From assembly GCA_913062595.1 (NCBI GenBank), contig CAJXWT010000004.1, positions 1 to 58,496 on the forward strand: 58,496 nucleotides of DNA. Reading direction: 5' to 3'. This DNA is from an uncultured Fidelibacterota bacterium (GTDB lineage Bacteria; Fidelibacterota; Marinisomatia; Marinisomatales; TCS55). The position numbers were made by a program, and so were the translations under genes. Under the pieces are notes generated by a model. The model was not told the origin of the DNA. It saw nothing but the letters and a program-made list of their open reading frames with translations, and ran no database searches. Of this stretch, positions 1 through 58,496 are shown in pieces. Numbering within the stretch: the stretch's first letter is position 1; each line of letters begins with the position of its first letter.

Positions 1-6
1 AAAGCT

Positions 7-36
7 TTTACTTATATTCATAGCTCAGTGTAGATT
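7..36 (+). promoter_or_regulatory. possible promoter of tRNA-Ser(CGA)
   Basis: A TTTACT box at 7-12 and a TAGATT box at 31-36 are 18 bases apart, and the tRNA starts 10 bases after the second box. Each box matches the sigma-70 consensus at four of six positions. The position fits a tRNA promoter but the match is weak. Confidence 0.3.
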
Positions 37-46
37 TCTTACCGTA

Positions 47-134
47 GGAGAGGTGGCAGAGCCTGGCTGAATGCGCCGCACTCGAAATGCGGTATACACC
101 TAGTGTATCGGGGGTTCGAATCCCTCCCTCTCCG
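47..134 (+). tRNA. tRNA-Ser(CGA)
   Basis: The 88-base gene folds as a class II tRNA with a long variable arm. The acceptor arm GGAGAGG pairs with CCTCTCC, the anticodon stem CCGCA pairs with TGCGG, and the loop CTCGAAA gives anticodon CGA. The discriminator base is G, as expected for serine. The 3' CCA is not encoded, because the next bases are CAG. A second serine tRNA with the same acceptor arm sits at the other end of the window. Confidence 0.95.
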
Positions 135-137
135 CAG

Positions 138-566
138 ATGTTCGGTAAACAGTTATCTCGAACAGATTTTGATTATTGGGTAACGCTGGCTACACGGTGG
201 GGTGATCTTGATGCTATGCAGCATATTAATCACGCTACCTACCTCACATTTATGGAAACTGCCCGGCTAGAGTATTATGAATATCTGGGGTTTGAAAGTC
301 AGAACTGGGATCATATAGAGGGCACAATACTTGGTTCCATGACGGTCCATTATCACCAGCAGGTGTTGCACCCAGCCCAATTGGAAATCGGTCAGAGAAT
401 AAGCAGAGTTGGACACAAAAGTTTTGATATTCTCACCGGAATATTTGCCGCGGACCAAGAGACACCGGCCTTAACAGCCACTTTCACTGTAGTTTCCTTT
501 AATTATAAAAAAAATACCACAATTCCTGTGCCGGATAAGATTCGGGAGAAATGCAGGGAATTATAA
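138..566 (+). CDS. 4HBT-family acyl-CoA thioesterase
   Basis: A 142-residue hotdog-fold protein of the YbgC/FadM type, predicted to hydrolyse acyl-CoA thioesters in the cytoplasm. The N-terminal stretch RWGDLDAMQHINHATYL, near residues 21-37, is the 4HBT signature with the acidic and Asn/His region that forms the active site. I chose the ATG at 138, because any earlier in-frame start lies inside the tRNA-Ser gene. Its stop codon overlaps the ATG of the next gene (TAATG), so the two are probably co-translated. The natural substrate cannot be read from the sequence. Confidence 0.85.
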   Translation: MFGKQLSRTDFDYWVTLATRWGDLDAMQHINHATYLTFMETARLEYYEYLGFESQNWDHIEGTILGSMTVHYHQQVLHPAQLEIGQRISRVGHKSFDILTGIFAADQETPALTATFTVVSFNYKKNTTIPVPDKIREKCREL

Positions 567-3370
567 TGGCTGCCGACCAACTGACGCTACACAGGAAACT
601 AATTGATCGTCTGGCCTATGCCCATGATGCTAGTATGTATCGCTTGGTACCGGAAGCTGTTGCTCGTCCAGAAAATGAGAGTGCTGTAAAAGGTCTGCTG
701 GAATATGCCCACAGTAGTGGAACTTCCATAACCTTTCGCGCAGCGGGTACTTCCTTGTCTGGTCAAGCCGTAACCAAGGGAATAATCGCTGAGGTGGTTC
801 GCGGATGGACGGGGCATGAGATATTGGACAATGGTGCCGCCATTCAACTCCAGCCTGGTGTTATTGGTGGCCGTGCAAACCTGTATCTGCAGCCCTATCA
901 TCGTCGTATTGGTCCTGACCCTGCTTCCATAGAATCTGCCATGATCGGCGGGATCATATCCAACAATTCTTCAGGGATGGTTTGCGGTGTAAAGCATAAT
1001 TCTTACCACACACTGCGGCATATCCGCTTTATTTTAGCGAATGGTAACTGTTACGATACTTCCAACGCGGATGACTACGGAAAATTTCTGGAAGGAGAAA
1101 AAGATCTGTGTACCGGTTTGTTATTGTGCAGAAAAGAGATTGCGACCAACAGTACTTTGAAAAACAAGGTGCGGCGAAAGTACAGCATTAAGAATACGTT
1201 GGGATATTCCTTGAATGCATTCATCGACTTTGATCATCCCTTGGATATCTTTGCTCACCTGCTGATCGGTGCGGAGGGTACATTGGCGTTTTTCAGTTCG
1301 GTGACCCTAAATACCATACCTGATCCGCCTTATAAGACTACCGGTTTGGCGCTTTTCAACGATGTAACGGCTGCGGTAGCAGCCATACCCTATTTGAGCG
1401 ACAGTGGTGCCGATGCAGTAGAACTGATGGACGCCGGTTCCTTAAGTACGGCAAAATACCTGGATGAACCGCCTTACGATTATAGGAAATTGAACCCCGA
1501 TAACGCTGCCCTATTATTTGAGTATCAAAAACAGGATCCGGCAGAATTAGACCTAGTAGAAAAGGATGCCCAAAAACAGATCATTGGATTGCAGGGCAGT
1601 ATGCCTAAGGGTATGCAGCGCCAAGCTGATAATCGTATTAAACTTTGGAAAATTCGTAAGGGCTTATATCCATCAGTGGGCGCCATGCGTAAAGCTGGTA
1701 CGAGTTTTATTACGGAAGACCTGTGTTATGATTACCGGGACCTGCCAGCAGTTGTGAGCGAGATGCGTATAATATTTGAGCGTTGGCATTATGATGATGC
1801 GGTCATTTTTGGTCACGCGAAGGATGGTAACCTGCATTTTGTTGGTTCGGTCGATTTGAATACACCATCGGGCGTAAAATCATTCGAAGGCCTGATCAAT
1901 GACCTGGTCGACCTTACAGTTGGGAAATTTCAGGGTTCATTAAAAGCGGAACACGGTACTGGCCGGAATATGGCTCCATTTGTGGAAAAAGAATGGGGCA
2001 AGGAACTATATGATATCATGCGGCGGGTCAAAGCGATCGCTGATCCAATGAATATTCTCAATCCAGGGGTTATTTTAAACAATGATAGTAAGGTCCATTT
2101 AAAAGATCTCAAACCGATGCCATTGGTCAATAATATTGTCGACCTTTGTATCGAATGCGGATTTTGCGAACATGTTTGTCCTTCCCGGGAATTAACCTTA
2201 ACTCCCCGTCAGAGGATCGCCATTTCCAGGGATATTAATTTAATGAAAGCAGCTGGCGATGATTCCTGGCGGGATGTGGCCCGGGATATGCAGTACCAAA
2301 GCCTGGACACCTGTGCTACAGATGGGTTATGTGCCCTATCCTGTCCGGTGAATATCAATACGGGCCATTTTACGAAAGAATTGCGGGACACAGGTCATGG
2401 CCCAATATCCGAAATGGTAGCCGGATGGACAGTGCGCCATTTCAAGTTTGTGCAATCAGCTGTACGTTTTTTCAATAGCCTGCTTCATTTTACTGCAAAA
2501 TGTATCGGTACTACGATCACTTCCGGAGTGGCCCGTGGTCTGCACAGGTTGACCTTTGGAAAAACACCGCTTTGGAACGCGGATATACCCAGGACAGTTT
2601 CAAAATACGATATGCATGAACTGGGTCAGGACAAACCGTATATTTATTTCACATCCTGTATTAACCGTGTTTTCCAACCAGGTGACAAGAATGAGTCTTT
2701 GGTTGATGTGATGGGCCAGATCGCCAGTTTGACGGGTATTCAATTACTGATCCCGGAAAATATCGATCACGTTTGTTGTGGTAATCCTTACAGTTCAAAG
2801 GGGTATAGCGCGGCCAGCGAGGCTATGGCTAGGAAAACGATAGCTATGCTTTATGAGAGTTCAAATAAAGGGAATATCCCCATAGTGATCGACACCTCGC
2901 CGTGCACCTATCAATTAAAAACATTATTACCGCTTCTGGATGATAACCATAAAGAACTGTACCAACAACTGACCTTTATGGACTTGATTCCATTTCTGGA
3001 GGACCTTGTCCGTAACAATCCTAATCCGCAACTGCAGCGCCATTCAATTTTACATCCGACTTGTTCCACAGAAAAGATGGGTGACATTGAATCCTTGCTG
3101 GCCCTTGCAAATGCCTGTGCTGAAGAAACAACACTACCCATTAATCGCGGCTGCTGCGGATTTGCTGGTGATCGTGGTTTGCTAGTTCCAGAATTAACGG
3201 CTAGTGCCACCCAATTTGAGGCGGATGAGCTTGTCAATTGTGATCCTGAGGCTTTTGCTTATTCATCGAGCAGGACTTGTGAAATAGGGATGCAGCGGGC
3301 CACAGGTCGCAGCTATGAATCGATTGCACTGTTGGTGCGGGACTATTTATCCCAGGACCGGGTGAACTAG
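566..3370 (+). CDS. FAD-linked oxidase with Fe-S and CCG domains (D-lactate/2-hydroxyacid dehydrogenase-like)
   Basis: A 934-residue fusion protein. The N-terminal half is an FAD-binding type 4 (GlcD/Dld-like) oxidase; AAGTSLSGQAV is part of the PP-loop region. It is followed by two ferredoxin-type cysteine clusters (CIECGFCEHVCP near residue 527 and CATDGLCALSCP near 582) and a C-terminal CCG region (CCGNP near 736, CCGFAG near 862) typical of GlpC/HdrB-like electron-transfer subunits. It is predicted to oxidise a 2-hydroxyacid such as D-lactate and pass electrons to a membrane acceptor. The ATG at 566 overlaps the preceding stop and has a purine-rich site upstream; an ATG at 551 is also possible. 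The exact substrate is inferred from family only. Confidence 0.85.
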   Translation: MAADQLTLHRKLIDRLAYAHDASMYRLVPEAVARPENESAVKGLLEYAHSSGTSITFRAAGTSLSGQAVTKGIIAEVVRGWTGHEILDNGAAIQLQPGVIGGRANLYLQPYHRRIGPDPASIESAMIGGIISNNSSGMVCGVKHNSYHTLRHIRFILANGNCYDTSNADDYGKFLEGEKDLCTGLLLCRKEIATNSTLKNKVRRKYSIKNTLGYSLNAFIDFDHPLDIFAHLLIGAEGTLAFFSSVTLNTIPDPPYKTTGLALFNDVTAAVAAIPYLSDSGADAVELMDAGSLSTAKYLDEPPYDYRKLNPDNAALLFEYQKQDPAELDLVEKDAQKQIIGLQGSMPKGMQRQADNRIKLWKIRKGLYPSVGAMRKAGTSFITEDLCYDYRDLPAVVSEMRIIFERWHYDDAVIFGHAKDGNLHFVGSVDLNTPSGVKSFEGLINDLVDLTVGKFQGSLKAEHGTGRNMAPFVEKEWGKELYDIMRRVKAIADPMNILNPGVILNNDSKVHLKDLKPMPLVNNIVDLCIECGFCEHVCPSRELTLTPRQRIAISRDINLMKAAGDDSWRDVARDMQYQSLDTCATDGLCALSCPVNINTGHFTKELRDTGHGPISEMVAGWTVRHFKFVQSAVRFFNSLLHFTAKCIGTTITSGVARGLHRLTFGKTPLWNADIPRTVSKYDMHELGQDKPYIYFTSCINRVFQPGDKNESLVDVMGQIASLTGIQLLIPENIDHVCCGNPYSSKGYSAASEAMARKTIAMLYESSNKGNIPIVIDTSPCTYQLKTLLPLLDDNHKELYQQLTFMDLIPFLEDLVRNNPNPQLQRHSILHPTCSTEKMGDIESLLALANACAEETTLPINRGCCGFAGDRGLLVPELTASATQFEADELVNCDPEAFAYSSSRTCEIGMQRATGRSYESIALLVRDYLSQDRVN

Positions 3371-3456
3371 ATCACTGGAAGTAATTACATAATTCACTAA
3401 ATTAAACCAGCAACATTTGTTATTTTGAAATAAGTATCAATCAAACTAGAACAGAG

Positions 3457-5727
3457 ATGTGCACGAAGCATAAATCAATTATTTTATTGTTTACCATGAT
3501 TGTCAGTATGGTAGGTGCTGCGCCCATTGCTAGGGTTATAAAATCTGAAGGTAATGTCCTCATAAAACGAATGGGAAAATCCACTTTTACCATTCCCGGA
3601 AAGCCAGGGCTTGGCATTAATAATGGAGATGCGATCAAGGTGGGAGAAAAAGGATTTGCAGTGGCTATTTTTATCGATGATAAATCTGTAATTAAAATTA
3701 GGGAAAAGACCCAATTTGAATTTATAGAATCAACCAACTCCCGGACGCTGGATGTTGAACAGGGTACGATATTCTTTGATATAAAAAAAGAAGGACGGAC
3801 CAAGACATTCCGTGTGGAAACACCCGTTTCTGTTGCATCTGTGAAGGGAACGGAGTTTGCGGTGGTTTCCAGCCCGGCAGGCATTGACCAAGTTTTCTGT
3901 GCCTCGGGACAATTGGATGTGCAAAATTTGATCAGTGGTCAATCCGTAGTGATTGGGCCGGGTCAAAAAGCAATTTCCAATGCCATGGGTAACCTGATGG
4001 AACTGCCTTTCACGCCAGATGATTATCCAGCAGATCCAGAAGGGGTGCAGCCAGAAATACAGACCGAACCAGAACCAGAACCAGAGCCTGAGGCAGAACA
4101 ACCACAACAGCAACAAAGGCAGGAAACGCAGGAAGAGCCAGATGAAGAACCTGACGAAGAGCCTGAAGCGGAAGAAGGTGAAGGGCAGGAACAAACGGAA
4201 AGTGATGATGCACCATCGGAATCACAGCCTAGCAAACCGGAACCAAAAAAACCATTTGGCATGGGGCTTGGCGTAGGATCTGTGACCATTGATGGAGTCC
4301 TCTATAACCAAATTGCACTGCGGCCCGAAATAAATTTTGGTAAGCTTGGGATAGGACTGGATCTGGTATTTTATGTTGATAACAAAGGCAATATCAAAGA
4401 AGACGAATGGGATTTCAAAAGTGATCCTGGCCGGATATTTGATAAGATATTGTTCTTGCGCTGGGGTGCAGAATCAGATCCGTTCTGGGTCAAATTTGGT
4501 TCCCTAGAAAACGTTACCTTTGGCTATGGCGGTATTTTGAGCGGGTATTCGAACATGATGGAATTCCCTACAGTGCGCAGAATTGGTTTGAATACGGGGG
4601 TAAATATAGCCGGTATTGGCGGTCAGTTATTCATGTCCAATATGAAGGATTTCAACCGTGGTGGTACGCTCCTCGGCCTGCGCGGAACTTATAAAGTATC
4701 GGACTCGTTTCCCCTTACTGTTGGGCTAAATTTTATTACGGATATGAATCAGTTCTCAGGATTGAAGGATATTGATGATGATTCATATCCTGATATATTT
4801 GATGATTTTCCAAGTGATGCAAATTATTATAATGATACGGATGGCGATGGTGTCCCTGATATCCATCCGGGTGTAGAAGCGCCAGTAGAAGGCTGGGATA
4901 TTGATGCCGATGGAGATAATATTTACGATGAGGAGGATGATGAACTTGTATTAAAAGGTGTACCGTTCAGCCTTGGCAATAACAAGTCATCCGTCACAGG
5001 CCTCGCATTTGATGTGGGTTATCCATTGCTTAAGGGTAAAGTATTTTCTCTGGATGTATATACAGAGTTTAATTTTTTGAATTTCCCCGAAGTTGGTGCC
5101 CCGGATTCTCTGTTCTATAGACCTAATTACAGTGGTAAAAGTTTTTCTGTACCCGGGTTACGGGCCAGTTTGTTTAACTTTCTGCAACTGAGTTATGAAT
5201 TCCGTATTAAGGATGGATATTTTGTACCCCAGTTTTTTGACCAGTCATATGATATAAATCGTGTAGTGCCAGAGTATATTGATGGTAGCGCAATAGTAAA
5301 AACAAAGGACATGACCCTGTTTGCGGACTCATCCATGAATGAAGGTCTAGTGGGGCACTTTGGATCTATCAGTGCTGATGCTTTTGGATTTGGCAGTTTG
5401 TATGGTTCTTATACAAATATGACATCAGATACAGATACGGTGAACAGTTTTGTAGCAGCATTAACATTGAATGCTGAGCGGATTCCGAAACTCAGTGAAG
5501 CAACAGCATATTATCAACGTACTAATGATAAGAATCCCTTTGATTTTGCAAATCCATCCGTGAATACCGTGATGGGATATAGATTAGGTTACGAACTCGG
5601 AAAGGGTATTAGTGTAATTTGGGATTATCGTCAATTCTACCGCTACACAGGTGCGTTGAACGATGATGGCACAGGCAAACTGGAACCAGTAGTGCAAACT
5701 ACGATCGAAACCTCATTCAATTTCTAG
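3457..5727 (+). CDS. FecR-domain protein fused to an outer-membrane beta-barrel
   Basis: 756 residues. A signal peptide (about residues 1-22) is followed by a FecR domain (about 25-165, including the segment VETPVSVASVKGTEFAV). A low-complexity acidic and Gln/Glu/Pro linker follows (about 195-265), then a long region of alternating amphipathic strands ending in Phe (ETSFNF), typical of an outer-membrane barrel. Two Asp-rich loops (near 433-460 and 475-495, for example DTDGDGVPD and DADGD) resemble thrombospondin type 3 or dockerin calcium loops. FecR domains are usually periplasmic, so one carried on a barrel is unusual. No TonB plug was seen. The substrate or role is unknown. Confidence 0.75.
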   Translation: MCTKHKSIILLFTMIVSMVGAAPIARVIKSEGNVLIKRMGKSTFTIPGKPGLGINNGDAIKVGEKGFAVAIFIDDKSVIKIREKTQFEFIESTNSRTLDVEQGTIFFDIKKEGRTKTFRVETPVSVASVKGTEFAVVSSPAGIDQVFCASGQLDVQNLISGQSVVIGPGQKAISNAMGNLMELPFTPDDYPADPEGVQPEIQTEPEPEPEPEAEQPQQQQRQETQEEPDEEPDEEPEAEEGEGQEQTESDDAPSESQPSKPEPKKPFGMGLGVGSVTIDGVLYNQIALRPEINFGKLGIGLDLVFYVDNKGNIKEDEWDFKSDPGRIFDKILFLRWGAESDPFWVKFGSLENVTFGYGGILSGYSNMMEFPTVRRIGLNTGVNIAGIGGQLFMSNMKDFNRGGTLLGLRGTYKVSDSFPLTVGLNFITDMNQFSGLKDIDDDSYPDIFDDFPSDANYYNDTDGDGVPDIHPGVEAPVEGWDIDADGDNIYDEEDDELVLKGVPFSLGNNKSSVTGLAFDVGYPLLKGKVFSLDVYTEFNFLNFPEVGAPDSLFYRPNYSGKSFSVPGLRASLFNFLQLSYEFRIKDGYFVPQFFDQSYDINRVVPEYIDGSAIVKTKDMTLFADSSMNEGLVGHFGSISADAFGFGSLYGSYTNMTSDTDTVNSFVAALTLNAERIPKLSEATAYYQRTNDKNPFDFANPSVNTVMGYRLGYELGKGISVIWDYRQFYRYTGALNDDGTGKLEPVVQTTIETSFNF

Positions 5728-5870
5728 TGAATGACACCGATCTCAAGACCGTATTCAGGTATGACGCTGGCGGCAGTGGATTTAAAAAGGCAGCTATTTT
5801 TCTTTTATTACTTGCAGGACTAATGGCTGTGTTTGCGATATATTGGTTAACCTCATTTTTAGGAGCATGA
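5727..5870 (+). CDS. small single-span membrane protein, unrecognised
   Basis: A 47-codon open frame beginning with a GTG that overlaps the stop of the FecR-barrel gene by one base and ending one base before the selW ATG. The protein has a charged head (NDTDLKTVFRYDAGGSGFKK) and one hydrophobic span of about 20 residues ending in SFLGA. Position between two genes, lack of leftover space and the clean N-in membrane topology argue that it is real. No family was recognised, and no strong ribosome binding site is visible, so translation would rely on coupling. Confidence 0.5.
   Translation: MNDTDLKTVFRYDAGGSGFKKAAIFLLLLAGLMAVFAIYWLTSFLGA
5861..5865 (+). promoter_or_regulatory. ribosome binding site of the selW-like gene
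   Basis: AGGAG lies six bases upstream of the ATG at 5872. This is one of the best Shine-Dalgarno matches in the window. It fixes the start of the selenoprotein frame and shows that the short reading frame before the TGA is really translated. Confidence 0.75.
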
Positions 5871-5871
5871 T

Positions 5872-6099
5872 ATGAAACTATCTATTGAATATTGTAACGC
5901 TTGAAACTATTTACCTAGAGCGTCCAGGATGGCCGCTGATCTACTTGAAAAATATGGTAATAACGTGACCGAGTTAACGCTCATCCCATCAAGTGATGGC
6001 GTCTACGAAGTGACTAAAAATGGTGCGTTAATATTCTCAAAGAAAGAACTGGAAAGGTTCCCAGAACTAGACGAAATAATTGATATTATCGAATCGTAA
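5872..6099 (+). CDS. selW: SelW/Rdx-family selenoprotein with in-frame TGA (Sec)
   Basis: 75 codons with an in-frame TGA at 5902-5904 (codon 11), read here as selenocysteine. The N-terminus is MKLSIEYCNA-U-NYLPRA, which matches the CxxU redox motif and following helix of the Rdx (SelW/SelT/SelH) family. Downstream DGVYEVTKNGALIFSKK and ERFPELDEI match the family's G-F/Y-E-V, 'ifsK' and 'FP' signatures to the last residue. Without TGA readthrough only a 10-residue peptide would be made, yet coding quality continues unbroken to TAA at 6097. A hairpin 3' of the TGA could be the bacterial SECIS. The protein is a small thioredoxin-fold redox protein; its partners are unknown. SelA/SelB/SelC must be encoded elsewhere. 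Confidence 0.88.
5916..5943 (+). promoter_or_regulatory. candidate bacterial SECIS element in selW
   Basis: Starting 14 bases after the TGA, AGCG (5919-5922) pairs with CGCT (5934-5937). A U:C mismatch and two further C-G pairs close an AGGAU loop (5926-5930). TAG (5916-5918) can pair with CTA (5941-5943) across a three-base bulge. The apical loop is 21 bases from the TGA and contains GG, within the spacing and loop-G pattern known for bacterial SECIS hairpins. The fold was drawn by hand and has no energy calculation. Confidence 0.55.
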
Positions 6100-6871
6100 T
6101 TTCACCCCTTTCTTATCCTGTTTTTTGCTCTTAAGCATATTGAGCGCCCAGACGCCTGACATTATTCCCTTGAGTAAGAAAGTAGGGCTTACAGTTGATG
6201 CTGAAGAGAATGTATTCTTCAGAATATTTCCAGATATTGATGGGTTCTATAGCGCCCAGTTTTACGAGGCGGGAAAAAATAAAATCATCATCCAAATTGT
6301 CTTTATAGATTTCAGTCAGCGTAGCGTGCGCAGAAGGTCCCTAACGATGAGGGAATTCATTGAACTGCAGCACCATGTGGATGTCCAGCCGCCCATTACT
6401 GATCGTGATCGTGAAGGTATCAGAAAAAATTTAACTTATCTTACAACAGTCAATATTCTGGAATCAATACCACCGGATCAATTTATTATTATAAAACACC
6501 GCACTGGCAAAAAGATTCGTGGTGCATTGATCGGCCTCGAAAAGCGGCAATTATCGATCCAGACACCTATATCAGTTGAAACAATACCTATCTGGGATAT
6601 GGCCAGTATAACTTATCGAAAAAAGATCAGGGAATTGCCAAAACTTAAAGGTTTTTTATATGCGCTTTCTGCTTTGGGCGGCGTAATTTTAGCGGAGGTA
6701 TGGAACGAACAAACTCGCCCAAGGATTGATCAGGTTTGGCACTTTCGATTCATTGGTACCGTATTAGGAATATTAACAGGCGCTGAAACATACCAAGCAG
6801 TGAATATCATCTCTTCACCAAAAACATTTTTTGCATTAACTCCAGAAGAAATGGATAAATTAAAGAACTAA
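6080..6871 (+). CDS. secreted protein of unknown function
   Basis: 263 residues beginning at a TTG that overlaps the end of selW by 20 bases. The start is supported by the signal peptide, which begins at once (a hydrophobic run FLSCFLLLSILSAQ near residues 11-24). The middle has a compact beta-rich stretch (KIRGALIGLEKRQLSIQT) like a small barrel or KOW-type fold. Near residues 190-205 and 222-240 there are two weakly hydrophobic helices, so the C-terminal part may be membrane-associated. No family was recognised. Confidence 0.65.
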   Translation: MILSNRNFTPFLSCFLLLSILSAQTPDIIPLSKKVGLTVDAEENVFFRIFPDIDGFYSAQFYEAGKNKIIIQIVFIDFSQRSVRRRSLTMREFIELQHHVDVQPPITDRDREGIRKNLTYLTTVNILESIPPDQFIIIKHRTGKKIRGALIGLEKRQLSIQTPISVETIPIWDMASITYRKKIRELPKLKGFLYALSALGGVILAEVWNEQTRPRIDQVWHFRFIGTVLGILTGAETYQAVNIISSPKTFFALTPEEMDKLKN

Positions 6872-6886
6872 TTTTTGGGAGGAAAC

Positions 6887-7342
6887 ATGCCTGAACCTAA
6901 CTCAGAAGAACTAGTACCGGAATTATCTGAACAACAAAAATACGTCAATGAGAAAGTAGCTGCGCTATTGGATCAAATTGGTGATGAGTATGGCGAATCT
7001 CTTACCCAACAATTGGTACAGCGACTGGATACAACCGTGGCTGATTTTCATGAGGAAGTGACAAACTTATTATCGGAATTAAAAGAGAAGTCTGTAAGTC
7101 GACAGGAACAGTTGCGCGATGCTTGGCAGCATCGCTTTGACACACCGCCCCAAGCAGAGGTCCCTGCGGCGACACCTGAAGCGGGCCCAGCAAAAGAGCA
7201 AGGTGATGACTCCAGTGACTGGGAGAAACGGCTGGAAATAATGGAATCGGGAGAAGCAGGAGAAGCACCAGCCAAAGAAGCAGCAGATGATGATGGTAAA
7301 AAGAAAAAGAAGAAGGGGTTTTTCGGTCGTAAGAAGAAGTGA
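6887..7342 (+). CDS. acidic coiled-coil protein with Lys-rich tail, unknown
   Basis: 151 residues from the ATG at 6887, which has GGGAGG just upstream; an earlier in-frame ATG at 6875 precedes that site and is unlikely. Residues about 15-85 look like an amphipathic helix or coiled coil (QQLVQRLDTTVADFHEEV). A Pro/Ala/Glu-rich linker and a very basic end (KKKKKKGFFGRKKK) follow. No enzyme motif was seen. The charge segregation suggests a nucleic-acid or membrane-surface binding tail, but that is only inference. Confidence 0.65.
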   Translation: MPEPNSEELVPELSEQQKYVNEKVAALLDQIGDEYGESLTQQLVQRLDTTVADFHEEVTNLLSELKEKSVSRQEQLRDAWQHRFDTPPQAEVPAATPEAGPAKEQGDDSSDWEKRLEIMESGEAGEAPAKEAADDDGKKKKKKGFFGRKKK

Positions 7343-7737
7343 TAAGGCCATCTTGGGGCTATCCGCTAAAATATCAATTATTTCTCTTTTATTTAATTTG
7401 GTTTGTTTCTGGTGTTGTACTCGCGCAGTCTACCAACAAATTCACTGAATATAAATCATTAACCAAACGCGTATATAATTTCACCAAAGTTGAGTTCATC
7501 ACCGAAGAGGGCGAGTTCAATGACGCCATTTGCACTTTACTCATACCGGATCTGCACGAAGATAGTCCACCGTTGGTGGTAATTTATTATAAACGTACCA
7601 ATTCCCAATGGTTCACAGAGTCACTATATCGAAAGCGGGTACGCTTTAGTTTTCGCGATGGTGTGGTTAAACTGGAACGCTCTAATTTTTGGGCCTGGCA
7701 TGAGTTGGAAGAAATAAAAGTAGTTATATTTTATTAA
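7339..7737 (+). CDS. small exported protein, unknown
   Basis: 132 residues from a GTG overlapping the preceding stop by four bases. Residues about 12-30 form a signal peptide (FLFYLIWFVSGVVLAQS) with a likely cleavage after LAQ. The mature part of about 100 residues is mixed beta and charged, ending in aromatic and hydrophobic residues (VVIFY). No family was recognised. It closes a run of small genes that begins with selW. Confidence 0.6.
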   Translation: MIRPSWGYPLKYQLFLFYLIWFVSGVVLAQSTNKFTEYKSLTKRVYNFTKVEFITEEGEFNDAICTLLIPDLHEDSPPLVVIYYKRTNSQWFTESLYRKRVRFSFRDGVVKLERSNFWAWHELEEIKVVIFY

Positions 7738-7795
7738 AGTTAATCTTGCTACGCTTGCAACCTGAGATCAAAATCAGGTAAATTTTACGCCGAAT

Positions 7796-7871
7796 GGGGC
7801 CGTAGCTCAGTTGGGAGAGCGCAGCGTTCGCAATGCTGAGGTCGAGGGTTCGATCCCCTTCGGCTCCACCA
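7796..7871 (+). tRNA. tRNA-Ala(CGC)
   Basis: A 76-base class I tRNA with encoded CCA. Acceptor GGGGCCG pairs with CGGCTCC and includes the G3:U70 wobble that identifies alanine tRNA. The anticodon stem CAGCG/TGCTG encloses the loop TTCGCAA, giving anticodon CGC. The T-loop GGTTCGATCCCC is canonical. Confidence 0.95.
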
Positions 7872-7918
7872 GCCAGTTTATTATTAAATTGGCGGATTGA
7901 AAAGTTCATTGAAAATTT

Positions 7919-8188
7919 GGTCGTGCAAGATGGGGAGGTAGCGGTGCCCTGTAACCTGCAACCCGCTATAGCAGGATTTAACGCCATAGAGCGGCTTGTT
8001 CCGCGTTAGGTTTACCAAGCACGTGGTGTTGACGTTTCAGCCCATTGCAATGGAGTTGCATTCAACCCCGTCAGGCCTGGAAAGGAGCAGCGGTAGGTGT
8101 TTATTTCATGTGCCGATGGATCACTGAAATTGAGCCAACGACTTTTGTGTACCTGACATCCGGGGATGTCAATCTATGGTGCACGACC
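7919..8188 (+). ncRNA. ffs: signal recognition particle RNA, large bacterial form
   Basis: About 270 bases closed by GGTCGTGC (7919-7926) pairing with GCACGACC (8181-8188). The 5' part contains the Alu-domain sequence GGGGAGGTAGCGGTGCCCTG and the CCGCTATAGCAGG segment found in Bacillus-type SRP RNA. The middle has GTGGTGTTGACGTTT. Domain IV carries GTCAGGCCTGGAAAGGAGCAGC, the Ffh-binding hairpin. It acts with Ffh in co-translational targeting to the membrane. A short reading frame across 8045-8233 is an artefact within this RNA. Confidence 0.93.
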
Positions 8189-8232
8189 AATATAAATTTA
8201 GGTAATTTCTGCAGTAATATTTGCACGATGTA

Positions 8233-9918
8233 ATGTCTTATCAGGTTCTATCTTTAAAATATCGCCCGCAGTCTTTTTATGATGTGGTTGGCCAGACCCA
8301 CGTAACAGAAACACTGGTTAACGCATTTAAAAAAGAACGGATTGCCCAGGGATATATATTCACCGGGCAGCGTGGAGTGGGGAAAACAACCACTGCGCGT
8401 ATTTTGGCCAAGGGGTTGAATTGCTCGGCTTCCAAGAATGGCCAGCCCTGTAATGACTGTACTGTATGTAATGAAATAACCGAAAGTAGAAATCTGGATG
8501 TTCTGGAGATTGATGGCGCGTCTAACCGCGGGATTGAAGAAATTCGCAATCTGCGAGAATTGATCAAGTTTACACCCATGAACGCTCCCTACAAGATTTT
8601 TATTATCGATGAAGTACACATGCTCACAAATCCTGCATTTAATGCATTGTTACGCACCCTGGAAGAACCGCCGGCCCATGGGAAATTCATCATGTGTACC
8701 ACAGATATTCATAAAGTACCGGCTACGATTATTTCCCGCTGTCAGCGATTCGATTTCAACCGCCTTACCATTGAAGTAATTAGAGATACAATAAACAATA
8801 TTCTCGCCAAAGAAGAAATACAGGCGGACGGAGCATCTGTAGATGCTATAGCAAGAAAATCGGAAGGCAGCATGCGCGATGCATTAAGTATTCTTGACCA
8901 GGTCATCGCCTTCTCCAGTGAACAGATTGTTTTTGAAGAAGTGGAAAAAGTACTGGGGCTTATTCCTCATGATGTCTACTTCGGCTTTACGGACGCCATG
9001 AAAGATCGAGATAATGCAGGTTTGCTTACTACACTCGCCCAAATTCGCAACCAGGGACTCCCTGTGGAGGATGTAGTAACCGGATTAAATAAACATGTGC
9101 GTAATCTGATGTTTGCCACCATCAATGACGGATTAAAAGCGGTGGAAATGAATGATGATTTAAAGCAGCAATATATTGCTGCAGCAGCATCCTGGGAGGT
9201 GCGGGATTTATTGCGGATAGCTCAAGTAATAACAGATGTTGAGACACGCATTAAGCGGGCCAGCCAACCTTACATTATGCTGGAAATGATGGGCTTGAAA
9301 CTATTGGAAATGGACGAATCAGTATCTATCGAACAACTATTAAAGAACTCATCGCAGCAATTCGGCAGTTCTGCGCAAACAGCCCCTCCGCAGAAAAATA
9401 AAATAAAAACTAACAAAACAGACACGCGTACAGATACTCAAAGTGTTAAGGCGGGTAAACAAGATAACACTATTGGACCAATTGCAAACCAAGACGAAAT
9501 CAACGAACCAAAAAAAGACTATAAAACAAAAAATAAGGCTGGAATTAGTATTGAAGAATTAAAAGGTAAATGGCCAGAAATTATCACCAGTGTAACGAAT
9601 CTACGTACTTCAATCGGGATGGTGCTGGAACATTGTGTACCCCTGGAATTTGTTGGAAAAAAGGTGCAGGTTGGAATGGTGGACCAGCCACGGTTTAATC
9701 TGGATCTGCTCAAGAATAATAAGGAAATCATCGAAGATGTGGCTGCCAACCACGTGAAGCAGAAGATAAAAATAAAATTTTTTACTGTCGAAAAAGATAG
9801 TCAGCTTGCGGAAGAATTATTAAAGAATGTTGTTCCCAAAAACCAGGTGGCAAGTACAAAAACCGATCCGGTGGTGGATCGGGTCCTAGAGTTGTTTGAT
9901 GGTGAAATACTCCGTTAA
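8233..9918 (+). CDS. dnaX: DNA polymerase III subunits gamma and tau
   Basis: 561 residues from the ATG at 8233 (MSYQVLSLKYRPQSF, the normal DnaX start). It is the clamp-loader ATPase of DNA polymerase III. Walker A GQRGVGKT is at residues 45-52, the zinc site is C64/C73/C76/C79, and the DEVHML Walker B and the SRC sensor motif follow. Beyond about residue 370 a low-complexity linker leads to a C-terminal tau-like domain. A canonical dnaX-ybaB-recR order follows. No clear frameshift signal for making gamma was identified. The region between SRP RNA and this gene holds no obvious promoter. Confidence 0.95.
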   Translation: MSYQVLSLKYRPQSFYDVVGQTHVTETLVNAFKKERIAQGYIFTGQRGVGKTTTARILAKGLNCSASKNGQPCNDCTVCNEITESRNLDVLEIDGASNRGIEEIRNLRELIKFTPMNAPYKIFIIDEVHMLTNPAFNALLRTLEEPPAHGKFIMCTTDIHKVPATIISRCQRFDFNRLTIEVIRDTINNILAKEEIQADGASVDAIARKSEGSMRDALSILDQVIAFSSEQIVFEEVEKVLGLIPHDVYFGFTDAMKDRDNAGLLTTLAQIRNQGLPVEDVVTGLNKHVRNLMFATINDGLKAVEMNDDLKQQYIAAAASWEVRDLLRIAQVITDVETRIKRASQPYIMLEMMGLKLLEMDESVSIEQLLKNSSQQFGSSAQTAPPQKNKIKTNKTDTRTDTQSVKAGKQDNTIGPIANQDEINEPKKDYKTKNKAGISIEELKGKWPEIITSVTNLRTSIGMVLEHCVPLEFVGKKVQVGMVDQPRFNLDLLKNNKEIIEDVAANHVKQKIKIKFFTVEKDSQLAEELLKNVVPKNQVASTKTDPVVDRVLELFDGEILR

Positions 9919-9954
9919 AATCGTTGTTAGGATATTATACTATGATTAAAAAAA

Positions 9955-10104
9955 ATGAGTCAGATGATGAAACAGACCCAGCAAATGCAGAATAAAATGA
10001 GTGCAGTGAATCAGGTCATAAATAAATTGCAGGATGAAGCACAAAACCGCATGAATGCAGTTACAGGTAATATACTGGGCAATATTAAGGTACCGGGGTT
10101 ATGA
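9955..10104 (+). CDS. ybaB: internally deleted YbaB/EbfC nucleoid-associated protein
   Basis: 49 residues in the standard ybaB position between dnaX and recR. The N-terminal helix MSQMMKQTQQMQNKM and the C-terminal end QNRMNAVTGNILGNIKVPGL match the two ends of normal YbaB proteins (about 105 residues). The whole middle, which forms the beta sheet and dimer core, is absent. Only 183 bases separate dnaX and recR, so a full-length copy cannot fit. The stop overlaps recR (ATGA). It is either a reduced DNA-binding helical peptide, a decaying gene kept for coupling, or a misassembly. Confidence 0.6.
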   Translation: MSQMMKQTQQMQNKMSAVNQVINKLQDEAQNRMNAVTGNILGNIKVPGL

Positions 10105-10697
10105 TGAATTCTTTTCCTGACAGCATTATCCGTTTGATCGATAGATTTTCACGTTTTCCCGGGATAGGTAAAAAGACTGCCCAGCGTATGGCGTTCCACG
10201 TTCTGAAAGATTCTAAAGAAAACGCCCAATCACTGGCTGATGCGGTCCAGGATGTAAAGTCAAATATATCAACCTGTTCGGTTTGCGGTGGTATAACGGA
10301 GGATGATCCTTGTATTATTTGTAACAATCCAAAACGGAATAACAGTTTAATCTGTGTAGTAGAAGTACCGTCGGATATTTATGCTTTCGAACGGACAAGT
10401 GGATTCAATGGTATCTACCATGTACTGGGTGGAGTACTTTCTCCACTGGATGGAATTGGACCAGATGATTTGAACATTGATTCATTGGTGGCCCGGATTA
10501 AACCTGATGATGAGATAGTATTGGCACTCAATCCAAGTATTGAAGGGGATACGACCTGTCTATATATCAGTAAGTTATTAAGTAAGAAAAATATTAAAGT
10601 ATCGCGGCTGGCCCGTGGGCTACCGGTGGGCAGCGAGTTGGAATACACCGATGATGCTACCTTGATGAGAGCAATGGAAGGAAGAACAATTATATGA
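10101..10697 (+). CDS. recR: recombination mediator RecR
   Basis: 198 residues, the usual length. It works with RecO and RecF to load RecA at gaps. A helix-hairpin-helix (FSRFPGIGKKTAQRM, residues 16-30), a zinc site C59/C62/C71/C74 and a Toprim domain beginning ICVVEVPSD near residue 84 are all present. The start overlaps the stop of the shortened ybaB; the ATG at 10104 is an alternative. Its own stop overlaps pgsA by four bases. Confidence 0.95.
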   Translation: MMNSFPDSIIRLIDRFSRFPGIGKKTAQRMAFHVLKDSKENAQSLADAVQDVKSNISTCSVCGGITEDDPCIICNNPKRNNSLICVVEVPSDIYAFERTSGFNGIYHVLGGVLSPLDGIGPDDLNIDSLVARIKPDDEIVLALNPSIEGDTTCLYISKLLSKKNIKVSRLARGLPVGSELEYTDDATLMRAMEGRTII

Positions 10698-11275
10698 ATC
10701 TACCAAACATACTAACAGTTGGGCGGATCTTTATGACGCCTTTTTTCATTATTTTTCTATTTTACGACCATCCTTACGCAAAAACCTGGGCGCTTTGCAT
10801 CTTTGTGATCGCCATGTTAACAGATATTTACGATGGTTATTACGCTAGAAAACATAACCTGGTTACCGATTATGGTCGGTTTTTGGACCCCTTAGCGGAT
10901 AAAGTAATGATACTATCGGCACTGATATCATTTGCTGTGATGAATGTGATTCCTTTCTGGATGGTGGCCCTAATTGTTTTCAGGGACATATTTGTTACCG
11001 GTCTGCGTACGGTAATGTCATCGAAAAATATGGTGATGGTCACAAGTAAAATAGCAAAACGGAAAACATTGACCCAGGTACTGATCATAATTTTTATCCT
11101 GCTCAACCTTGGATCAGCATCATTACCTATTTCATGGATCGGTGATTTCATTCAATTCTCTAGACAACACCAACTCATTTATTACCTGACCCTATCAGTA
11201 ACTATATTTACCATTTTTACCGGTTTTACATACCTGTACACAAACCGGGCTGTCATTCGGCAGTTTATTTCCTGA
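10694..11275 (+). CDS. pgsA: CDP-diacylglycerol--glycerol-3-phosphate phosphatidyltransferase
   Basis: 193 residues with several membrane helices. It makes phosphatidylglycerophosphate at the inner membrane. The CDP-alcohol phosphotransferase signature is complete: D47-G48, A51-R52, G61, D65 and D69 (DGYYAR...GRFLDPLAD). It overlaps recR and is followed by pgpA, the next enzyme of the same pathway, which strongly supports the call. Confidence 0.93.
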   Translation: MNLPNILTVGRIFMTPFFIIFLFYDHPYAKTWALCIFVIAMLTDIYDGYYARKHNLVTDYGRFLDPLADKVMILSALISFAVMNVIPFWMVALIVFRDIFVTGLRTVMSSKNMVMVTSKIAKRKTLTQVLIIIFILLNLGSASLPISWIGDFIQFSRQHQLIYYLTLSVTIFTIFTGFTYLYTNRAVIRQFIS

Positions 11276-11284
11276 GTATAACTG

Positions 11285-11743
11285 TTGCTGCGCGTAGAAT
11301 TATCGGAATGGTTGGCCACATGTTTTAAGATTGGCCATTTGCCTATCGCACCAGGTACCTGGGGGAGTCTGGCGGCGGTTATTGGCTGGTGGCTGTGGTT
11401 ACAATATCTTGATCCATTAGTTTTTATTGTTCTAATAATTACGATATTTATAATTGGTGTATTTGCGACAAATATTATTATTGACCATACCGGTGAAAAG
11501 GACCCCTCCAGGATTGTAATTGACGAAGTGGCAGGACAGTGGTTAGGATTGCTGGTGTTGCCAGATGGTGCGCTATATATCGCTGCGGCATTTATTTCGT
11601 TCCGTTTACTGGATATTATAAAACCCTGGCCGATTCGACAGCTGGAAAAGTTTCCCAAAGGGTGGGGCGTCATGCTGGATGACATGCTGGCGGGGATATT
11701 GACACTGGGTTTGATTCAGGGCTACAGCAGGTTGGTAGTATGA
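11285..11743 (+). CDS. pgpA: phosphatidylglycerophosphatase A
   Basis: 152 residues. It removes phosphate from phosphatidylglycerophosphate to give phosphatidylglycerol, completing the step begun by pgsA. The family motifs GHLPIAPGTWGSL (near residue 19) and DPSRIVIDEVAGQW (near 74) are visible, with four hydrophobic segments. The start is TTG at 11285 or CTG at 11282; no ATG is available. Its stop overlaps the cinA ATG. Confidence 0.9.
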   Translation: MLRVELSEWLATCFKIGHLPIAPGTWGSLAAVIGWWLWLQYLDPLVFIVLIITIFIIGVFATNIIIDHTGEKDPSRIVIDEVAGQWLGLLVLPDGALYIAAAFISFRLLDIIKPWPIRQLEKFPKGWGVMLDDMLAGILTLGLIQGYSRLVV

Positions 11744-12957
11744 ATGTTGGTCTAATCACGATCGGAAATGAACTGCTATCTGGTTTCACAACAGATACAA
11801 ATAGCGCCTGGATCGGTCAATCTATCCTGGAAGTAGGTGCGGAAATTACCTGGCATGTGACCATTGGAGATCAAGCCAATAAGATTACCGCCGTATTGGA
11901 TCAAATTCCTGAAGATATAAAGGTTGTTTTAGTGACCGGTGGTCTAGGTCCGACCCATGATGATATTACCCAAAAAACGCTGTTTGAGTATTTTGGTGTA
12001 CAGCCTGTGTTTGATGAAAACTATTGGAATATTCTGAATGCGCGTATGGTAAAACGAGTCAGAGTTATGCCCGTAATCAATAAGAATCAAGCTATCAGGC
12101 CGGATAAGGGTAGTGTGATTCCAAATAATTCGGGTTCTGCCAGGGGGTTGCACCTGAATAATGATAGAATGGATGTGTTTGCTATGCCGGGTGTGCCCCG
12201 TGAAATGAAAGATATGATGTCAAGCACAATCATACCATGGATCCATGATAAAACGAAAAGCAAGATTTATGTGAGAACACTCAGAACTACCGGGGCCATG
12301 GAATCCGTTTTAGCTGAAAAAATGGCTGATGTAACGGAAGATACCAGGCCAGTAACCGTTGCATTCCTGCCCCAGTTCACAGGAGTGGATATACGGTTGA
12401 TGTGCCCCGAAAAGAACCCATTAATAGAAATTGAAGGAAAGATAAGGGACAAGGTAGATAAATATATATATGCAACCGGTACTGTAGATCTGGAAGAAAT
12501 TGTTGGTGATATGCTTAGTGAACGCGGATATACGGTAGCTACCGCTGAATCATGTACCGGTGGGCTCATCGGGCATCGCTTAACAAATGTACCTGGCAGC
12601 TCAACTTATTTTCTTGGTGGTGTTATTTCTTACAGCAATGATATGAAAATGAAAACACTTGGCGTCCAGGAAAACACGTTGCAGGAATTTGGCGCAGTCA
12701 GTAAACAGACGGCTACTGAAATGGCTCATGGTGCTCGAGATTTCTTTGGATCAGATCTGGCAATAGCAGTGACAGGGATAGCTGGACCGGGTGGATGTAC
12801 GGCGGAAAAACCAGTAGGTCTCGTGTATATTACATTGGTTCACAATGACACAGTGTGGGCCAAGAAATTCAAATTTTTCACTGATCGAAAACTGAACAAT
12901 CGACTGAGCAGTCAAGTGGCTCTCAACATGGTGAGGATACATTTGCTGAATGGCTGA
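11740..12957 (+). CDS. cinA: CinA family protein (nicotinamide mononucleotide deamidase-type)
   Basis: 405 residues, full length. The N-terminal molybdopterin-binding-like domain shows GNELLSG and VLVTGGLGPTHDDIT. The C-terminal CinA domain (ATAESCTGGLIGHRLTNVPG near residue 268) is the NMN deamidase module that salvages pyridine nucleotides. It overlaps both neighbours by a few bases, upstream of thpR and recA, a context where cinA is often found. Confidence 0.93.
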   Translation: MNVGLITIGNELLSGFTTDTNSAWIGQSILEVGAEITWHVTIGDQANKITAVLDQIPEDIKVVLVTGGLGPTHDDITQKTLFEYFGVQPVFDENYWNILNARMVKRVRVMPVINKNQAIRPDKGSVIPNNSGSARGLHLNNDRMDVFAMPGVPREMKDMMSSTIIPWIHDKTKSKIYVRTLRTTGAMESVLAEKMADVTEDTRPVTVAFLPQFTGVDIRLMCPEKNPLIEIEGKIRDKVDKYIYATGTVDLEEIVGDMLSERGYTVATAESCTGGLIGHRLTNVPGSSTYFLGGVISYSNDMKMKTLGVQENTLQEFGAVSKQTATEMAHGARDFFGSDLAIAVTGIAGPGGCTAEKPVGLVYITLVHNDTVWAKKFKFFTDRKLNNRLSSQVALNMVRIHLLNG

Positions 12958-13528
12958 GTCATTACTGCGTACATTTATATCAGTATCGCTACCAAAAGAA
13001 ATTGTGAATATTAAAAAAATGCTGCAATCGACGATAGATTCAAAAGGTGCTGAAATTAAATGGGTAAGGGATGGCAACATGCATCTTAGCCTGAAATTTA
13101 TCGGTCATACTCCTGAGGCATCAGTTGATGATCTTAATACAACTTTAAAGAGCATTACTGAAGAATTTTCGACCATATCCCTATCATTAGTTGGATCAGG
13201 GTGTTTTCCAAGACCGGAGCGGGCCCGGACACTTTGGGTAGGGATCGCCGGTGAATTAGATAAACTAGATGATTTTGTTGTCGCTATTAATGCACATCTG
13301 GCTCCGTTGGGTTTTCCAATACAAGAACGCAAGTTTATACCTCATGTTACACTAGCCAGGATAAAATATCCGCAAAAACATACACCAGACGTAACTCAAT
13401 TTCTGAACACAACATTTGCGGAATTACCGATGAAAATTTCCAGAATTAATTTAATGAGCAGTCAACTCTTTTCTAAAGGAGCAGTATATACTATTTTAGG
13501 TACCCATTTTTTAGTTTCAAAAGCATAA
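12950..13528 (+). CDS. thpR: RNA 2',3'-cyclic phosphodiesterase
   Basis: 192 residues of the 2H phosphoesterase family. The two catalytic H-x-S/T motifs are H45-L-S and H132-V-T. It hydrolyses 2',3'-cyclic phosphate ends in RNA; older annotation calls it 2'-5' RNA ligase LigT. The gene overlaps cinA and ends 12 bases before recA. Confidence 0.9.
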   Translation: MAESLLRTFISVSLPKEIVNIKKMLQSTIDSKGAEIKWVRDGNMHLSLKFIGHTPEASVDDLNTTLKSITEEFSTISLSLVGSGCFPRPERARTLWVGIAGELDKLDDFVVAINAHLAPLGFPIQERKFIPHVTLARIKYPQKHTPDVTQFLNTTFAELPMKISRINLMSSQLFSKGAVYTILGTHFLVSKA

Positions 13529-13540
13529 AAGGAGTGATGA

Positions 13541-14560
13541 ATGGCAGCAACATCTAAAAAAGCAAAAGCGTTGGATCTAGCAATTACACAGATTGATCGT
13601 CAGTTTGGTAAAGGTTCCATAATGCGTCTAGGCAGTGATAGACCGAATATTAGTGATAATGTAATATCCACTGGCTGCTTATCTCTAGATGTGGCCCTGG
13701 GTGTAGGTGGTGTCCCTCGCGGTAGAATAGTAGAGATATATGGTCCTGAAGCAGGCGGTAAAACAACCTTGGCTTTGCATATAGTTGCAGAAGCACAAAA
13801 AAATAGTGGGTATGCCGCATTTGTGGATGTAGAACATTCCTTGGATCCAGAATATGCAAAAGCATTAGGAGTGAACACCGAGGATTTACTGGTATCCCAG
13901 CCAGATACTGGGGAACAAGCCTTAGAAATTACGGAAACATTGGTTCGCAGCGGCGCATTGGATGTGATTGTATTGGATTCAGTGGCTGCACTTGTACCAA
14001 AGGCAGAATTAGATGGAGACATGGGAGATTCTCACATGGGATTGCAAGCCAGGCTGATGTCTCAGGCACTGCGAAAGTTAACAGGAACGGTTAGCAGGTC
14101 GAATACATGTGTATTATTTATTAACCAGATCCGTGAAAAGATAGGTATTATGTTTGGAAACCCGGAAACGACTCCTGGTGGTCGTGCGCTCAAATTTTAT
14201 TCCAGCCAAAGATTAGAAATTCGCAGGATAACTACTATTAAATATGGTACAGATCCTGTTGGTAATAGAGTGCGGGTAAAAGTTGTAAAAAATAAAGTTG
14301 CACCGCCATTTAAGATGGCTGAATTCGATATTATGTATGGTAAGGGGATCTCCTACATTGGAGATGTGCTTGATCTGGCCGTAACAGGAGATATTGTCCA
14401 GAAAATGGGGGCCTGGTATTCTTATAAGGACGAAAAGATTGGACAGGGTAGGGAAAATACGAAAGATTTTTTAGAAGAAAATCATGATCTATTATCTGAT
14501 ATAGTTAAACAGGTAAAAGGCTTCATGGGGATCAGCTTTGCGGAGGATGGCAAAGCGTAA
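13541..14560 (+). CDS. recA: recombinase RecA
   Basis: 339 residues, typical length. Walker [10 protein letters not shown] at 68-76, the [13 protein letters not shown] Walker B region and the acidic C-terminal end are all intact. AGGAGTGATGA upstream gives a good ribosome binding site. No SOS box was recognised in the short space before it. An intrinsic terminator lies 67 bases after its stop, inside recX. Confidence 0.97.
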
Positions 14561-15182
14561 GATCATAGATATCCAGGTACAAAAGCGCAGGAAAAACCGG
14601 CGCAGTATTTTTCTTGATGATGGCAGCGTCTTCGGTATTTCCGAAGACGTTTTTTTTTCTATACCAGTCCATATTAGCGATACATTAACTGATCAGCAAT
14701 TGGATGAAATTTTAGGTGCTGATTCCCAACAAAAAATACTGGATGTTGCATTAAATCTGCTAAGCTATAGAATGCGCAGTAAAGCGGAATTGATGCGCCG
14801 TTTGAAAAGAAAGAATTTTAATGAGGATGGTATCTATGCTGTCATGGAAAAACTCGAAAAAAAAGGGTATGTCAATGATCAGAAATTTGCCCATGTTTTT
14901 GCTCGCGAGAAGGTTCGGCGAAAACTCATTGGTCCGGTGGCCCTAAGATCAGAATTCAGTGTTCATAGTCTGGATCCAGATATCTTAGAGCATACACTGA
15001 AAAAAACTTATGATGAGTTTCCTGAGCATACTTTAATGGAACAGCTTTTAGCAAAACGAAAGGTTCCTACGAATGAGCCTCTTGACCTAAAGGGAAAAAA
15101 GAAAATTGTGAATACCTTGAGAAATAAGGGATTTTCATGGGATCGGATACAGGAAACACTCGTTAAGCGCGGTAATATCTGA
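14547..15182 (+). CDS. recX: RecA regulator RecX
   Basis: 211 residues from the ATG at 14547; a TTG at 14538 is an alternative start, since GGAGG directly touches the ATG. RecX binds RecA filaments and limits their activity. The three-helix repeats are visible ([15 protein letters not shown] and [18 protein letters not shown]). It overlaps the end of recA by 14 bases. A strong intrinsic terminator is embedded in codons 27-38, so most recA transcripts should stop before the rest of recX. Confidence 0.9.
14627..14658 (+). terminator. intrinsic terminator inside recX
   Basis: A perfect 9-bp stem, CGTCTTCGG (14627-14635) with CCGAAGACG (14641-14649), closes a five-base TATTT loop and is followed at once by nine T. 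This has every feature of a Rho-independent terminator, yet it lies in the recX reading frame, 67 bases downstream of the recA stop. Confidence 0.85.
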
Positions 15183-15245
15183 TTGCGGAACCTGATAGCG
15201 TATAAATTAATGAGCTATTGATTTATTATTTCCAATAAACCTGAA

Positions 15246-16937
15246 ATGCTAATAGAAGAAGTGATTGCTATTTTGGGCCGAAGGCCCAATACTGATGAGC
15301 TAAAATTCATCAAGTCAGTCATGGCCTCAAAACAGATTCAATATCCATATCCAGCGCTAAACAGTTTTATTACAGGAAATGAACAAGGTAGTGCTAAAAA
15401 TGGTCGATTAATTATTGGTCTGGAAGGGAAAAATAATATTATCAGGACCAAGGCCAGGATGCAGTGTGCAGCGCAAGGGGGTGCAGGGCAATTAAAAATC
15501 TCTTTCCCAAATGCAAATTTCCTGGTGGGAGATAGGATAAATAGTGAACATCGTAAACCGGTGCCTGGTGACAAATTGATCTATCTTAAAGCAGCTGCTG
15601 ATGCAGAAGCAACCTTATTAAATGTGTGGAATGAGGTACCTTTAGGTGCGGTTACAGTTGTTAACCCAGGTGGGCTTGGTGCCAGTATTCTTTCGTTATG
15701 TGCGGAACAGGAATTAGGCGTTGACCTAACCTTAACGAATAAGCGGCAGCTTGGTTATTATAATAGTAGAAATATACCCGGATTCCTTTTTTCTGTGCCG
15801 ACAGCAGATTTTAAGAAAATGAATACGTGGAAAAGTAGGTGTAAGAACCTGGGCTCATTTAATGTTTCAAATAAAATCACATTTGGCTATCGTGGAAATG
15901 TGATCGGTACGCTCCCTGCTCGACTATTTCATGAACTACATGAGCGTCGATTGACAATAATTCCACAGACAACGCCCAAGAAAGAGCACTCTAACGCCAA
16001 TAAATATGTAAAAGAACCAGCAAATTTTAAACTCGTATTGAAAAAACTGGTCAAAGCACAACAGGATCTTATAACACTGAAATTCACTCCAATAAGACAA
16101 AGAATCACACCATTTACTGCTATAAATAGTTCGTTTGTTCTAGCGGCAAGTGATCATCCGTATATTAAGCCACAGGAACCACGCGTAGGCAGTATGATCA
16201 CAATTGCCAATGCGGTGCGTCATTTGGTTTGTTTAGGTATAAGACCTGTATATATGGCTGGATCATTTCATGGCGGTGATTTGACTAATGATACGGATCG
16301 ATGGTTTTTAGATGAGTTGGTGTCTGGGTCTAGAGAGGCTGCTACGGCCTTCCAATTACGGATTGTAAATGGGATGATTACCAAAAATAATTCGTTACAT
16401 CCAATTGCTGACGTGATAACTGCCGGAGTGGGCACAGTTCGCTGTACACCAGGATTTAATACACCTGGTGATTTTGTCATCATGATCGGTAGTTTGCGTG
16501 GAGAAACTGGCAGCAGCATGTATGCAGATATTTTTCACAAAATTAAACAGGTTGGGCACCCGTCAACTATCGATATTGTTATGGAATGCCGTTTACAGGA
16601 AGTCATTTTACAGGGTATTGCAGTTGGAATAATCCATTCAGCGGTTAACGTCAGTCGAGGTGGTGTAGCGGTGGCGATCGCAAATTCTCTTTTGCTTGGA
16701 ACTGATGGAATCGGTGCGCGAATACACTTATCCAGAAAGATGCGCAAAGATGAACTGTTATTTGGTGAAACCCAGGGATTGGTAGTGATAACTTTATGTG
16801 AAAACGATCTGATTGAATTTGAAAGGATCTGCATGACTACTGGTGTGCCATCGACCACTATTGGCCGCATAACTGATGACGGCAACTATATTTTTAACGA
16901 ACTGATCGACATTCCCGTTAAACAACTTTCCAAATGA
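15246..16937 (+). CDS. degenerate PurL-like (AIR synthase-related) protein
   Basis: 563 residues against about 740 in small PurL. The N-terminus ILGRRPNTDELKFIKSVM aligns with the PurL start, but the family's WSEHCSYK motif is replaced by ASKQIQYP, so the active-site His is gone. Most of the first PurM-N domain is missing. A first PurM-C-like part (VVNPGGLGASILS), a second PurM-N (IANAVRHLVCLGIRPVYM) and a second PurM-C (VNVSRGGVAVAIAN) remain. FGAM synthase makes a purine precursor; this copy probably cannot. It may be a structural or regulatory paralogue. No other purine gene is nearby. The 63 bases before it hold nothing recognisable. Confidence 0.75.
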   Translation: MLIEEVIAILGRRPNTDELKFIKSVMASKQIQYPYPALNSFITGNEQGSAKNGRLIIGLEGKNNIIRTKARMQCAAQGGAGQLKISFPNANFLVGDRINSEHRKPVPGDKLIYLKAAADAEATLLNVWNEVPLGAVTVVNPGGLGASILSLCAEQELGVDLTLTNKRQLGYYNSRNIPGFLFSVPTADFKKMNTWKSRCKNLGSFNVSNKITFGYRGNVIGTLPARLFHELHERRLTIIPQTTPKKEHSNANKYVKEPANFKLVLKKLVKAQQDLITLKFTPIRQRITPFTAINSSFVLAASDHPYIKPQEPRVGSMITIANAVRHLVCLGIRPVYMAGSFHGGDLTNDTDRWFLDELVSGSREAATAFQLRIVNGMITKNNSLHPIADVITAGVGTVRCTPGFNTPGDFVIMIGSLRGETGSSMYADIFHKIKQVGHPSTIDIVMECRLQEVILQGIAVGIIHSAVNVSRGGVAVAIANSLLLGTDGIGARIHLSRKMRKDELLFGETQGLVVITLCENDLIEFERICMTTGVPSTTIGRITDDGNYIFNELIDIPVKQLSK

Positions 16938-17419
16938 ATTATTTTCTTGAATCCATGAAATTGCGGATGGTAACATGGTGGCAAATACCAGTGATCTGTT
17001 ATTGTCGTCCACGGATCATTCATCTTGATGATGAATATTGTACATTGCGAATCCCGCTAAATTGGCGCACGCGGAATCACGTGCAATCAATGTATATTGG
17101 TGTATTCACAGTTGGTGCGGATCTTACGGGAGGGTTACTAACATTAAGCAGTATCCGTAAAAGAAAACGAAAGGTTGTATTAATATTCAAAGATTTTCAT
17201 GCAGATTTCTTTAAGAGAGCAGAGCAGGATGTTCTTTTCATTTGTCGGGATGGTACAGCAATTGATCATGCGGTCCAGCAGGCGGTGGATACAGGCGAAC
17301 GGATCAATTTACCGATCAATATCACAGCCATGCTATTCCAAGATACTGAGGACGATCCTGTGGCTAATTTCAGGTTAACCCTTTCAATGAAAGATCGAAC
17401 CAATGCCTATCAAGAATGA
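16934..17419 (+). CDS. DUF4442 hotdog-fold protein
   Basis: 161 residues of the DUF4442 group of the hotdog (thioesterase-like) superfamily. The segment MYIGVFTVGADLTGGLLT near residues 52-69 is the helix and strand that mark the fold. It overlaps the PurL-like gene (ATGA) and the next gene by 17 bases. The substrate is unknown. Confidence 0.75.
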   Translation: MNYFLESMKLRMVTWWQIPVICYCRPRIIHLDDEYCTLRIPLNWRTRNHVQSMYIGVFTVGADLTGGLLTLSSIRKRKRKVVLIFKDFHADFFKRAEQDVLFICRDGTAIDHAVQQAVDTGERINLPINITAMLFQDTEDDPVANFRLTLSMKDRTNAYQE

Positions 17420-18059
17420 TAATTTTTCTGTTGTATTGGATAATAATCAAATCGCAGTACGCAATATTTATGCAGTAGGTAGAAATTATCCTGCCCATGC
17501 GAAAGAAATGGGTTCTGCCGTAAATAATGAACCCATATTTTTTCAAAAATCATTGACCAGTCTGCACACTGATTCGAAAATAATGATTCCTCGAGAACGT
17601 AATATTCACCACGAGCTTGAAGTTGTAGTTTTAGTAGGTACGCCGGGAGAATTTATTGATGAAAGTACAGCTATTGAGCATGTGGCTGGTCTGGCGTTGG
17701 GGTTGGATCTTACTGATCGTGATCTGCAGGATACTTTGAAGGAACAATCGCTACCATGGTTCCTGTCAAAATCATTCAAGGGGTCTGCTGTTGTTTCAGA
17801 ATTCATGATGAAGACAGATGGCCTATGTGAAAAAGAGTTTTGGCTTAAACGCAATGAGGTAATTGTTCAGCGGGGTAAGATGGACCAGATGGTATTTCCT
17901 ATCACGAAGCTAATTGAATATTTATCTGCTAGGATGCCCTTGCTAAAAGGCGATCTGATTTTTACCGGAACACCGCAAGGTGTCGGACCAATAGAGCAGG
18001 GGGATAATTTAGAACTCGGTATTGCTCAAGAAACGTTAATGGATATAGAAGTGGCGTGA
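17403..18059 (+). CDS. fumarylacetoacetate hydrolase family protein
   Basis: 218 residues. The FAH-fold core is present: IYAVGRNYPAHAKEM near residue 23, HELEVVVLVG with the metal-binding glutamates near 62-66, and LIFTGTPQGVGPIEQGD near the C-terminus. These enzymes cut or decarboxylate acylpyruvates or related oxo-acids (YcgM-like). Its length fits the short acylpyruvase type. The precise substrate is inferred from family only. Confidence 0.85.
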   Translation: MPIKNDNFSVVLDNNQIAVRNIYAVGRNYPAHAKEMGSAVNNEPIFFQKSLTSLHTDSKIMIPRERNIHHELEVVVLVGTPGEFIDESTAIEHVAGLALGLDLTDRDLQDTLKEQSLPWFLSKSFKGSAVVSEFMMKTDGLCEKEFWLKRNEVIVQRGKMDQMVFPITKLIEYLSARMPLLKGDLIFTGTPQGVGPIEQGDNLELGIAQETLMDIEVA

Positions 18060-18109
18060 AAACCATTGGTATTTGCTCCTTCCATTCCAGTCAGTAACTT
18101 CCGCACCCC

Positions 18110-18637
18110 ATGAAAATACTCACGAAAGAACAATTAGCTGCATTACATGCTGTTATTACACCAGATAATCTGCAATCTGTAGATGAAAATACGCGGAAGG
18201 TACTGGAGAAACTAGTCGATGATGATGACAATATTAATGCTGTATCACTATTTATTGATGGTGCAGCCGATTTGCATACCAAGACAGCTGGTATTGGCGG
18301 AGTCTTTTTAGGGGAGAATGACGAAGAACTATATCGATTCTCTGATTATCTAGATGATGCCACTAATAATGAGGCCGAATATTCAGCGTTGATAAGAGGA
18401 CTTGAAGTAGGACTAGAATTAAATATTATAAATCTTGAAATATATGCTGATAGTGAACTTGTAGTGAAGCAGATAAACGGGGATTATAAAGTCAAACACG
18501 AACGAATGAAACCACTCCATCGAAAGGCGATTGCACTGTTGTGCCAATATAGTAATTGGAGTCTGCAGCATGTATTCAGAGATGATAATACGACTGCTGA
18601 CAAATTAAGTAAGGAAGGGATGGAACAAGGAAGATGA
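18110..18637 (+). CDS. ribonuclease HI-like protein
   Basis: 175 residues. A N-terminal extension of about 45 residues precedes an RNase H fold of the RVT_3 type. All four catalytic acids are visible: D50 (FIDGAA), E88 (NNEAEY), D114 (YADSELVVKQ) and D164 (TADKLS). It is expected to cut RNA in RNA-DNA hybrids. The stop overlaps the next gene by four bases. Confidence 0.88.
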   Translation: MKILTKEQLAALHAVITPDNLQSVDENTRKVLEKLVDDDDNINAVSLFIDGAADLHTKTAGIGGVFLGENDEELYRFSDYLDDATNNEAEYSALIRGLEVGLELNIINLEIYADSELVVKQINGDYKVKHERMKPLHRKAIALLCQYSNWSLQHVFRDDNTTADKLSKEGMEQGR

Positions 18638-19698
18638 AAGCACTGATTACTGCTGGTGGTCATGGTACTCGGCTGAGACCAATCACTCATACCCAGAATA
18701 AACATCTAATTCCCATCGCAAATAAGCTGATGCTGCAATTTGCCCTTGAATTTGCTCAAGATGCTGGCATTATTGATGTGGGGATTGTTATAAACAGTAA
18801 TGATGAATCCATAAAAAAAGCTTTTGGAGATGGCACAGATCTTGGTTTGAAACTGACCTACATCCCACAGGATGCACCGCTTGGCCTGGCCCATGTCGTA
18901 AAAATATCGGAATCATTCATTGGGGATGATAATTTTATTTTTTACCTGGGAGACAATATCCTGGTCGGCGGTATAAAAAAATTTATCGGTGATTTTGAGA
19001 AGAATGCATCGAATTGTCATTTAGTATTGAGCAAAGTTCCGGATCCTAATCGTTTTGGAGTGGCTGAAGTCGTTGATGATCGGATCGTTAGTATCGAGGA
19101 GAAACCTGATAATCCAAAAAGTGACCTAGCTGTGACGGGCATTTATCTATATGATAAAAATATTTTTGAAGCTGTGAATAATATCGAAACATCTCCACGC
19201 GGTGAATTGGAAATCTCAGATGCGCATCAATACTTACTTGATAAGGGTTACGATGTGAGTTACTCCGAAATTACCGGGTGGTGGAAAGATACGGGCAAAC
19301 CATCCGACCTGTTGGAGGCGAATCGTCTTGTATTGGATAATATAAAGTCTGATTCTAAAGGGATTGTTGATAAAAATTCTACAGTATCTGGTAGGGTACA
19401 GATTGGAGCAAATAGTCGGGTGATAAATTCAAATATTCGGGGCCCTGCTATCATTGGCGACAACACCACAATTGAAGAATCCTATGTTGGTCCATATTCT
19501 GCTATTGGAAAGGGGTGTACAATTAGCGGTAGTGAAGTTGAATACTCCATCATAATGGATGGTTGTCAGATCAATCAGGTGAAGCGACGGATTGAATCGT
19601 CATTACTTGGGAATGATGTGGAAATACTGCGTTCTAAAACCAGACCCGCCACCCACAAATTTATGCTTGGGGATCAAAGTCGCATAGAGATCGAATAA
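18634..19698 (+). CDS. sugar-1-phosphate nucleotidyltransferase (RfbA-like, long form)
   Basis: 354 residues. An N-terminal nucleotidyltransferase domain (AGGHGTRLRPITHTQNKHLIP near residues 7-27, YLGDN near 99-103, EEKP) is followed by a left-handed beta-helix with hexapeptide repeats (about 245-345). This is the long glucose-1-phosphate thymidylyltransferase type, which supplies activated sugar for surface polysaccharide. Which nucleotide and sugar it uses is not certain. The 100 bases after it contain no gene; a 10-bp palindrome at 19709-19718 is the only pattern noted. Confidence 0.85.
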   Translation: MKALITAGGHGTRLRPITHTQNKHLIPIANKLMLQFALEFAQDAGIIDVGIVINSNDESIKKAFGDGTDLGLKLTYIPQDAPLGLAHVVKISESFIGDDNFIFYLGDNILVGGIKKFIGDFEKNASNCHLVLSKVPDPNRFGVAEVVDDRIVSIEEKPDNPKSDLAVTGIYLYDKNIFEAVNNIETSPRGELEISDAHQYLLDKGYDVSYSEITGWWKDTGKPSDLLEANRLVLDNIKSDSKGIVDKNSTVSGRVQIGANSRVINSNIRGPAIIGDNTTIEESYVGPYSAIGKGCTISGSEVEYSIIMDGCQINQVKRRIESSLLGNDVEILRSKTRPATHKFMLGDQSRIEIE

Positions 19699-19798
19699 CC
19701 TAAAAATAAGTGATCACTGAATAAATGAAGCATATTGACCATCGAATTATTAATTTCATTGATTAAGAGATTCGAGGTATTTCTTAATTTGTAGCGTT

Positions 19799-20827
19799 AT
19801 GGGGTTTTTATCCAATATATCTAATCCGCTGAACTGGCTATCAGGTGATATTGCTATCGATCTTGGTACGGCAAATACGCTGCTCTGGATGAAGGGTAAA
19901 GGTATCATGATCAATGAGCCTTCAATCGTAGCTAGGTCTGTGAATGATGGTAATATTATCGCAGTAGGCAATAAAGCGAAAGCGATGCTGGGACGGACTC
20001 ACCGTGACATAGAAACAATTCGTCCCCTGCGAGATGGTGTGATTGCCGATTTTGATATGACGGATGGCATGCTCCTTGGTTTTATCCGGATGATAAATAT
20101 AAGTCCTTTGGCCAGAATGCGGATGGTGATATGTGTACCCTCAGGTGTCACTGAAGTCGAAAGACGAGCTGTAAAAGATTCTGGTTTGCGTGCCAATGCA
20201 AGAGAGGTATTTCTTATTGAAGAGCCTGTGGCAGCAGCAATTGGCATAGGCCTTGACATTTCACAGCCAATCGGTAATATAATTGTCGATATTGGTGGCG
20301 GCACAACAGAAATCGCTGTAATTGCATTATCTGGTGTCGTTACAAAAGAGACGATCCGCGTTGCTGGTGATGAAATGGATGAAGCATTGGTCCAGTGGTT
20401 CCGAAATGAACATAAACTGGATATCGGGATATCCACTGGAGAAGCGATTAAAAAATCCGTTGGTTCCGCCATGCGCATGAAAAGCGAAACAATATCAGTC
20501 AAAGGCAGGGACCTTGTGTCTGGGATTCCGAAAATTATCGAAGTTACTTCAGATGAAGTTCGGCAGGCATTGAAAGATCCAGTAAGTATGATCGTTGAGG
20601 CGGTAAAAAAAGCACTGGAACGTACACCGCCTGAGCTTTCCGCTGATATACTGGACAGAGGTATCATTATGACCGGAGGCGGCAGTTTACTAAAGGGAAT
20701 GGATCAGATCATTCGCGAACGTACAAATGTTCCTGTAAATATCGCTGAAGATCCACTTCTTTCCGTTGTAAGAGGTACCGGCATGGTACTGGAGGATATT
20801 AAAAAATACGAAGCGGTTCTCGTTTAA
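19799..20827 (+). CDS. mreB: rod shape-determining actin homologue MreB
   Basis: 342 residues. The actin-fold motifs are intact: DIAIDLGTANTLLW (phosphate 1), VDIGGGTTEIAVI (phosphate 2) and GGGSLLKGMD (adenosine). It forms filaments that guide cylindrical wall growth and heads the operon mreB-mreC-mreD-mrdA-rodA, which are packed tightly together. Rod shape is therefore likely. Confidence 0.96.
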   Translation: MGFLSNISNPLNWLSGDIAIDLGTANTLLWMKGKGIMINEPSIVARSVNDGNIIAVGNKAKAMLGRTHRDIETIRPLRDGVIADFDMTDGMLLGFIRMINISPLARMRMVICVPSGVTEVERRAVKDSGLRANAREVFLIEEPVAAAIGIGLDISQPIGNIIVDIGGGTTEIAVIALSGVVTKETIRVAGDEMDEALVQWFRNEHKLDIGISTGEAIKKSVGSAMRMKSETISVKGRDLVSGIPKIIEVTSDEVRQALKDPVSMIVEAVKKALERTPPELSADILDRGIIMTGGGSLLKGMDQIIRERTNVPVNIAEDPLLSVVRGTGMVLEDIKKYEAVLV

Positions 20828-20839
20828 CGCCCTTCAATC

Positions 20840-21628
20840 ATGAGGATCCTCTACCTCATACTCCTAAAACGTAAAGATATTTTCACCCTAGTATTGAGTA
20901 TTATCTTTTCGTTGCTAATGTTGAGTAATGGAGAATCAGATAATGTTCGTTTATTACGGAGTAAAGCAAATCGCTTCTTTACCATTTTTTATTCTCCGAT
21001 CACTTGGATACGTTCAATGGCACTTATTGAGGAAGAAGCGGCCTTACTGAGGGAGAAAAATCTGCAGTTGTCTTTCCAGGTAGAATCTATGCGTTATCTG
21101 TTGGAAGAAAATAATCGGTTGGAAGAATTACTGGATTTTCAACGGGAGAGTAAAATGACAATTTTACCGGCCCGCGTGATCAAAATGGGTACTTCACCAT
21201 ATTTATCATCATCCTTATCAATAGATGTAGGCCTAGAATCTGGCGTTGAAGAAAATAATCCTGTCATCACGCCCAAAGGCATTATTGGAAAGACGACTAT
21301 TGTCGGAGACAATGCTGCCATTGTGCAGTTGATCAATGATGTCAATTTCAGGCTCAGCGTTCGTATTAAGCCATCTGGATCTACCGGTATCCTGCGTTGG
21401 CTTGATGGTGACCTGTATTTAATCAAGGAAGTGCAGAAAAATGCAAATGTGGATATTGGGAATAAAGTAGTAACCTCTGGCTTTAGCGACATATTTCCTA
21501 ATGATCTTCCAGTAGGAGAGGTTGTGAACATTACCGATGAGCGGGGTAGGTTTCAAAAATCTGTTGTAGTACAAATCAATGAAAATATTGGCTCAATTAT
21601 TAATCTGTTTGTGATTGTGGATCAGTAG
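20840..21628 (+). CDS. mreC: rod shape-determining protein MreC
   Basis: 262 residues. A basic cytoplasmic start, one membrane span (about 15-30), a coiled coil (about 62-95, EEEAALLREKNLQLSFQVE) and two beta-barrel domains (FPNDLPVGEVVNI near the end) match MreC. It is a periplasmic scaffold linking MreB to the PBP2-RodA synthase. It lies 12 bases after mreB. Confidence 0.92.
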   Translation: MRILYLILLKRKDIFTLVLSIIFSLLMLSNGESDNVRLLRSKANRFFTIFYSPITWIRSMALIEEEAALLREKNLQLSFQVESMRYLLEENNRLEELLDFQRESKMTILPARVIKMGTSPYLSSSLSIDVGLESGVEENNPVITPKGIIGKTTIVGDNAAIVQLINDVNFRLSVRIKPSGSTGILRWLDGDLYLIKEVQKNANVDIGNKVVTSGFSDIFPNDLPVGEVVNITDERGRFQKSVVVQINENIGSIINLFVIVDQ

Positions 21629-21629
21629 C

Positions 21630-22112
21630 ATGGATCGAATAAGACCTTGGCTAATCTTAGTTGGTGTATTTTTATTACAGTTTTTTCTGTCTGAATTATT
21701 GGCGATTCGCTATTACCGTCCAGATTTCGTAGTTATTTTTATTTTGTATTTTGGACTATTCTTTGGTTCTTATTATGGTGTCATCGCCGGGTTCATCATT
21801 GGGATATTTATCGACATGACCCCATTGGCATCTTATTTTGGTCTTAGTCCAATGACCTACTCGATCACAGGTTATTTGGCCGGTCATTTACAGGATAAAT
21901 ATATCCGTTGGTCGCCATTCGCATTTCATGCAGCATGGCTATGCATTATTTCATTTCATTTTCTTGTATTCACCTATGTGCGTTATCAACTGCTATTTGA
22001 AGTAGATATAGTACAATATCTATTACGGTGGTTTTTGACGATGACTTATACACTGATCTTTTTGTTAATACTACAATTCTTTTTTCCGATAAAGAGGATT
22101 CAAGGTGCTTAA
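21630..22112 (+). CDS. mreD: rod shape-determining protein MreD
   Basis: 160 residues from the ATG at 21630, two bases after the mreC stop; an in-frame TTG at 21615 would overlap mreC. Five or six hydrophobic helices, with the YRPDFVVIFILYFGLFFG segment common in MreD. It overlaps mrdA by eight bases. Confidence 0.85.
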   Translation: MDRIRPWLILVGVFLLQFFLSELLAIRYYRPDFVVIFILYFGLFFGSYYGVIAGFIIGIFIDMTPLASYFGLSPMTYSITGYLAGHLQDKYIRWSPFAFHAAWLCIISFHFLVFTYVRYQLLFEVDIVQYLLRWFLTMTYTLIFLLILQFFFPIKRIQGA

Positions 22113-23877
22113 GTCAAAAAACCTTGTACCAAGATCTAGATTTTTTGTGGCAAATAGTGTAATTATTTTCGTTTTTATTATTTTGCTCATTCGGTTTTTC
22201 CATATACAGGTATATGGTCACAATGAGTATAAAAAACGGGCTGATATTAATAGTATCCGGGCCATACCAACTACTGCGCCGAGGGGAATGATTTTGGACC
22301 GATATGGCCAAATATTAGTGGATAACTATCCAACTTATATTCTTACTGGACTACCCAATGAAATGGGTAATGATAATAAGAATTTTTCAGTTATCAGCAA
22401 CTGTACCGCTATTGATACTGCAATCTTAATCGATAATTTCGATAGATATTTTCGCGGACGCTTCATTCCATCTAGAATTACTAAAGATTTAACCTTCGAT
22501 CAATTAAGCTGCATAGAAGAACATAAACACGAATTAACCGGGATAAATTATATTCAGTTTCCGGAACGGTCGTTTCCCTCAGATGTGCATATGAGTCATG
22601 TACTAGGCTACGTTAAAGAGATTGATCGGTCACTGCTGAGCATTATGGATGATACTGAACAATATGATGCAGGTGACTTAATTGGCTGGCGGGGAATAGA
22701 AAAACAGTATGAAAACATACTGCGAGGTGAAAAAGGATTGACATTTTTGCAAGTGGATGCGTTCGGTAGAGAAGTTGGGACAGTTAAAGATATAAATGAT
22801 ATTAAACCGATCCCCGGACAGGACATATTTACAACAATTGATTTAGGTTTGCAGAAAACGTTAGAAAAAGCCATGTCTGATTATAGAGGTGTAGCTTTGG
22901 TCACCGACCCGGCAACGGGACAAATACTCGCTTTTGTAAGTTCTCCAGATTTTCCTCCGGATATTTTTACGGGTAATACTACATTACGGGAATGGCGTGA
23001 AATAGTTAATGATCCAACCAAACCTTTGCTGAACCGTATTACAAATGGGTTATATCCACCTGGATCCACCTTCAAAATGATTACTGCAATCGCACTTTTG
23101 GAAGGTCTTATGATTGAACAAGATGAAGAGTTTGAATGCGCCGGTATTTATCAATTTGGTGACCGAGTATTTAAGTGCTGGAAAGTGAGTGGCCATGGAA
23201 AGGTTAATTTAGACCAGGCCATTACGCAGTCCTGTAATATTTTCTTTTATCAAGCTGTGCAGCGTGTATCGCTAAATAGATTTATAAACCTTTGCCGGAA
23301 TTTTGGTTTTGGTAGCAAAACGGGTATTGATTTGCCCAACGAATTAGCTGGGTTGCTGCCTACAAGGGATTATATGAATAGGCGTTATACAAGCAGGGGC
23401 TGGTCGCGCGGACATTTATTAAATCTGGCTCTGGGGCAGGGAGACCTACTTGTGACACCTATTCAACTGGCTGTTTACATTAATAAAATTGCGACTCGAG
23501 GGCACACATTTATTCCACATTTTCTGTTATCTAAAGTGCCCGAAAAAACAATTTCAATTGGTTTAAATGAACAAACATGGGTAAATATTCAGGAGTATTT
23601 ATTCCATGCTATTAATGATAAACATGGAACTGGTTCAGCTGCAGATCCAAAAATAAATGGCCTAAATGTATATGGTAAAACAGGCACTGCTCAAAATCCG
23701 CATGGGGATGATCATGCCTGGTTTGTTGGCTATGTCGAAGATGGAAATCAAATGGCATCTACCATTATATTGGTTGAAAACGGCGGGGGAGGTGGCAAAA
23801 TTGCGGCACCGCTAGCACGCATCGCCTTCGATTATATATTTAATAAAAAAATTGAAAACCGACTAGCTGTAAAATAA
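22105..23877 (+). CDS. mrdA: penicillin-binding protein 2
   Basis: 590 residues from GTG 22105, preceded by an AGAGG site. One N-terminal membrane span (about 15-32), a pedestal domain and a transpeptidase domain with STFK at 321-324, SCN at 376-378 and KTGTA from 525. It crosslinks peptidoglycan during elongation together with RodA, whose gene overlaps its stop (TAATG). Confidence 0.95.
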   Translation: MLKSKNLVPRSRFFVANSVIIFVFIILLIRFFHIQVYGHNEYKKRADINSIRAIPTTAPRGMILDRYGQILVDNYPTYILTGLPNEMGNDNKNFSVISNCTAIDTAILIDNFDRYFRGRFIPSRITKDLTFDQLSCIEEHKHELTGINYIQFPERSFPSDVHMSHVLGYVKEIDRSLLSIMDDTEQYDAGDLIGWRGIEKQYENILRGEKGLTFLQVDAFGREVGTVKDINDIKPIPGQDIFTTIDLGLQKTLEKAMSDYRGVALVTDPATGQILAFVSSPDFPPDIFTGNTTLREWREIVNDPTKPLLNRITNGLYPPGSTFKMITAIALLEGLMIEQDEEFECAGIYQFGDRVFKCWKVSGHGKVNLDQAITQSCNIFFYQAVQRVSLNRFINLCRNFGFGSKTGIDLPNELAGLLPTRDYMNRRYTSRGWSRGHLLNLALGQGDLLVTPIQLAVYINKIATRGHTFIPHFLLSKVPEKTISIGLNEQTWVNIQEYLFHAINDKHGTGSAADPKINGLNVYGKTGTAQNPHGDDHAWFVGYVEDGNQMASTIILVENGGGGGKIAAPLARIAFDYIFNKKIENRLAVK

Positions 23878-25106
23878 TGTTTAAGGATATATATAATCAG
23901 GCATCGGATATGCCTATCTCGATAATATTTATGGCCATAATGTTAACATGTCTGGGGTTGATTGTCTTAAGCAGTATTAGTACGAATCAATTTGATGTAA
24001 TCGCAATCACAACTTTTACGAAACAACTACTATTTTTAATACCAGCACTTGTAGGGTTTCTAACGATATTATTTATTCCGAAATATATGATCCACAAGTA
24101 TATATATGCTGCTTATAGCCTAATGTTGATGTTGATTTTAGTCCCGTTTCTTTTTGAGACCATTGCAGGTACTCATCGTTGGATAAATATTGGTTTACCC
24201 ATGGGTGTCCAACCATCCGAGTTTGCCAAGTGGATTGTGGTGGTTGCCCTGGCGCGCTATCTTTCTGATCATAATCTGCAAATGAAAAAGTTCATGACTA
24301 TACTGTTCCCAATATTTATTGCACTAGTGCCTGCTATAATTGTCCTGCAACAACCGGACCTTGGAACTGCGATAATACTTTTGACGCCTATTTTACCAAT
24401 GTTGTATTGGGTTGGCGCCAGACCATTTCACTTGTTCATGCTGGTAGCTCCAGTCCTGAGTATTGCCACCGCATTTCATACAATATCCTTCACGGTTTGG
24501 GCAATATGTATGGGAAGCATAATATACATGACCCGACCACGGTTGATTTTTGGAGTTGTTTTTTACTTTGGTAATATATTTTTAGGATTATTGTCACCAT
24601 TTTTGTGGAGCAGTCTAAGACCTTATCAACAGAAGAGGATTCTAACCTTGTTCAATCCTGAATTAGATCCGCTAGGAGCAGCTTATCAAACAATACAAAG
24701 TAAAGTAGCGATTGGATCTGGAGGGTTTCTCGGCAAAGGGTTAGGAGAGGGAACCCAAACACACTTAAAATTTCTTCCGGTTCAGGAATCTGACTTTATT
24801 GTTTCCGTTATCGGTGAAGAATTAGGGTTTATTACAATTGCAGTTATGTTAATTATTTTTGCGAATTTTATACTAAAGATTGTGAAACTAGCATTTTTAG
24901 CAAAAGAACGTTTTGCGGGTTTGGTTCTCATAGGTATTGGTACAATATTCATGGCGCATGTTTTTGTTAATACCGCAATGTCAACGGGAATGATCCCTGT
25001 AAAGGGTCTGCCTTTACCATTTATATCTGCAGGCGGTTCGTTTTTAGTGTCCTGCTTTATAATGATCGGTCTGATCATGAAAATGGGTGACGAATCAATA
25101 GAATGA
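23877..25106 (+). CDS. rodA: rod-shape peptidoglycan glycosyltransferase RodA
   Basis: 409 residues with about ten membrane helices of the SEDS family. Family motifs are present: QPSEFAKW near residue 118, LPVQESDFIVSVIGEELG near 300-317 and PVKGLPLPFISAGGS near 372-386. It polymerises glycan strands with PBP2. It is the last gene of the mre operon; the roughly 80 bases after it contain no gene. Confidence 0.95.
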   Translation: MFKDIYNQASDMPISIIFMAIMLTCLGLIVLSSISTNQFDVIAITTFTKQLLFLIPALVGFLTILFIPKYMIHKYIYAAYSLMLMLILVPFLFETIAGTHRWINIGLPMGVQPSEFAKWIVVVALARYLSDHNLQMKKFMTILFPIFIALVPAIIVLQQPDLGTAIILLTPILPMLYWVGARPFHLFMLVAPVLSIATAFHTISFTVWAICMGSIIYMTRPRLIFGVVFYFGNIFLGLLSPFLWSSLRPYQQKRILTLFNPELDPLGAAYQTIQSKVAIGSGGFLGKGLGEGTQTHLKFLPVQESDFIVSVIGEELGFITIAVMLIIFANFILKIVKLAFLAKERFAGLVLIGIGTIFMAHVFVNTAMSTGMIPVKGLPLPFISAGGSFLVSCFIMIGLIMKMGDESIE

Positions 25107-25188
25107 CCAAGTAAAAGGAATTGATGTTAGGGACTTGCAGCGGTAAGTTCAAGGCCAGTTTGTGGTGCAAATATTCCAATTAGATCCT

Positions 25189-26019
25189 ATGATCATCAGC
25201 CCAACTAAAATCCCTCGGATAATCCTGTTTATTTTTCTCGTACTAAATATTGGAACTGTCCAAGGACAGCAGGCCGATATAAAGCGTGAGTTAAAGCGGT
25301 TAAATGCAAAGATAGACCGCGAACGAGTTAGGACAGATTCACTAGAGACACAAATCAGTATTCTGTTGCCCGATTTACGAAACACCCTAATAGCGACGGT
25401 TGATGCAAAAAAACAGACTGATTCAGTCGCTATTTTACTAATCAATCGAATAAATACCCTGCAGAATAAGATCCGGATGCTGGAAGACAAGTCAATTTAT
25501 ACTGATAGCACCAATTTTGTAATTCTTGCACAGCTTATGATGATCGAAAATAAAATTGTCACATTAACTAATAGTTTTACTGAGATGTATAGCCTGCGAT
25601 CTGAAAAACGGGGTGGTGTCATTAAAACAAAGATTAGTCCCGCGGAATATCAGAGAAGATATATTGAAGCATTGAGCTACTACCAGAATAGTGATTATAA
25701 CCAGGGAATTAAAGGTTTTTCTGAATTAGTGCTAGAGGATCCATCGAATAAACTTGCTGATAACAGTCAGTATTGGCTCGCAGAATGTTATTATTCAACA
25801 AAAAATTACAAACGGGCAGCTCTAGAATTTGAAAAGGTATTTACGTTTCCAGGTACGGATAAGGATGATGATTCTCAACTAAAACTAGCTCTTGCCTATC
25901 AAAGCCTTGGTAATCTTGTGAAAGCAAGAGAGGAATATCAGCGGATGGTTGATTATTTCCCAAGTAGTGAATACTACAGCAGGGCGAAAGAATCACTCAA
26001 GCAATTGAGTGTAGAATAA
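25189..26019 (+). CDS. CpoB/YbgF-like TPR protein
   Basis: 276 residues from the ATG at 25189, which directly precedes a signal peptide (IILFIFLVLNIGTVQGQQ); a GTG at 25162 is less likely. A coiled coil (about residues 25-80) is followed by three or four tetratricopeptide repeats in the last 125 residues (SYYQNSDYNQGIKGFSELV). This order matches the periplasmic YbgF/CpoB type, which links wall synthesis with outer-membrane constriction. No Tol-Pal genes are seen nearby. Confidence 0.75.
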   Translation: MIISPTKIPRIILFIFLVLNIGTVQGQQADIKRELKRLNAKIDRERVRTDSLETQISILLPDLRNTLIATVDAKKQTDSVAILLINRINTLQNKIRMLEDKSIYTDSTNFVILAQLMMIENKIVTLTNSFTEMYSLRSEKRGGVIKTKISPAEYQRRYIEALSYYQNSDYNQGIKGFSELVLEDPSNKLADNSQYWLAECYYSTKNYKRAALEFEKVFTFPGTDKDDDSQLKLALAYQSLGNLVKAREEYQRMVDYFPSSEYYSRAKESLKQLSVE

Positions 26020-26028
26020 CCCTTAGTA

Positions 26029-26859
26029 ATGTCATTAAAGATATTTTATTTAACTACGGAGATAATTCCGTTCGCTAATACTTCATCCCTGGCCGCCTTC
26101 TCAGCGAAGGTTCCACTTTTATTACAGGACAAGCAGCATGACATTCGGACAATAATTCCGAAATATGGTTATGTTAGTGAGCGAAAGTATATTCTTCGTG
26201 AAGTAATAAGATTGCGTGAAATACCTTTCGAATTCGGTGAAGAAAATGTTGTCGCTTCGGCGAAAAGTGCTTTTATTCCTAAAACACGAGTTCAAGTGTA
26301 TTTTTTAGAAGATGACCAAAGATTTAAGCCGTTGACTAATTTAATCTATAAGGCAAAAAATGGTCGTGTGCTTGCTAATAATGATATGCGTTTTGCATTT
26401 TTTAGTAAAGCATCCTTAGCTATTTTACCACATCTATTTTGGAGACCTGATGTAATGTGGTGCAATGACTGGCAATCTGCATTGGTGCCTGCCTTTTATA
26501 AACAACAATACATGGATAATGAATTTTATGCAGATATGAAATCGGTACTTGTCGTTCATAATTACGAAAAGGAATACTTGCCTATCGCAAGGAATACCTT
26601 TAAAAATACTGGACTTGAAGTACCCACCAGCATGAAAAAAGGGGTAGTAAATGCCTATGAAGCTGCCGCAGAATATATTGATTTGATAATCGCAATTGAT
26701 TCACCTAATAACCAAGTATCAAAAAAATTATTGGAATTACCCGCGATCAAAAAGAAAAAGAGTAAAGTATTAACTATAAAGACTTCCGGGGATGAGTCAC
26801 CAGATTATGATAAAGTTGCTGCAAGAATCGATATTGAATTGCAGAAACTTTTTAGCTGA
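26029..26859 (+). CDS. GT5-only glycogen synthase-like protein
   Basis: 276 residues that match only the N-terminal (GT5) half of glycogen synthase; the C-terminal GT1 catalytic half is missing. The start ends the usual EIxPFAKxGGL motif as EIIPFANTSSL, losing the nucleotide-sugar lysine and glycines. Segments DIRTIIPKYGYVSER and PDVMWCNDWQSALVP match the short 'glycogen/starch synthase' proteins of Bacteroidota. It is unlikely to be a normal synthase. It sits just before a lipoprotein, as its relatives do. Confidence 0.75.
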   Translation: MSLKIFYLTTEIIPFANTSSLAAFSAKVPLLLQDKQHDIRTIIPKYGYVSERKYILREVIRLREIPFEFGEENVVASAKSAFIPKTRVQVYFLEDDQRFKPLTNLIYKAKNGRVLANNDMRFAFFSKASLAILPHLFWRPDVMWCNDWQSALVPAFYKQQYMDNEFYADMKSVLVVHNYEKEYLPIARNTFKNTGLEVPTSMKKGVVNAYEAAAEYIDLIIAIDSPNNQVSKKLLELPAIKKKKSKVLTIKTSGDESPDYDKVAARIDIELQKLFS

Positions 26860-26883
26860 TCACTCGTACCCAGTTTAAACTAT

Positions 26884-28134
26884 ATGAAAAATCTTCAGTT
26901 ATTTGTGTGTTTTACCTGTATGTTAATTATCCTAAGCTGCATGGAAGATACTGTTATAGCGGATCTGATGGATGATGGAATGTATCATGATACTTTATAT
27001 ATTAGGGGGATCACAGGAATTACTTATCAAACACCGCCACAACTTGGCAATTCTACTTTGTTGTACTTCGGTACTGATAGCAATGGATTCCAAAACCCAT
27101 TTGCACTTTTTAGGGTATCAAACACTAGCATAACAACTCCAGTCGAGACATTCGCTAGTCTTAATGATTCAACAATAGAAATTGACAGTGCAAAATTCAT
27201 ATTAACATTCAATGAGGATTCGATAACAACAGGTATGATTTTTGATTTATTTTATTTTCCAGAAGGGGGCGACTCAATTTTCAGTGAGTCGGAGAGTAAT
27301 TATCTGAACATTACGGAGAATGATCTCAACCCAAAATATGTAGGTAGTAGTAGATTATCGCAGAGAGAATCAGATTCGTTGGAAACCACAAGCTTTCCTA
27401 CACTTTCGTTTAATGTTGCAGAAATACTTGATTCATTTTCAGATACTTCAAGTGAGAATCGTAACCTAACTGTTATGATAAAACCTAAAATTGAGCTATT
27501 GGATGTTTATTCCTTCAAAAGCAGTGAATCAGGATTTACTTACGCTCCTCAGATGCTGGTATTTAGCCATGACACAGTTTTTGTTGATTCTACTGGAGAC
27601 TCTATAGTGGTAGATACAATATCAAATACGTTTATATCCACTAATGATTTATCAATAATCATTCCTCCTATTTATAATGATGAGAACCCTAGTATGATAT
27701 CTTTAAGTAGAGGTATGGCCTATAAAGCGATCATACAAATACCTGATTTGGACTCGATTTCAATACCACAGCAAGCAACCATAACGCAAGCTCAATTATC
27801 GTTTTTTTACGCAAATGATACATCACAATCAAATTTTTATTTACAGATCCACCCAATAACTGATTCTGTATCCATTACAGAACTAGAGGGTTTGTTATTG
27901 GATGATCCACTCGCAACGGAGCCCAGTTTAATTGCGGTTAACCTATCGAATAATGGAAGGATAAGTCTTAATATTCGAGAGTATTTGCAGTTACATCACT
28001 TTGGTTACATTCAGAATCAGGGGTTAAAGATGGAGGTAGCAAATACTGTCAGTCCATTCAACACATATTCGTTTTTTATAAGCAATCTTGATTCACTGGC
28101 ACCAAAACTCATCATTCAATATGTCGCTCCTTAA
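26884..28134 (+). CDS. secreted lipoprotein, DUF4270-like
   Basis: 416 residues with a lipoprotein signal (FTCMLIILSCM, Cys near residue 19). The rest is beta-rich with many Ser, Thr and Asp, and ends in PKLIIQYVAP. Placement after the short GT5 protein matches the Bacteroidota GT5-DUF4270 pair, but sequence similarity to DUF4270 is too weak to be sure by eye. A cell-surface or outer-membrane role is inferred. Confidence 0.55.
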   Translation: MKNLQLFVCFTCMLIILSCMEDTVIADLMDDGMYHDTLYIRGITGITYQTPPQLGNSTLLYFGTDSNGFQNPFALFRVSNTSITTPVETFASLNDSTIEIDSAKFILTFNEDSITTGMIFDLFYFPEGGDSIFSESESNYLNITENDLNPKYVGSSRLSQRESDSLETTSFPTLSFNVAEILDSFSDTSSENRNLTVMIKPKIELLDVYSFKSSESGFTYAPQMLVFSHDTVFVDSTGDSIVVDTISNTFISTNDLSIIIPPIYNDENPSMISLSRGMAYKAIIQIPDLDSISIPQQATITQAQLSFFYANDTSQSNFYLQIHPITDSVSITELEGLLLDDPLATEPSLIAVNLSNNGRISLNIREYLQLHHFGYIQNQGLKMEVANTVSPFNTYSFFISNLDSLAPKLIIQYVAP

Positions 28135-29446
28135 TAGATATACCAAAATATTTCTCATTATGACATCCCTTTGTTATGGTCAGGATGTGTACAGTGCATA
28201 TGGTGTTGGTGAATTAACATTTGCACCTAATGCAGCGGTAATGGGTATTGGCAGTAGTGGATTAATGCCCAGTTTTCAGAAAAATATATCACTTAGCAAC
28301 CCTTCAACTTGGCTTGGAATACCATTTGCTTATGTATCGGTAAATTATGGTGGGACGCAAATAAAAGACCGTGATTACAATTACAATAATGTGCTTTCTG
28401 GATTAAATCAATTTCAATTTTTATTGCCTATAAAGGGTCGGTATGCCGTTGGTATTGGTTTCCAACCATTTAGTTCACAATTGTATTCCCTGGGGAGTGA
28501 TGATATTTATGAAAAATATATCGAAGATGATACCCTTACAATTAATAAAGCAATTAATGGTTCTGGCGGTATTTCTGAACTCATTTTTTCGCTAGGTGCC
28601 AAACTAACAGAAAAAGAACAATTAGGGATAAAACTAGAGTATTTGTTTGGATCAAACCGTAGACAAACAGTATTCAACATTAAAGAAGGTGAGCATGATT
28701 TAGATTACATATATAACCAGCGTAACATTTATAATGGTACTTTAATAAATGGATATTTTTCATCCCGTCGCCTTGGTTTTGGTTCTAGAAAATTACTTTT
28801 AAGTGGATCGGTTAAAACTGTTTTACATCCAGTACGTATCAAACATTTTTCTTTTCAACCATTTGAGGATTCAAATGGCAATGGATATTATGATGTTGCT
28901 GATTACCCAAGACCTTCCGGCGTGGATTCTATACCACCTGCAGCAATAGGTACGACACTAAGCAATCAGATAAGCCCATTTGAATATGCTCTTGGGTTTG
29001 ACCTGGAATTGACTGAAATGATACATGCACAGGGAGAGTTTTCCTCGTGGTCAGACCTAGCTGATGGAGAAACCAATCTTATTTCTGGTTTAAATCAACG
29101 GGTAGTTGCTTACCAACACCTCAACATGGGAATCATTCGATTCGCGAGGATCTTACCTAGAGTCTGGCATGAGAGTTTACATTTCCGTGCTGGTATTTTT
29201 CAGCGTGCATATGAATTAGACAATCAATTATCGAGTAACGGTCAAGCCGAGGATTACAAAATAAATGATTTAGGTATGGCAATCGGCTTTGGTATTAAGT
29301 TCGGTGTCACAAAAAACCAAATAGATTTCGGTTTAAATCTGATTAATAGATCAGATTCATACAATAGTGACAAATTAGTTACGAATTTTAATATAGGAAT
29401 TAGCATCGGCGACCTTTGGTTCGTAAAGCGGAGGTTAAAAAAATAA
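28121..29446 (+). CDS. outer-membrane beta-barrel protein (PorV/FadL-like)
   Basis: 441 residues from the ATG at 28121, overlapping the lipoprotein end by 14 bases. After a signal peptide (FLIMTSLCYGQD) the start SAYGVGELTFAPNAAVMGIGS and NPSTWLGI resemble PorV/PorQ/FadL-type 14-strand barrels. Strand-like segments run to the end. A loop DSNGNGYYDVADY near residue 250 is a calcium-type repeat. Cargo or substrate unknown. Confidence 0.7.
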   Translation: MSLLNRYTKIFLIMTSLCYGQDVYSAYGVGELTFAPNAAVMGIGSSGLMPSFQKNISLSNPSTWLGIPFAYVSVNYGGTQIKDRDYNYNNVLSGLNQFQFLLPIKGRYAVGIGFQPFSSQLYSLGSDDIYEKYIEDDTLTINKAINGSGGISELIFSLGAKLTEKEQLGIKLEYLFGSNRRQTVFNIKEGEHDLDYIYNQRNIYNGTLINGYFSSRRLGFGSRKLLLSGSVKTVLHPVRIKHFSFQPFEDSNGNGYYDVADYPRPSGVDSIPPAAIGTTLSNQISPFEYALGFDLELTEMIHAQGEFSSWSDLADGETNLISGLNQRVVAYQHLNMGIIRFARILPRVWHESLHFRAGIFQRAYELDNQLSSNGQAEDYKINDLGMAIGFGIKFGVTKNQIDFGLNLINRSDSYNSDKLVTNFNIGISIGDLWFVKRRLKK

Positions 29447-30720
29447 TGCCAACTAAAACAACTAACTATGGAGTAAAGATTTTCCCGATATTAATACTGG
29501 CTTTATTCTGTATTATGTGCGTACCACCAACTGATTCTTCATTATCTGATGGCAGTACAGCGGATCAAGTATATTGGGACTCCGTACGAGCGGTAATGTG
29601 CCCGCGAAAAATGAGCAGTGCTGCCGAGTATTATAAGAATAGAGATTGGGAGTCTACGGTCAGAATTTATGGGGAGATTATTCGTTACGGTTGTGACCGA
29701 GATGAGCCAGAAGAAGTATATCAATATTTTGCGATTGCTTTTGAATATCTAGGCAGGTTTGATAGTTCAGAATACGTATTGTTAAAAGGACTGCAAATTT
29801 TACCCGACAACGTCAATCTTCGCAAGCGGCTTGCATATTCTTACAAAAAACAGGGAAAGGTAGAACAAGAAATATTGGAGTACAGCCGTTTGTCCGATTT
29901 ACTACCCAAAGATATATCAATCAAGACAGAGTTAGCAAGACTTTATGGTGATCAAAGCGCCTATGATGACCAAGTTGACATCCTGAGGCAGATTCTTGAA
30001 ATAGATCCTGGAAATGAGAATGCACAGGGCGATATTGCCAGGGTATATGAAATGACTGGTAAAGATCCACTCCAAATATACGGTGAACGATTCCATAATA
30101 ATTCTAATAATGTGTCCTATGGTTTAGACTATGCTAATCGCCTATTAAATGCAGAAAGGCCCGAAGACGCAATCGAGGTGTTAAAACAGGTCATTCGACA
30201 GGACAATACCAGTAAAGTAGCCTATCGTCAAATAGCACTGGCTTATGATCGAGCAGAAATGTTCCAGCAAGCATCAGAGTCTTACGAGGAACTGTTTAAG
30301 CTTGATCCCCGTGATTTTCGTGTTGCCCTGCAGGTATCGGAAGTGAATATCGCCAGGGGTAATTTTGGAAAGGCGATGCGGTGGGCTGAAAAAGTTATTA
30401 CCTTGTCTAACTCAGGAGAGGCCTATGCGCAACGTGGAAATGTCTATTACAAGGCTTTTCAGGAATGTAGGTCAGCCGATATTTCTATTGATGATAGAAT
30501 AGTTGCATCGTTGGCTCATGATAGTTTTATTGTAGCAGAAGAAAATGATTACCGTAGGTATCATAATTCACTGGTCTGGCTGGAAGAGAACGAAGTGTTA
30601 TTTGGTCGATCCCAGTGGTTTATGCTTGATGCGAATAAAAAGACGCAGGGATATATAAAACCCGATTCAGAGTGCTATAAATGGGTAGAGAAAAAATTAG
30701 ATAAAGATCCAAATTGGTAG
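29446..30720 (+). CDS. TPR lipoprotein
   Basis: 424 residues from an ATG overlapping the previous stop (TAATG). A lipobox-like signal (LALFCIMC, Cys near residue 25) is followed by about eight tetratricopeptide repeats (for example DVEQEILEYSRLSDLLPKD and KLDPRDFRVALQVSE). Such proteins scaffold envelope complexes. The tight coupling to the barrel protein suggests that the two work together. Confidence 0.75.
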   Translation: MPTKTTNYGVKIFPILILALFCIMCVPPTDSSLSDGSTADQVYWDSVRAVMCPRKMSSAAEYYKNRDWESTVRIYGEIIRYGCDRDEPEEVYQYFAIAFEYLGRFDSSEYVLLKGLQILPDNVNLRKRLAYSYKKQGKVEQEILEYSRLSDLLPKDISIKTELARLYGDQSAYDDQVDILRQILEIDPGNENAQGDIARVYEMTGKDPLQIYGERFHNNSNNVSYGLDYANRLLNAERPEDAIEVLKQVIRQDNTSKVAYRQIALAYDRAEMFQQASESYEELFKLDPRDFRVALQVSEVNIARGNFGKAMRWAEKVITLSNSGEAYAQRGNVYYKAFQECRSADISIDDRIVASLAHDSFIVAEENDYRRYHNSLVWLEENEVLFGRSQWFMLDANKKTQGYIKPDSECYKWVEKKLDKDPNW

Positions 30721-30733
30721 TTTATGATTGCAC

Positions 30734-32038
30734 ATGCCTAAAACGCCACTTCAAACCTCGGATCCTGAATTATATAATATATTGGTAAATGAAGTATCTC
30801 GGGAAGATACTACCCTTGAACTCATAGCATCAGAGAATTTCGTCAGTTACCCCGTACTGGAAATGGCCGGAGGGGTGATGACCAATAAGTATGCTGAGGG
30901 GTACCCTGGAAAACGATACTATGGTGGCTGCGAATTTGTTGACGAAGCTGAAAATCTAGCTCGCGACCGTGCCAACCAACTTTTTGGTGTAGAATATTCG
31001 AATGTCCAACCGCATTCAGGATCACAGGCAAATATGGCCGCACTAATGACCTTTATCGATGTGGGTGATACAATTTTGGGCCTGGATCTTGCTCATGGAG
31101 GGCACCTTACGCACGGCAGTAAAGTTAATTTTTCCGGTAATTTATATCATTCTGTTTCCTACCAGGTTGAAAAAGAAACAGGCAGGGTGGATTTTGATCA
31201 AGTTCTTTCGCTTGCGAGGGAACATAGACCAAAATTAATTATTTGTGGTGGGTCTGCTTATCCTCGATTCATCGAGTTTGAGGATTTCAAAGAAATTGCT
31301 GAAGATGTAAGTGCATTTCTAATGGCAGATATAGCACATCCATCCGGACTAGTTGCTACAGGCCTCCATCCGTCACCAGTACCCTATTGTGATGTAATTA
31401 CGACTACAACCCACAAGACTTTACGCGGACCACGGGGCGGTATGATCATGATGGGGAAAGATAGCGGCAACCCATGGGAAATTGTTGCACCCAAGTCTGG
31501 TCGATTAAAGAATATATCAGAATTACTTGATAGTGCTGTAATGCCAGGAATTCAAGGGGGTCCTTTAATGCATATCATTGCTGCGAAGGCGGTTGCATTT
31601 GGTGAAGCTTTACAACCAGATTTTACAGTATATACGCAGCAGGTGGTAGATAATGCAAAGGCCATGGCGAATGAGTTTTTAAGTAGAGATTATGAGCTTA
31701 TCTCCGGCGGCACGGATACGCATGTCATATTAATTGACTTAAGCAATAAGGCTATGACGGGTAAAGTAGCTGAAAATGCTCTGGAAAAGGCCGGAATTAC
31801 GGTGAATAAGAATATGGTACCCTTTGATGAAAGAAGCCCGTTCATCACTAGTGGTATTAGAATTGGTACGCCTGCAATTACAACGAGAGGCATGTCACAA
31901 GATGATATGGTAAAAATTGTTGCCTTAATTGATGCGATCATAGAAAAACCAGACGATGAGGATAATATCGTTAGGGTAAAGGCTGAGGTAAAGGATCTAT
32001 GCACCTCTTTTCCACTTTACTCTGACTTGCGAGCCTAA
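30734..32038 (+). CDS. glyA: serine hydroxymethyltransferase
   Basis: 434 residues from ATG 30734 (an in-frame TTG lies at 30728). It converts serine and tetrahydrofolate to glycine and methylene-tetrahydrofolate. The PLP lysine lies in [14 protein letters not shown] (near residue 226-239), and the start [12 protein letters not shown] and [15 protein letters not shown] are the standard family blocks. No ribosome binding site is clear. Confidence 0.96.
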
Positions 32039-32181
32039 TACTGATTCATTATTTAACTAATCTTAATTTTTCTAAAATCAGACCAGGTGGTAGAATCTGG
32101 TATATTATTATTATATGCTGTTTAAACACCCAGTCATGTTCTACTGGTGCACTGTTACGAACAAGTCCCGATACAGTAGAA

Positions 32182-32931
32182 ATGGTTATGATAAAATGGT
32201 CGGAATCAATTCTTGATAATGAAGCAATACCAGACAGACCAGAAAAATCGTTAAGGCATTGTATTATCCTGACACAGACTGCATTTGGATTTATCATGGA
32301 GAATGCTGAACGTGAATTAGATGAAGATTATAAAATTGGATTAACAATATATACGGAGGCCAATAAATATTTTGCGAGAGCAGTAATTTTGGGGGAAAAT
32401 TATATGTCGCAGCGTTACCATGGGTTTGATGAATGGCTGAATTATAGTCCAAATAAAGATATAAATTTTGGAAATGATGATGTGGAAGCGTTATACTGGC
32501 TAGCCGCTGCCTATGGTGGTGCGGTGAGTTCAAGTCGCGGCAATCCGGAATGGGTTATTCAATTACCAAAGGTAGGAAAGTTATTGGATAAAGCCCTGGA
32601 AATAGATCCAAATTGGAATTATGGAAGTCTATATTCAGCAATGATCCCGTATTCATTGAGTCGGCCGGATGCACCTGTAAATGCCAGTGATGTAGCGGAA
32701 GGATATTACCGTAAGGCAATTATTGCGTCTGGCGGCAGCGATTTAAGCTCGCATGTGAGTTATGCAGAAAATGTATTAATTGCCAGCCAAAATCGTAGTG
32801 AATTTGTTAGGTTGCTTACATTCGTTTTAGAATCTAATCATCGAGGAATCAAAGAATTAGAAGTTGGAAATTACTTGGCAAAAAAAAGGGCGCAATGGTT
32901 ATTGGGTCGTACTGAGGAGTTGTTTTACTAA
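32182..32931 (+). CDS. TRAP transporter T-component (TatT-like) lipoprotein, start uncertain
   Basis: From the first canonical ATG the protein has 249 residues, but the reading frame stays open from 32026 and encodes an upstream signal-like region (RPGGRIWYIIIICCLNTQSC) with basic residues, a hydrophobic run and a Cys. It contains no ATG, GTG or TTG. The true start is probably ATC 32077, ATC 32095 (AGGTGG upstream) or ATT 32104. The rest (TIYTEANKYFARAVILGE, EALYWLAAAYGG, ALEIDPNW) matches TatT of Treponema, a TPR partner of the TRAP binding protein. It is followed directly by that protein's gene. Confidence 0.75.
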   Translation: MVMIKWSESILDNEAIPDRPEKSLRHCIILTQTAFGFIMENAERELDEDYKIGLTIYTEANKYFARAVILGENYMSQRYHGFDEWLNYSPNKDINFGNDDVEALYWLAAAYGGAVSSSRGNPEWVIQLPKVGKLLDKALEIDPNWNYGSLYSAMIPYSLSRPDAPVNASDVAEGYYRKAIIASGGSDLSSHVSYAENVLIASQNRSEFVRLLTFVLESNHRGIKELEVGNYLAKKRAQWLLGRTEELFY

Positions 32932-33918
32932 ATGAAAAAAATAATATTTATACTATTAGTTCTTGGGTACACTGAATTATCGGCTAAAAAAGTAATTATT
33001 AAAATGGCCAGTTTAGCCCCGGAGGGTAGTTTCTGGCACGGCATGCTCATTGAAATAGGGCAGCAGTGGAAAATAGCTACGGATGGACAAGTAATTCTTA
33101 GAATTTACCCGGGCGGTGTTGTGGGCGATGAAAGAGACATGATCAGAAAGATTCGGATTGGACAATTACATGCAGCAGCAGTATCCACGGAGGGCCTTCA
33201 TGAAATAAACCCGGATGTTTACGTATTTGCCTTACCCATGGTTTATGATAATTATGATGATGTGGAGTGGATGCGGTCGCAAATGGCCGAACGATTGCAG
33301 ACCGGTATGAAAAATAATGGGTTCGAATTACTTACCTGGGCTGATGTAGGGTGGGTGCATCATTTTTCAACCAAACCTATTATATATCCAGAAGACTTGA
33401 AACAGCTAAAGCATTTTACATGGGCAGGTGATTACCGGGCAGCAGAACTATGGAAAAAAGGTGGTTTTCGGCCGGTCCCATTGGCCTCAATCGATATTAT
33501 GCCAGGGTTTCAAACTGGACTTATTGAATCTGTATCCACCACGCCAATATTTGCATTGGCACAACAATTGTTCGGCATAGCAGATTATATGTTAGATATA
33601 AAATGGGGACTGTTGACCGGCGCTTTAATTGTGGATAATAGGACATGGGAAAAAATCACACCAAGCTACCAGGAAGTTATGACATCAATAGCTAAAGAAG
33701 TCATTGGATCCAAAAATGAAATAATACGCTATGGTGGTGGAGAGAAAGCGATATCCGCCATGGAAGAATATGGATTAAAAGTTCATCGTCATACACCAGA
33801 AGAATTGCAGGTATGGAAAGATTTTATAAAATCATGGGAAAAAGATATTCGTGGAGGATATGTCCCGACCGAATTATATGATACTGTTCAAGAAATTATG
33901 AGCAGGAAACCACACTAA
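32932..33918 (+). CDS. TRAP transporter solute-binding protein (DctP type)
   Basis: 328 residues with a signal peptide (FILLVLGYTELSAKK). DctP-family marks: VIIKMASLAPEGSFWH, GGVVGDERDMIRKIRIGQLHAA and ALPMVYDNYDDVEWM. The binding protein captures an organic acid or a related ligand in the periplasm and delivers it to the QM membrane unit encoded next. It begins immediately after the TatT stop, so the two are translated together. Confidence 0.92.
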   Translation: MKKIIFILLVLGYTELSAKKVIIKMASLAPEGSFWHGMLIEIGQQWKIATDGQVILRIYPGGVVGDERDMIRKIRIGQLHAAAVSTEGLHEINPDVYVFALPMVYDNYDDVEWMRSQMAERLQTGMKNNGFELLTWADVGWVHHFSTKPIIYPEDLKQLKHFTWAGDYRAAELWKKGGFRPVPLASIDIMPGFQTGLIESVSTTPIFALAQQLFGIADYMLDIKWGLLTGALIVDNRTWEKITPSYQEVMTSIAKEVIGSKNEIIRYGGGEKAISAMEEYGLKVHRHTPEELQVWKDFIKSWEKDIRGGYVPTELYDTVQEIMSRKPH

Positions 33919-33941
33919 ATAAGGATATTATAGGACCAGAA

Positions 33942-35765
33942 ATGGCCCGGTTAAAACAAAACCACTTCGTTGAACGCCTAAAATGGGGTGAAGATACCCT
34001 TGCAATAGCTGCTTTTGCGATACTAACCTTCTTTCCAACTATGGAGATTCTCACCAGGTTAATTGGTCGACCTGGTATACCTGCATCGCCAGTACTTGTA
34101 CAGCATATGACATTATGGATTGGCTTTATCGGTGCAGTTTTAGCAACAAGGCAGAACAAATTACTTTCTCTGACAAGAAAACCATTATTTCAACAAGATG
34201 AAATATTCCATCCGGGGAGATGGTTAGCGAAGAACATTTCATTTATTGTTATTCTGGCCTTGTTCTGGGGAAGTCTAAATCTGGTTATGGTTGAATACCA
34301 GTATCCTACCTATATAGCGCCAGGTATACTGCGCTGGGTAGCCCAATCGATTATGCCCTTGGGCTTTCTACTTATTGCTGCACAGATATTTTTAAAAAGT
34401 TCTAAAAATCATCTATTAAGGGCGACTATGCTAATGATAACAATATTTATTATTATCATCAGTCTTACCGATGCATTTCAAGATAATGGTTTGTTTTTGT
34501 GGGGTTCAGTTGGCCTAATTCTATTCTCAATGATTTTTGGTACTCCAATATTTATAGGGTTGGGCGGCTTGGCTGTATTGTTCTTCTGGAGTGATTATAC
34601 ACCGATTTCAGCAATATCTGCAGAAACCTACCGCATAGTTGTATCGCCATCACTACCAACAATTCCATTATTTACTTTAGCAGGATATATATTGGCCGAA
34701 AGTCGTGCTTCTGAACGAATGCTGCAGTTGTTTAGAACTGCATTTGGCTGGATGCCAGGGGGTACTCCGGTAATTATCGTGTTATTATGCGGTTTTTTTA
34801 CTGCGCTTACCGGAGGGTCGGGCGTGACGATATTGGCTTTGGGCGGATTACTTTTTCCATTACTTCGTAAAGAAGGTTATTCTGAGCAATTCTCATTGGG
34901 TCTCATTACACTTGCAGGTTCTCTAGGGTTACTTTTTCCACCTAGTCTGCCTTTAATCATTTATGGTGTTACTGCTCACGTATCTATAAAAGATTTATTT
35001 ATTGGAGGTCTAGTTCCTGGAATAATATTATCAGTTGTGGTCGCAGGTTATTCAATATTTCAAGGTTATGCCCAGCACGTCGAGCGGCAGCCGTTTAATC
35101 TTAAGCAAATCTGGGCGGAGTTAAAGAATAGCTATTGGGAGGCCATTATTCCGCTGCTGATACTTTTTGGGGTATTTGGTGGGTATACTACATTAGTTGA
35201 AACTGCCGCAGTTACAGTGATTTATATATTTATAGTTGAAGTGTTTGTTTATAAAGATTTGCAAATGAAAGAAATACCACGAATAATTATCGATTGTTCG
35301 ACACTAATCGGTGGTGTACTAATTATACTGGGCGTAGCCATGGGTCTTACCAGTTATATCGTTGATGCGCAAATACCGATATTATTAATGGAATGGGTCC
35401 AGCAAACCATCACATCAAAATATGTTTTTTTACTGTTATTGAATATTTTTCTACTTGTTGTTGGCTGTCTCATGGATATTTTTTCAGCAATTATCATAGT
35501 CGTGCCATTGATTACACCGCTACTTATTTTGTTTCCCGATATCCATCCAGTCCATCTAGCCGTGATTTTTATTGCAAATTTGGAGCTAGGATATCTGACG
35601 CCGCCGGTGGGAATGAATTTATTTCTATCCGCCTATAGATTTGATAAAGATATGCCAGTGGTTTACAAGGCTACATTACCTTTTTTCTTGTTAAGTCTGA
35701 TAGTAGTGCTAGCTATTACTTATATACCGATAATGTCGTTAGGATTATTGCGATTATTGCAATAG
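33942..35765 (+). CDS. fused TRAP transporter small and large permease (DctQ-DctM)
   Basis: 607 residues. The first about 170 residues with four membrane helices are the DctQ small subunit, joined to a DctM large permease of twelve or more helices. GLGGLAVLFF, GGSGVTILALGGLLFP, GSLGLLFPPSLPLIIYG and ELGYLTPPVGMNLF are the DctM signatures. It uses the sodium gradient to import the ligand captured by DctP. The ligand is not evident. Confidence 0.92.
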   Translation: MARLKQNHFVERLKWGEDTLAIAAFAILTFFPTMEILTRLIGRPGIPASPVLVQHMTLWIGFIGAVLATRQNKLLSLTRKPLFQQDEIFHPGRWLAKNISFIVILALFWGSLNLVMVEYQYPTYIAPGILRWVAQSIMPLGFLLIAAQIFLKSSKNHLLRATMLMITIFIIIISLTDAFQDNGLFLWGSVGLILFSMIFGTPIFIGLGGLAVLFFWSDYTPISAISAETYRIVVSPSLPTIPLFTLAGYILAESRASERMLQLFRTAFGWMPGGTPVIIVLLCGFFTALTGGSGVTILALGGLLFPLLRKEGYSEQFSLGLITLAGSLGLLFPPSLPLIIYGVTAHVSIKDLFIGGLVPGIILSVVVAGYSIFQGYAQHVERQPFNLKQIWAELKNSYWEAIIPLLILFGVFGGYTTLVETAAVTVIYIFIVEVFVYKDLQMKEIPRIIIDCSTLIGGVLIILGVAMGLTSYIVDAQIPILLMEWVQQTITSKYVFLLLLNIFLLVVGCLMDIFSAIIIVVPLITPLLILFPDIHPVHLAVIFIANLELGYLTPPVGMNLFLSAYRFDKDMPVVYKATLPFFLLSLIVVLAITYIPIMSLGLLRLLQ

Positions 35766-35794
35766 GCTTTATAAAAATACTATATTTTCGAAAA

Positions 35795-35810
35795 TGTGGG
35801 AACAATCACA
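35795..35810 (+). promoter_or_regulatory. CRP/FNR-like operator
   Basis: TGTGG-N6-TCACA matches the CRP consensus TGTGA-N6-TCACA at nine of ten positions. Its centre lies about 60 bases upstream of the expected transcription start of the promoter at 35827-35855, which is the class I activator position. A 12-bp palindrome ATTTTCGAAAAT (35784-35795) abuts it. The regulator itself is not in the window. Confidence 0.45.
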
Positions 35811-35826
35811 CATTAAAAATCATATC

Positions 35827-35855
35827 TTGACTGATGGTCGGCCCCCTCGATATAT
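35827..35855 (+). promoter_or_regulatory. promoter of the PorV-like gene
   Basis: TTGACT (35827-35832) and ATATAT (35850-35855) are separated by 17 bases, a good sigma-70-like pair. It lies in the 186-base gap before the porV-like gene, which also holds the CRP-like site and a structured leader. Confidence 0.5.
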
Positions 35856-35874
35856 TTGCCGGCGTTAAAAGGAG

Positions 35875-35938
35875 ATTCTTATCGACCGTTAAAGCTAATA
35901 GCTAAGAATAACAGAAAAGACCTCGGGATGTCCTGAGG
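35875..35938 (+). other. structured leader of the PorV-like gene
   Basis: ATTCTTA (35875-35881) can pair with TAAGAAT (35903-35909), and CCTCGGG (35921-35927) with CCTGAGG (35932-35938, one G:U). The second hairpin ends three bases before the GGGAG ribosome binding site, so it could influence translation. No known riboswitch was recognised. Confidence 0.35.
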
Positions 35939-35951
35939 CCGGGAGAATAAA

Positions 35952-37307
35952 ATGAAACGATTAGCGACGATATGTACGCTTATCCTTTTGACAAGTATAA
36001 GCCCACTCTCTGCGCAAAGTGAAGCGGGGGCAATATTTTTACTGATCTCACCTGGTGCGCGCGCAGGCGGAATGGGTGAAGCACATGTCGCAGTAGCCAA
36101 TGATGTTTACGCCAGCTATTGGAATCCTGCTGGTCTAGCATTTCTTGAAGGATCTGAACTGGCGCTAATGCACGTAAACTGGCTTCCTAATTTGGCCGAT
36201 GATCTCTATTATGAATTCCTCGCCTTTCGCCGTCATTTCCCATATTTGGGCACATTAGGCGGACATATTATTTACCTCAATCTGGGTGAGCAGATACGTA
36301 TGGGGGAGACTCCAGATGATTATCTTGGTAAATTTACCAGTTATATGATGGCTGCAACCATTTCGTACAGTGCATTGCTCTCACAGAATTCATCCTTAGG
36401 CATTAATGCGAAAATATCTTATCAGCATTTGGTTGAACTAGGTGCAGGTAATGAACAGGGCAAGGGTACCTCCACTGATTTTGGTTTTGACATAGGTTAT
36501 CTTCGTAAAGAATTCCTCACACCTCGTCTAAATATGGGGCTGACTGTTACCAATATTGGCCCTAAAGTTTCTTTTATCGATCCTGCACAGGCCGATCCAC
36601 AACCAACAAATTTTACTTTAGGTCTTAACTATGCCATTGTTAATTCAGAGTACAATAAACTAAACGTTGTTTATGATGTAGATAAACTGCTGGTATCATC
36701 CTACCCGGCAATGGACTGGGATGGGGATGGTTATATTGGAGGTTTTGATGAAGATGGCCATCAATCAGATAAGAATGCTGATTTCAATAAGGATGGCCAG
36801 CAGGAAACTGAACATACTGATCCAATTTATTTTGCTATTTTTACATCCTGGGTGGATGACTGGTTACTGGGCGGAGATATTGATATGGCTACCCCTGGGA
36901 ATGACCCTGACCGACAAATAGGCGGATTTGAGTGGGAAGATATAAACGGCAATGGTGAGATAGACCCCGATGAGGGAGAAATGATATCAACTTATGCTGA
37001 TCCCGGTGATGCAGCCTGGGGTGTATACAATGAATTTGGACAAAAGGAAGTCGGCAGTGGTACTGCCAGGACAATTCAGAATGAACTCGATAAGCTTGTC
37101 CACAATATTGGTATGGAATACTGGTATTCTAGTTACTTTGCTTTGCGGATGGGTTATCTTTATGATAAAACTGGCAAGATAAGTAATCCAACCTTTGGCG
37201 TCGGTCTGCGATTTGCGGGCTATGGTTTTGATTTTGGATATACATCTGGTGAACCAGGCCATCCACTATCAAATACCATGCGTTTTTCTCTAAATATCGA
37301 ATTTTAA
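35952..37307 (+). CDS. PorV/PorQ-family outer-membrane protein
   Basis: 451 residues with a signal peptide (LILLTSISPLSAQS). The start of the mature protein, FLLISPGARAGGMGEAHVAVAND followed by ASYWNPAGLAF, is the PorV/PorQ signature. In Bacteroidota PorV shuttles T9SS cargo to the surface attachment complex. Unusually, two Asp/Gly/Asn calcium-loop regions (near 256-285 and 325-340, for example DWDGDGYIGGFDED and DINGNGEIDPDEGE) are inserted. The next gene encodes a protein with a T9SS sorting tail, which fits. Confidence 0.8.
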   Translation: MKRLATICTLILLTSISPLSAQSEAGAIFLLISPGARAGGMGEAHVAVANDVYASYWNPAGLAFLEGSELALMHVNWLPNLADDLYYEFLAFRRHFPYLGTLGGHIIYLNLGEQIRMGETPDDYLGKFTSYMMAATISYSALLSQNSSLGINAKISYQHLVELGAGNEQGKGTSTDFGFDIGYLRKEFLTPRLNMGLTVTNIGPKVSFIDPAQADPQPTNFTLGLNYAIVNSEYNKLNVVYDVDKLLVSSYPAMDWDGDGYIGGFDEDGHQSDKNADFNKDGQQETEHTDPIYFAIFTSWVDDWLLGGDIDMATPGNDPDRQIGGFEWEDINGNGEIDPDEGEMISTYADPGDAAWGVYNEFGQKEVGSGTARTIQNELDKLVHNIGMEYWYSSYFALRMGYLYDKTGKISNPTFGVGLRFAGYGFDFGYTSGEPGHPLSNTMRFSLNIEF

Positions 37308-37337
37308 ACTACTCCGCGAACAATAAACAATTTTCAA

Positions 37338-40055
37338 ATGCGTAGGATTGTAATTATCCTGACAATTTCTGCTTCACTTTATCCCTGTTTTGCTGGGATT
37401 AATGGCTCTGTTCGTATTGCAGCGATCAGGGTGTCCTTTATGGCAGATGAGACGCCCGGCACCACAGGGAATGGTTCATTCCTGTTAAATGCTGTTATTG
37501 ATACTTGCGGTAAGTACACAATCGATCCTGTTCCTCACGATCGATCCTATTTCGAGTCTCAGTTAGTAGCTGTAAATAATTATTATCGCTCGGTTTCTTA
37601 TGGGAAATTTGGCCTGGACCTTGATCAGTCTACTGTATTTCCACAAACTGACGATGGCAGTTATATATTACCCGAAAAGATGGATTATTATCATCCCTAT
37701 AATCAGACTGACCTGCATGATCAACGAGTAACTGAATTATTTCGCGATGCTATAGAGACAGCCTACAATAATGATGAGATTGATTTTTCAAATTATGATC
37801 ATGTTGTGGTCTTCCATGCCGGCATAGGCCAAGATTTTTCCTTACCATTTTTAGACCCTACCCCAGAGGATATACCTTCAACATTTATTGATGGTGATAT
37901 GTTACAGGAATATGTTGGTGGGGTGCTACAATTTGGTACAGCTACAATAAATCAGGGTATCATTTTACCAGAGACCCAGAATCATTTATTCTATCAAGAG
38001 TCTGAAAATATTTTCCTCAATACTGAGGAACCATGTGACTACCAATATGGGCTAACTGGTACATTTGCATTAATGTTGGGTTTTGCAATTGGATTACCGC
38101 CTCTGTGGGATACGAATTCAGGGCAGAGCGGCATCGGCATTTTTGGTCTCATGGACCAAGGGTCAAATAATGGTCGCGGACTAATACCATCTCCACCCGA
38201 TGCATGGAGTAGAAAATTCGCAGGTTGGGAATTGCCTTTGATATTAACACCATCTATAACGATCAATCTACCGAGCCGATCTGAGGATAACTTGGTGCAA
38301 ATCCCAATCAATGAAACTGAATATTTTCTGATTGAGAATAGAACGAACTGGTACCAAGGAAATATGTATATTGATTCGACCCGCTATCTTATCTATAAGA
38401 ATACTGAGCGATACCCGCCTTTTGTTGAAGTTCTTTTTGATTCAGTTGCGATTGAAAAGGATGAGAATGGGGTGGTTACTGCAATCCCGGATTATGACCT
38501 GGGATTACCGGCATCCGGTCTATTGATCTGGCATATAGATGAAATTAAAATTTTTAGTGGCCTAGATAATTACCTTGTAAATGGTGATCGTGCAAATAGA
38601 GGGGTGGATTTGGAAGAAGCGGATGGTGCCCAGGATATTGGTTTTCCCTCAATTTTTCTTTTTTCTGATCCATCAGCGGGATATTTCGGTGATGTATGGT
38701 TCAAAGGGAATCCAGAATATGAACGTGCTAATCCAAGTATGGAGGGACTTGCGCCTGAATTTGGCACGTTCACTTATCCAAGTACCGTATCCAATGAAGG
38801 TGCATCAACGTTCATAACTATTGGCGACATTAGTTTCCAAGCGGATACGATGAGTTTTACCATTTACAGTTCATTACTGGCGGATGGTTTTCCGGATACT
38901 TCACTTCACATTGGGTTAGTTTATGATTTTGATAATGATGGTGTTATGGAAATCGTAGGAGGAAAAGACAGTGTTTGGTTTGCCCAGGATGAAGACGTTT
39001 TAAATGAACAGTATTTCTATTCGACAAATAATGAGGTATATGACTTTGCGGTTGGCGATTTTGACGGTTCAAACCAGTTGTTGATTTTTGAACGAGACAG
39101 CACCACATCCTTTGTATTTCATTTTGTGTGGGATGCAAACCAAAAGGATATGATTTTACAGTCAACAAATAGTTTTACTGCCCATACAATTTTGTTTGTA
39201 AATGATACTTTGGGGAATCACCAATATTTACAAAAACCGAATGAAAGGTTTGTATCAACTTGGATAATTAATAAGGATGGTTATATCGATAGTATAAATC
39301 AGGTTTCATTACTCTCAGCAGCTGATTTAAATCTCGATGGTGAGGGTGAATATTTGTATATAGACTACCAATTAGTAGACATACCAAACTTTTATGGAGC
39401 ATTAGAGGCAAAACATATGAATGGAGTCACTGTCTCAGGTTTTCCTTTATATCATTATCCTCGTGGTCAAACAGCGTTAATAAAAAATTTATATGGCGAT
39501 GATCATCCCGAAATTGTAGTTCGGAATGATAATGGGGAAATAATAGTCATCAATTGGCAGGGACAGGTTGAATATCGTTTAACGGATTATGGAGACCTTG
39601 TATGCTTGAGTGAATATGATGGTCGGAATGCCATTGTCACTGCATCGGCCATTTGGTTTTTTGATGAGGTTAGCAAGAATCATGGCAATGAATGGACGTC
39701 AACCCACCATGACTTTGGCAACACGCGAACTCTATATTTGAATATTCCCAAGCGCATTCCTGACTCTGCATTGATCGATAAAGGTAAGACATATGCTTAT
39801 CCCAACCCGGTCTATGATGATCATGTTTATTTCCGTATTGCTGTAGAATCAGCTGAGCGGATTGAAATTATGATCTATGATTTGGCAGGATATTTCATCA
39901 AACAGATCAATTTTGAGGGACCTCTAAAAGGTGCAATTGAGGAAAAAAGTTGGCGTGTGGGAGATATTGAACCAGGCGTTTATTTTGCGAATGTAACCGC
40001 TTGGAGTGGCGATCAATCTGAAACAAAAGTTTTGAAAGTCGCAGTCATACACTAA
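37338..40055 (+). CDS. M6-like secreted protein lacking HExxH, with T9SS tail
   Basis: 905 residues. Signal peptide (residues 1-20), then an M6/immune inhibitor A-like domain. The zinc-site region aligns as GTFALMLGFAIGLPPLWD (241-258) against the family's AHEFGHxLGLPDLYD, so both His and the Glu are replaced; the following GLMDQG segment remains. Central beta-propeller or FG-GAP-like repeats (DFDNDGVMEIVGG) lead to a C-terminal sorting domain (YAYPNPV, IEIMIYDLAGYF, GVYFANV). It is predicted to be secreted by T9SS and catalytically dead, perhaps a binding protein. Its stop overlaps the next gene. Confidence 0.75.
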   Translation: MRRIVIILTISASLYPCFAGINGSVRIAAIRVSFMADETPGTTGNGSFLLNAVIDTCGKYTIDPVPHDRSYFESQLVAVNNYYRSVSYGKFGLDLDQSTVFPQTDDGSYILPEKMDYYHPYNQTDLHDQRVTELFRDAIETAYNNDEIDFSNYDHVVVFHAGIGQDFSLPFLDPTPEDIPSTFIDGDMLQEYVGGVLQFGTATINQGIILPETQNHLFYQESENIFLNTEEPCDYQYGLTGTFALMLGFAIGLPPLWDTNSGQSGIGIFGLMDQGSNNGRGLIPSPPDAWSRKFAGWELPLILTPSITINLPSRSEDNLVQIPINETEYFLIENRTNWYQGNMYIDSTRYLIYKNTERYPPFVEVLFDSVAIEKDENGVVTAIPDYDLGLPASGLLIWHIDEIKIFSGLDNYLVNGDRANRGVDLEEADGAQDIGFPSIFLFSDPSAGYFGDVWFKGNPEYERANPSMEGLAPEFGTFTYPSTVSNEGASTFITIGDISFQADTMSFTIYSSLLADGFPDTSLHIGLVYDFDNDGVMEIVGGKDSVWFAQDEDVLNEQYFYSTNNEVYDFAVGDFDGSNQLLIFERDSTTSFVFHFVWDANQKDMILQSTNSFTAHTILFVNDTLGNHQYLQKPNERFVSTWIINKDGYIDSINQVSLLSAADLNLDGEGEYLYIDYQLVDIPNFYGALEAKHMNGVTVSGFPLYHYPRGQTALIKNLYGDDHPEIVVRNDNGEIIVINWQGQVEYRLTDYGDLVCLSEYDGRNAIVTASAIWFFDEVSKNHGNEWTSTHHDFGNTRTLYLNIPKRIPDSALIDKGKTYAYPNPVYDDHVYFRIAVESAERIEIMIYDLAGYFIKQINFEGPLKGAIEEKSWRVGDIEPGVYFANVTAWSGDQSETKVLKVAVIH

Positions 40056-43015
40056 TGGTTATTTTACGGGTAATATCGCTTTATTTGCTGTTATCGGGTC
40101 TAGTGATTGGTCAGGATTATTATAATCACCCTGAAATAGACTGGAAGACATTCGAAACCAATCATTTTCAAATCCATTTTTATGAGGGTAGTGAAGGCAC
40201 TGCCAGAGAGGGTGCGTTTGTCGCTGAAAAAATTTACCCATTTGTTACCCAGCTTTATGAATACGAGCCAGCGGAGAAAACGGATATTGTTTTTCTCGAT
40301 ACGGATGACATCTCCAACGGTGCGGCTTACTACTACGATAATAAAATACTTATTTGGGCATCTCCTATGGATTTTGAATTGCGGGGCAGCCATCGCTGGT
40401 TACAAAATGTCATCACCCATGAATTCACTCACATTGTTTCTATGCAAAAATCGATGAAAGCAGGATTGCGTTTTCCAGGAGCCTACCTGCAGTGGATTGG
40501 ATACGAAGATGAAAAGCGGAAGGATGTGTTATATGGTTATCCCAATACGATGGTGAGCTATGCTCTCCCTGGTACTAGTGTGCCGCCGTGGTTGGCCGAA
40601 GGTACTGCTCAATACATGTATGAGGGCGCTGACTGGGATAATTGGGATACACATCGAGATATGATCCTGCGTGATAGGGTGATGAATAATAACTTATTAA
40701 CTCTCACCGAAATGAACACGTTTGGGAAGAGTGGAATTGGTAATGAGTCCACCTATAACGCCGGATATAAGTTTTGCCGTTTTATTGCGCTATCATATGG
40801 GGCTGATAAATTAAAAGAAATCGTATTGGCACTTTCATCACCACTGCAGTTCTCGGTAAGTAGTGCTATTGAAAGTTCAATCGGGATCTCTGGAAATGAA
40901 TTATATGATCTTTACAAGAAAAGCCTGGAAAACGGATATGATCTTTTAACACAATCCATGCGGTCTACAGAAGTGGATGGCAGGATAATTGCAGGAAAGG
41001 GAACGGCCAATCTTCATCCAGTCTGGTCACCGAATGGAAATCATATTGCCTATCTTTCAAATGAGGAAAATGATTTTTTTGGGCAGACGGATCTTTTTGT
41101 ATATGATCTGAAAGCCAATAATGCTGAGAATATCCAATCTGGTGTTGTTTCGGCTCCTACATGGAATAATAATGGTTCAACCATATATTATGCGAAAAAA
41201 GCAAAATATCCCAATAAGCAGGGATCCAAATACTTTGACCTATACGAATATGACTTGAATACGGAACAAGAAACACGCCTGACAAAAGATTCCCGTGCTT
41301 TTTCTCCGTGTTTTATATCCAAAGATAGTACGCTGATATACCTAGCAACACATGATGGTGGGCAGAATATTTATCGTATCGATCTCAAATCCCGTAAAAC
41401 ACAACGACTTACAAATTTTGAAGATCGCAGGATGCTCAGCAGTTTGGCCTATGATGAGGAAAAGAATAGAATATTATTTGATGTTACCAGAAATCACTTT
41501 CGCGATATTGCTTATTTATCGCTAGGTGATTCGACGCTTGGTCTTGTTTTTTCGAATGGGGAATGGGACGAGAGGGATATCAATATTTCAGCAGGACAGC
41601 TTATTTATTCAGATGACCGTTCCGGCGTTTTCAATCTATACGTAATTGATGAGAAAACTATGACTGGCGGATATATCACGAATGTTATGGGCGGTGCGTT
41701 TATGCCTGCTATAAATATTACCGGTCAGGTAGTGTATTCTCTTTATGAGAATGGATCATATAAAATAGCTATCCTGGATAGTACTGTTTTCCTGGACCAA
41801 AAAACTGTAGGCTATGATCCTGACTACTGGCAACGGAATTCAGGACTTGCGGAGCCAATTATTGCACAGGTTGATCTGCCTGCCAAATCGTATGAGGATG
41901 ATTTTACCACCATGTTCGTGAGTCCAAAAATAATGGGTGATTATCAGACGATCAAGTTGGGCTGGTATTTCTTTTCAAATGAAATTCTTGATCGTTTAAG
42001 TCTTTTTGGCGGTGCTTCCATGAATACAGCAAAAGATTTGGACCTGTTTTTTATTTTTGAATTTCGGCGATTATATCCAACTCTATTTGCTGAGGTATTT
42101 TATTTAACCAGGAATATCCAGGAAAAAAATCAGTATTCTGTATATTCATTGGATGATCGTCTACGGTTTCGTCTAATTCAATTTGATGGTGGGTTGCGAT
42201 TTCCTTTGTTTGGTCTAGGAAAACTGGAATTATTTTCTTCTTGGCAACAATATAGAGCATTTATCAAAGAGACCGTAGAGGGCATCCAAGGATTGGAAGC
42301 AGGCCTGGCCTATGATTATTACAAAGGACTTATTTCTGGTGTCAGATTATCGGTTAATGGTGTCAAACGATTAGTGGATAGTGATATTAATCCTTCCAGG
42401 GGATTTAAGTTGGATGTAGATATTACTTATGAAAAAAATAATTTTATTAAAGGGTTGGACCTTTCCGATGCAGGAACATTAGTACCGAATTGGGCGAATA
42501 ATGATCTTTGGCGAATGCAGCAATCAAGTTCTTTGTTCATTACCATTCCTGCTACCAACCGTATGACAATTAGTCTGGAGTCAATTGCTGGAACCATCAG
42601 CAATGTAGAAGCGGATTCTTTTTTTCATTTTTTCGCTGGTGGACTAAATGGTCTGAAAGGGTATCCTTTTTACAGTATTGAAGGCAAGTCCATCGCTATT
42701 GCAACGGGGACGCTACGAGTACCAATTTTCCGCGAAAAACATATACCATTGGGCTGGTTTATTATGCAAAACAGCACGCTAGGTTTCATCGGACAAATTG
42801 GGGACGCCTGGAGCCAGAGCATTGATGAACCAAACTGGTTACGTTCGGTGGGAATTCAATGGCGAATTAATGGGTTTTCCTTTTATAATTTCCCTACTGC
42901 TATTGGATTAGAATTACACCGAGGATTGGATACATTCCCGCGACAAATAAATAATATAAGTGTAACTTATGGCCAGGAACAACGGTTTTACCTGACTATC
43001 TTATTTGGATTTTGA
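40055..43015 (+). CDS. peptidase MA-like / TolB-type propeller / barrel fusion protein
   Basis: 986 residues. A signal peptide, then a zinc peptidase domain with HEFTH at 122-126, typical of the peptidase MA-like gluzincins. Residues about 310-590 carry TolB-like propeller repeats (LHPVWSPNGNHIAYLSNEEND). The last 350 residues are barrel-like, ending in FYLTILFGF, and resemble the BamA/Omp85 C-terminal barrel. It is predicted to anchor in the outer membrane with a surface or periplasmic peptidase. It overlaps the M6-like gene by one base (TAATG). Confidence 0.8.
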   Translation: MVILRVISLYLLLSGLVIGQDYYNHPEIDWKTFETNHFQIHFYEGSEGTAREGAFVAEKIYPFVTQLYEYEPAEKTDIVFLDTDDISNGAAYYYDNKILIWASPMDFELRGSHRWLQNVITHEFTHIVSMQKSMKAGLRFPGAYLQWIGYEDEKRKDVLYGYPNTMVSYALPGTSVPPWLAEGTAQYMYEGADWDNWDTHRDMILRDRVMNNNLLTLTEMNTFGKSGIGNESTYNAGYKFCRFIALSYGADKLKEIVLALSSPLQFSVSSAIESSIGISGNELYDLYKKSLENGYDLLTQSMRSTEVDGRIIAGKGTANLHPVWSPNGNHIAYLSNEENDFFGQTDLFVYDLKANNAENIQSGVVSAPTWNNNGSTIYYAKKAKYPNKQGSKYFDLYEYDLNTEQETRLTKDSRAFSPCFISKDSTLIYLATHDGGQNIYRIDLKSRKTQRLTNFEDRRMLSSLAYDEEKNRILFDVTRNHFRDIAYLSLGDSTLGLVFSNGEWDERDINISAGQLIYSDDRSGVFNLYVIDEKTMTGGYITNVMGGAFMPAINITGQVVYSLYENGSYKIAILDSTVFLDQKTVGYDPDYWQRNSGLAEPIIAQVDLPAKSYEDDFTTMFVSPKIMGDYQTIKLGWYFFSNEILDRLSLFGGASMNTAKDLDLFFIFEFRRLYPTLFAEVFYLTRNIQEKNQYSVYSLDDRLRFRLIQFDGGLRFPLFGLGKLELFSSWQQYRAFIKETVEGIQGLEAGLAYDYYKGLISGVRLSVNGVKRLVDSDINPSRGFKLDVDITYEKNNFIKGLDLSDAGTLVPNWANNDLWRMQQSSSLFITIPATNRMTISLESIAGTISNVEADSFFHFFAGGLNGLKGYPFYSIEGKSIAIATGTLRVPIFREKHIPLGWFIMQNSTLGFIGQIGDAWSQSIDEPNWLRSVGIQWRINGFSFYNFPTAIGLELHRGLDTFPRQINNISVTYGQEQRFYLTILFGF

Positions 43016-43019
43016 TAAC

Positions 43020-43955
43020 ATGAGGTATTTATTAATCATTTTTGCAGTGACCAGTTACTTAAGTGCTAATAATCTGTATAACCTTGATAGCCGATTTCAT
43101 CCAGTGCTCTCAACAAGTTTCTTTTTCCTGGATCAAGATTCGTTGCCTGCTGCAACAGAAATGGTCGAGCCAGAGGATTCTCTAGTTGTTTATCCAGCGC
43201 GGCCAATGCTTTATTCCTTAATTCTGCCCGGTGCCGGTCAATGGTATAATAAATCACCGGCATGGAAAATCGGGCTATTCGCAGGTATTGAAGCGGCTTC
43301 TATTTTCAGTGGTTTACAATGGAAAAAAAAAGCTGAAGATATTCGTTTACAATATGAAATATTCGCAGATCAGAACTGGGATTTAGAAACCTGGGTATTT
43401 AATACCTTGAATACTCCCATAGGAAACTATGCTGACGTACATATAAATGGTACCCATAAACTAATCCTTGTTTTATCAGGCAGCCTGGCTGAGCAATACG
43501 GGAACTACGTTTCTTCTGATTCATTAGAGAATAACGCTCATTGGGTCTATACGAATGAAGTGAGCGTACTTAGAGATAGAGATTTCTACGAGAATATAGG
43601 GAAATATGACCAATTTGTCGGCGGCTGGATTGATTGTTATGGCCTGGCAAATAACCAACTATGGTTTGAAGTAGAGAAAGATGTGGGCGACAGTACGGAG
43701 ATAATTATTTCTACTCCAAATAAAGAGGATTACGTCAATCAAAGAGGACGTTCAAATGGTTACCTAAATATGGCGAAATACGCTGTAAGTGCGGTCATGT
43801 TTAACCATGTGATCAGTGCATTGGAAGCTGTGTGGTCTACCCAAATTAGAAACAGAACAAAAAAAGAACGAAAAGTCCAGACCAACGTAGGATTATTATA
43901 TAATCAACATGCAAAATATGGCGTTGGAGGGATTGCGGTATCACTACATTGGTAA
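43020..43955 (+). CDS. DUF5683 domain protein
   Basis: 311 residues from ATG 43020; a TTG at 43005 overlaps the previous gene. A signal peptide and the segment LYSLILPGAGQWYNKSPAWKIGLFAG (near residues 65-90) are typical of DUF5683 envelope proteins in FCB bacteria. Its position in an envelope gene cluster supports an outer-membrane-related role, function unknown. Confidence 0.8.
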   Translation: MRYLLIIFAVTSYLSANNLYNLDSRFHPVLSTSFFFLDQDSLPAATEMVEPEDSLVVYPARPMLYSLILPGAGQWYNKSPAWKIGLFAGIEAASIFSGLQWKKKAEDIRLQYEIFADQNWDLETWVFNTLNTPIGNYADVHINGTHKLILVLSGSLAEQYGNYVSSDSLENNAHWVYTNEVSVLRDRDFYENIGKYDQFVGGWIDCYGLANNQLWFEVEKDVGDSTEIIISTPNKEDYVNQRGRSNGYLNMAKYAVSAVMFNHVISALEAVWSTQIRNRTKKERKVQTNVGLLYNQHAKYGVGGIAVSLHW

Positions 43956-44704
43956 GAAAATATTATCTGTATCTAATTTTTATCACCTTAAGTTTGTTTT
44001 GGGGATGTGCTTCCTTTCAATCACAACAGGAAGAGGATATCGAAGTGCAATTTGAACGGGCAAAGAAATTCCTTGATAAGAAGAAGTATTTGCGTGCCCA
44101 GGAGGAATTTAATAATCTGGTGATTAGAGGCACCCATACTGACCTTGGTGATGATGCGCAATTCTACCTAGCGGAATCATATTATTTGAATAAAGAATAT
44201 CTTTTGGCGATTGCTGAATATGACCGACTCATTAGGCGTATGGGATTTAGTCCGTATGTAGAAAAGGCTCGCTGGCGAGTGTGTCAAAGTTATGTGAAGG
44301 AGTCACCCAAATACTATAAAGATCAGACCAATACGGAAAAAGCATTGAGTAAGCTACAGGAGCTTCTTGATGATTATTCGAATTCAGAATACAGAGAAGA
44401 AGCGAAGGGATTGATTGATGAATTGCGCAATAAATTGGCCAGGAAGGAATATGCAACCGGTGTTCTCTACATAAAAATGGAGGAATACCAATCGGCAATT
44501 ATGGCATTTGAGGGTTTAATCGATAATTACTATGATACAGATATACTGGAAATGGGACATGTTGGTATTATTCGCTGCTACAGTAAAATGAAGAAAAAGA
44601 AAGAAGCGGAACAATACTTCGCTGAACACGAGAGTCAAATAATTTCGACTGATTTACGGCAGGATGCATTAAGTTATATTCAAAAAATAAAAACTCCCGA
44701 TTAG
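43949..44704 (+). CDS. BamD/YfiO-like outer-membrane assembly lipoprotein
   Basis: 251 residues from TTG 43949, overlapping DUF5683. Lipobox LSLFWGC at about residue 20, then five TPR-like repeats (EVQFERAKKFLDKKKYLRAQEEFNNLV). This is the length and layout of BamD, which with BamA inserts barrel proteins. BamA itself is not in the window. Confidence 0.85.
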   Translation: MVRKYYLYLIFITLSLFWGCASFQSQQEEDIEVQFERAKKFLDKKKYLRAQEEFNNLVIRGTHTDLGDDAQFYLAESYYLNKEYLLAIAEYDRLIRRMGFSPYVEKARWRVCQSYVKESPKYYKDQTNTEKALSKLQELLDDYSNSEYREEAKGLIDELRNKLARKEYATGVLYIKMEEYQSAIMAFEGLIDNYYDTDILEMGHVGIIRCYSKMKKKKEAEQYFAEHESQIISTDLRQDALSYIQKIKTPD

Positions 44705-45295
44705 GTGTCTAGGAGAAAAAAGATTTGTTTGTTTGGTGGTACATTCGATCCACCGCACATTGGGCATCTGCTTGTTGCTCAGACAATTTTTGAAGTTGAA
44801 AACTTTGATAAAATTGTTTTTATTCCTACATTTAAAACTCCGGGGAAAAATAATATTACCGATATAAAAGATCGTCTGGCCATGTTAAGAATGGCTGTTA
44901 TCAGTAATCCAAATTTTGAGATTAGTGATCTAGAAATTCAGCGAGGCGGCACCAGCTATACAATAGATACAATCAGTGAGTACAAAAGTGATCAAGATTG
45001 TGATTCTAGGGAATTGCACTATTTAATAGGTAGTGACTCACTGCAGATTTTTCATACCTGGAAAGAGCCAAGTGAAATCCTGGATGAATGTCAAGTTATT
45101 GTTGCCATAAGACCAGGGTTTCGTCCAAGTGATATATCAAATTGGATATTACGTAAGGTACGATTTGCCAGTATCCCGCGATTTGAAATATCTTCCTCAA
45201 CGATCCGGTCGCGCTGGCAAGAAAATAAAACAATTCGCTACATGGTAACCCAGCCGGTATGGGAATATATTAATGACCACGGTATTTATAAGTGA
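44705..45295 (+). CDS. nadD: nicotinate-nucleotide adenylyltransferase
   Basis: 196 residues from GTG 44705, directly after the BamD stop. GGTFDPPHIGHLLVAQ (near residue 11-26) and the C-terminal ISSSTIRSRW block are the NadD signatures. It makes nicotinate adenine dinucleotide for NAD. GTG, rather than ATG, is the only start near the family's normal N-terminus. Confidence 0.93.
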   Translation: MSRRKKICLFGGTFDPPHIGHLLVAQTIFEVENFDKIVFIPTFKTPGKNNITDIKDRLAMLRMAVISNPNFEISDLEIQRGGTSYTIDTISEYKSDQDCDSRELHYLIGSDSLQIFHTWKEPSEILDECQVIVAIRPGFRPSDISNWILRKVRFASIPRFEISSSTIRSRWQENKTIRYMVTQPVWEYINDHGIYK

Positions 45296-45320
45296 TATGT
45301 GATAATTTTTCAGTGCTTTT

Positions 45321-46247
45321 GTGAGCATCGGATACACCTACTTGATTATCGGCAGCGTAATGTTATTTTATGGCGCCAATTGGATTGTAAAGGGTGGCAG
45401 TCAATTAGCAAAATATTTTGGTCTCTCGGCCATGGTGATTGGTTTAACTGTAGTTGCATTTGGCACGTCATTACCCGAGTTGGTCGTAAGTCTTGCAGCG
45501 GCACTTGAAGGATCATCTACTATCGCAGTTGGTAATGTTGTCGGATCGAATATTGCCAATGTTGGGCTGGTCCTGGGATTAAGTTCGCTTGTCTTTCCCC
45601 TAACCATGAAATTTGCCCAGGTAAAAATAGACCTGGTTATTTACATAATTGTATGTTTGCTTTTCACTTACTTTTGCGCGGATGGTGAGATAATCCGCCA
45701 GGAAGGGCTGATCCTGTTCTCTTGTATAATAGCATATACCTGGTTTGCTATTACTCATCCTGCAAAGAACAGGGATCATGAAAATGGTCAAATGAACCCA
45801 AACGTACCTTTATCAAAATCATTATTACTGATCATGTTCGGAATCCTATCGCTTTCTTTTGGTGCAAATATATTTATCACTGGTGCGATCGATATCGCAC
45901 GTTATTTTGGAATAAGCGAGGTAGTTATTGGTATGACTATTGTTGCCCTGGGTACTTCCTTACCAGAACTTGCTACTTCGGTCATTGCTTCATTTCGAAA
46001 AGAAAGTGCGATATCGATCGGTAATATCATTGGTTCCAATTTATTTAATCTACTATCAGTAATTGGACTTGTTTCAATGATAAGTCCACTGGAATCGCCA
46101 GTAGAAATCATACACTTTGAAATACCCTATATGATCGTTTATGGATTGATTTTAATCCCCATTGGTCTAATGCCCCAGCCTATCCACCGGGGAACGGCGC
46201 TTTTACTGCTACTAGGTTATGGTGTGTTTATCTCCCAGATGTTTTAA
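45321..46247 (+). CDS. calcium/sodium antiporter (YrbG family)
   Basis: 308 residues from GTG 45321 with about ten membrane helices. The two internal repeats carry the CaCA alpha motifs: GLTVVAFGTSLPELVVS with AVGNVVGSNIANVG, and GMTIVALGTSLPELATS with SIGNIIGSNLFNLL. It exports calcium in exchange for sodium. The ion preference is inferred from the family. Confidence 0.92.
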   Translation: MSIGYTYLIIGSVMLFYGANWIVKGGSQLAKYFGLSAMVIGLTVVAFGTSLPELVVSLAAALEGSSTIAVGNVVGSNIANVGLVLGLSSLVFPLTMKFAQVKIDLVIYIIVCLLFTYFCADGEIIRQEGLILFSCIIAYTWFAITHPAKNRDHENGQMNPNVPLSKSLLLIMFGILSLSFGANIFITGAIDIARYFGISEVVIGMTIVALGTSLPELATSVIASFRKESAISIGNIIGSNLFNLLSVIGLVSMISPLESPVEIIHFEIPYMIVYGLILIPIGLMPQPIHRGTALLLLLGYGVFISQMF

Positions 46248-46306
46248 ATAGTGAATTCAATTATGTATTCATGGACAAGCGCTAACACAAATCTTAGATT
46301 TAACGC

Positions 46307-46960
46307 ATGATTCAGATGGAAAATGTGACCTATTCCTATGAGAAAGGTTACGGAGTGAAGAATGTCAACTTTACCATTGATGATGCTGAATTCACATTTT
46401 TAATCGGACCAACCGGGGCAGGCAAAACCACAATCATGAAATTAATCTACATGGCCTTGATACCGCAAAGTGGTGTTGTTACAACAGGCCGATTTCGGTC
46501 CGATAAAATCAAAAAACGAAAAATCCCCTTTTTACGTCGCAGTGTAGGGATGATATTTCAAGAATATCATTTACTGCGTGATCGGAATTTGTACGAAAAT
46601 ATAGCGCTACCTCTTTATGTAATTGGTACAAGACACAGTGAAATAGAGGATCGAGTGGAAAATATGATCGATCAGGTTGGACTTGTAGGAAAAGAAGATC
46701 ATACGCCAGATGAATTATCTGGTGGAGAACAGCAACGTGCCTGCATAGCACGAGCCTTGGTAAAAGATCCTGAAATCATCCTGGCAGATGAACCCACTGG
46801 CAATCTTGACCCAATTACATCTTTCGAACTGCTGAAACTATTAGAAGCCGTTAATCATGAGGGAACCGCAGTCTTGATGGCCTCCCATAACTATAACCTG
46901 ATAAAAGGGCGTGGACATAGAATTATGGAAATTCAACAAGGTCTTTTGCGGAAAAACTGA
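46307..46960 (+). CDS. ftsE: cell division ABC-type ATPase FtsE
   Basis: 217 residues. Walker A GPTGAGKTT (near residue 33), signature LSGGEQQRA and Walker B IILADEPTGNLDP are complete. With FtsX it controls periplasmic peptidoglycan hydrolases at the septum. The ATG is at 46307; no strong ribosome binding site is visible. Its stop overlaps ftsX by one base. Confidence 0.93.
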   Translation: MIQMENVTYSYEKGYGVKNVNFTIDDAEFTFLIGPTGAGKTTIMKLIYMALIPQSGVVTTGRFRSDKIKKRKIPFLRRSVGMIFQEYHLLRDRNLYENIALPLYVIGTRHSEIEDRVENMIDQVGLVGKEDHTPDELSGGEQQRACIARALVKDPEIILADEPTGNLDPITSFELLKLLEAVNHEGTAVLMASHNYNLIKGRGHRIMEIQQGLLRKN

Positions 46961-47829
46961 TGCTTGATCGTGCATTATTTCTTATCGCTGAAGGTTTTCG
47001 CAATCTATTGCGGCATAAATTAACCGTGTTCGCTGCGGTATTCTCAGTGTTCCTGACCATGATCATTATTGGATCGCTTTTTATCGTTGGCAAGAACACG
47101 AATAAATTGATTTACTATTTGCGAACTAAATACAAAATAGAAGTGTTTTTCGAAGCCGATCTGGCTAAAGAAGAAGCACTTGACGTTGTCAAACAAATCG
47201 AATCGTTTCCCGGTGTTAGAAATACAACATTTATTGATAAGGAAAATGCCACAAAGATTTTTAAGAAACAGTTTGGAGAAAATATCCTCGACTATATTCA
47301 GCGCAATCCATTGCCGATGAGTTGCGTAATTAATTTAAATAGAACCGGGGATTATGAATTAGATATAATGCCAATTGTGACGCGCATCGAAAGTTTGTCA
47401 GGCATCGATAATATAGAGCATCAAGGGAAACTTATCCAGCGTATTGAGGGATTCCATAATCGTTTTACAACAATATTTTCAGTTGTATCCATTGGTATAA
47501 TACTTATCACAATCAGTATTATATCAAACACAATTAAATTGACGATCTATGCTAAAAAAGATTTGATCCAGGACCTGCATATTATTGGTGCAACCAATGC
47601 ATTCGTCAAAGTACCATTTTTAATTGAAGGAATTTTGCAAGGTTTCATTGGTTCATTTATCGCATTTCTGGTACTGTCATTATTTTTACAGATAGGTAAC
47701 AATATTTTAACACAATTTAGCTCAATGACAATCCGTATGGATCCAGCTGCAGCATCATGGATGTTGCTTATTGGAATTTCTATAAGTTTCATTGGCAGTT
47801 TACGTGCTCTGGCTCGTTTTCTACCATAA
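46960..47829 (+). CDS. ftsX: cell division membrane protein FtsX
   Basis: 289 residues with four membrane helices (about 22-45, 166-189, 213-242, 262-285) and a large periplasmic loop between the first two. ALDVVKQIESFPGVRNTTFIDKE at the start of that loop is the usual FtsX extracellular domain. It pairs with FtsE. Confidence 0.92.
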   Translation: MLDRALFLIAEGFRNLLRHKLTVFAAVFSVFLTMIIIGSLFIVGKNTNKLIYYLRTKYKIEVFFEADLAKEEALDVVKQIESFPGVRNTTFIDKENATKIFKKQFGENILDYIQRNPLPMSCVINLNRTGDYELDIMPIVTRIESLSGIDNIEHQGKLIQRIEGFHNRFTTIFSVVSIGIILITISIISNTIKLTIYAKKDLIQDLHIIGATNAFVKVPFLIEGILQGFIGSFIAFLVLSLFLQIGNNILTQFSSMTIRMDPAAASWMLLIGISISFIGSLRALARFLP

Positions 47830-47870
47830 ATTCTTTGGTATGGTTGCCTTGTTGAAATATTATCAGATAA

Positions 47871-47901
47871 TTATTTAATTTTCTTAGATACAATTAAATA
47901 A
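47871..47901 (+). promoter_or_regulatory. inverted repeat before hrcA
   Basis: TTATTTAATT (47871-47880) and AATTAAATAA (47892-47901) are a perfect 10-bp inverted repeat with an 11-base spacer, ending three bases before the hrcA ATG. It is shaped like an operator but does not match CIRCE (TTAGCACTC-N9-GAGTGCTAA). Being made only of A and T, it may also be chance or a weak RNA hairpin. Confidence 0.35.
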
Positions 47902-47904
47902 AAA

Positions 47905-48921
47905 ATGATGCAACTGAATGATAGAGAAAATATGATCCTTAAAACAACCATTGAGGATTTCATATCTGCTGGCGTACCAATCAGCTCGCAAAAATTGCAC
48001 AACCGCTATTTTCACTCAATCAGTTCGGCTACCATTCGAAATACACTGGCAACATTGGAGAAAAAAGGGCTGCTGAAGCATATGCATACCTCTTCGGGAA
48101 GATTACCTACGGATAGTGGTTACAGGTACTATGTGGATACACTTATCCCTGATAATACCAGTATGATCGATGAATATGATAATGTTTCAGAAAGATTATC
48201 TGCAGTTGCAGATAATCTTGAAGATTTACTGCAGGCAACCGCATTAATGCTTGGTAAGATCAGTCGGCTCTTTGGCGTAGTATTGGTTACCCATCAGCAA
48301 AGAAGTATTTTGACTGATATTGAGCTGGTGCAAATGGCGTCGGATCGTGTCATGATGGTATTGGCCTTAAAGTCCGGTTTCATACGCTCCATTGTGCTAA
48401 ACCTTGATCTTGCTATAAAAGACTCGGTTCTTAAAATCATCAATCAAGCACTGAAAGATAGACTACTGGGACTGTCTTTAGATGAAATTCAGGATACGAT
48501 ACTGGATCGGATGAGGGAAACGGATGTATATGATCATGAGATCGTACAGGTGTTGATACAAAATTCCGATAAACATTTTGTTATTTCCGGTGACAAACTG
48601 ATCTATACGTCATCATTTTCACAATTATTAGATTATCCCGAATTTCATGAAATTGAAAGATTGCAAACTTTGATGCCCCTGTTCAATGAAGAATCTCTGG
48701 AGGGGTATTTTGATAAATATTTGATGGCCGATAGTGAAAATCTCCTGATCGGAGAGGAAATGGGTGATTCCAATTTTACGGATTGTTCAATAGTGACCAA
48801 TCCCTTTGGTAATGCGAATATTCGCGGTCAAATGGCAGTACTGGGACCGACGCGGCTGCCTTATGAACAAATCAAAACAATATTAACGAATTTCACAGAA
48901 ATCATAGGCAATGTCTCCTAA
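47905..48921 (+). CDS. hrcA: heat-inducible transcription repressor HrcA
   Basis: 338 residues. The winged-helix start (VPISSQKLHNRYFHSISSATIRN and the HTSSGRLPTDSGYRYYVD block near residues 65-90) and the GAF-like core are typical. HrcA represses dnaK and groE operons and senses heat through GroEL. It is followed by grpE and dnaJ with overlaps, the usual order; dnaK is not in the window. Confidence 0.95.
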   Translation: MMQLNDRENMILKTTIEDFISAGVPISSQKLHNRYFHSISSATIRNTLATLEKKGLLKHMHTSSGRLPTDSGYRYYVDTLIPDNTSMIDEYDNVSERLSAVADNLEDLLQATALMLGKISRLFGVVLVTHQQRSILTDIELVQMASDRVMMVLALKSGFIRSIVLNLDLAIKDSVLKIINQALKDRLLGLSLDEIQDTILDRMRETDVYDHEIVQVLIQNSDKHFVISGDKLIYTSSFSQLLDYPEFHEIERLQTLMPLFNEESLEGYFDKYLMADSENLLIGEEMGDSNFTDCSIVTNPFGNANIRGQMAVLGPTRLPYEQIKTILTNFTEIIGNVS

Positions 48922-49465
48922 AGAAGATAAAAAGAAGAAGCAAGTACGTAAGAAAGAAAATACACCCGTAAAAAAAGGTGCTAAACCTGTTGTAAAGATT
49001 AATAAGGATAAACTTGTTATCGAAGAGTTAGCCAAGCAACTTACAAAGTTGGAGGATAAGCAACTGCGGTTGAAAGCAGAATTTGAAAATTTTCGAAAAA
49101 GGAAAGAAAAAGAGATCTTAGATCTGATTCAGTATGAAGGTAAGGATGTTCTGAAGGCCATGATCAGCGTTGTAGATGACCTGGAAAGACTTTACGCTGC
49201 TGTAGAGAACAATGACGAGGTCGATCAAAGTTTAAAAGAAGGTATGGCACTTATTCTATCCAAAGTTGAAAAAATATTTTTTGACCGGGAGGTTGCGTCT
49301 TTTGGTGAAGCAGGTGAATTACTTGACTCGGAATTGCACGATGCATTAATGGTACGGCAGGAAGAAGATAAAAATGATAATGAGATTATTGAGGTCTTTG
49401 AAAAAGGATACAAGTATAGGGACCGTGTTATCCGTCACGCCAAGGTAGTGGTGAATAAAACATGA
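48911..49465 (+). CDS. grpE: nucleotide exchange factor GrpE
   Basis: 184 residues. A basic N-terminal tail is followed by a long coiled coil (ELAKQLTKLEDKQLRLKAEFENFRKRKEKE, about residues 38-67) and the C-terminal beta domain ending in GYKYRDRVIRHAKVVVNK. It releases ADP from DnaK. It overlaps hrcA by 11 bases and dnaJ by four. Confidence 0.95.
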   Translation: MSPKEDKKKKQVRKKENTPVKKGAKPVVKINKDKLVIEELAKQLTKLEDKQLRLKAEFENFRKRKEKEILDLIQYEGKDVLKAMISVVDDLERLYAAVENNDEVDQSLKEGMALILSKVEKIFFDREVASFGEAGELLDSELHDALMVRQEEDKNDNEIIEVFEKGYKYRDRVIRHAKVVVNKT

Positions 49466-50550
49466 GAGATTTCTATGAAATCTTGGGTGTGAACCGCGGT
49501 GCTTCCAGCGATGAACTCAAGCGGGCTTACCGTAAAATTGCACTGAAGTATCATCCTGATAAAAACCCGGAAGACAAGAAAGCGGAAAAAACATTCAAGG
49601 AAGCTGCTGAGGCGTATGGTGTGTTGAGTGATAGTAATAAACGGGCGCAATATGATCAGTTTGGTCACGCTGGTGTAGGCATGGGACAGCAAGGCGGCGG
49701 GTTTAGCGGCGGTGTACATATGTCCATGGATGATATTTTCAGCCAATTTGGGGATATTTTTGGTGGCGATGATATATTCAGCAGTTTTTTTGGAGGTGGC
49801 AGACGCAGAGGCGGTCGTCAGCGCGGAAAGGATATACGAATACGGATACAATTGAAAATGGAAGACATTGCCAGCGGTGTGGAAAAAACGATTAAGATCA
49901 AGCGATCTGTAATAGCTCTGGATACGAAATTTACGAATTGTCCTACTTGTCACGGACACGGCCAGGTTTCGAAAATATCCAATACAATACTTGGTCAAAT
50001 GCGTTCTTCGTCTACGTGCCCTCATTGTCGTGGAGCCGGAAAGGTAGTGGGTAATAGACCCATTGGTGCGGGACCGGATGGTATGATTAAAAAAGAGGAA
50101 ACAATAAAAATTAAAATACCTGCTGGCGTTGAAGAGGGTAATTACATGACAGTTGACGGTAAGGGTAATGAAGATATCAATGGTGTGGCCGGGGACCTCA
50201 TCGTATTGTTTGAGGAACAAGATCACACTTATTTTATTCGTAATGGTGATGATGTACTCATTGAAGCGCATATTGGTTTCTCGCAAGCAGCATTAGGTTC
50301 AACAATAGAAGTACCAACCTTAAATGGGAAGGCAAATCTAAAAATACCGGCTGGTATTCAATCGGGGCAAATTTTAAGAATGCGGAGCAAAGGGTTTCCC
50401 CAAGTACGTCGGTTGAGCAGGGGAGATCAATTAGTAAAAATTCATGTTGAAACACCGAAAAATCTTTCAAAAAATACACGTAAATTATTAAAGGAGCTGG
50501 CTGGCGCAGACGGTGTGCCAAAAAACATGTTCCGAAAGATAAAAATCTAG
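49462..50550 (+). CDS. dnaJ: chaperone DnaJ lacking one zinc centre
   Basis: 362 residues. J-domain with HPD at 31-33, Gly/Phe-rich region (about 70-120) and the two C-terminal substrate domains are intact. Of the four CxxCxGxG motifs only two remain, C160/C163 (CPTCHGHG) and C186/C189 (CPHCRGAG). Motif 1 is deleted and motif 4 has become RPIGAGPDG. Motifs 1 and 4 form zinc centre I, 2 and 3 form centre II, so a whole centre has been lost cleanly. It activates DnaK and probably still binds substrate. Confidence 0.93.
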   Translation: MRDFYEILGVNRGASSDELKRAYRKIALKYHPDKNPEDKKAEKTFKEAAEAYGVLSDSNKRAQYDQFGHAGVGMGQQGGGFSGGVHMSMDDIFSQFGDIFGGDDIFSSFFGGGRRRGGRQRGKDIRIRIQLKMEDIASGVEKTIKIKRSVIALDTKFTNCPTCHGHGQVSKISNTILGQMRSSSTCPHCRGAGKVVGNRPIGAGPDGMIKKEETIKIKIPAGVEEGNYMTVDGKGNEDINGVAGDLIVLFEEQDHTYFIRNGDDVLIEAHIGFSQAALGSTIEVPTLNGKANLKIPAGIQSGQILRMRSKGFPQVRRLSRGDQLVKIHVETPKNLSKNTRKLLKELAGADGVPKNMFRKIKI

Positions 50551-50594
50551 TACGACTGGTAACGAAACAGGAAAAATTAGTACTGAAGTTTTTA

Positions 50595-50984
50595 TTGGCC
50601 TCATTAACGCTTGGCGTATTAGCAATGGTGTATAAAAATAATTTGCTTGAACCCGGCCCCTTACCAAAAGAGATCCAGCAGGCAGCCGTATTTCAAGCTG
50701 ATGCAAATTCTGCACTTTTGGATCATTCCAGTGCGCCAATGATTATAAACACTGATGCCGCAGTACAAAAGCGCACAGAATCATCCCAGATTTTGGTTAA
50801 TATTAATACGGCCGGGAAAGGTGAATTGATCAAATTACCATCAATTGAACCGGTGACTGCTGAGCGAATCATGCGCTACAGAGATGATTTCGGTAGATTT
50901 AACACAATTGAAGATCTTAAGAATGTCAAGGGGATTGGCAGTAAAACACTCGAAAAGTTGAAAACGCACATAACATTGAACTAA
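50595..50984 (+). CDS. ComEA-like helix-hairpin-helix protein, start uncertain
   Basis: 129 residues from TTG 50595. A hydrophobic N-terminus (LTLGVLAMVY) is a likely membrane anchor and the last 65 residues form two helix-hairpin-helix units (VNINTAGKGELIKLPSIEPVTAERI and FNTIEDLKNVKGIGSKTLEKL) as in ComEA, which binds DNA during uptake. The frame stays open upstream and would encode LVTKQEKLVLKFLL, a more complete anchor, but without ATG, GTG or TTG; CTG 50556 is one option. Confidence 0.75.
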   Translation: MASLTLGVLAMVYKNNLLEPGPLPKEIQQAAVFQADANSALLDHSSAPMIINTDAAVQKRTESSQILVNINTAGKGELIKLPSIEPVTAERIMRYRDDFGRFNTIEDLKNVKGIGSKTLEKLKTHITLN

Positions 50985-50998
50985 GGGATTTTATCACA

Positions 50999-51751
50999 AT
51001 GGATGAGATCAAACGGAAACAGTACTCAGACCTGATAGAACTAAGCATTGTATTAGCATTTTTGTTCATGATCATTACCATATATGTGCCAAGTGCCATC
51101 TGGGTTGAAGAAGTAACGGCAGCCGAGGGAGCAAGGTTTAACATTCAGACTGTACATGACGTGGAATATTTTTATAAAATTTTGACTGATGGCTATGAAG
51201 AAAATGGACTTTGGGCCATGAATGTTGTGAATGCTGTCCGTGATTCTGTTATGGCCGATTCCACCTATTTGGGTGAACGCAACTTTGAATTAGCAGGGGA
51301 AAGCGTGAATGTAATAATACCCGAAGGATATGACGTAGAGTTTGACACAACATTTGGTATTCTCAAGACACGCCGTGATACGCTCATCGATACCATTCAT
51401 ACAGTGGTGACATACTCTGAAGAAATGTTCCGAAATGATACCGGTTTTGTCTCAAAGGAAGATTTACCAACCGTTATGATTGAGGAAGGGTTTATTGCTA
51501 ATCTTGGTTTTGAAACGAAACAGCGATCTGAAGTGGTATTGTATTATGATAGTTACATGCCTGATTCTTCGAACTTTTACTGTCCCTTAACCGGAGAAAA
51601 AATAGTGGTCAGACTAAAAGAAGAAGGCGAGGTGTTACGCGTTGCCAGTCCGATAGAAGGCGTTTATAGCGAGGGAAGGTACCTTTTATTCTCATTCAAG
51701 ACTCGTAGTCACGGATATATTGAAGACGGATCGCGCAGTTGGGACCAGTGA
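50999..51751 (+). CDS. membrane-anchored protein of unknown function
   Basis: 250 residues. A short basic cytoplasmic start (MDEIKRKQYSDLIEL), one membrane span (about 16-34, VLAFLFMIITIYVPSAIWV) and a periplasmic domain of about 210 residues, with one Cys in YCPLTGEK. No family recognised. It lies between a ComEA-like gene and a large one-span protein with a GspL-like layout, suggesting a pilus or uptake-type envelope machine, but this is inference. Confidence 0.6.
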   Translation: MDEIKRKQYSDLIELSIVLAFLFMIITIYVPSAIWVEEVTAAEGARFNIQTVHDVEYFYKILTDGYEENGLWAMNVVNAVRDSVMADSTYLGERNFELAGESVNVIIPEGYDVEFDTTFGILKTRRDTLIDTIHTVVTYSEEMFRNDTGFVSKEDLPTVMIEEGFIANLGFETKQRSEVVLYYDSYMPDSSNFYCPLTGEKIVVRLKEEGEVLRVASPIEGVYSEGRYLLFSFKTRSHGYIEDGSRSWDQ

Positions 51752-51760
51752 CCTGCTGGT

Positions 51761-53623
51761 GTGATCGCCCTTTACATATCTGACACTCAGATATCACTTG
51801 CCCATTATTCACGGGTACATGGCAGTCCTCTATTAGTAAACACAACAGCGGTTGATCTCCAAGGCTCGCTTGTGGATGATCTTAGCCGCGAAGAACTCGC
51901 GGTAAATCATTTAATAAATGGCATCCAAGAAATAAATGATAAGGTTTTCATCGCTGGTAGTGAGATCCTGATAGCCTTAACAGATAACCTTGTATACCAT
52001 GAGGCATTTCCAACTGAGCAGGAAATGTCTGATACAGATATAATTACCCTGGTAGAATGGAAAAAAGATAAACGTTGGGGAGCAACCGCAGAAAAGTTTC
52101 AGGCATTTATCGAACTATACAATGACAGACGCCAAGGACACATCATTTACGTGCATAATTTTCTAATCCAGGCCACAAAAAAGATTTTACAGACATTCTC
52201 TGGTTCTCCGGTATGGCTGGGTACCGAATCGATGGTACTGTCCGCGCTAGGGAAACTACCAATCATGACCATAAAGTTGACGGGCACTTATTACGATGTA
52301 TTTCATATGGATAGGGATAATATCAATGGCGGTACGGTAATCCATGGGAAAAGTGGACTAAAGTGTATCGATTCCTTTGGCAATAAAAGCACCTTGCAAC
52401 AACTGCTTACCGCAAAATTCACGATGCGGAATAAACCGCCCTGGACAATATGCCTTAATGATTTGTCTGCAGCCAGAAGTAAACACTGGGAACGATTCAA
52501 ACCACAGCAACCTAGATTGTTTGCCGGTGTACGTATAGATGATACAAAGATTGATCCCGACCTGAAACTTGACCATAAAATTGTTTTATCAACCCTGATC
52601 ACCCATCCCAATATCAATCAAGGATTGAACATGTTTGAACTCCCTGGAGTAGTTGACCGCTTGTATCATGAACATGAAAGTATTGCACGGCCTATAGAAG
52701 ATGAACCAGTGGCCAGGACATTTCCAAAGTCTGTCACCGTGGATGTTTTTCCGCAGGAAAAAGAGGAAGAAAAACTGGTGTTAAAAAAACACGTAAAAAA
52801 GAGAAGAGATAGCATTCGTTGGTCAAGTGAACAGATCATATCATTCCTCAGTGCGCTGCTGCTGCTGGGATCATTTGGGGGCACCATTTATTACAAAGAA
52901 GTAATAGTAAGCAAAGTACCTCGCCTGGAATATGAATACATAAATGCGGTCGGTGAACTGAATGAGAAAAGTTTGGTTCCAGAACATATCCTTCCAAAAA
53001 TAACTTCCCGGATGTCAGTAGGTGATTTGCTTTCCCTGGATGAAAAAATCCGTCTACAATCGGCTGCGGTGAAAAGGGGCCTGACTAAGGTATTTCTGAC
53101 TATAGGACCAGGGAGACTAACCTATCTTTCATCGAGTGAAACAATCCTGAGCGTGGAATTTGTTGGTGGTGAAATTCCCGGGTGGCAACCGGAAGATATT
53201 GGCCTGATACTTGCTACTAATCGGGATGCGATAGATTGCTGCGGAGGATATAAACATTACGCCGATCTAGAATTAATATATACAGATCTGATTTCAGGGC
53301 CGCAAGGAGTAGAACTAGCGGTTGACGCTATTCTCAGTATTCTGAAAGCGGATTACTCTACACTTCGTTTTAACGAACAAAGTCCTAGAAAATTAGGTAA
53401 TCGGTTGCAAACACCTCTTGTTGTGCAAGTGGAAGGCGAAATACAAGTGCGGGACGTGTTGAGAAAAGTATCTGGAATAGCAAGTAATCTGCTAATCAGA
53501 AAGCTGATCTATAAAGCGGATCCAGAAGTACTACAGGCCACCGGTACATTCTATCTTTCCATTATTCATCCCAAAATGCAACCGACACAAGACGATCCCC
53601 TGGCTATTGCAACTGTTCCATGA
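51761..53623 (+). CDS. large one-span protein with PilM/GspL-like layout
   Basis: 620 residues from GTG 51761. The first about 350 residues look cytoplasmic and actin-like in layout (MIALYISDTQISLAHYSR start, LVNTTAV, IAGSEILIALTDNL). A basic stretch (KKHVKKRRDS) precedes one span near 365-383 (FLSALLLLGSFGGTIYY), and about 235 periplasmic residues follow, ending with small alpha/beta modules. GspL and the PilM-PilN pair of type II secretion and type IV pili share this order. Similarity in sequence is not obvious. Overlaps rsmD by four bases. Confidence 0.6.
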   Translation: MIALYISDTQISLAHYSRVHGSPLLVNTTAVDLQGSLVDDLSREELAVNHLINGIQEINDKVFIAGSEILIALTDNLVYHEAFPTEQEMSDTDIITLVEWKKDKRWGATAEKFQAFIELYNDRRQGHIIYVHNFLIQATKKILQTFSGSPVWLGTESMVLSALGKLPIMTIKLTGTYYDVFHMDRDNINGGTVIHGKSGLKCIDSFGNKSTLQQLLTAKFTMRNKPPWTICLNDLSAARSKHWERFKPQQPRLFAGVRIDDTKIDPDLKLDHKIVLSTLITHPNINQGLNMFELPGVVDRLYHEHESIARPIEDEPVARTFPKSVTVDVFPQEKEEEKLVLKKHVKKRRDSIRWSSEQIISFLSALLLLGSFGGTIYYKEVIVSKVPRLEYEYINAVGELNEKSLVPEHILPKITSRMSVGDLLSLDEKIRLQSAAVKRGLTKVFLTIGPGRLTYLSSSETILSVEFVGGEIPGWQPEDIGLILATNRDAIDCCGGYKHYADLELIYTDLISGPQGVELAVDAILSILKADYSTLRFNEQSPRKLGNRLQTPLVVQVEGEIQVRDVLRKVSGIASNLLIRKLIYKADPEVLQATGTFYLSIIHPKMQPTQDDPLAIATVP

Positions 53624-54135
53624 ATATCATAGCTGGCCGTTTTAAAGGGCAAAAAATACGCACAAGCGCGAAAGCCAGCTACCGTCCTACTACATCCCGG
53701 GTAAGAAAAAGTATATTTGATATACTAGGTGATTTGGAGGGCTGTTCAGTGCTCGATCTTTTTGCGGGTAGCGGGATTCTTGGATTTGAGGCGGCCAGCC
53801 GGGGAGCAGCTGCGGTCACATTTGTTGATAACGACAGACGAAATGTACAATTAATCCACGTGAACAGCAAAATGTTGCAGGATCAGGTTGAGGTGAAGGT
53901 GGTATGTAAAGAGTGGATCCGCTACTTGCGAGTACGGCATGAGTATGATATCATTTTCGCTGACCCACCCTATGGAAAAATTGATATAGCCAAACTTGCG
54001 GAAAAATGTTTAACCACATTATTAAATAATGGTAGATTTGTTTTAGAGACATCATCTAGAGAATCGATTCCTGTGGGAGGTCGCAGTAAACGGTTCGGTG
54101 ATACTTTGGTTACAATTTGGACTAAAACAGTATGA
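53620..54135 (+). CDS. rsmD: 16S rRNA (guanine966-N2)-methyltransferase
   Basis: 171 residues. The start NIIAGRFKGQKIRTSAKASYRPTTSRVRKSIFDIL, SAM loop LDLFAGSGILGFEAASRGA and catalytic DPPYG are all typical of RsmD. It overlaps coaD by four bases, a common pairing in bacteria. Confidence 0.94.
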   Translation: MNIIAGRFKGQKIRTSAKASYRPTTSRVRKSIFDILGDLEGCSVLDLFAGSGILGFEAASRGAAAVTFVDNDRRNVQLIHVNSKMLQDQVEVKVVCKEWIRYLRVRHEYDIIFADPPYGKIDIAKLAEKCLTTLLNNGRFVLETSSRESIPVGGRSKRFGDTLVTIWTKTV

Positions 54136-54611
54136 AGAAAATTATTTATCCAGGCACATTTGATCCCATCACCAATGGGCACCTAGATATCGCTAAACGG
54201 GCAGCCGTTCTGTTTGATCATGTGATTCTTGCCATCGCTAATCACCCCAAAAAAAATTCCTTATTCACAGTGGAAGAACGAATCGATCTGATCCAAGCGT
54301 CTATTGAGCATCTGGATAATGTCTCGGTCAGTTCAACCGATGCATTGATTGTAAGATTTGCCAAAGAGAATGAAGCGATAGCATTGATTAGGGGACTGCG
54401 CTCAATCAGTGATTTCGAGTATGAATTCCAGATGGCACTGATGAACCGTTCGCTGGCACCAGAAATCAGCACTGTTTTTATGATGCCTGATGAAAGATAT
54501 ATGCACTTAAACTCGACTGTAGTCAAGGAAATTGCAGCGCTGGAGGGCGACATATCCGCTTTTGTGCCGGCAATTGTAGAAGCGCAGTTAAAATCTAAAT
54601 TAAATAAATAA
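54132..54611 (+). CDS. coaD: phosphopantetheine adenylyltransferase
   Basis: 159 residues. YPGTFDPITNGHLDI at residues 6-20, RGLRSISDFEYEFQM and the C-terminal STVVKEIAALEG are the CoaD signatures. It makes dephospho-CoA. The 58 bases after it contain an imperfect inverted repeat (54621-54649) without a T run. Confidence 0.95.
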   Translation: MKKIIYPGTFDPITNGHLDIAKRAAVLFDHVILAIANHPKKNSLFTVEERIDLIQASIEHLDNVSVSSTDALIVRFAKENEAIALIRGLRSISDFEYEFQMALMNRSLAPEISTVFMMPDERYMHLNSTVVKEIAALEGDISAFVPAIVEAQLKSKLNK

Positions 54612-54669
54612 ACTATTATAAATTCCTGGTCTGATTTTCCCCCGGAATTAATCAAAAAAACATAAATTT

Positions 54670-54957
54670 ATGCCTACATACGAATATATCTGCAATGAGT
54701 GCGGTGAGCGGTTTGAAAATTTTCAAACTATGTCTTCCAAACCATTAACGAAACGGCCTGATTGTGAGGAAAAGAATTGCGACGTAACCCGGGTTATAAG
54801 TGGTGGCACTGGACTAATATTTAAAGGTTCCGGTTTTTATCTCACCGACTACAAGGAACGACCAAAAGTGGACAAAAAAGAGAAGGAAAAGAAGAAAAAG
54901 GATGATAAACCAGCAAAAAAGGAAAAGACTGCAGCTACAGAGAAAACTGAGAAATAA
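54670..54957 (+). CDS. FmdB-family zinc ribbon protein
   Basis: 95 residues. PTYEYICNECGERF with C8/C11 and the later LISGGxGxIFKGSGFYLTDY block are typical of FmdB-type regulatory zinc ribbons. The second cysteine pair is spaced as C32-x4-C37 rather than CxxC. A basic, Lys/Glu-rich tail follows. The role is unknown in most bacteria. Confidence 0.85.
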   Translation: MPTYEYICNECGERFENFQTMSSKPLTKRPDCEEKNCDVTRVISGGTGLIFKGSGFYLTDYKERPKVDKKEKEKKKKDDKPAKKEKTAATEKTEK

Positions 54958-54959
54958 AC

Positions 54960-56156
54960 ATGACGGATAAACATATAAATAAGGCAACTATACACTTCCA
55001 AAAGCTATTGCAGGATCAACTGGCGCGAGTAGACCGGATGAGCACCGTAGAAGAACAGACTGATTATGCGGCATTGAATCCAATTATTGTGGGTATCCTT
55101 GGCGGTGACGGGATCGGGCCATTTATCGCTGCTGAAGCACAGCGTGTGCTGGAAAGTCTGCTGCAGGTTCCGCTGGATGCGGGAAAAATTACATTTCGAG
55201 TTATTGAGGGCTTAACGATCGAAAAAAGAGCCGAAGTGCGCCAGGCGATTCCAGGTGATGTGCTGGAAGAAATAAAAGAATGCCACGTAACACTTAAAGG
55301 CCCAACTACGACGCCAAGAAAAGGGGACCCCTGGCCGAATATTGAAAGCGCAAATATAGCCATGCGCAAGGAATTGGATTTATTTGCCAATGTACGTCCG
55401 GTGCGTGTACCCAGCGAAGGGATAGACTGGGTATTTTTCAGGGAGAATACGGAAGGTGCCTATGCGCTGGGCAGTAATGGTATAGATGTAACAGATGACT
55501 TGGCCATGGATTTCACGGTTACGTCAACGCAAGGATCGGAGCGGTTGTTGCGCCTGGCATTCGAATACGCAAATAAAAATAATATTAACAAGGTTACCCT
55601 AGTCAGCAAAGCCAATGTTGTGAAGACCACCGACGGTAAATTTCTGAAGGTCGGCTATGAAATTGCTAAGGAATATCCTGATATCGAAGTAGATGACTGG
55701 TACATTGACATAATGACAGCGAAATTAATCGATCCGAAGCGGCGCACGCAGTTCCGGGTTATGGCCCTGCCTAACTTGTATGGCGATATTTTGACGGATG
55801 AAGCGGCTGAACTCCAGGGTGGTGTGGGTACGGCAGGCTCAGCAAATATTGGCAAGAAATATGCCATGTTTGAGGCAATACACGGTTCCGCGCCACGGAT
55901 GGTAGTTGAAGGCCGGGCCCAGTATGCCGATCCATCGAGTATGATTCGGGCGGGGGCGATGCTGCTGCGGCACATCGGGTATGAAGGACAAGGTATTAGA
56001 CTGGAAATGGCGCTGGATATAACCGGGCAATTCGAGAAGAAACTGGTAATGACCGGGCGCAAAGATGGCGCCAGCAGCAGGGAATTCTGTGATTATGTAC
56101 TGGAAACGATTAATGCTCCGGACTTGGAACAAAGATGGAAGTCCCACCAACCCTAA
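54960..56156 (+). CDS. isocitrate/isopropylmalate dehydrogenase family protein
   Basis: 398 residues, a beta-decarboxylating dehydrogenase. GGDGIGPFIAAEA near residue 47, PNIESANIAMRKELDLFANVRPVR near 120, FRENTEGAYALG near 155 and ANIGKKYAMFEAIHGSAP near 294 are visible, with the NLYGDILTDEAAEL metal site near 269. The N-terminal extension of about 40 residues is unusual. The substrate (isocitrate most likely) cannot be fixed by eye. Confidence 0.85.
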   Translation: MTDKHINKATIHFQKLLQDQLARVDRMSTVEEQTDYAALNPIIVGILGGDGIGPFIAAEAQRVLESLLQVPLDAGKITFRVIEGLTIEKRAEVRQAIPGDVLEEIKECHVTLKGPTTTPRKGDPWPNIESANIAMRKELDLFANVRPVRVPSEGIDWVFFRENTEGAYALGSNGIDVTDDLAMDFTVTSTQGSERLLRLAFEYANKNNINKVTLVSKANVVKTTDGKFLKVGYEIAKEYPDIEVDDWYIDIMTAKLIDPKRRTQFRVMALPNLYGDILTDEAAELQGGVGTAGSANIGKKYAMFEAIHGSAPRMVVEGRAQYADPSSMIRAGAMLLRHIGYEGQGIRLEMALDITGQFEKKLVMTGRKDGASSREFCDYVLETINAPDLEQRWKSHQP

Positions 56157-56180
56157 TTTACAGGCCATAAAATTCACTGA

Positions 56181-56215
56181 AAAAGGTGCGTGATTTTAGG
56201 CACCTTTTCTTTTTG
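56181..56215 (+). terminator. intrinsic terminator
   Basis: AAAAGGTGC (56181-56189) pairs perfectly with GCACCTTTT (56200-56208) across a 10-base loop, and CTTTTT follows. It ends the IDH-family transcript and separates it from obg. Confidence 0.8.
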
Positions 56216-56223
56216 GGTTCATT

Positions 56224-57192
56224 ATGTTTATCGATTACGCTGAAATAACGTGTGCAAGTGGGAAGGGCGGCGCTGGCGCCGTTACTTTTCGGCGGGAAAA
56301 GTTCGTTCCCAAAGGGGGCCCTGACGGTGGGGATGGCGGTAAAGGTGGCTCCGTTATTTTTGTAGCGGATCAAAACCTGCATACCCTGCAGGATATTCGT
56401 TATAAGAAGTCCTACCAGGCGGATAACGGTGCGCCTGGGTCCTCCAACCAGAAAACAGGCCGGGATGGGGAAGATGTACGTATTCGGGTGCCGCTGGGCA
56501 CACTCATTCGTGATAGAAATACGAGTAAGGTAGAAGCGGATCTGGTAATAGAGGGCGAAGAATTTGTTGCCTGCCCTGGCGGAAAAGGCGGGAAGGGAAA
56601 TGCCCGCTTCAAAACCGCTACTCGCCAAACACCGCGACATGCGCAAAAAGGAATCCCGGGAGAAAAAAGAAATTTTACTATTGAACTAAAGGTATTGGCA
56701 GATGTGGGATTAGTAGGTTTACCCAACGCCGGTAAATCAACATTGCTAGCCGCGGTCTCGTCAGCTCGACCGAAGATCGCTGATTATCCTTTTACCACGC
56801 TGCAGCCCCACCTGGGTATCGTAAAATACGGTGAATACCAGTCATTTGTAATGGCGGATATACCCGGCTTGATCGAAGGTGCCAGTGAGGGTAAAGGTCT
56901 GGGTCATCAATTCCTGAAGCACATTGAACGAACCAAATTATTATTGTTCCTAATTGACACTATGGAATCCGATCCAGCTGATACGTACGAACTGCTGCAA
57001 CAAGAGTTGCTTAGCCACAATCCGGATCTGTCCAAACGAAAGCATATAATTGTGCGGACAAAAATTGATACAAAAGCTGATCATACTGATTGGACCAAAA
57101 TGGAGAATGAATACCTGGAAATATCTTCTGTGAGCGGTGCCGGTATACCGGCATTGATCAAACGGATTGGCAAATTGCTCAATGAACACTGA
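56224..57192 (+). CDS. obg: GTPase Obg/CgtA
   Basis: 322 residues. A glycine-rich Obg domain (residues 1-155) and a GTPase domain with GLPNAGKST (near 164), the DIPGLIEGASEGKGLG switch region and the NKxD-like RTKID are present. There is no extra C-terminal OCT domain. It assists 50S ribosome assembly. Its stop lies 11 bases inside the following dprA start. Confidence 0.95.
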   Translation: MFIDYAEITCASGKGGAGAVTFRREKFVPKGGPDGGDGGKGGSVIFVADQNLHTLQDIRYKKSYQADNGAPGSSNQKTGRDGEDVRIRVPLGTLIRDRNTSKVEADLVIEGEEFVACPGGKGGKGNARFKTATRQTPRHAQKGIPGEKRNFTIELKVLADVGLVGLPNAGKSTLLAAVSSARPKIADYPFTTLQPHLGIVKYGEYQSFVMADIPGLIEGASEGKGLGHQFLKHIERTKLLLFLIDTMESDPADTYELLQQELLSHNPDLSKRKHIIVRTKIDTKADHTDWTKMENEYLEISSVSGAGIPALIKRIGKLLNEH

Positions 57193-58279
57193 GCAATTAG
57201 CTGCGTTAATATTGTTACTACATGTGCCCCTGGCCGGGGCCTATAAAGCCCAGAAATCTGGTCACTGCCTTTCCCGAGATAAAGGATATTTTTACCGTAT
57301 CGAAAACGGACTTGTGCCGCGTGGAGGGGATCGATGTTAAAACTGCCGCGCAGATCTGTAGCAATCATGACCTGGATCTAGGCCAGAAAGAACTGGAAAA
57401 AGCCGCTAAATATGAAGTGACGATCCTTTCGTTGTGGGAGAAGGCATTTCCGAACCTGTTGAAAAAGATTTATGACCCGCCGGCAGTACTCTATTGCCGA
57501 GGTCTACCCTTGCAAACTAAAGAAGACTGTATTGCGATTGTAGGCACACGGGCTATTACACCCTACGGCAGGGCAGTAACCAAACAGCTGGCAGCCGAAC
57601 TTTCAGCTGTAGGGCTCTCACGATCGTTAGCGGTATGGCCCGGTGTATTGATACAGCAGCGCACAAAGCTACATTGGAAGCGGGGGGTCGGACCATTGCC
57701 GTACTGGGCTGTGGTGTGGATCGTGTTTATCCTGCTGAGAATAAGCAGGTTATGCAGCATATTATTGAACTGGGAACCGTCATTTCTGAATTCCCTTTTG
57801 GGACCAAGCCGGAAGGCGGCAATTTCCCACAGCGAAACCGCATTATTAGCGGACTCAGCCATGGAACCTTAATCGTTGAAGCAGGGCACAGGAGCGGCGC
57901 AATCCTGACCGCATTCAATGCACTGGACCAGAATCGGGAAGTTTTTGCCGTACCCGGCCGGATCGCGGATGAACGGAGCAAAGGTACCAATCGTTTGATA
58001 CGTAATGGGGCTGTACTTGTGGGACGAACTGAGCATGTTCTGCAGGCTATTGAACCCCAGTTAACCAAGCGCATAAAACCAAGACAGCGCAGTATTGACC
58101 TGAATCTTTCTGATGAGGAGAGGTCCATATTTACCTTTCTGGAACACAGTCCCATCCACATTGATGAACTAGTGAAAAAATCAGAGATGGATCTGACTAT
58201 ACTGTTAACTATATTACTGAGCCTGGAACTGAAAGGTGCCGTGCTACAGTTCAGTGGTAAACAGTTTGTCCTGGCATAA
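57182..58279 (+). pseudogene. dprA: dprA with two frameshifts
   Basis: DNA-processing protein A, which loads RecA on incoming single strands. The protein is readable only in pieces: MNTEQLAALILLLHVP from ATG 57182, then a shift within CCCC (57227-57230) to WPGPIKPRNLV, then a shift near CTCTC (57615-57619) to TIVSGMAR. Removing one C and one CT restores a full DprA with AIVGTRAITPYGR, SGMAR(G)IDTAAH and GNFPQRNRIISGLS. The extra bases sum to three, so frame is regained. The family's RGID is RCID here. It may be a pseudogene or two sequencing errors. Confidence 0.8.
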
Positions 58280-58322
58280 TTAGGAATTAATTTCGCGCAG
58301 CAATTTTATAGAATAATTCGAT

Positions 58323-58413
58323 GGAGAGGTGGCCGAGCTGGCTGAAGGCGCTCGCCTGCTAAGTGAGTATACCTCTATAAAGGGTATCGAGGGTTCGAAT
58401 CCCTCCCTCTCCG
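58323..58413 (+). tRNA. tRNA-Ser(GCT)
   Basis: A 91-base class II tRNA with a long variable arm. Acceptor GGAGAGG pairs with CCTCTCC, anticodon stem CTCGC/GTGAG encloses loop CTGCTAA, giving anticodon GCT. The discriminator is G and CCA is not encoded. The last 81 bases of the window after it show nothing recognisable. Confidence 0.95.
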
Positions 58414-58496
58414 CAAAGTTTATTGATGATAAACTCTAAAGAACTCTAATTATTTACTTTATAGCCTGATTTAGTCTGATTATTCAATTTTAGTAC

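Follow-up and report, generated by a model that had tools for sequence, protein, structure and literature searches.

A SelW-like gene with an in-frame UGA and a putative SECIS hairpin, widespread in the marine phylum Neomarinimicrobiota

A gene for a SelW-like protein of the Rdx family, with UGA as the last codon of its CxxU motif, is present in a stretch of 58,496 nucleotides (the window) that is one contig (C4) of a 2.37 Mb genome in 134 contigs from the phylum Neomarinimicrobiota (SAR406), and it is almost certainly an expressed selenoprotein gene whose UGA is decoded as selenocysteine (Sec) by means of a SECIS element. Assignment to the phylum follows from the nearest named loci, which lie in Candidatus Marinimicrobia / Neomarinimicrobiota genomes. 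The case is built from sequence, namely the frame, the predicted fold of its product, the Sec machinery of the genome, the conservation of the TGA and a covarying hairpin. A sequence-only reading of the window had proposed a frame of 75 codons, the eleventh being TGA, preceded by a good ribosome binding site. The coordinates, length, position of the TGA and CxxU motif are exactly as it claimed, and an AGGAG 6 nt before the ATG bears out the binding site (Table 1).

Table 1. Positions of the features discussed; those without a contig prefix (C3, C33, C63) are in the window
Feature	Position	Strand	Remarks
FecR-domain protein, 756 aa	3457..5727	+	ends in ..IETSFNF, aromatic as is typical for outer-membrane barrels
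Single-membrane-span protein, 47 aa	5727..5870	+	GTG start, TGA stop; directly 5′ of selW
Ribosome binding site AGGAG	5861..5865	+	6 nt 5′ of selW ATG; from sequence
selW-like gene, Rdx family	5872..6099	+	75 codons + TAA; TGA read as Sec
CxxU redox motif, C8-N-A-U11	5893..5904	+	putative Sec codon TGA = 5902-5904
Putative SECIS hairpin, AGCG-U-CC-AGGAU-GG-C-CGCU	5919..5937	+	covariation; fold -7.6 kcal/mol; within coding sequence
selA	C3:12394-13740		512 bits
selB	C3:13758-15590		370 bits; adjoins selA
tRNA-Sec (selC)	C33:48-139		66 bits, above gathering score; ARAGORN tRNA-SeC, anticodon TCA (UCA)
selD	C63:231-1157		in-frame TGA at known Sec position, GSGUACK

With TGA read as U, the translation is MKLSIEYCNAUNYLPRASRMAADLLEKYGNNVTELTLIPSSDGVYEVTKNGALIFSKKELERFPELDEIIDIIES, and the locus is the only Rdx match in a search of the whole genome, with a single TGA in it. 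The proposal that it encodes the complete Rdx/SelW fold is borne out by profile and by model. In hmmscan the Pfam Rdx profile (PF10262) is matched over positions 2-73 of 74 with 80.7 bits against a cut-off of 22.6 (E 8.8e-23), and the matches to NCBIfam NF041051, the SelT/SelW/SelH family (seleno)protein, and to TIGR02174 score 95.2 bits (cut-off 88) and 64.5 bits (cut-off 34.2), respectively. The AlphaFold2 model of the protein (pLDDT 94.9) has the thioredoxin-like SelW fold with the CxxU motif placed after the first strand (residues 2-8), and its top matches in the PDB are all SelW-like proteins (TM 0.90-0.94), with 2fa8, 2ojl, 2obk, 3dex and 2p0g superposing at an rmsd of 0.8-1.0 Å. A phmmer search with the protein also retrieves solved SelW-like proteins, the best being 2fa8 at 1e-12, and there a cysteine stands opposite U11.

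Rdx matches occur in 144 of 245 Neomarinimicrobiota genomes. Wherever a copy reaches the redox position, in the phylum or in the outgroup, the codon is TGA (150/150, some of the copies being the same species from two collections, with 141 distinct 48-nt sequences); a sense codon, Cys included, stands in none of these 150 (one other than Cys would have spoken against the proposal), and the phylum yielded no Cys form. The count draws on 156 Rdx matches, from 119 fetched stretches (116 of them for selW) together with loci from the relatives and phylum searches, six of which are gene fragments or partial copies without the N-terminal part and so are uninformative on the redox codon. The outgroup copies, from KSB1, Anaerolineales and one further bacterium, likewise have TGA. 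A Lachnospiraceae locus from the relatives search (L017) was discarded as a homologue, being a chance peptide match that has no motif. At two loci of genus g31 (L089 and L103) there is a second, N-terminally truncated Rdx-like stretch some 3 kb 3′ of selW.

The loop of the putative SECIS hairpin, AGGAU (5926-5930), begins about 21 nt 3′ of the TGA. Counting from the T of the TGA as 0, its core consists of the pairs 20-32, 21-31, 22-30 and 23-29, which in the window are 5922-5934, 5923-5933 (a U.C mismatch), 5924-5932 and 5925-5931, and the five-base loop that they enclose is mostly AGUNU across homologues. All four core pairs are formed in 122 of 144 distinct sequences, as against 0-5 when the register is slid by 1-4 nt, and of 576 cells 554 are paired. 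A blind covariation scan of all column pairs ranks 20-32, 21-31 and 23-29 first to third and 22-30 sixth. In 71 sequences offsets 20 and 32 are the third positions of two fourfold-degenerate Ala codons; they are nevertheless paired in 67 of the 71, with 29.6 expected by shuffling (these statistics are without correction for shared ancestry), and since the positions are silent, constraint on the protein does not explain the pairing. Measured against the published bacterial SECIS model, in which the loop is N-G-G/U-N-N, the spacing 16-37 nt and the minimum free energy -7.5 kcal/mol or lower (PMC13188914), the window hairpin passes on loop, on its 21-nt spacing and on its stem (7 bp with one mismatch), and narrowly on energy. 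The single-sequence fold 3′ of the TGA is no more stable than that of shuffles (z 0.40), and an Rfam scan of the window gave no selenium-related RNA. The hairpin fits a bacterial SECIS element, with support mainly from covariation, and in this it strengthens the Sec reading independently of the machinery and of the constancy of the TGA.

The genome has all four genes whose presence the sequence-only reading had named as a check, selA, selB, selC and selD, and with them a complete pathway for Sec. Its further suggestion, that the lineage uses selenocysteine, is in keeping with this and with the detection of selA in 177 of the 245 genomes of the phylum, a distribution that contamination of a single assembly does not explain. 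Rdx and selA are both present in 127 genomes and both absent from 51, with Rdx alone in 17 and selA alone in 50 (Fisher p 4e-11, without ancestry correction); most of the 17 in which Rdx is present and selA was not detected are incomplete. In genus g16, whose genomes measure 0.4-1.0 Mb, Rdx and selA are both missing from every member listed.

How the UGA is used merits consideration. It could act as a regulated stop, so that mostly the 10-residue peptide is made and Sec is incorporated only under ample selenium; such regulation is, by established knowledge, a general property of decoding UGA with a SECIS element, the efficiency of which cannot be read from sequence. Comparison of the segment 3′ of the TGA with its counterparts points elsewhere: dN is 0.02 and dS 0.46 with the nearest relative, and 0.155 and 1.30 with a relative that is 76% identical, so that dN/dS between the window sequence and its relatives is 0.04 to 0.13. 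As the segment evolves as coding sequence under purifying selection, the full protein matters, and it is improbable that the short peptide is the main product. Even less probable is that a standard amino acid is inserted, whether in a recoded genome or by SECIS-independent readthrough. The frame would be open whatever TGA encodes, but TGA is an ordinary stop elsewhere, terminating 17 of the 47 long ORFs of the window, on which ground general recoding is rejected; in addition, the selW TGA falls opposite the Cys at the redox site of Rdx proteins, the genome has a tRNA-Sec (UCA) with selA, selB and selD, and the hairpin covaries. A nonsense-mutated pseudogene or an assembly error in a Cys-type Rdx gene, which would look alike in a single genome with an in-frame stop, is scarcely credible and is refuted by the constancy of the TGA in phylum and outgroup, the low dN/dS beyond it and the hairpin covariation also speaking against it.

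Decoding of the UGA as Sec would involve a ribosome meeting it at codon 11 and SelB, carrying Sec-tRNA(UCA), binding the downstream hairpin and so inserting selenocysteine to yield a thioredoxin-like protein of 75 residues. In it Cys8 and Sec11 would form a selenenyl-sulfide redox pair. The product is most likely a small cytosolic thiol/selenol oxidoreductase, from which electrons may pass to an envelope- or peroxide-linked partner, presumably a peroxiredoxin in one family.

The gene for the 47-aa membrane protein, which has no match in Pfam or NCBIfam, is probably on the same transcript as selW. A single-span protein of 41-58 aa is conserved just upstream of selW in much of the phylum, in the family to which the window belongs as well as in several more. 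Its frame ends no more than a few tens of nucleotides from the selW start, and the 37 distinct sequences aligned give the consensus KTVYRYDxGxxGFxKAAxxLxxLAxxLAVFGxxW. The gene for the FecR-domain, barrel-like protein, whose end is overlapped by the gene for the 47-aa protein, is a neighbour of selW in several families. In the class-level family f16 (e.g. L117, L128, L135, L141, L152 and L156) another membrane protein, of about 57 aa and with two spans, precedes selW. In family f13 the gene immediately 5′ of selW is for a peroxiredoxin with the motif TPGU, and both have TGA, making tandem selenoprotein genes (L034, L046, L061, L065, L075-L077, L080, L085, L088, L090, L092, L096, L100, L101, L114 and L140). 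An envelope redox relay in which the upstream protein of about 45 residues would anchor SelW, as cytosolic selenol donor, at the inner membrane, a Sec-peroxiredoxin, the operon neighbour in f13, would accept the electrons, and Sec would matter so much that lineages losing its machinery would drop the gene instead of switching to Cys, can be imagined, and we think it rather unlikely. Elsewhere in the window, between a tRNA-Ala gene and a dnaX-like gene, is a bacterial large SRP RNA (7921-8186; Rfam RF01854, 174 bits).

SelD and a TPGU peroxiredoxin (on C1) are additional predicted selenoproteins of this genome. An AhpD-like peroxidase-related protein (TIGR01926) with CYYU, at C76:1668-1856 (L188), is a candidate. 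At C5:12965-13429 there is also a sequence for a secreted protein of 687 residues with SPGUPVC, in which NCBIfam finds a T9SS type A sorting tail. It belongs with others (L189-L198) to a family of secreted proteins of about 690 aa that have a redoxin domain with FF[SA]PGUPVC, and in each of 23 matches (23/23, from 22 genomes) there is one TGA within the matched region. Ten members that were read out have the TGA at the redox site and then a hairpin-forming stretch resembling AGUCCGGAGUURUCGGA. A literature search for selenoproteins exported by the type IX system found no paper. These redoxin proteins are possibly a new family of extracellular selenoproteins, perhaps of greater interest than selW.

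The results point to selenocysteine use throughout a very abundant, uncultured marine phylum. In a 2016 survey three SAR406 single-cell genomes had an orphan selD only (PMC5029168); judging by the full Sec pathway of the present genome, they seem to be incomplete, rather than from users of a new selenium trait. Since Cys forms are completely absent from the phylum, it also offers an uncomplicated setting in which to ask why Sec persists. That SelW-like proteins of bacteria using Sec have hardly any Cys counterparts, or none, had been noted earlier by Zhang and colleagues (PMC1794560).

SelW-like selenoproteins with CxxU have long been known from Sargasso Sea and Global Ocean Sampling (GOS) data (PMC1088965, PMC2398784), and with 427 Sec forms they were the most abundant marine selenoprotein family in the 2008 GOS survey (PMC2398784). 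The gene described here shares with them the family (Rdx PF10262; TIGR02174, NF041051), size, CxxU and a SECIS right after the UGA. Whereas the Sargasso and GOS sequences are mostly unassigned reads, it comes with a named phylum and its Sec machinery and without any Cys form found, and part of the SelW-like reads so predominant in marine surveys of selenoproteins probably came from Neomarinimicrobiota. The Cys-type proteins of solved structure, from Agrobacterium (2fa8), Bordetella (2ojl), Pseudomonas (2obk/2oka), Streptomyces (3dex) and Vibrio (2p0g), have the fold predicted for the window protein and are 26-36% identical to it over its full length, but their deposited chains are longer (103-108 residues versus 75), and opposite U11 there is a Cys in 2fa8 and 2ojl. 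The 2008 GOS study also had ten unassigned Prx/SelW reads, from one small clade, and raised their linkage as a question (PMC2398784). In f13 a TPGU peroxiredoxin gene is directly 5′ of selW, and by this likeness f13 Neomarinimicrobiota are a likely candidate for the source of those reads; in the window's family, by contrast, the neighbour encodes the small membrane protein and the TPGU peroxiredoxin gene is elsewhere in the genome. The selW gene of Neomarinimicrobiota is, then, not the founder of a new family; it is a lineage-wide addition to the already known SelW-like one.
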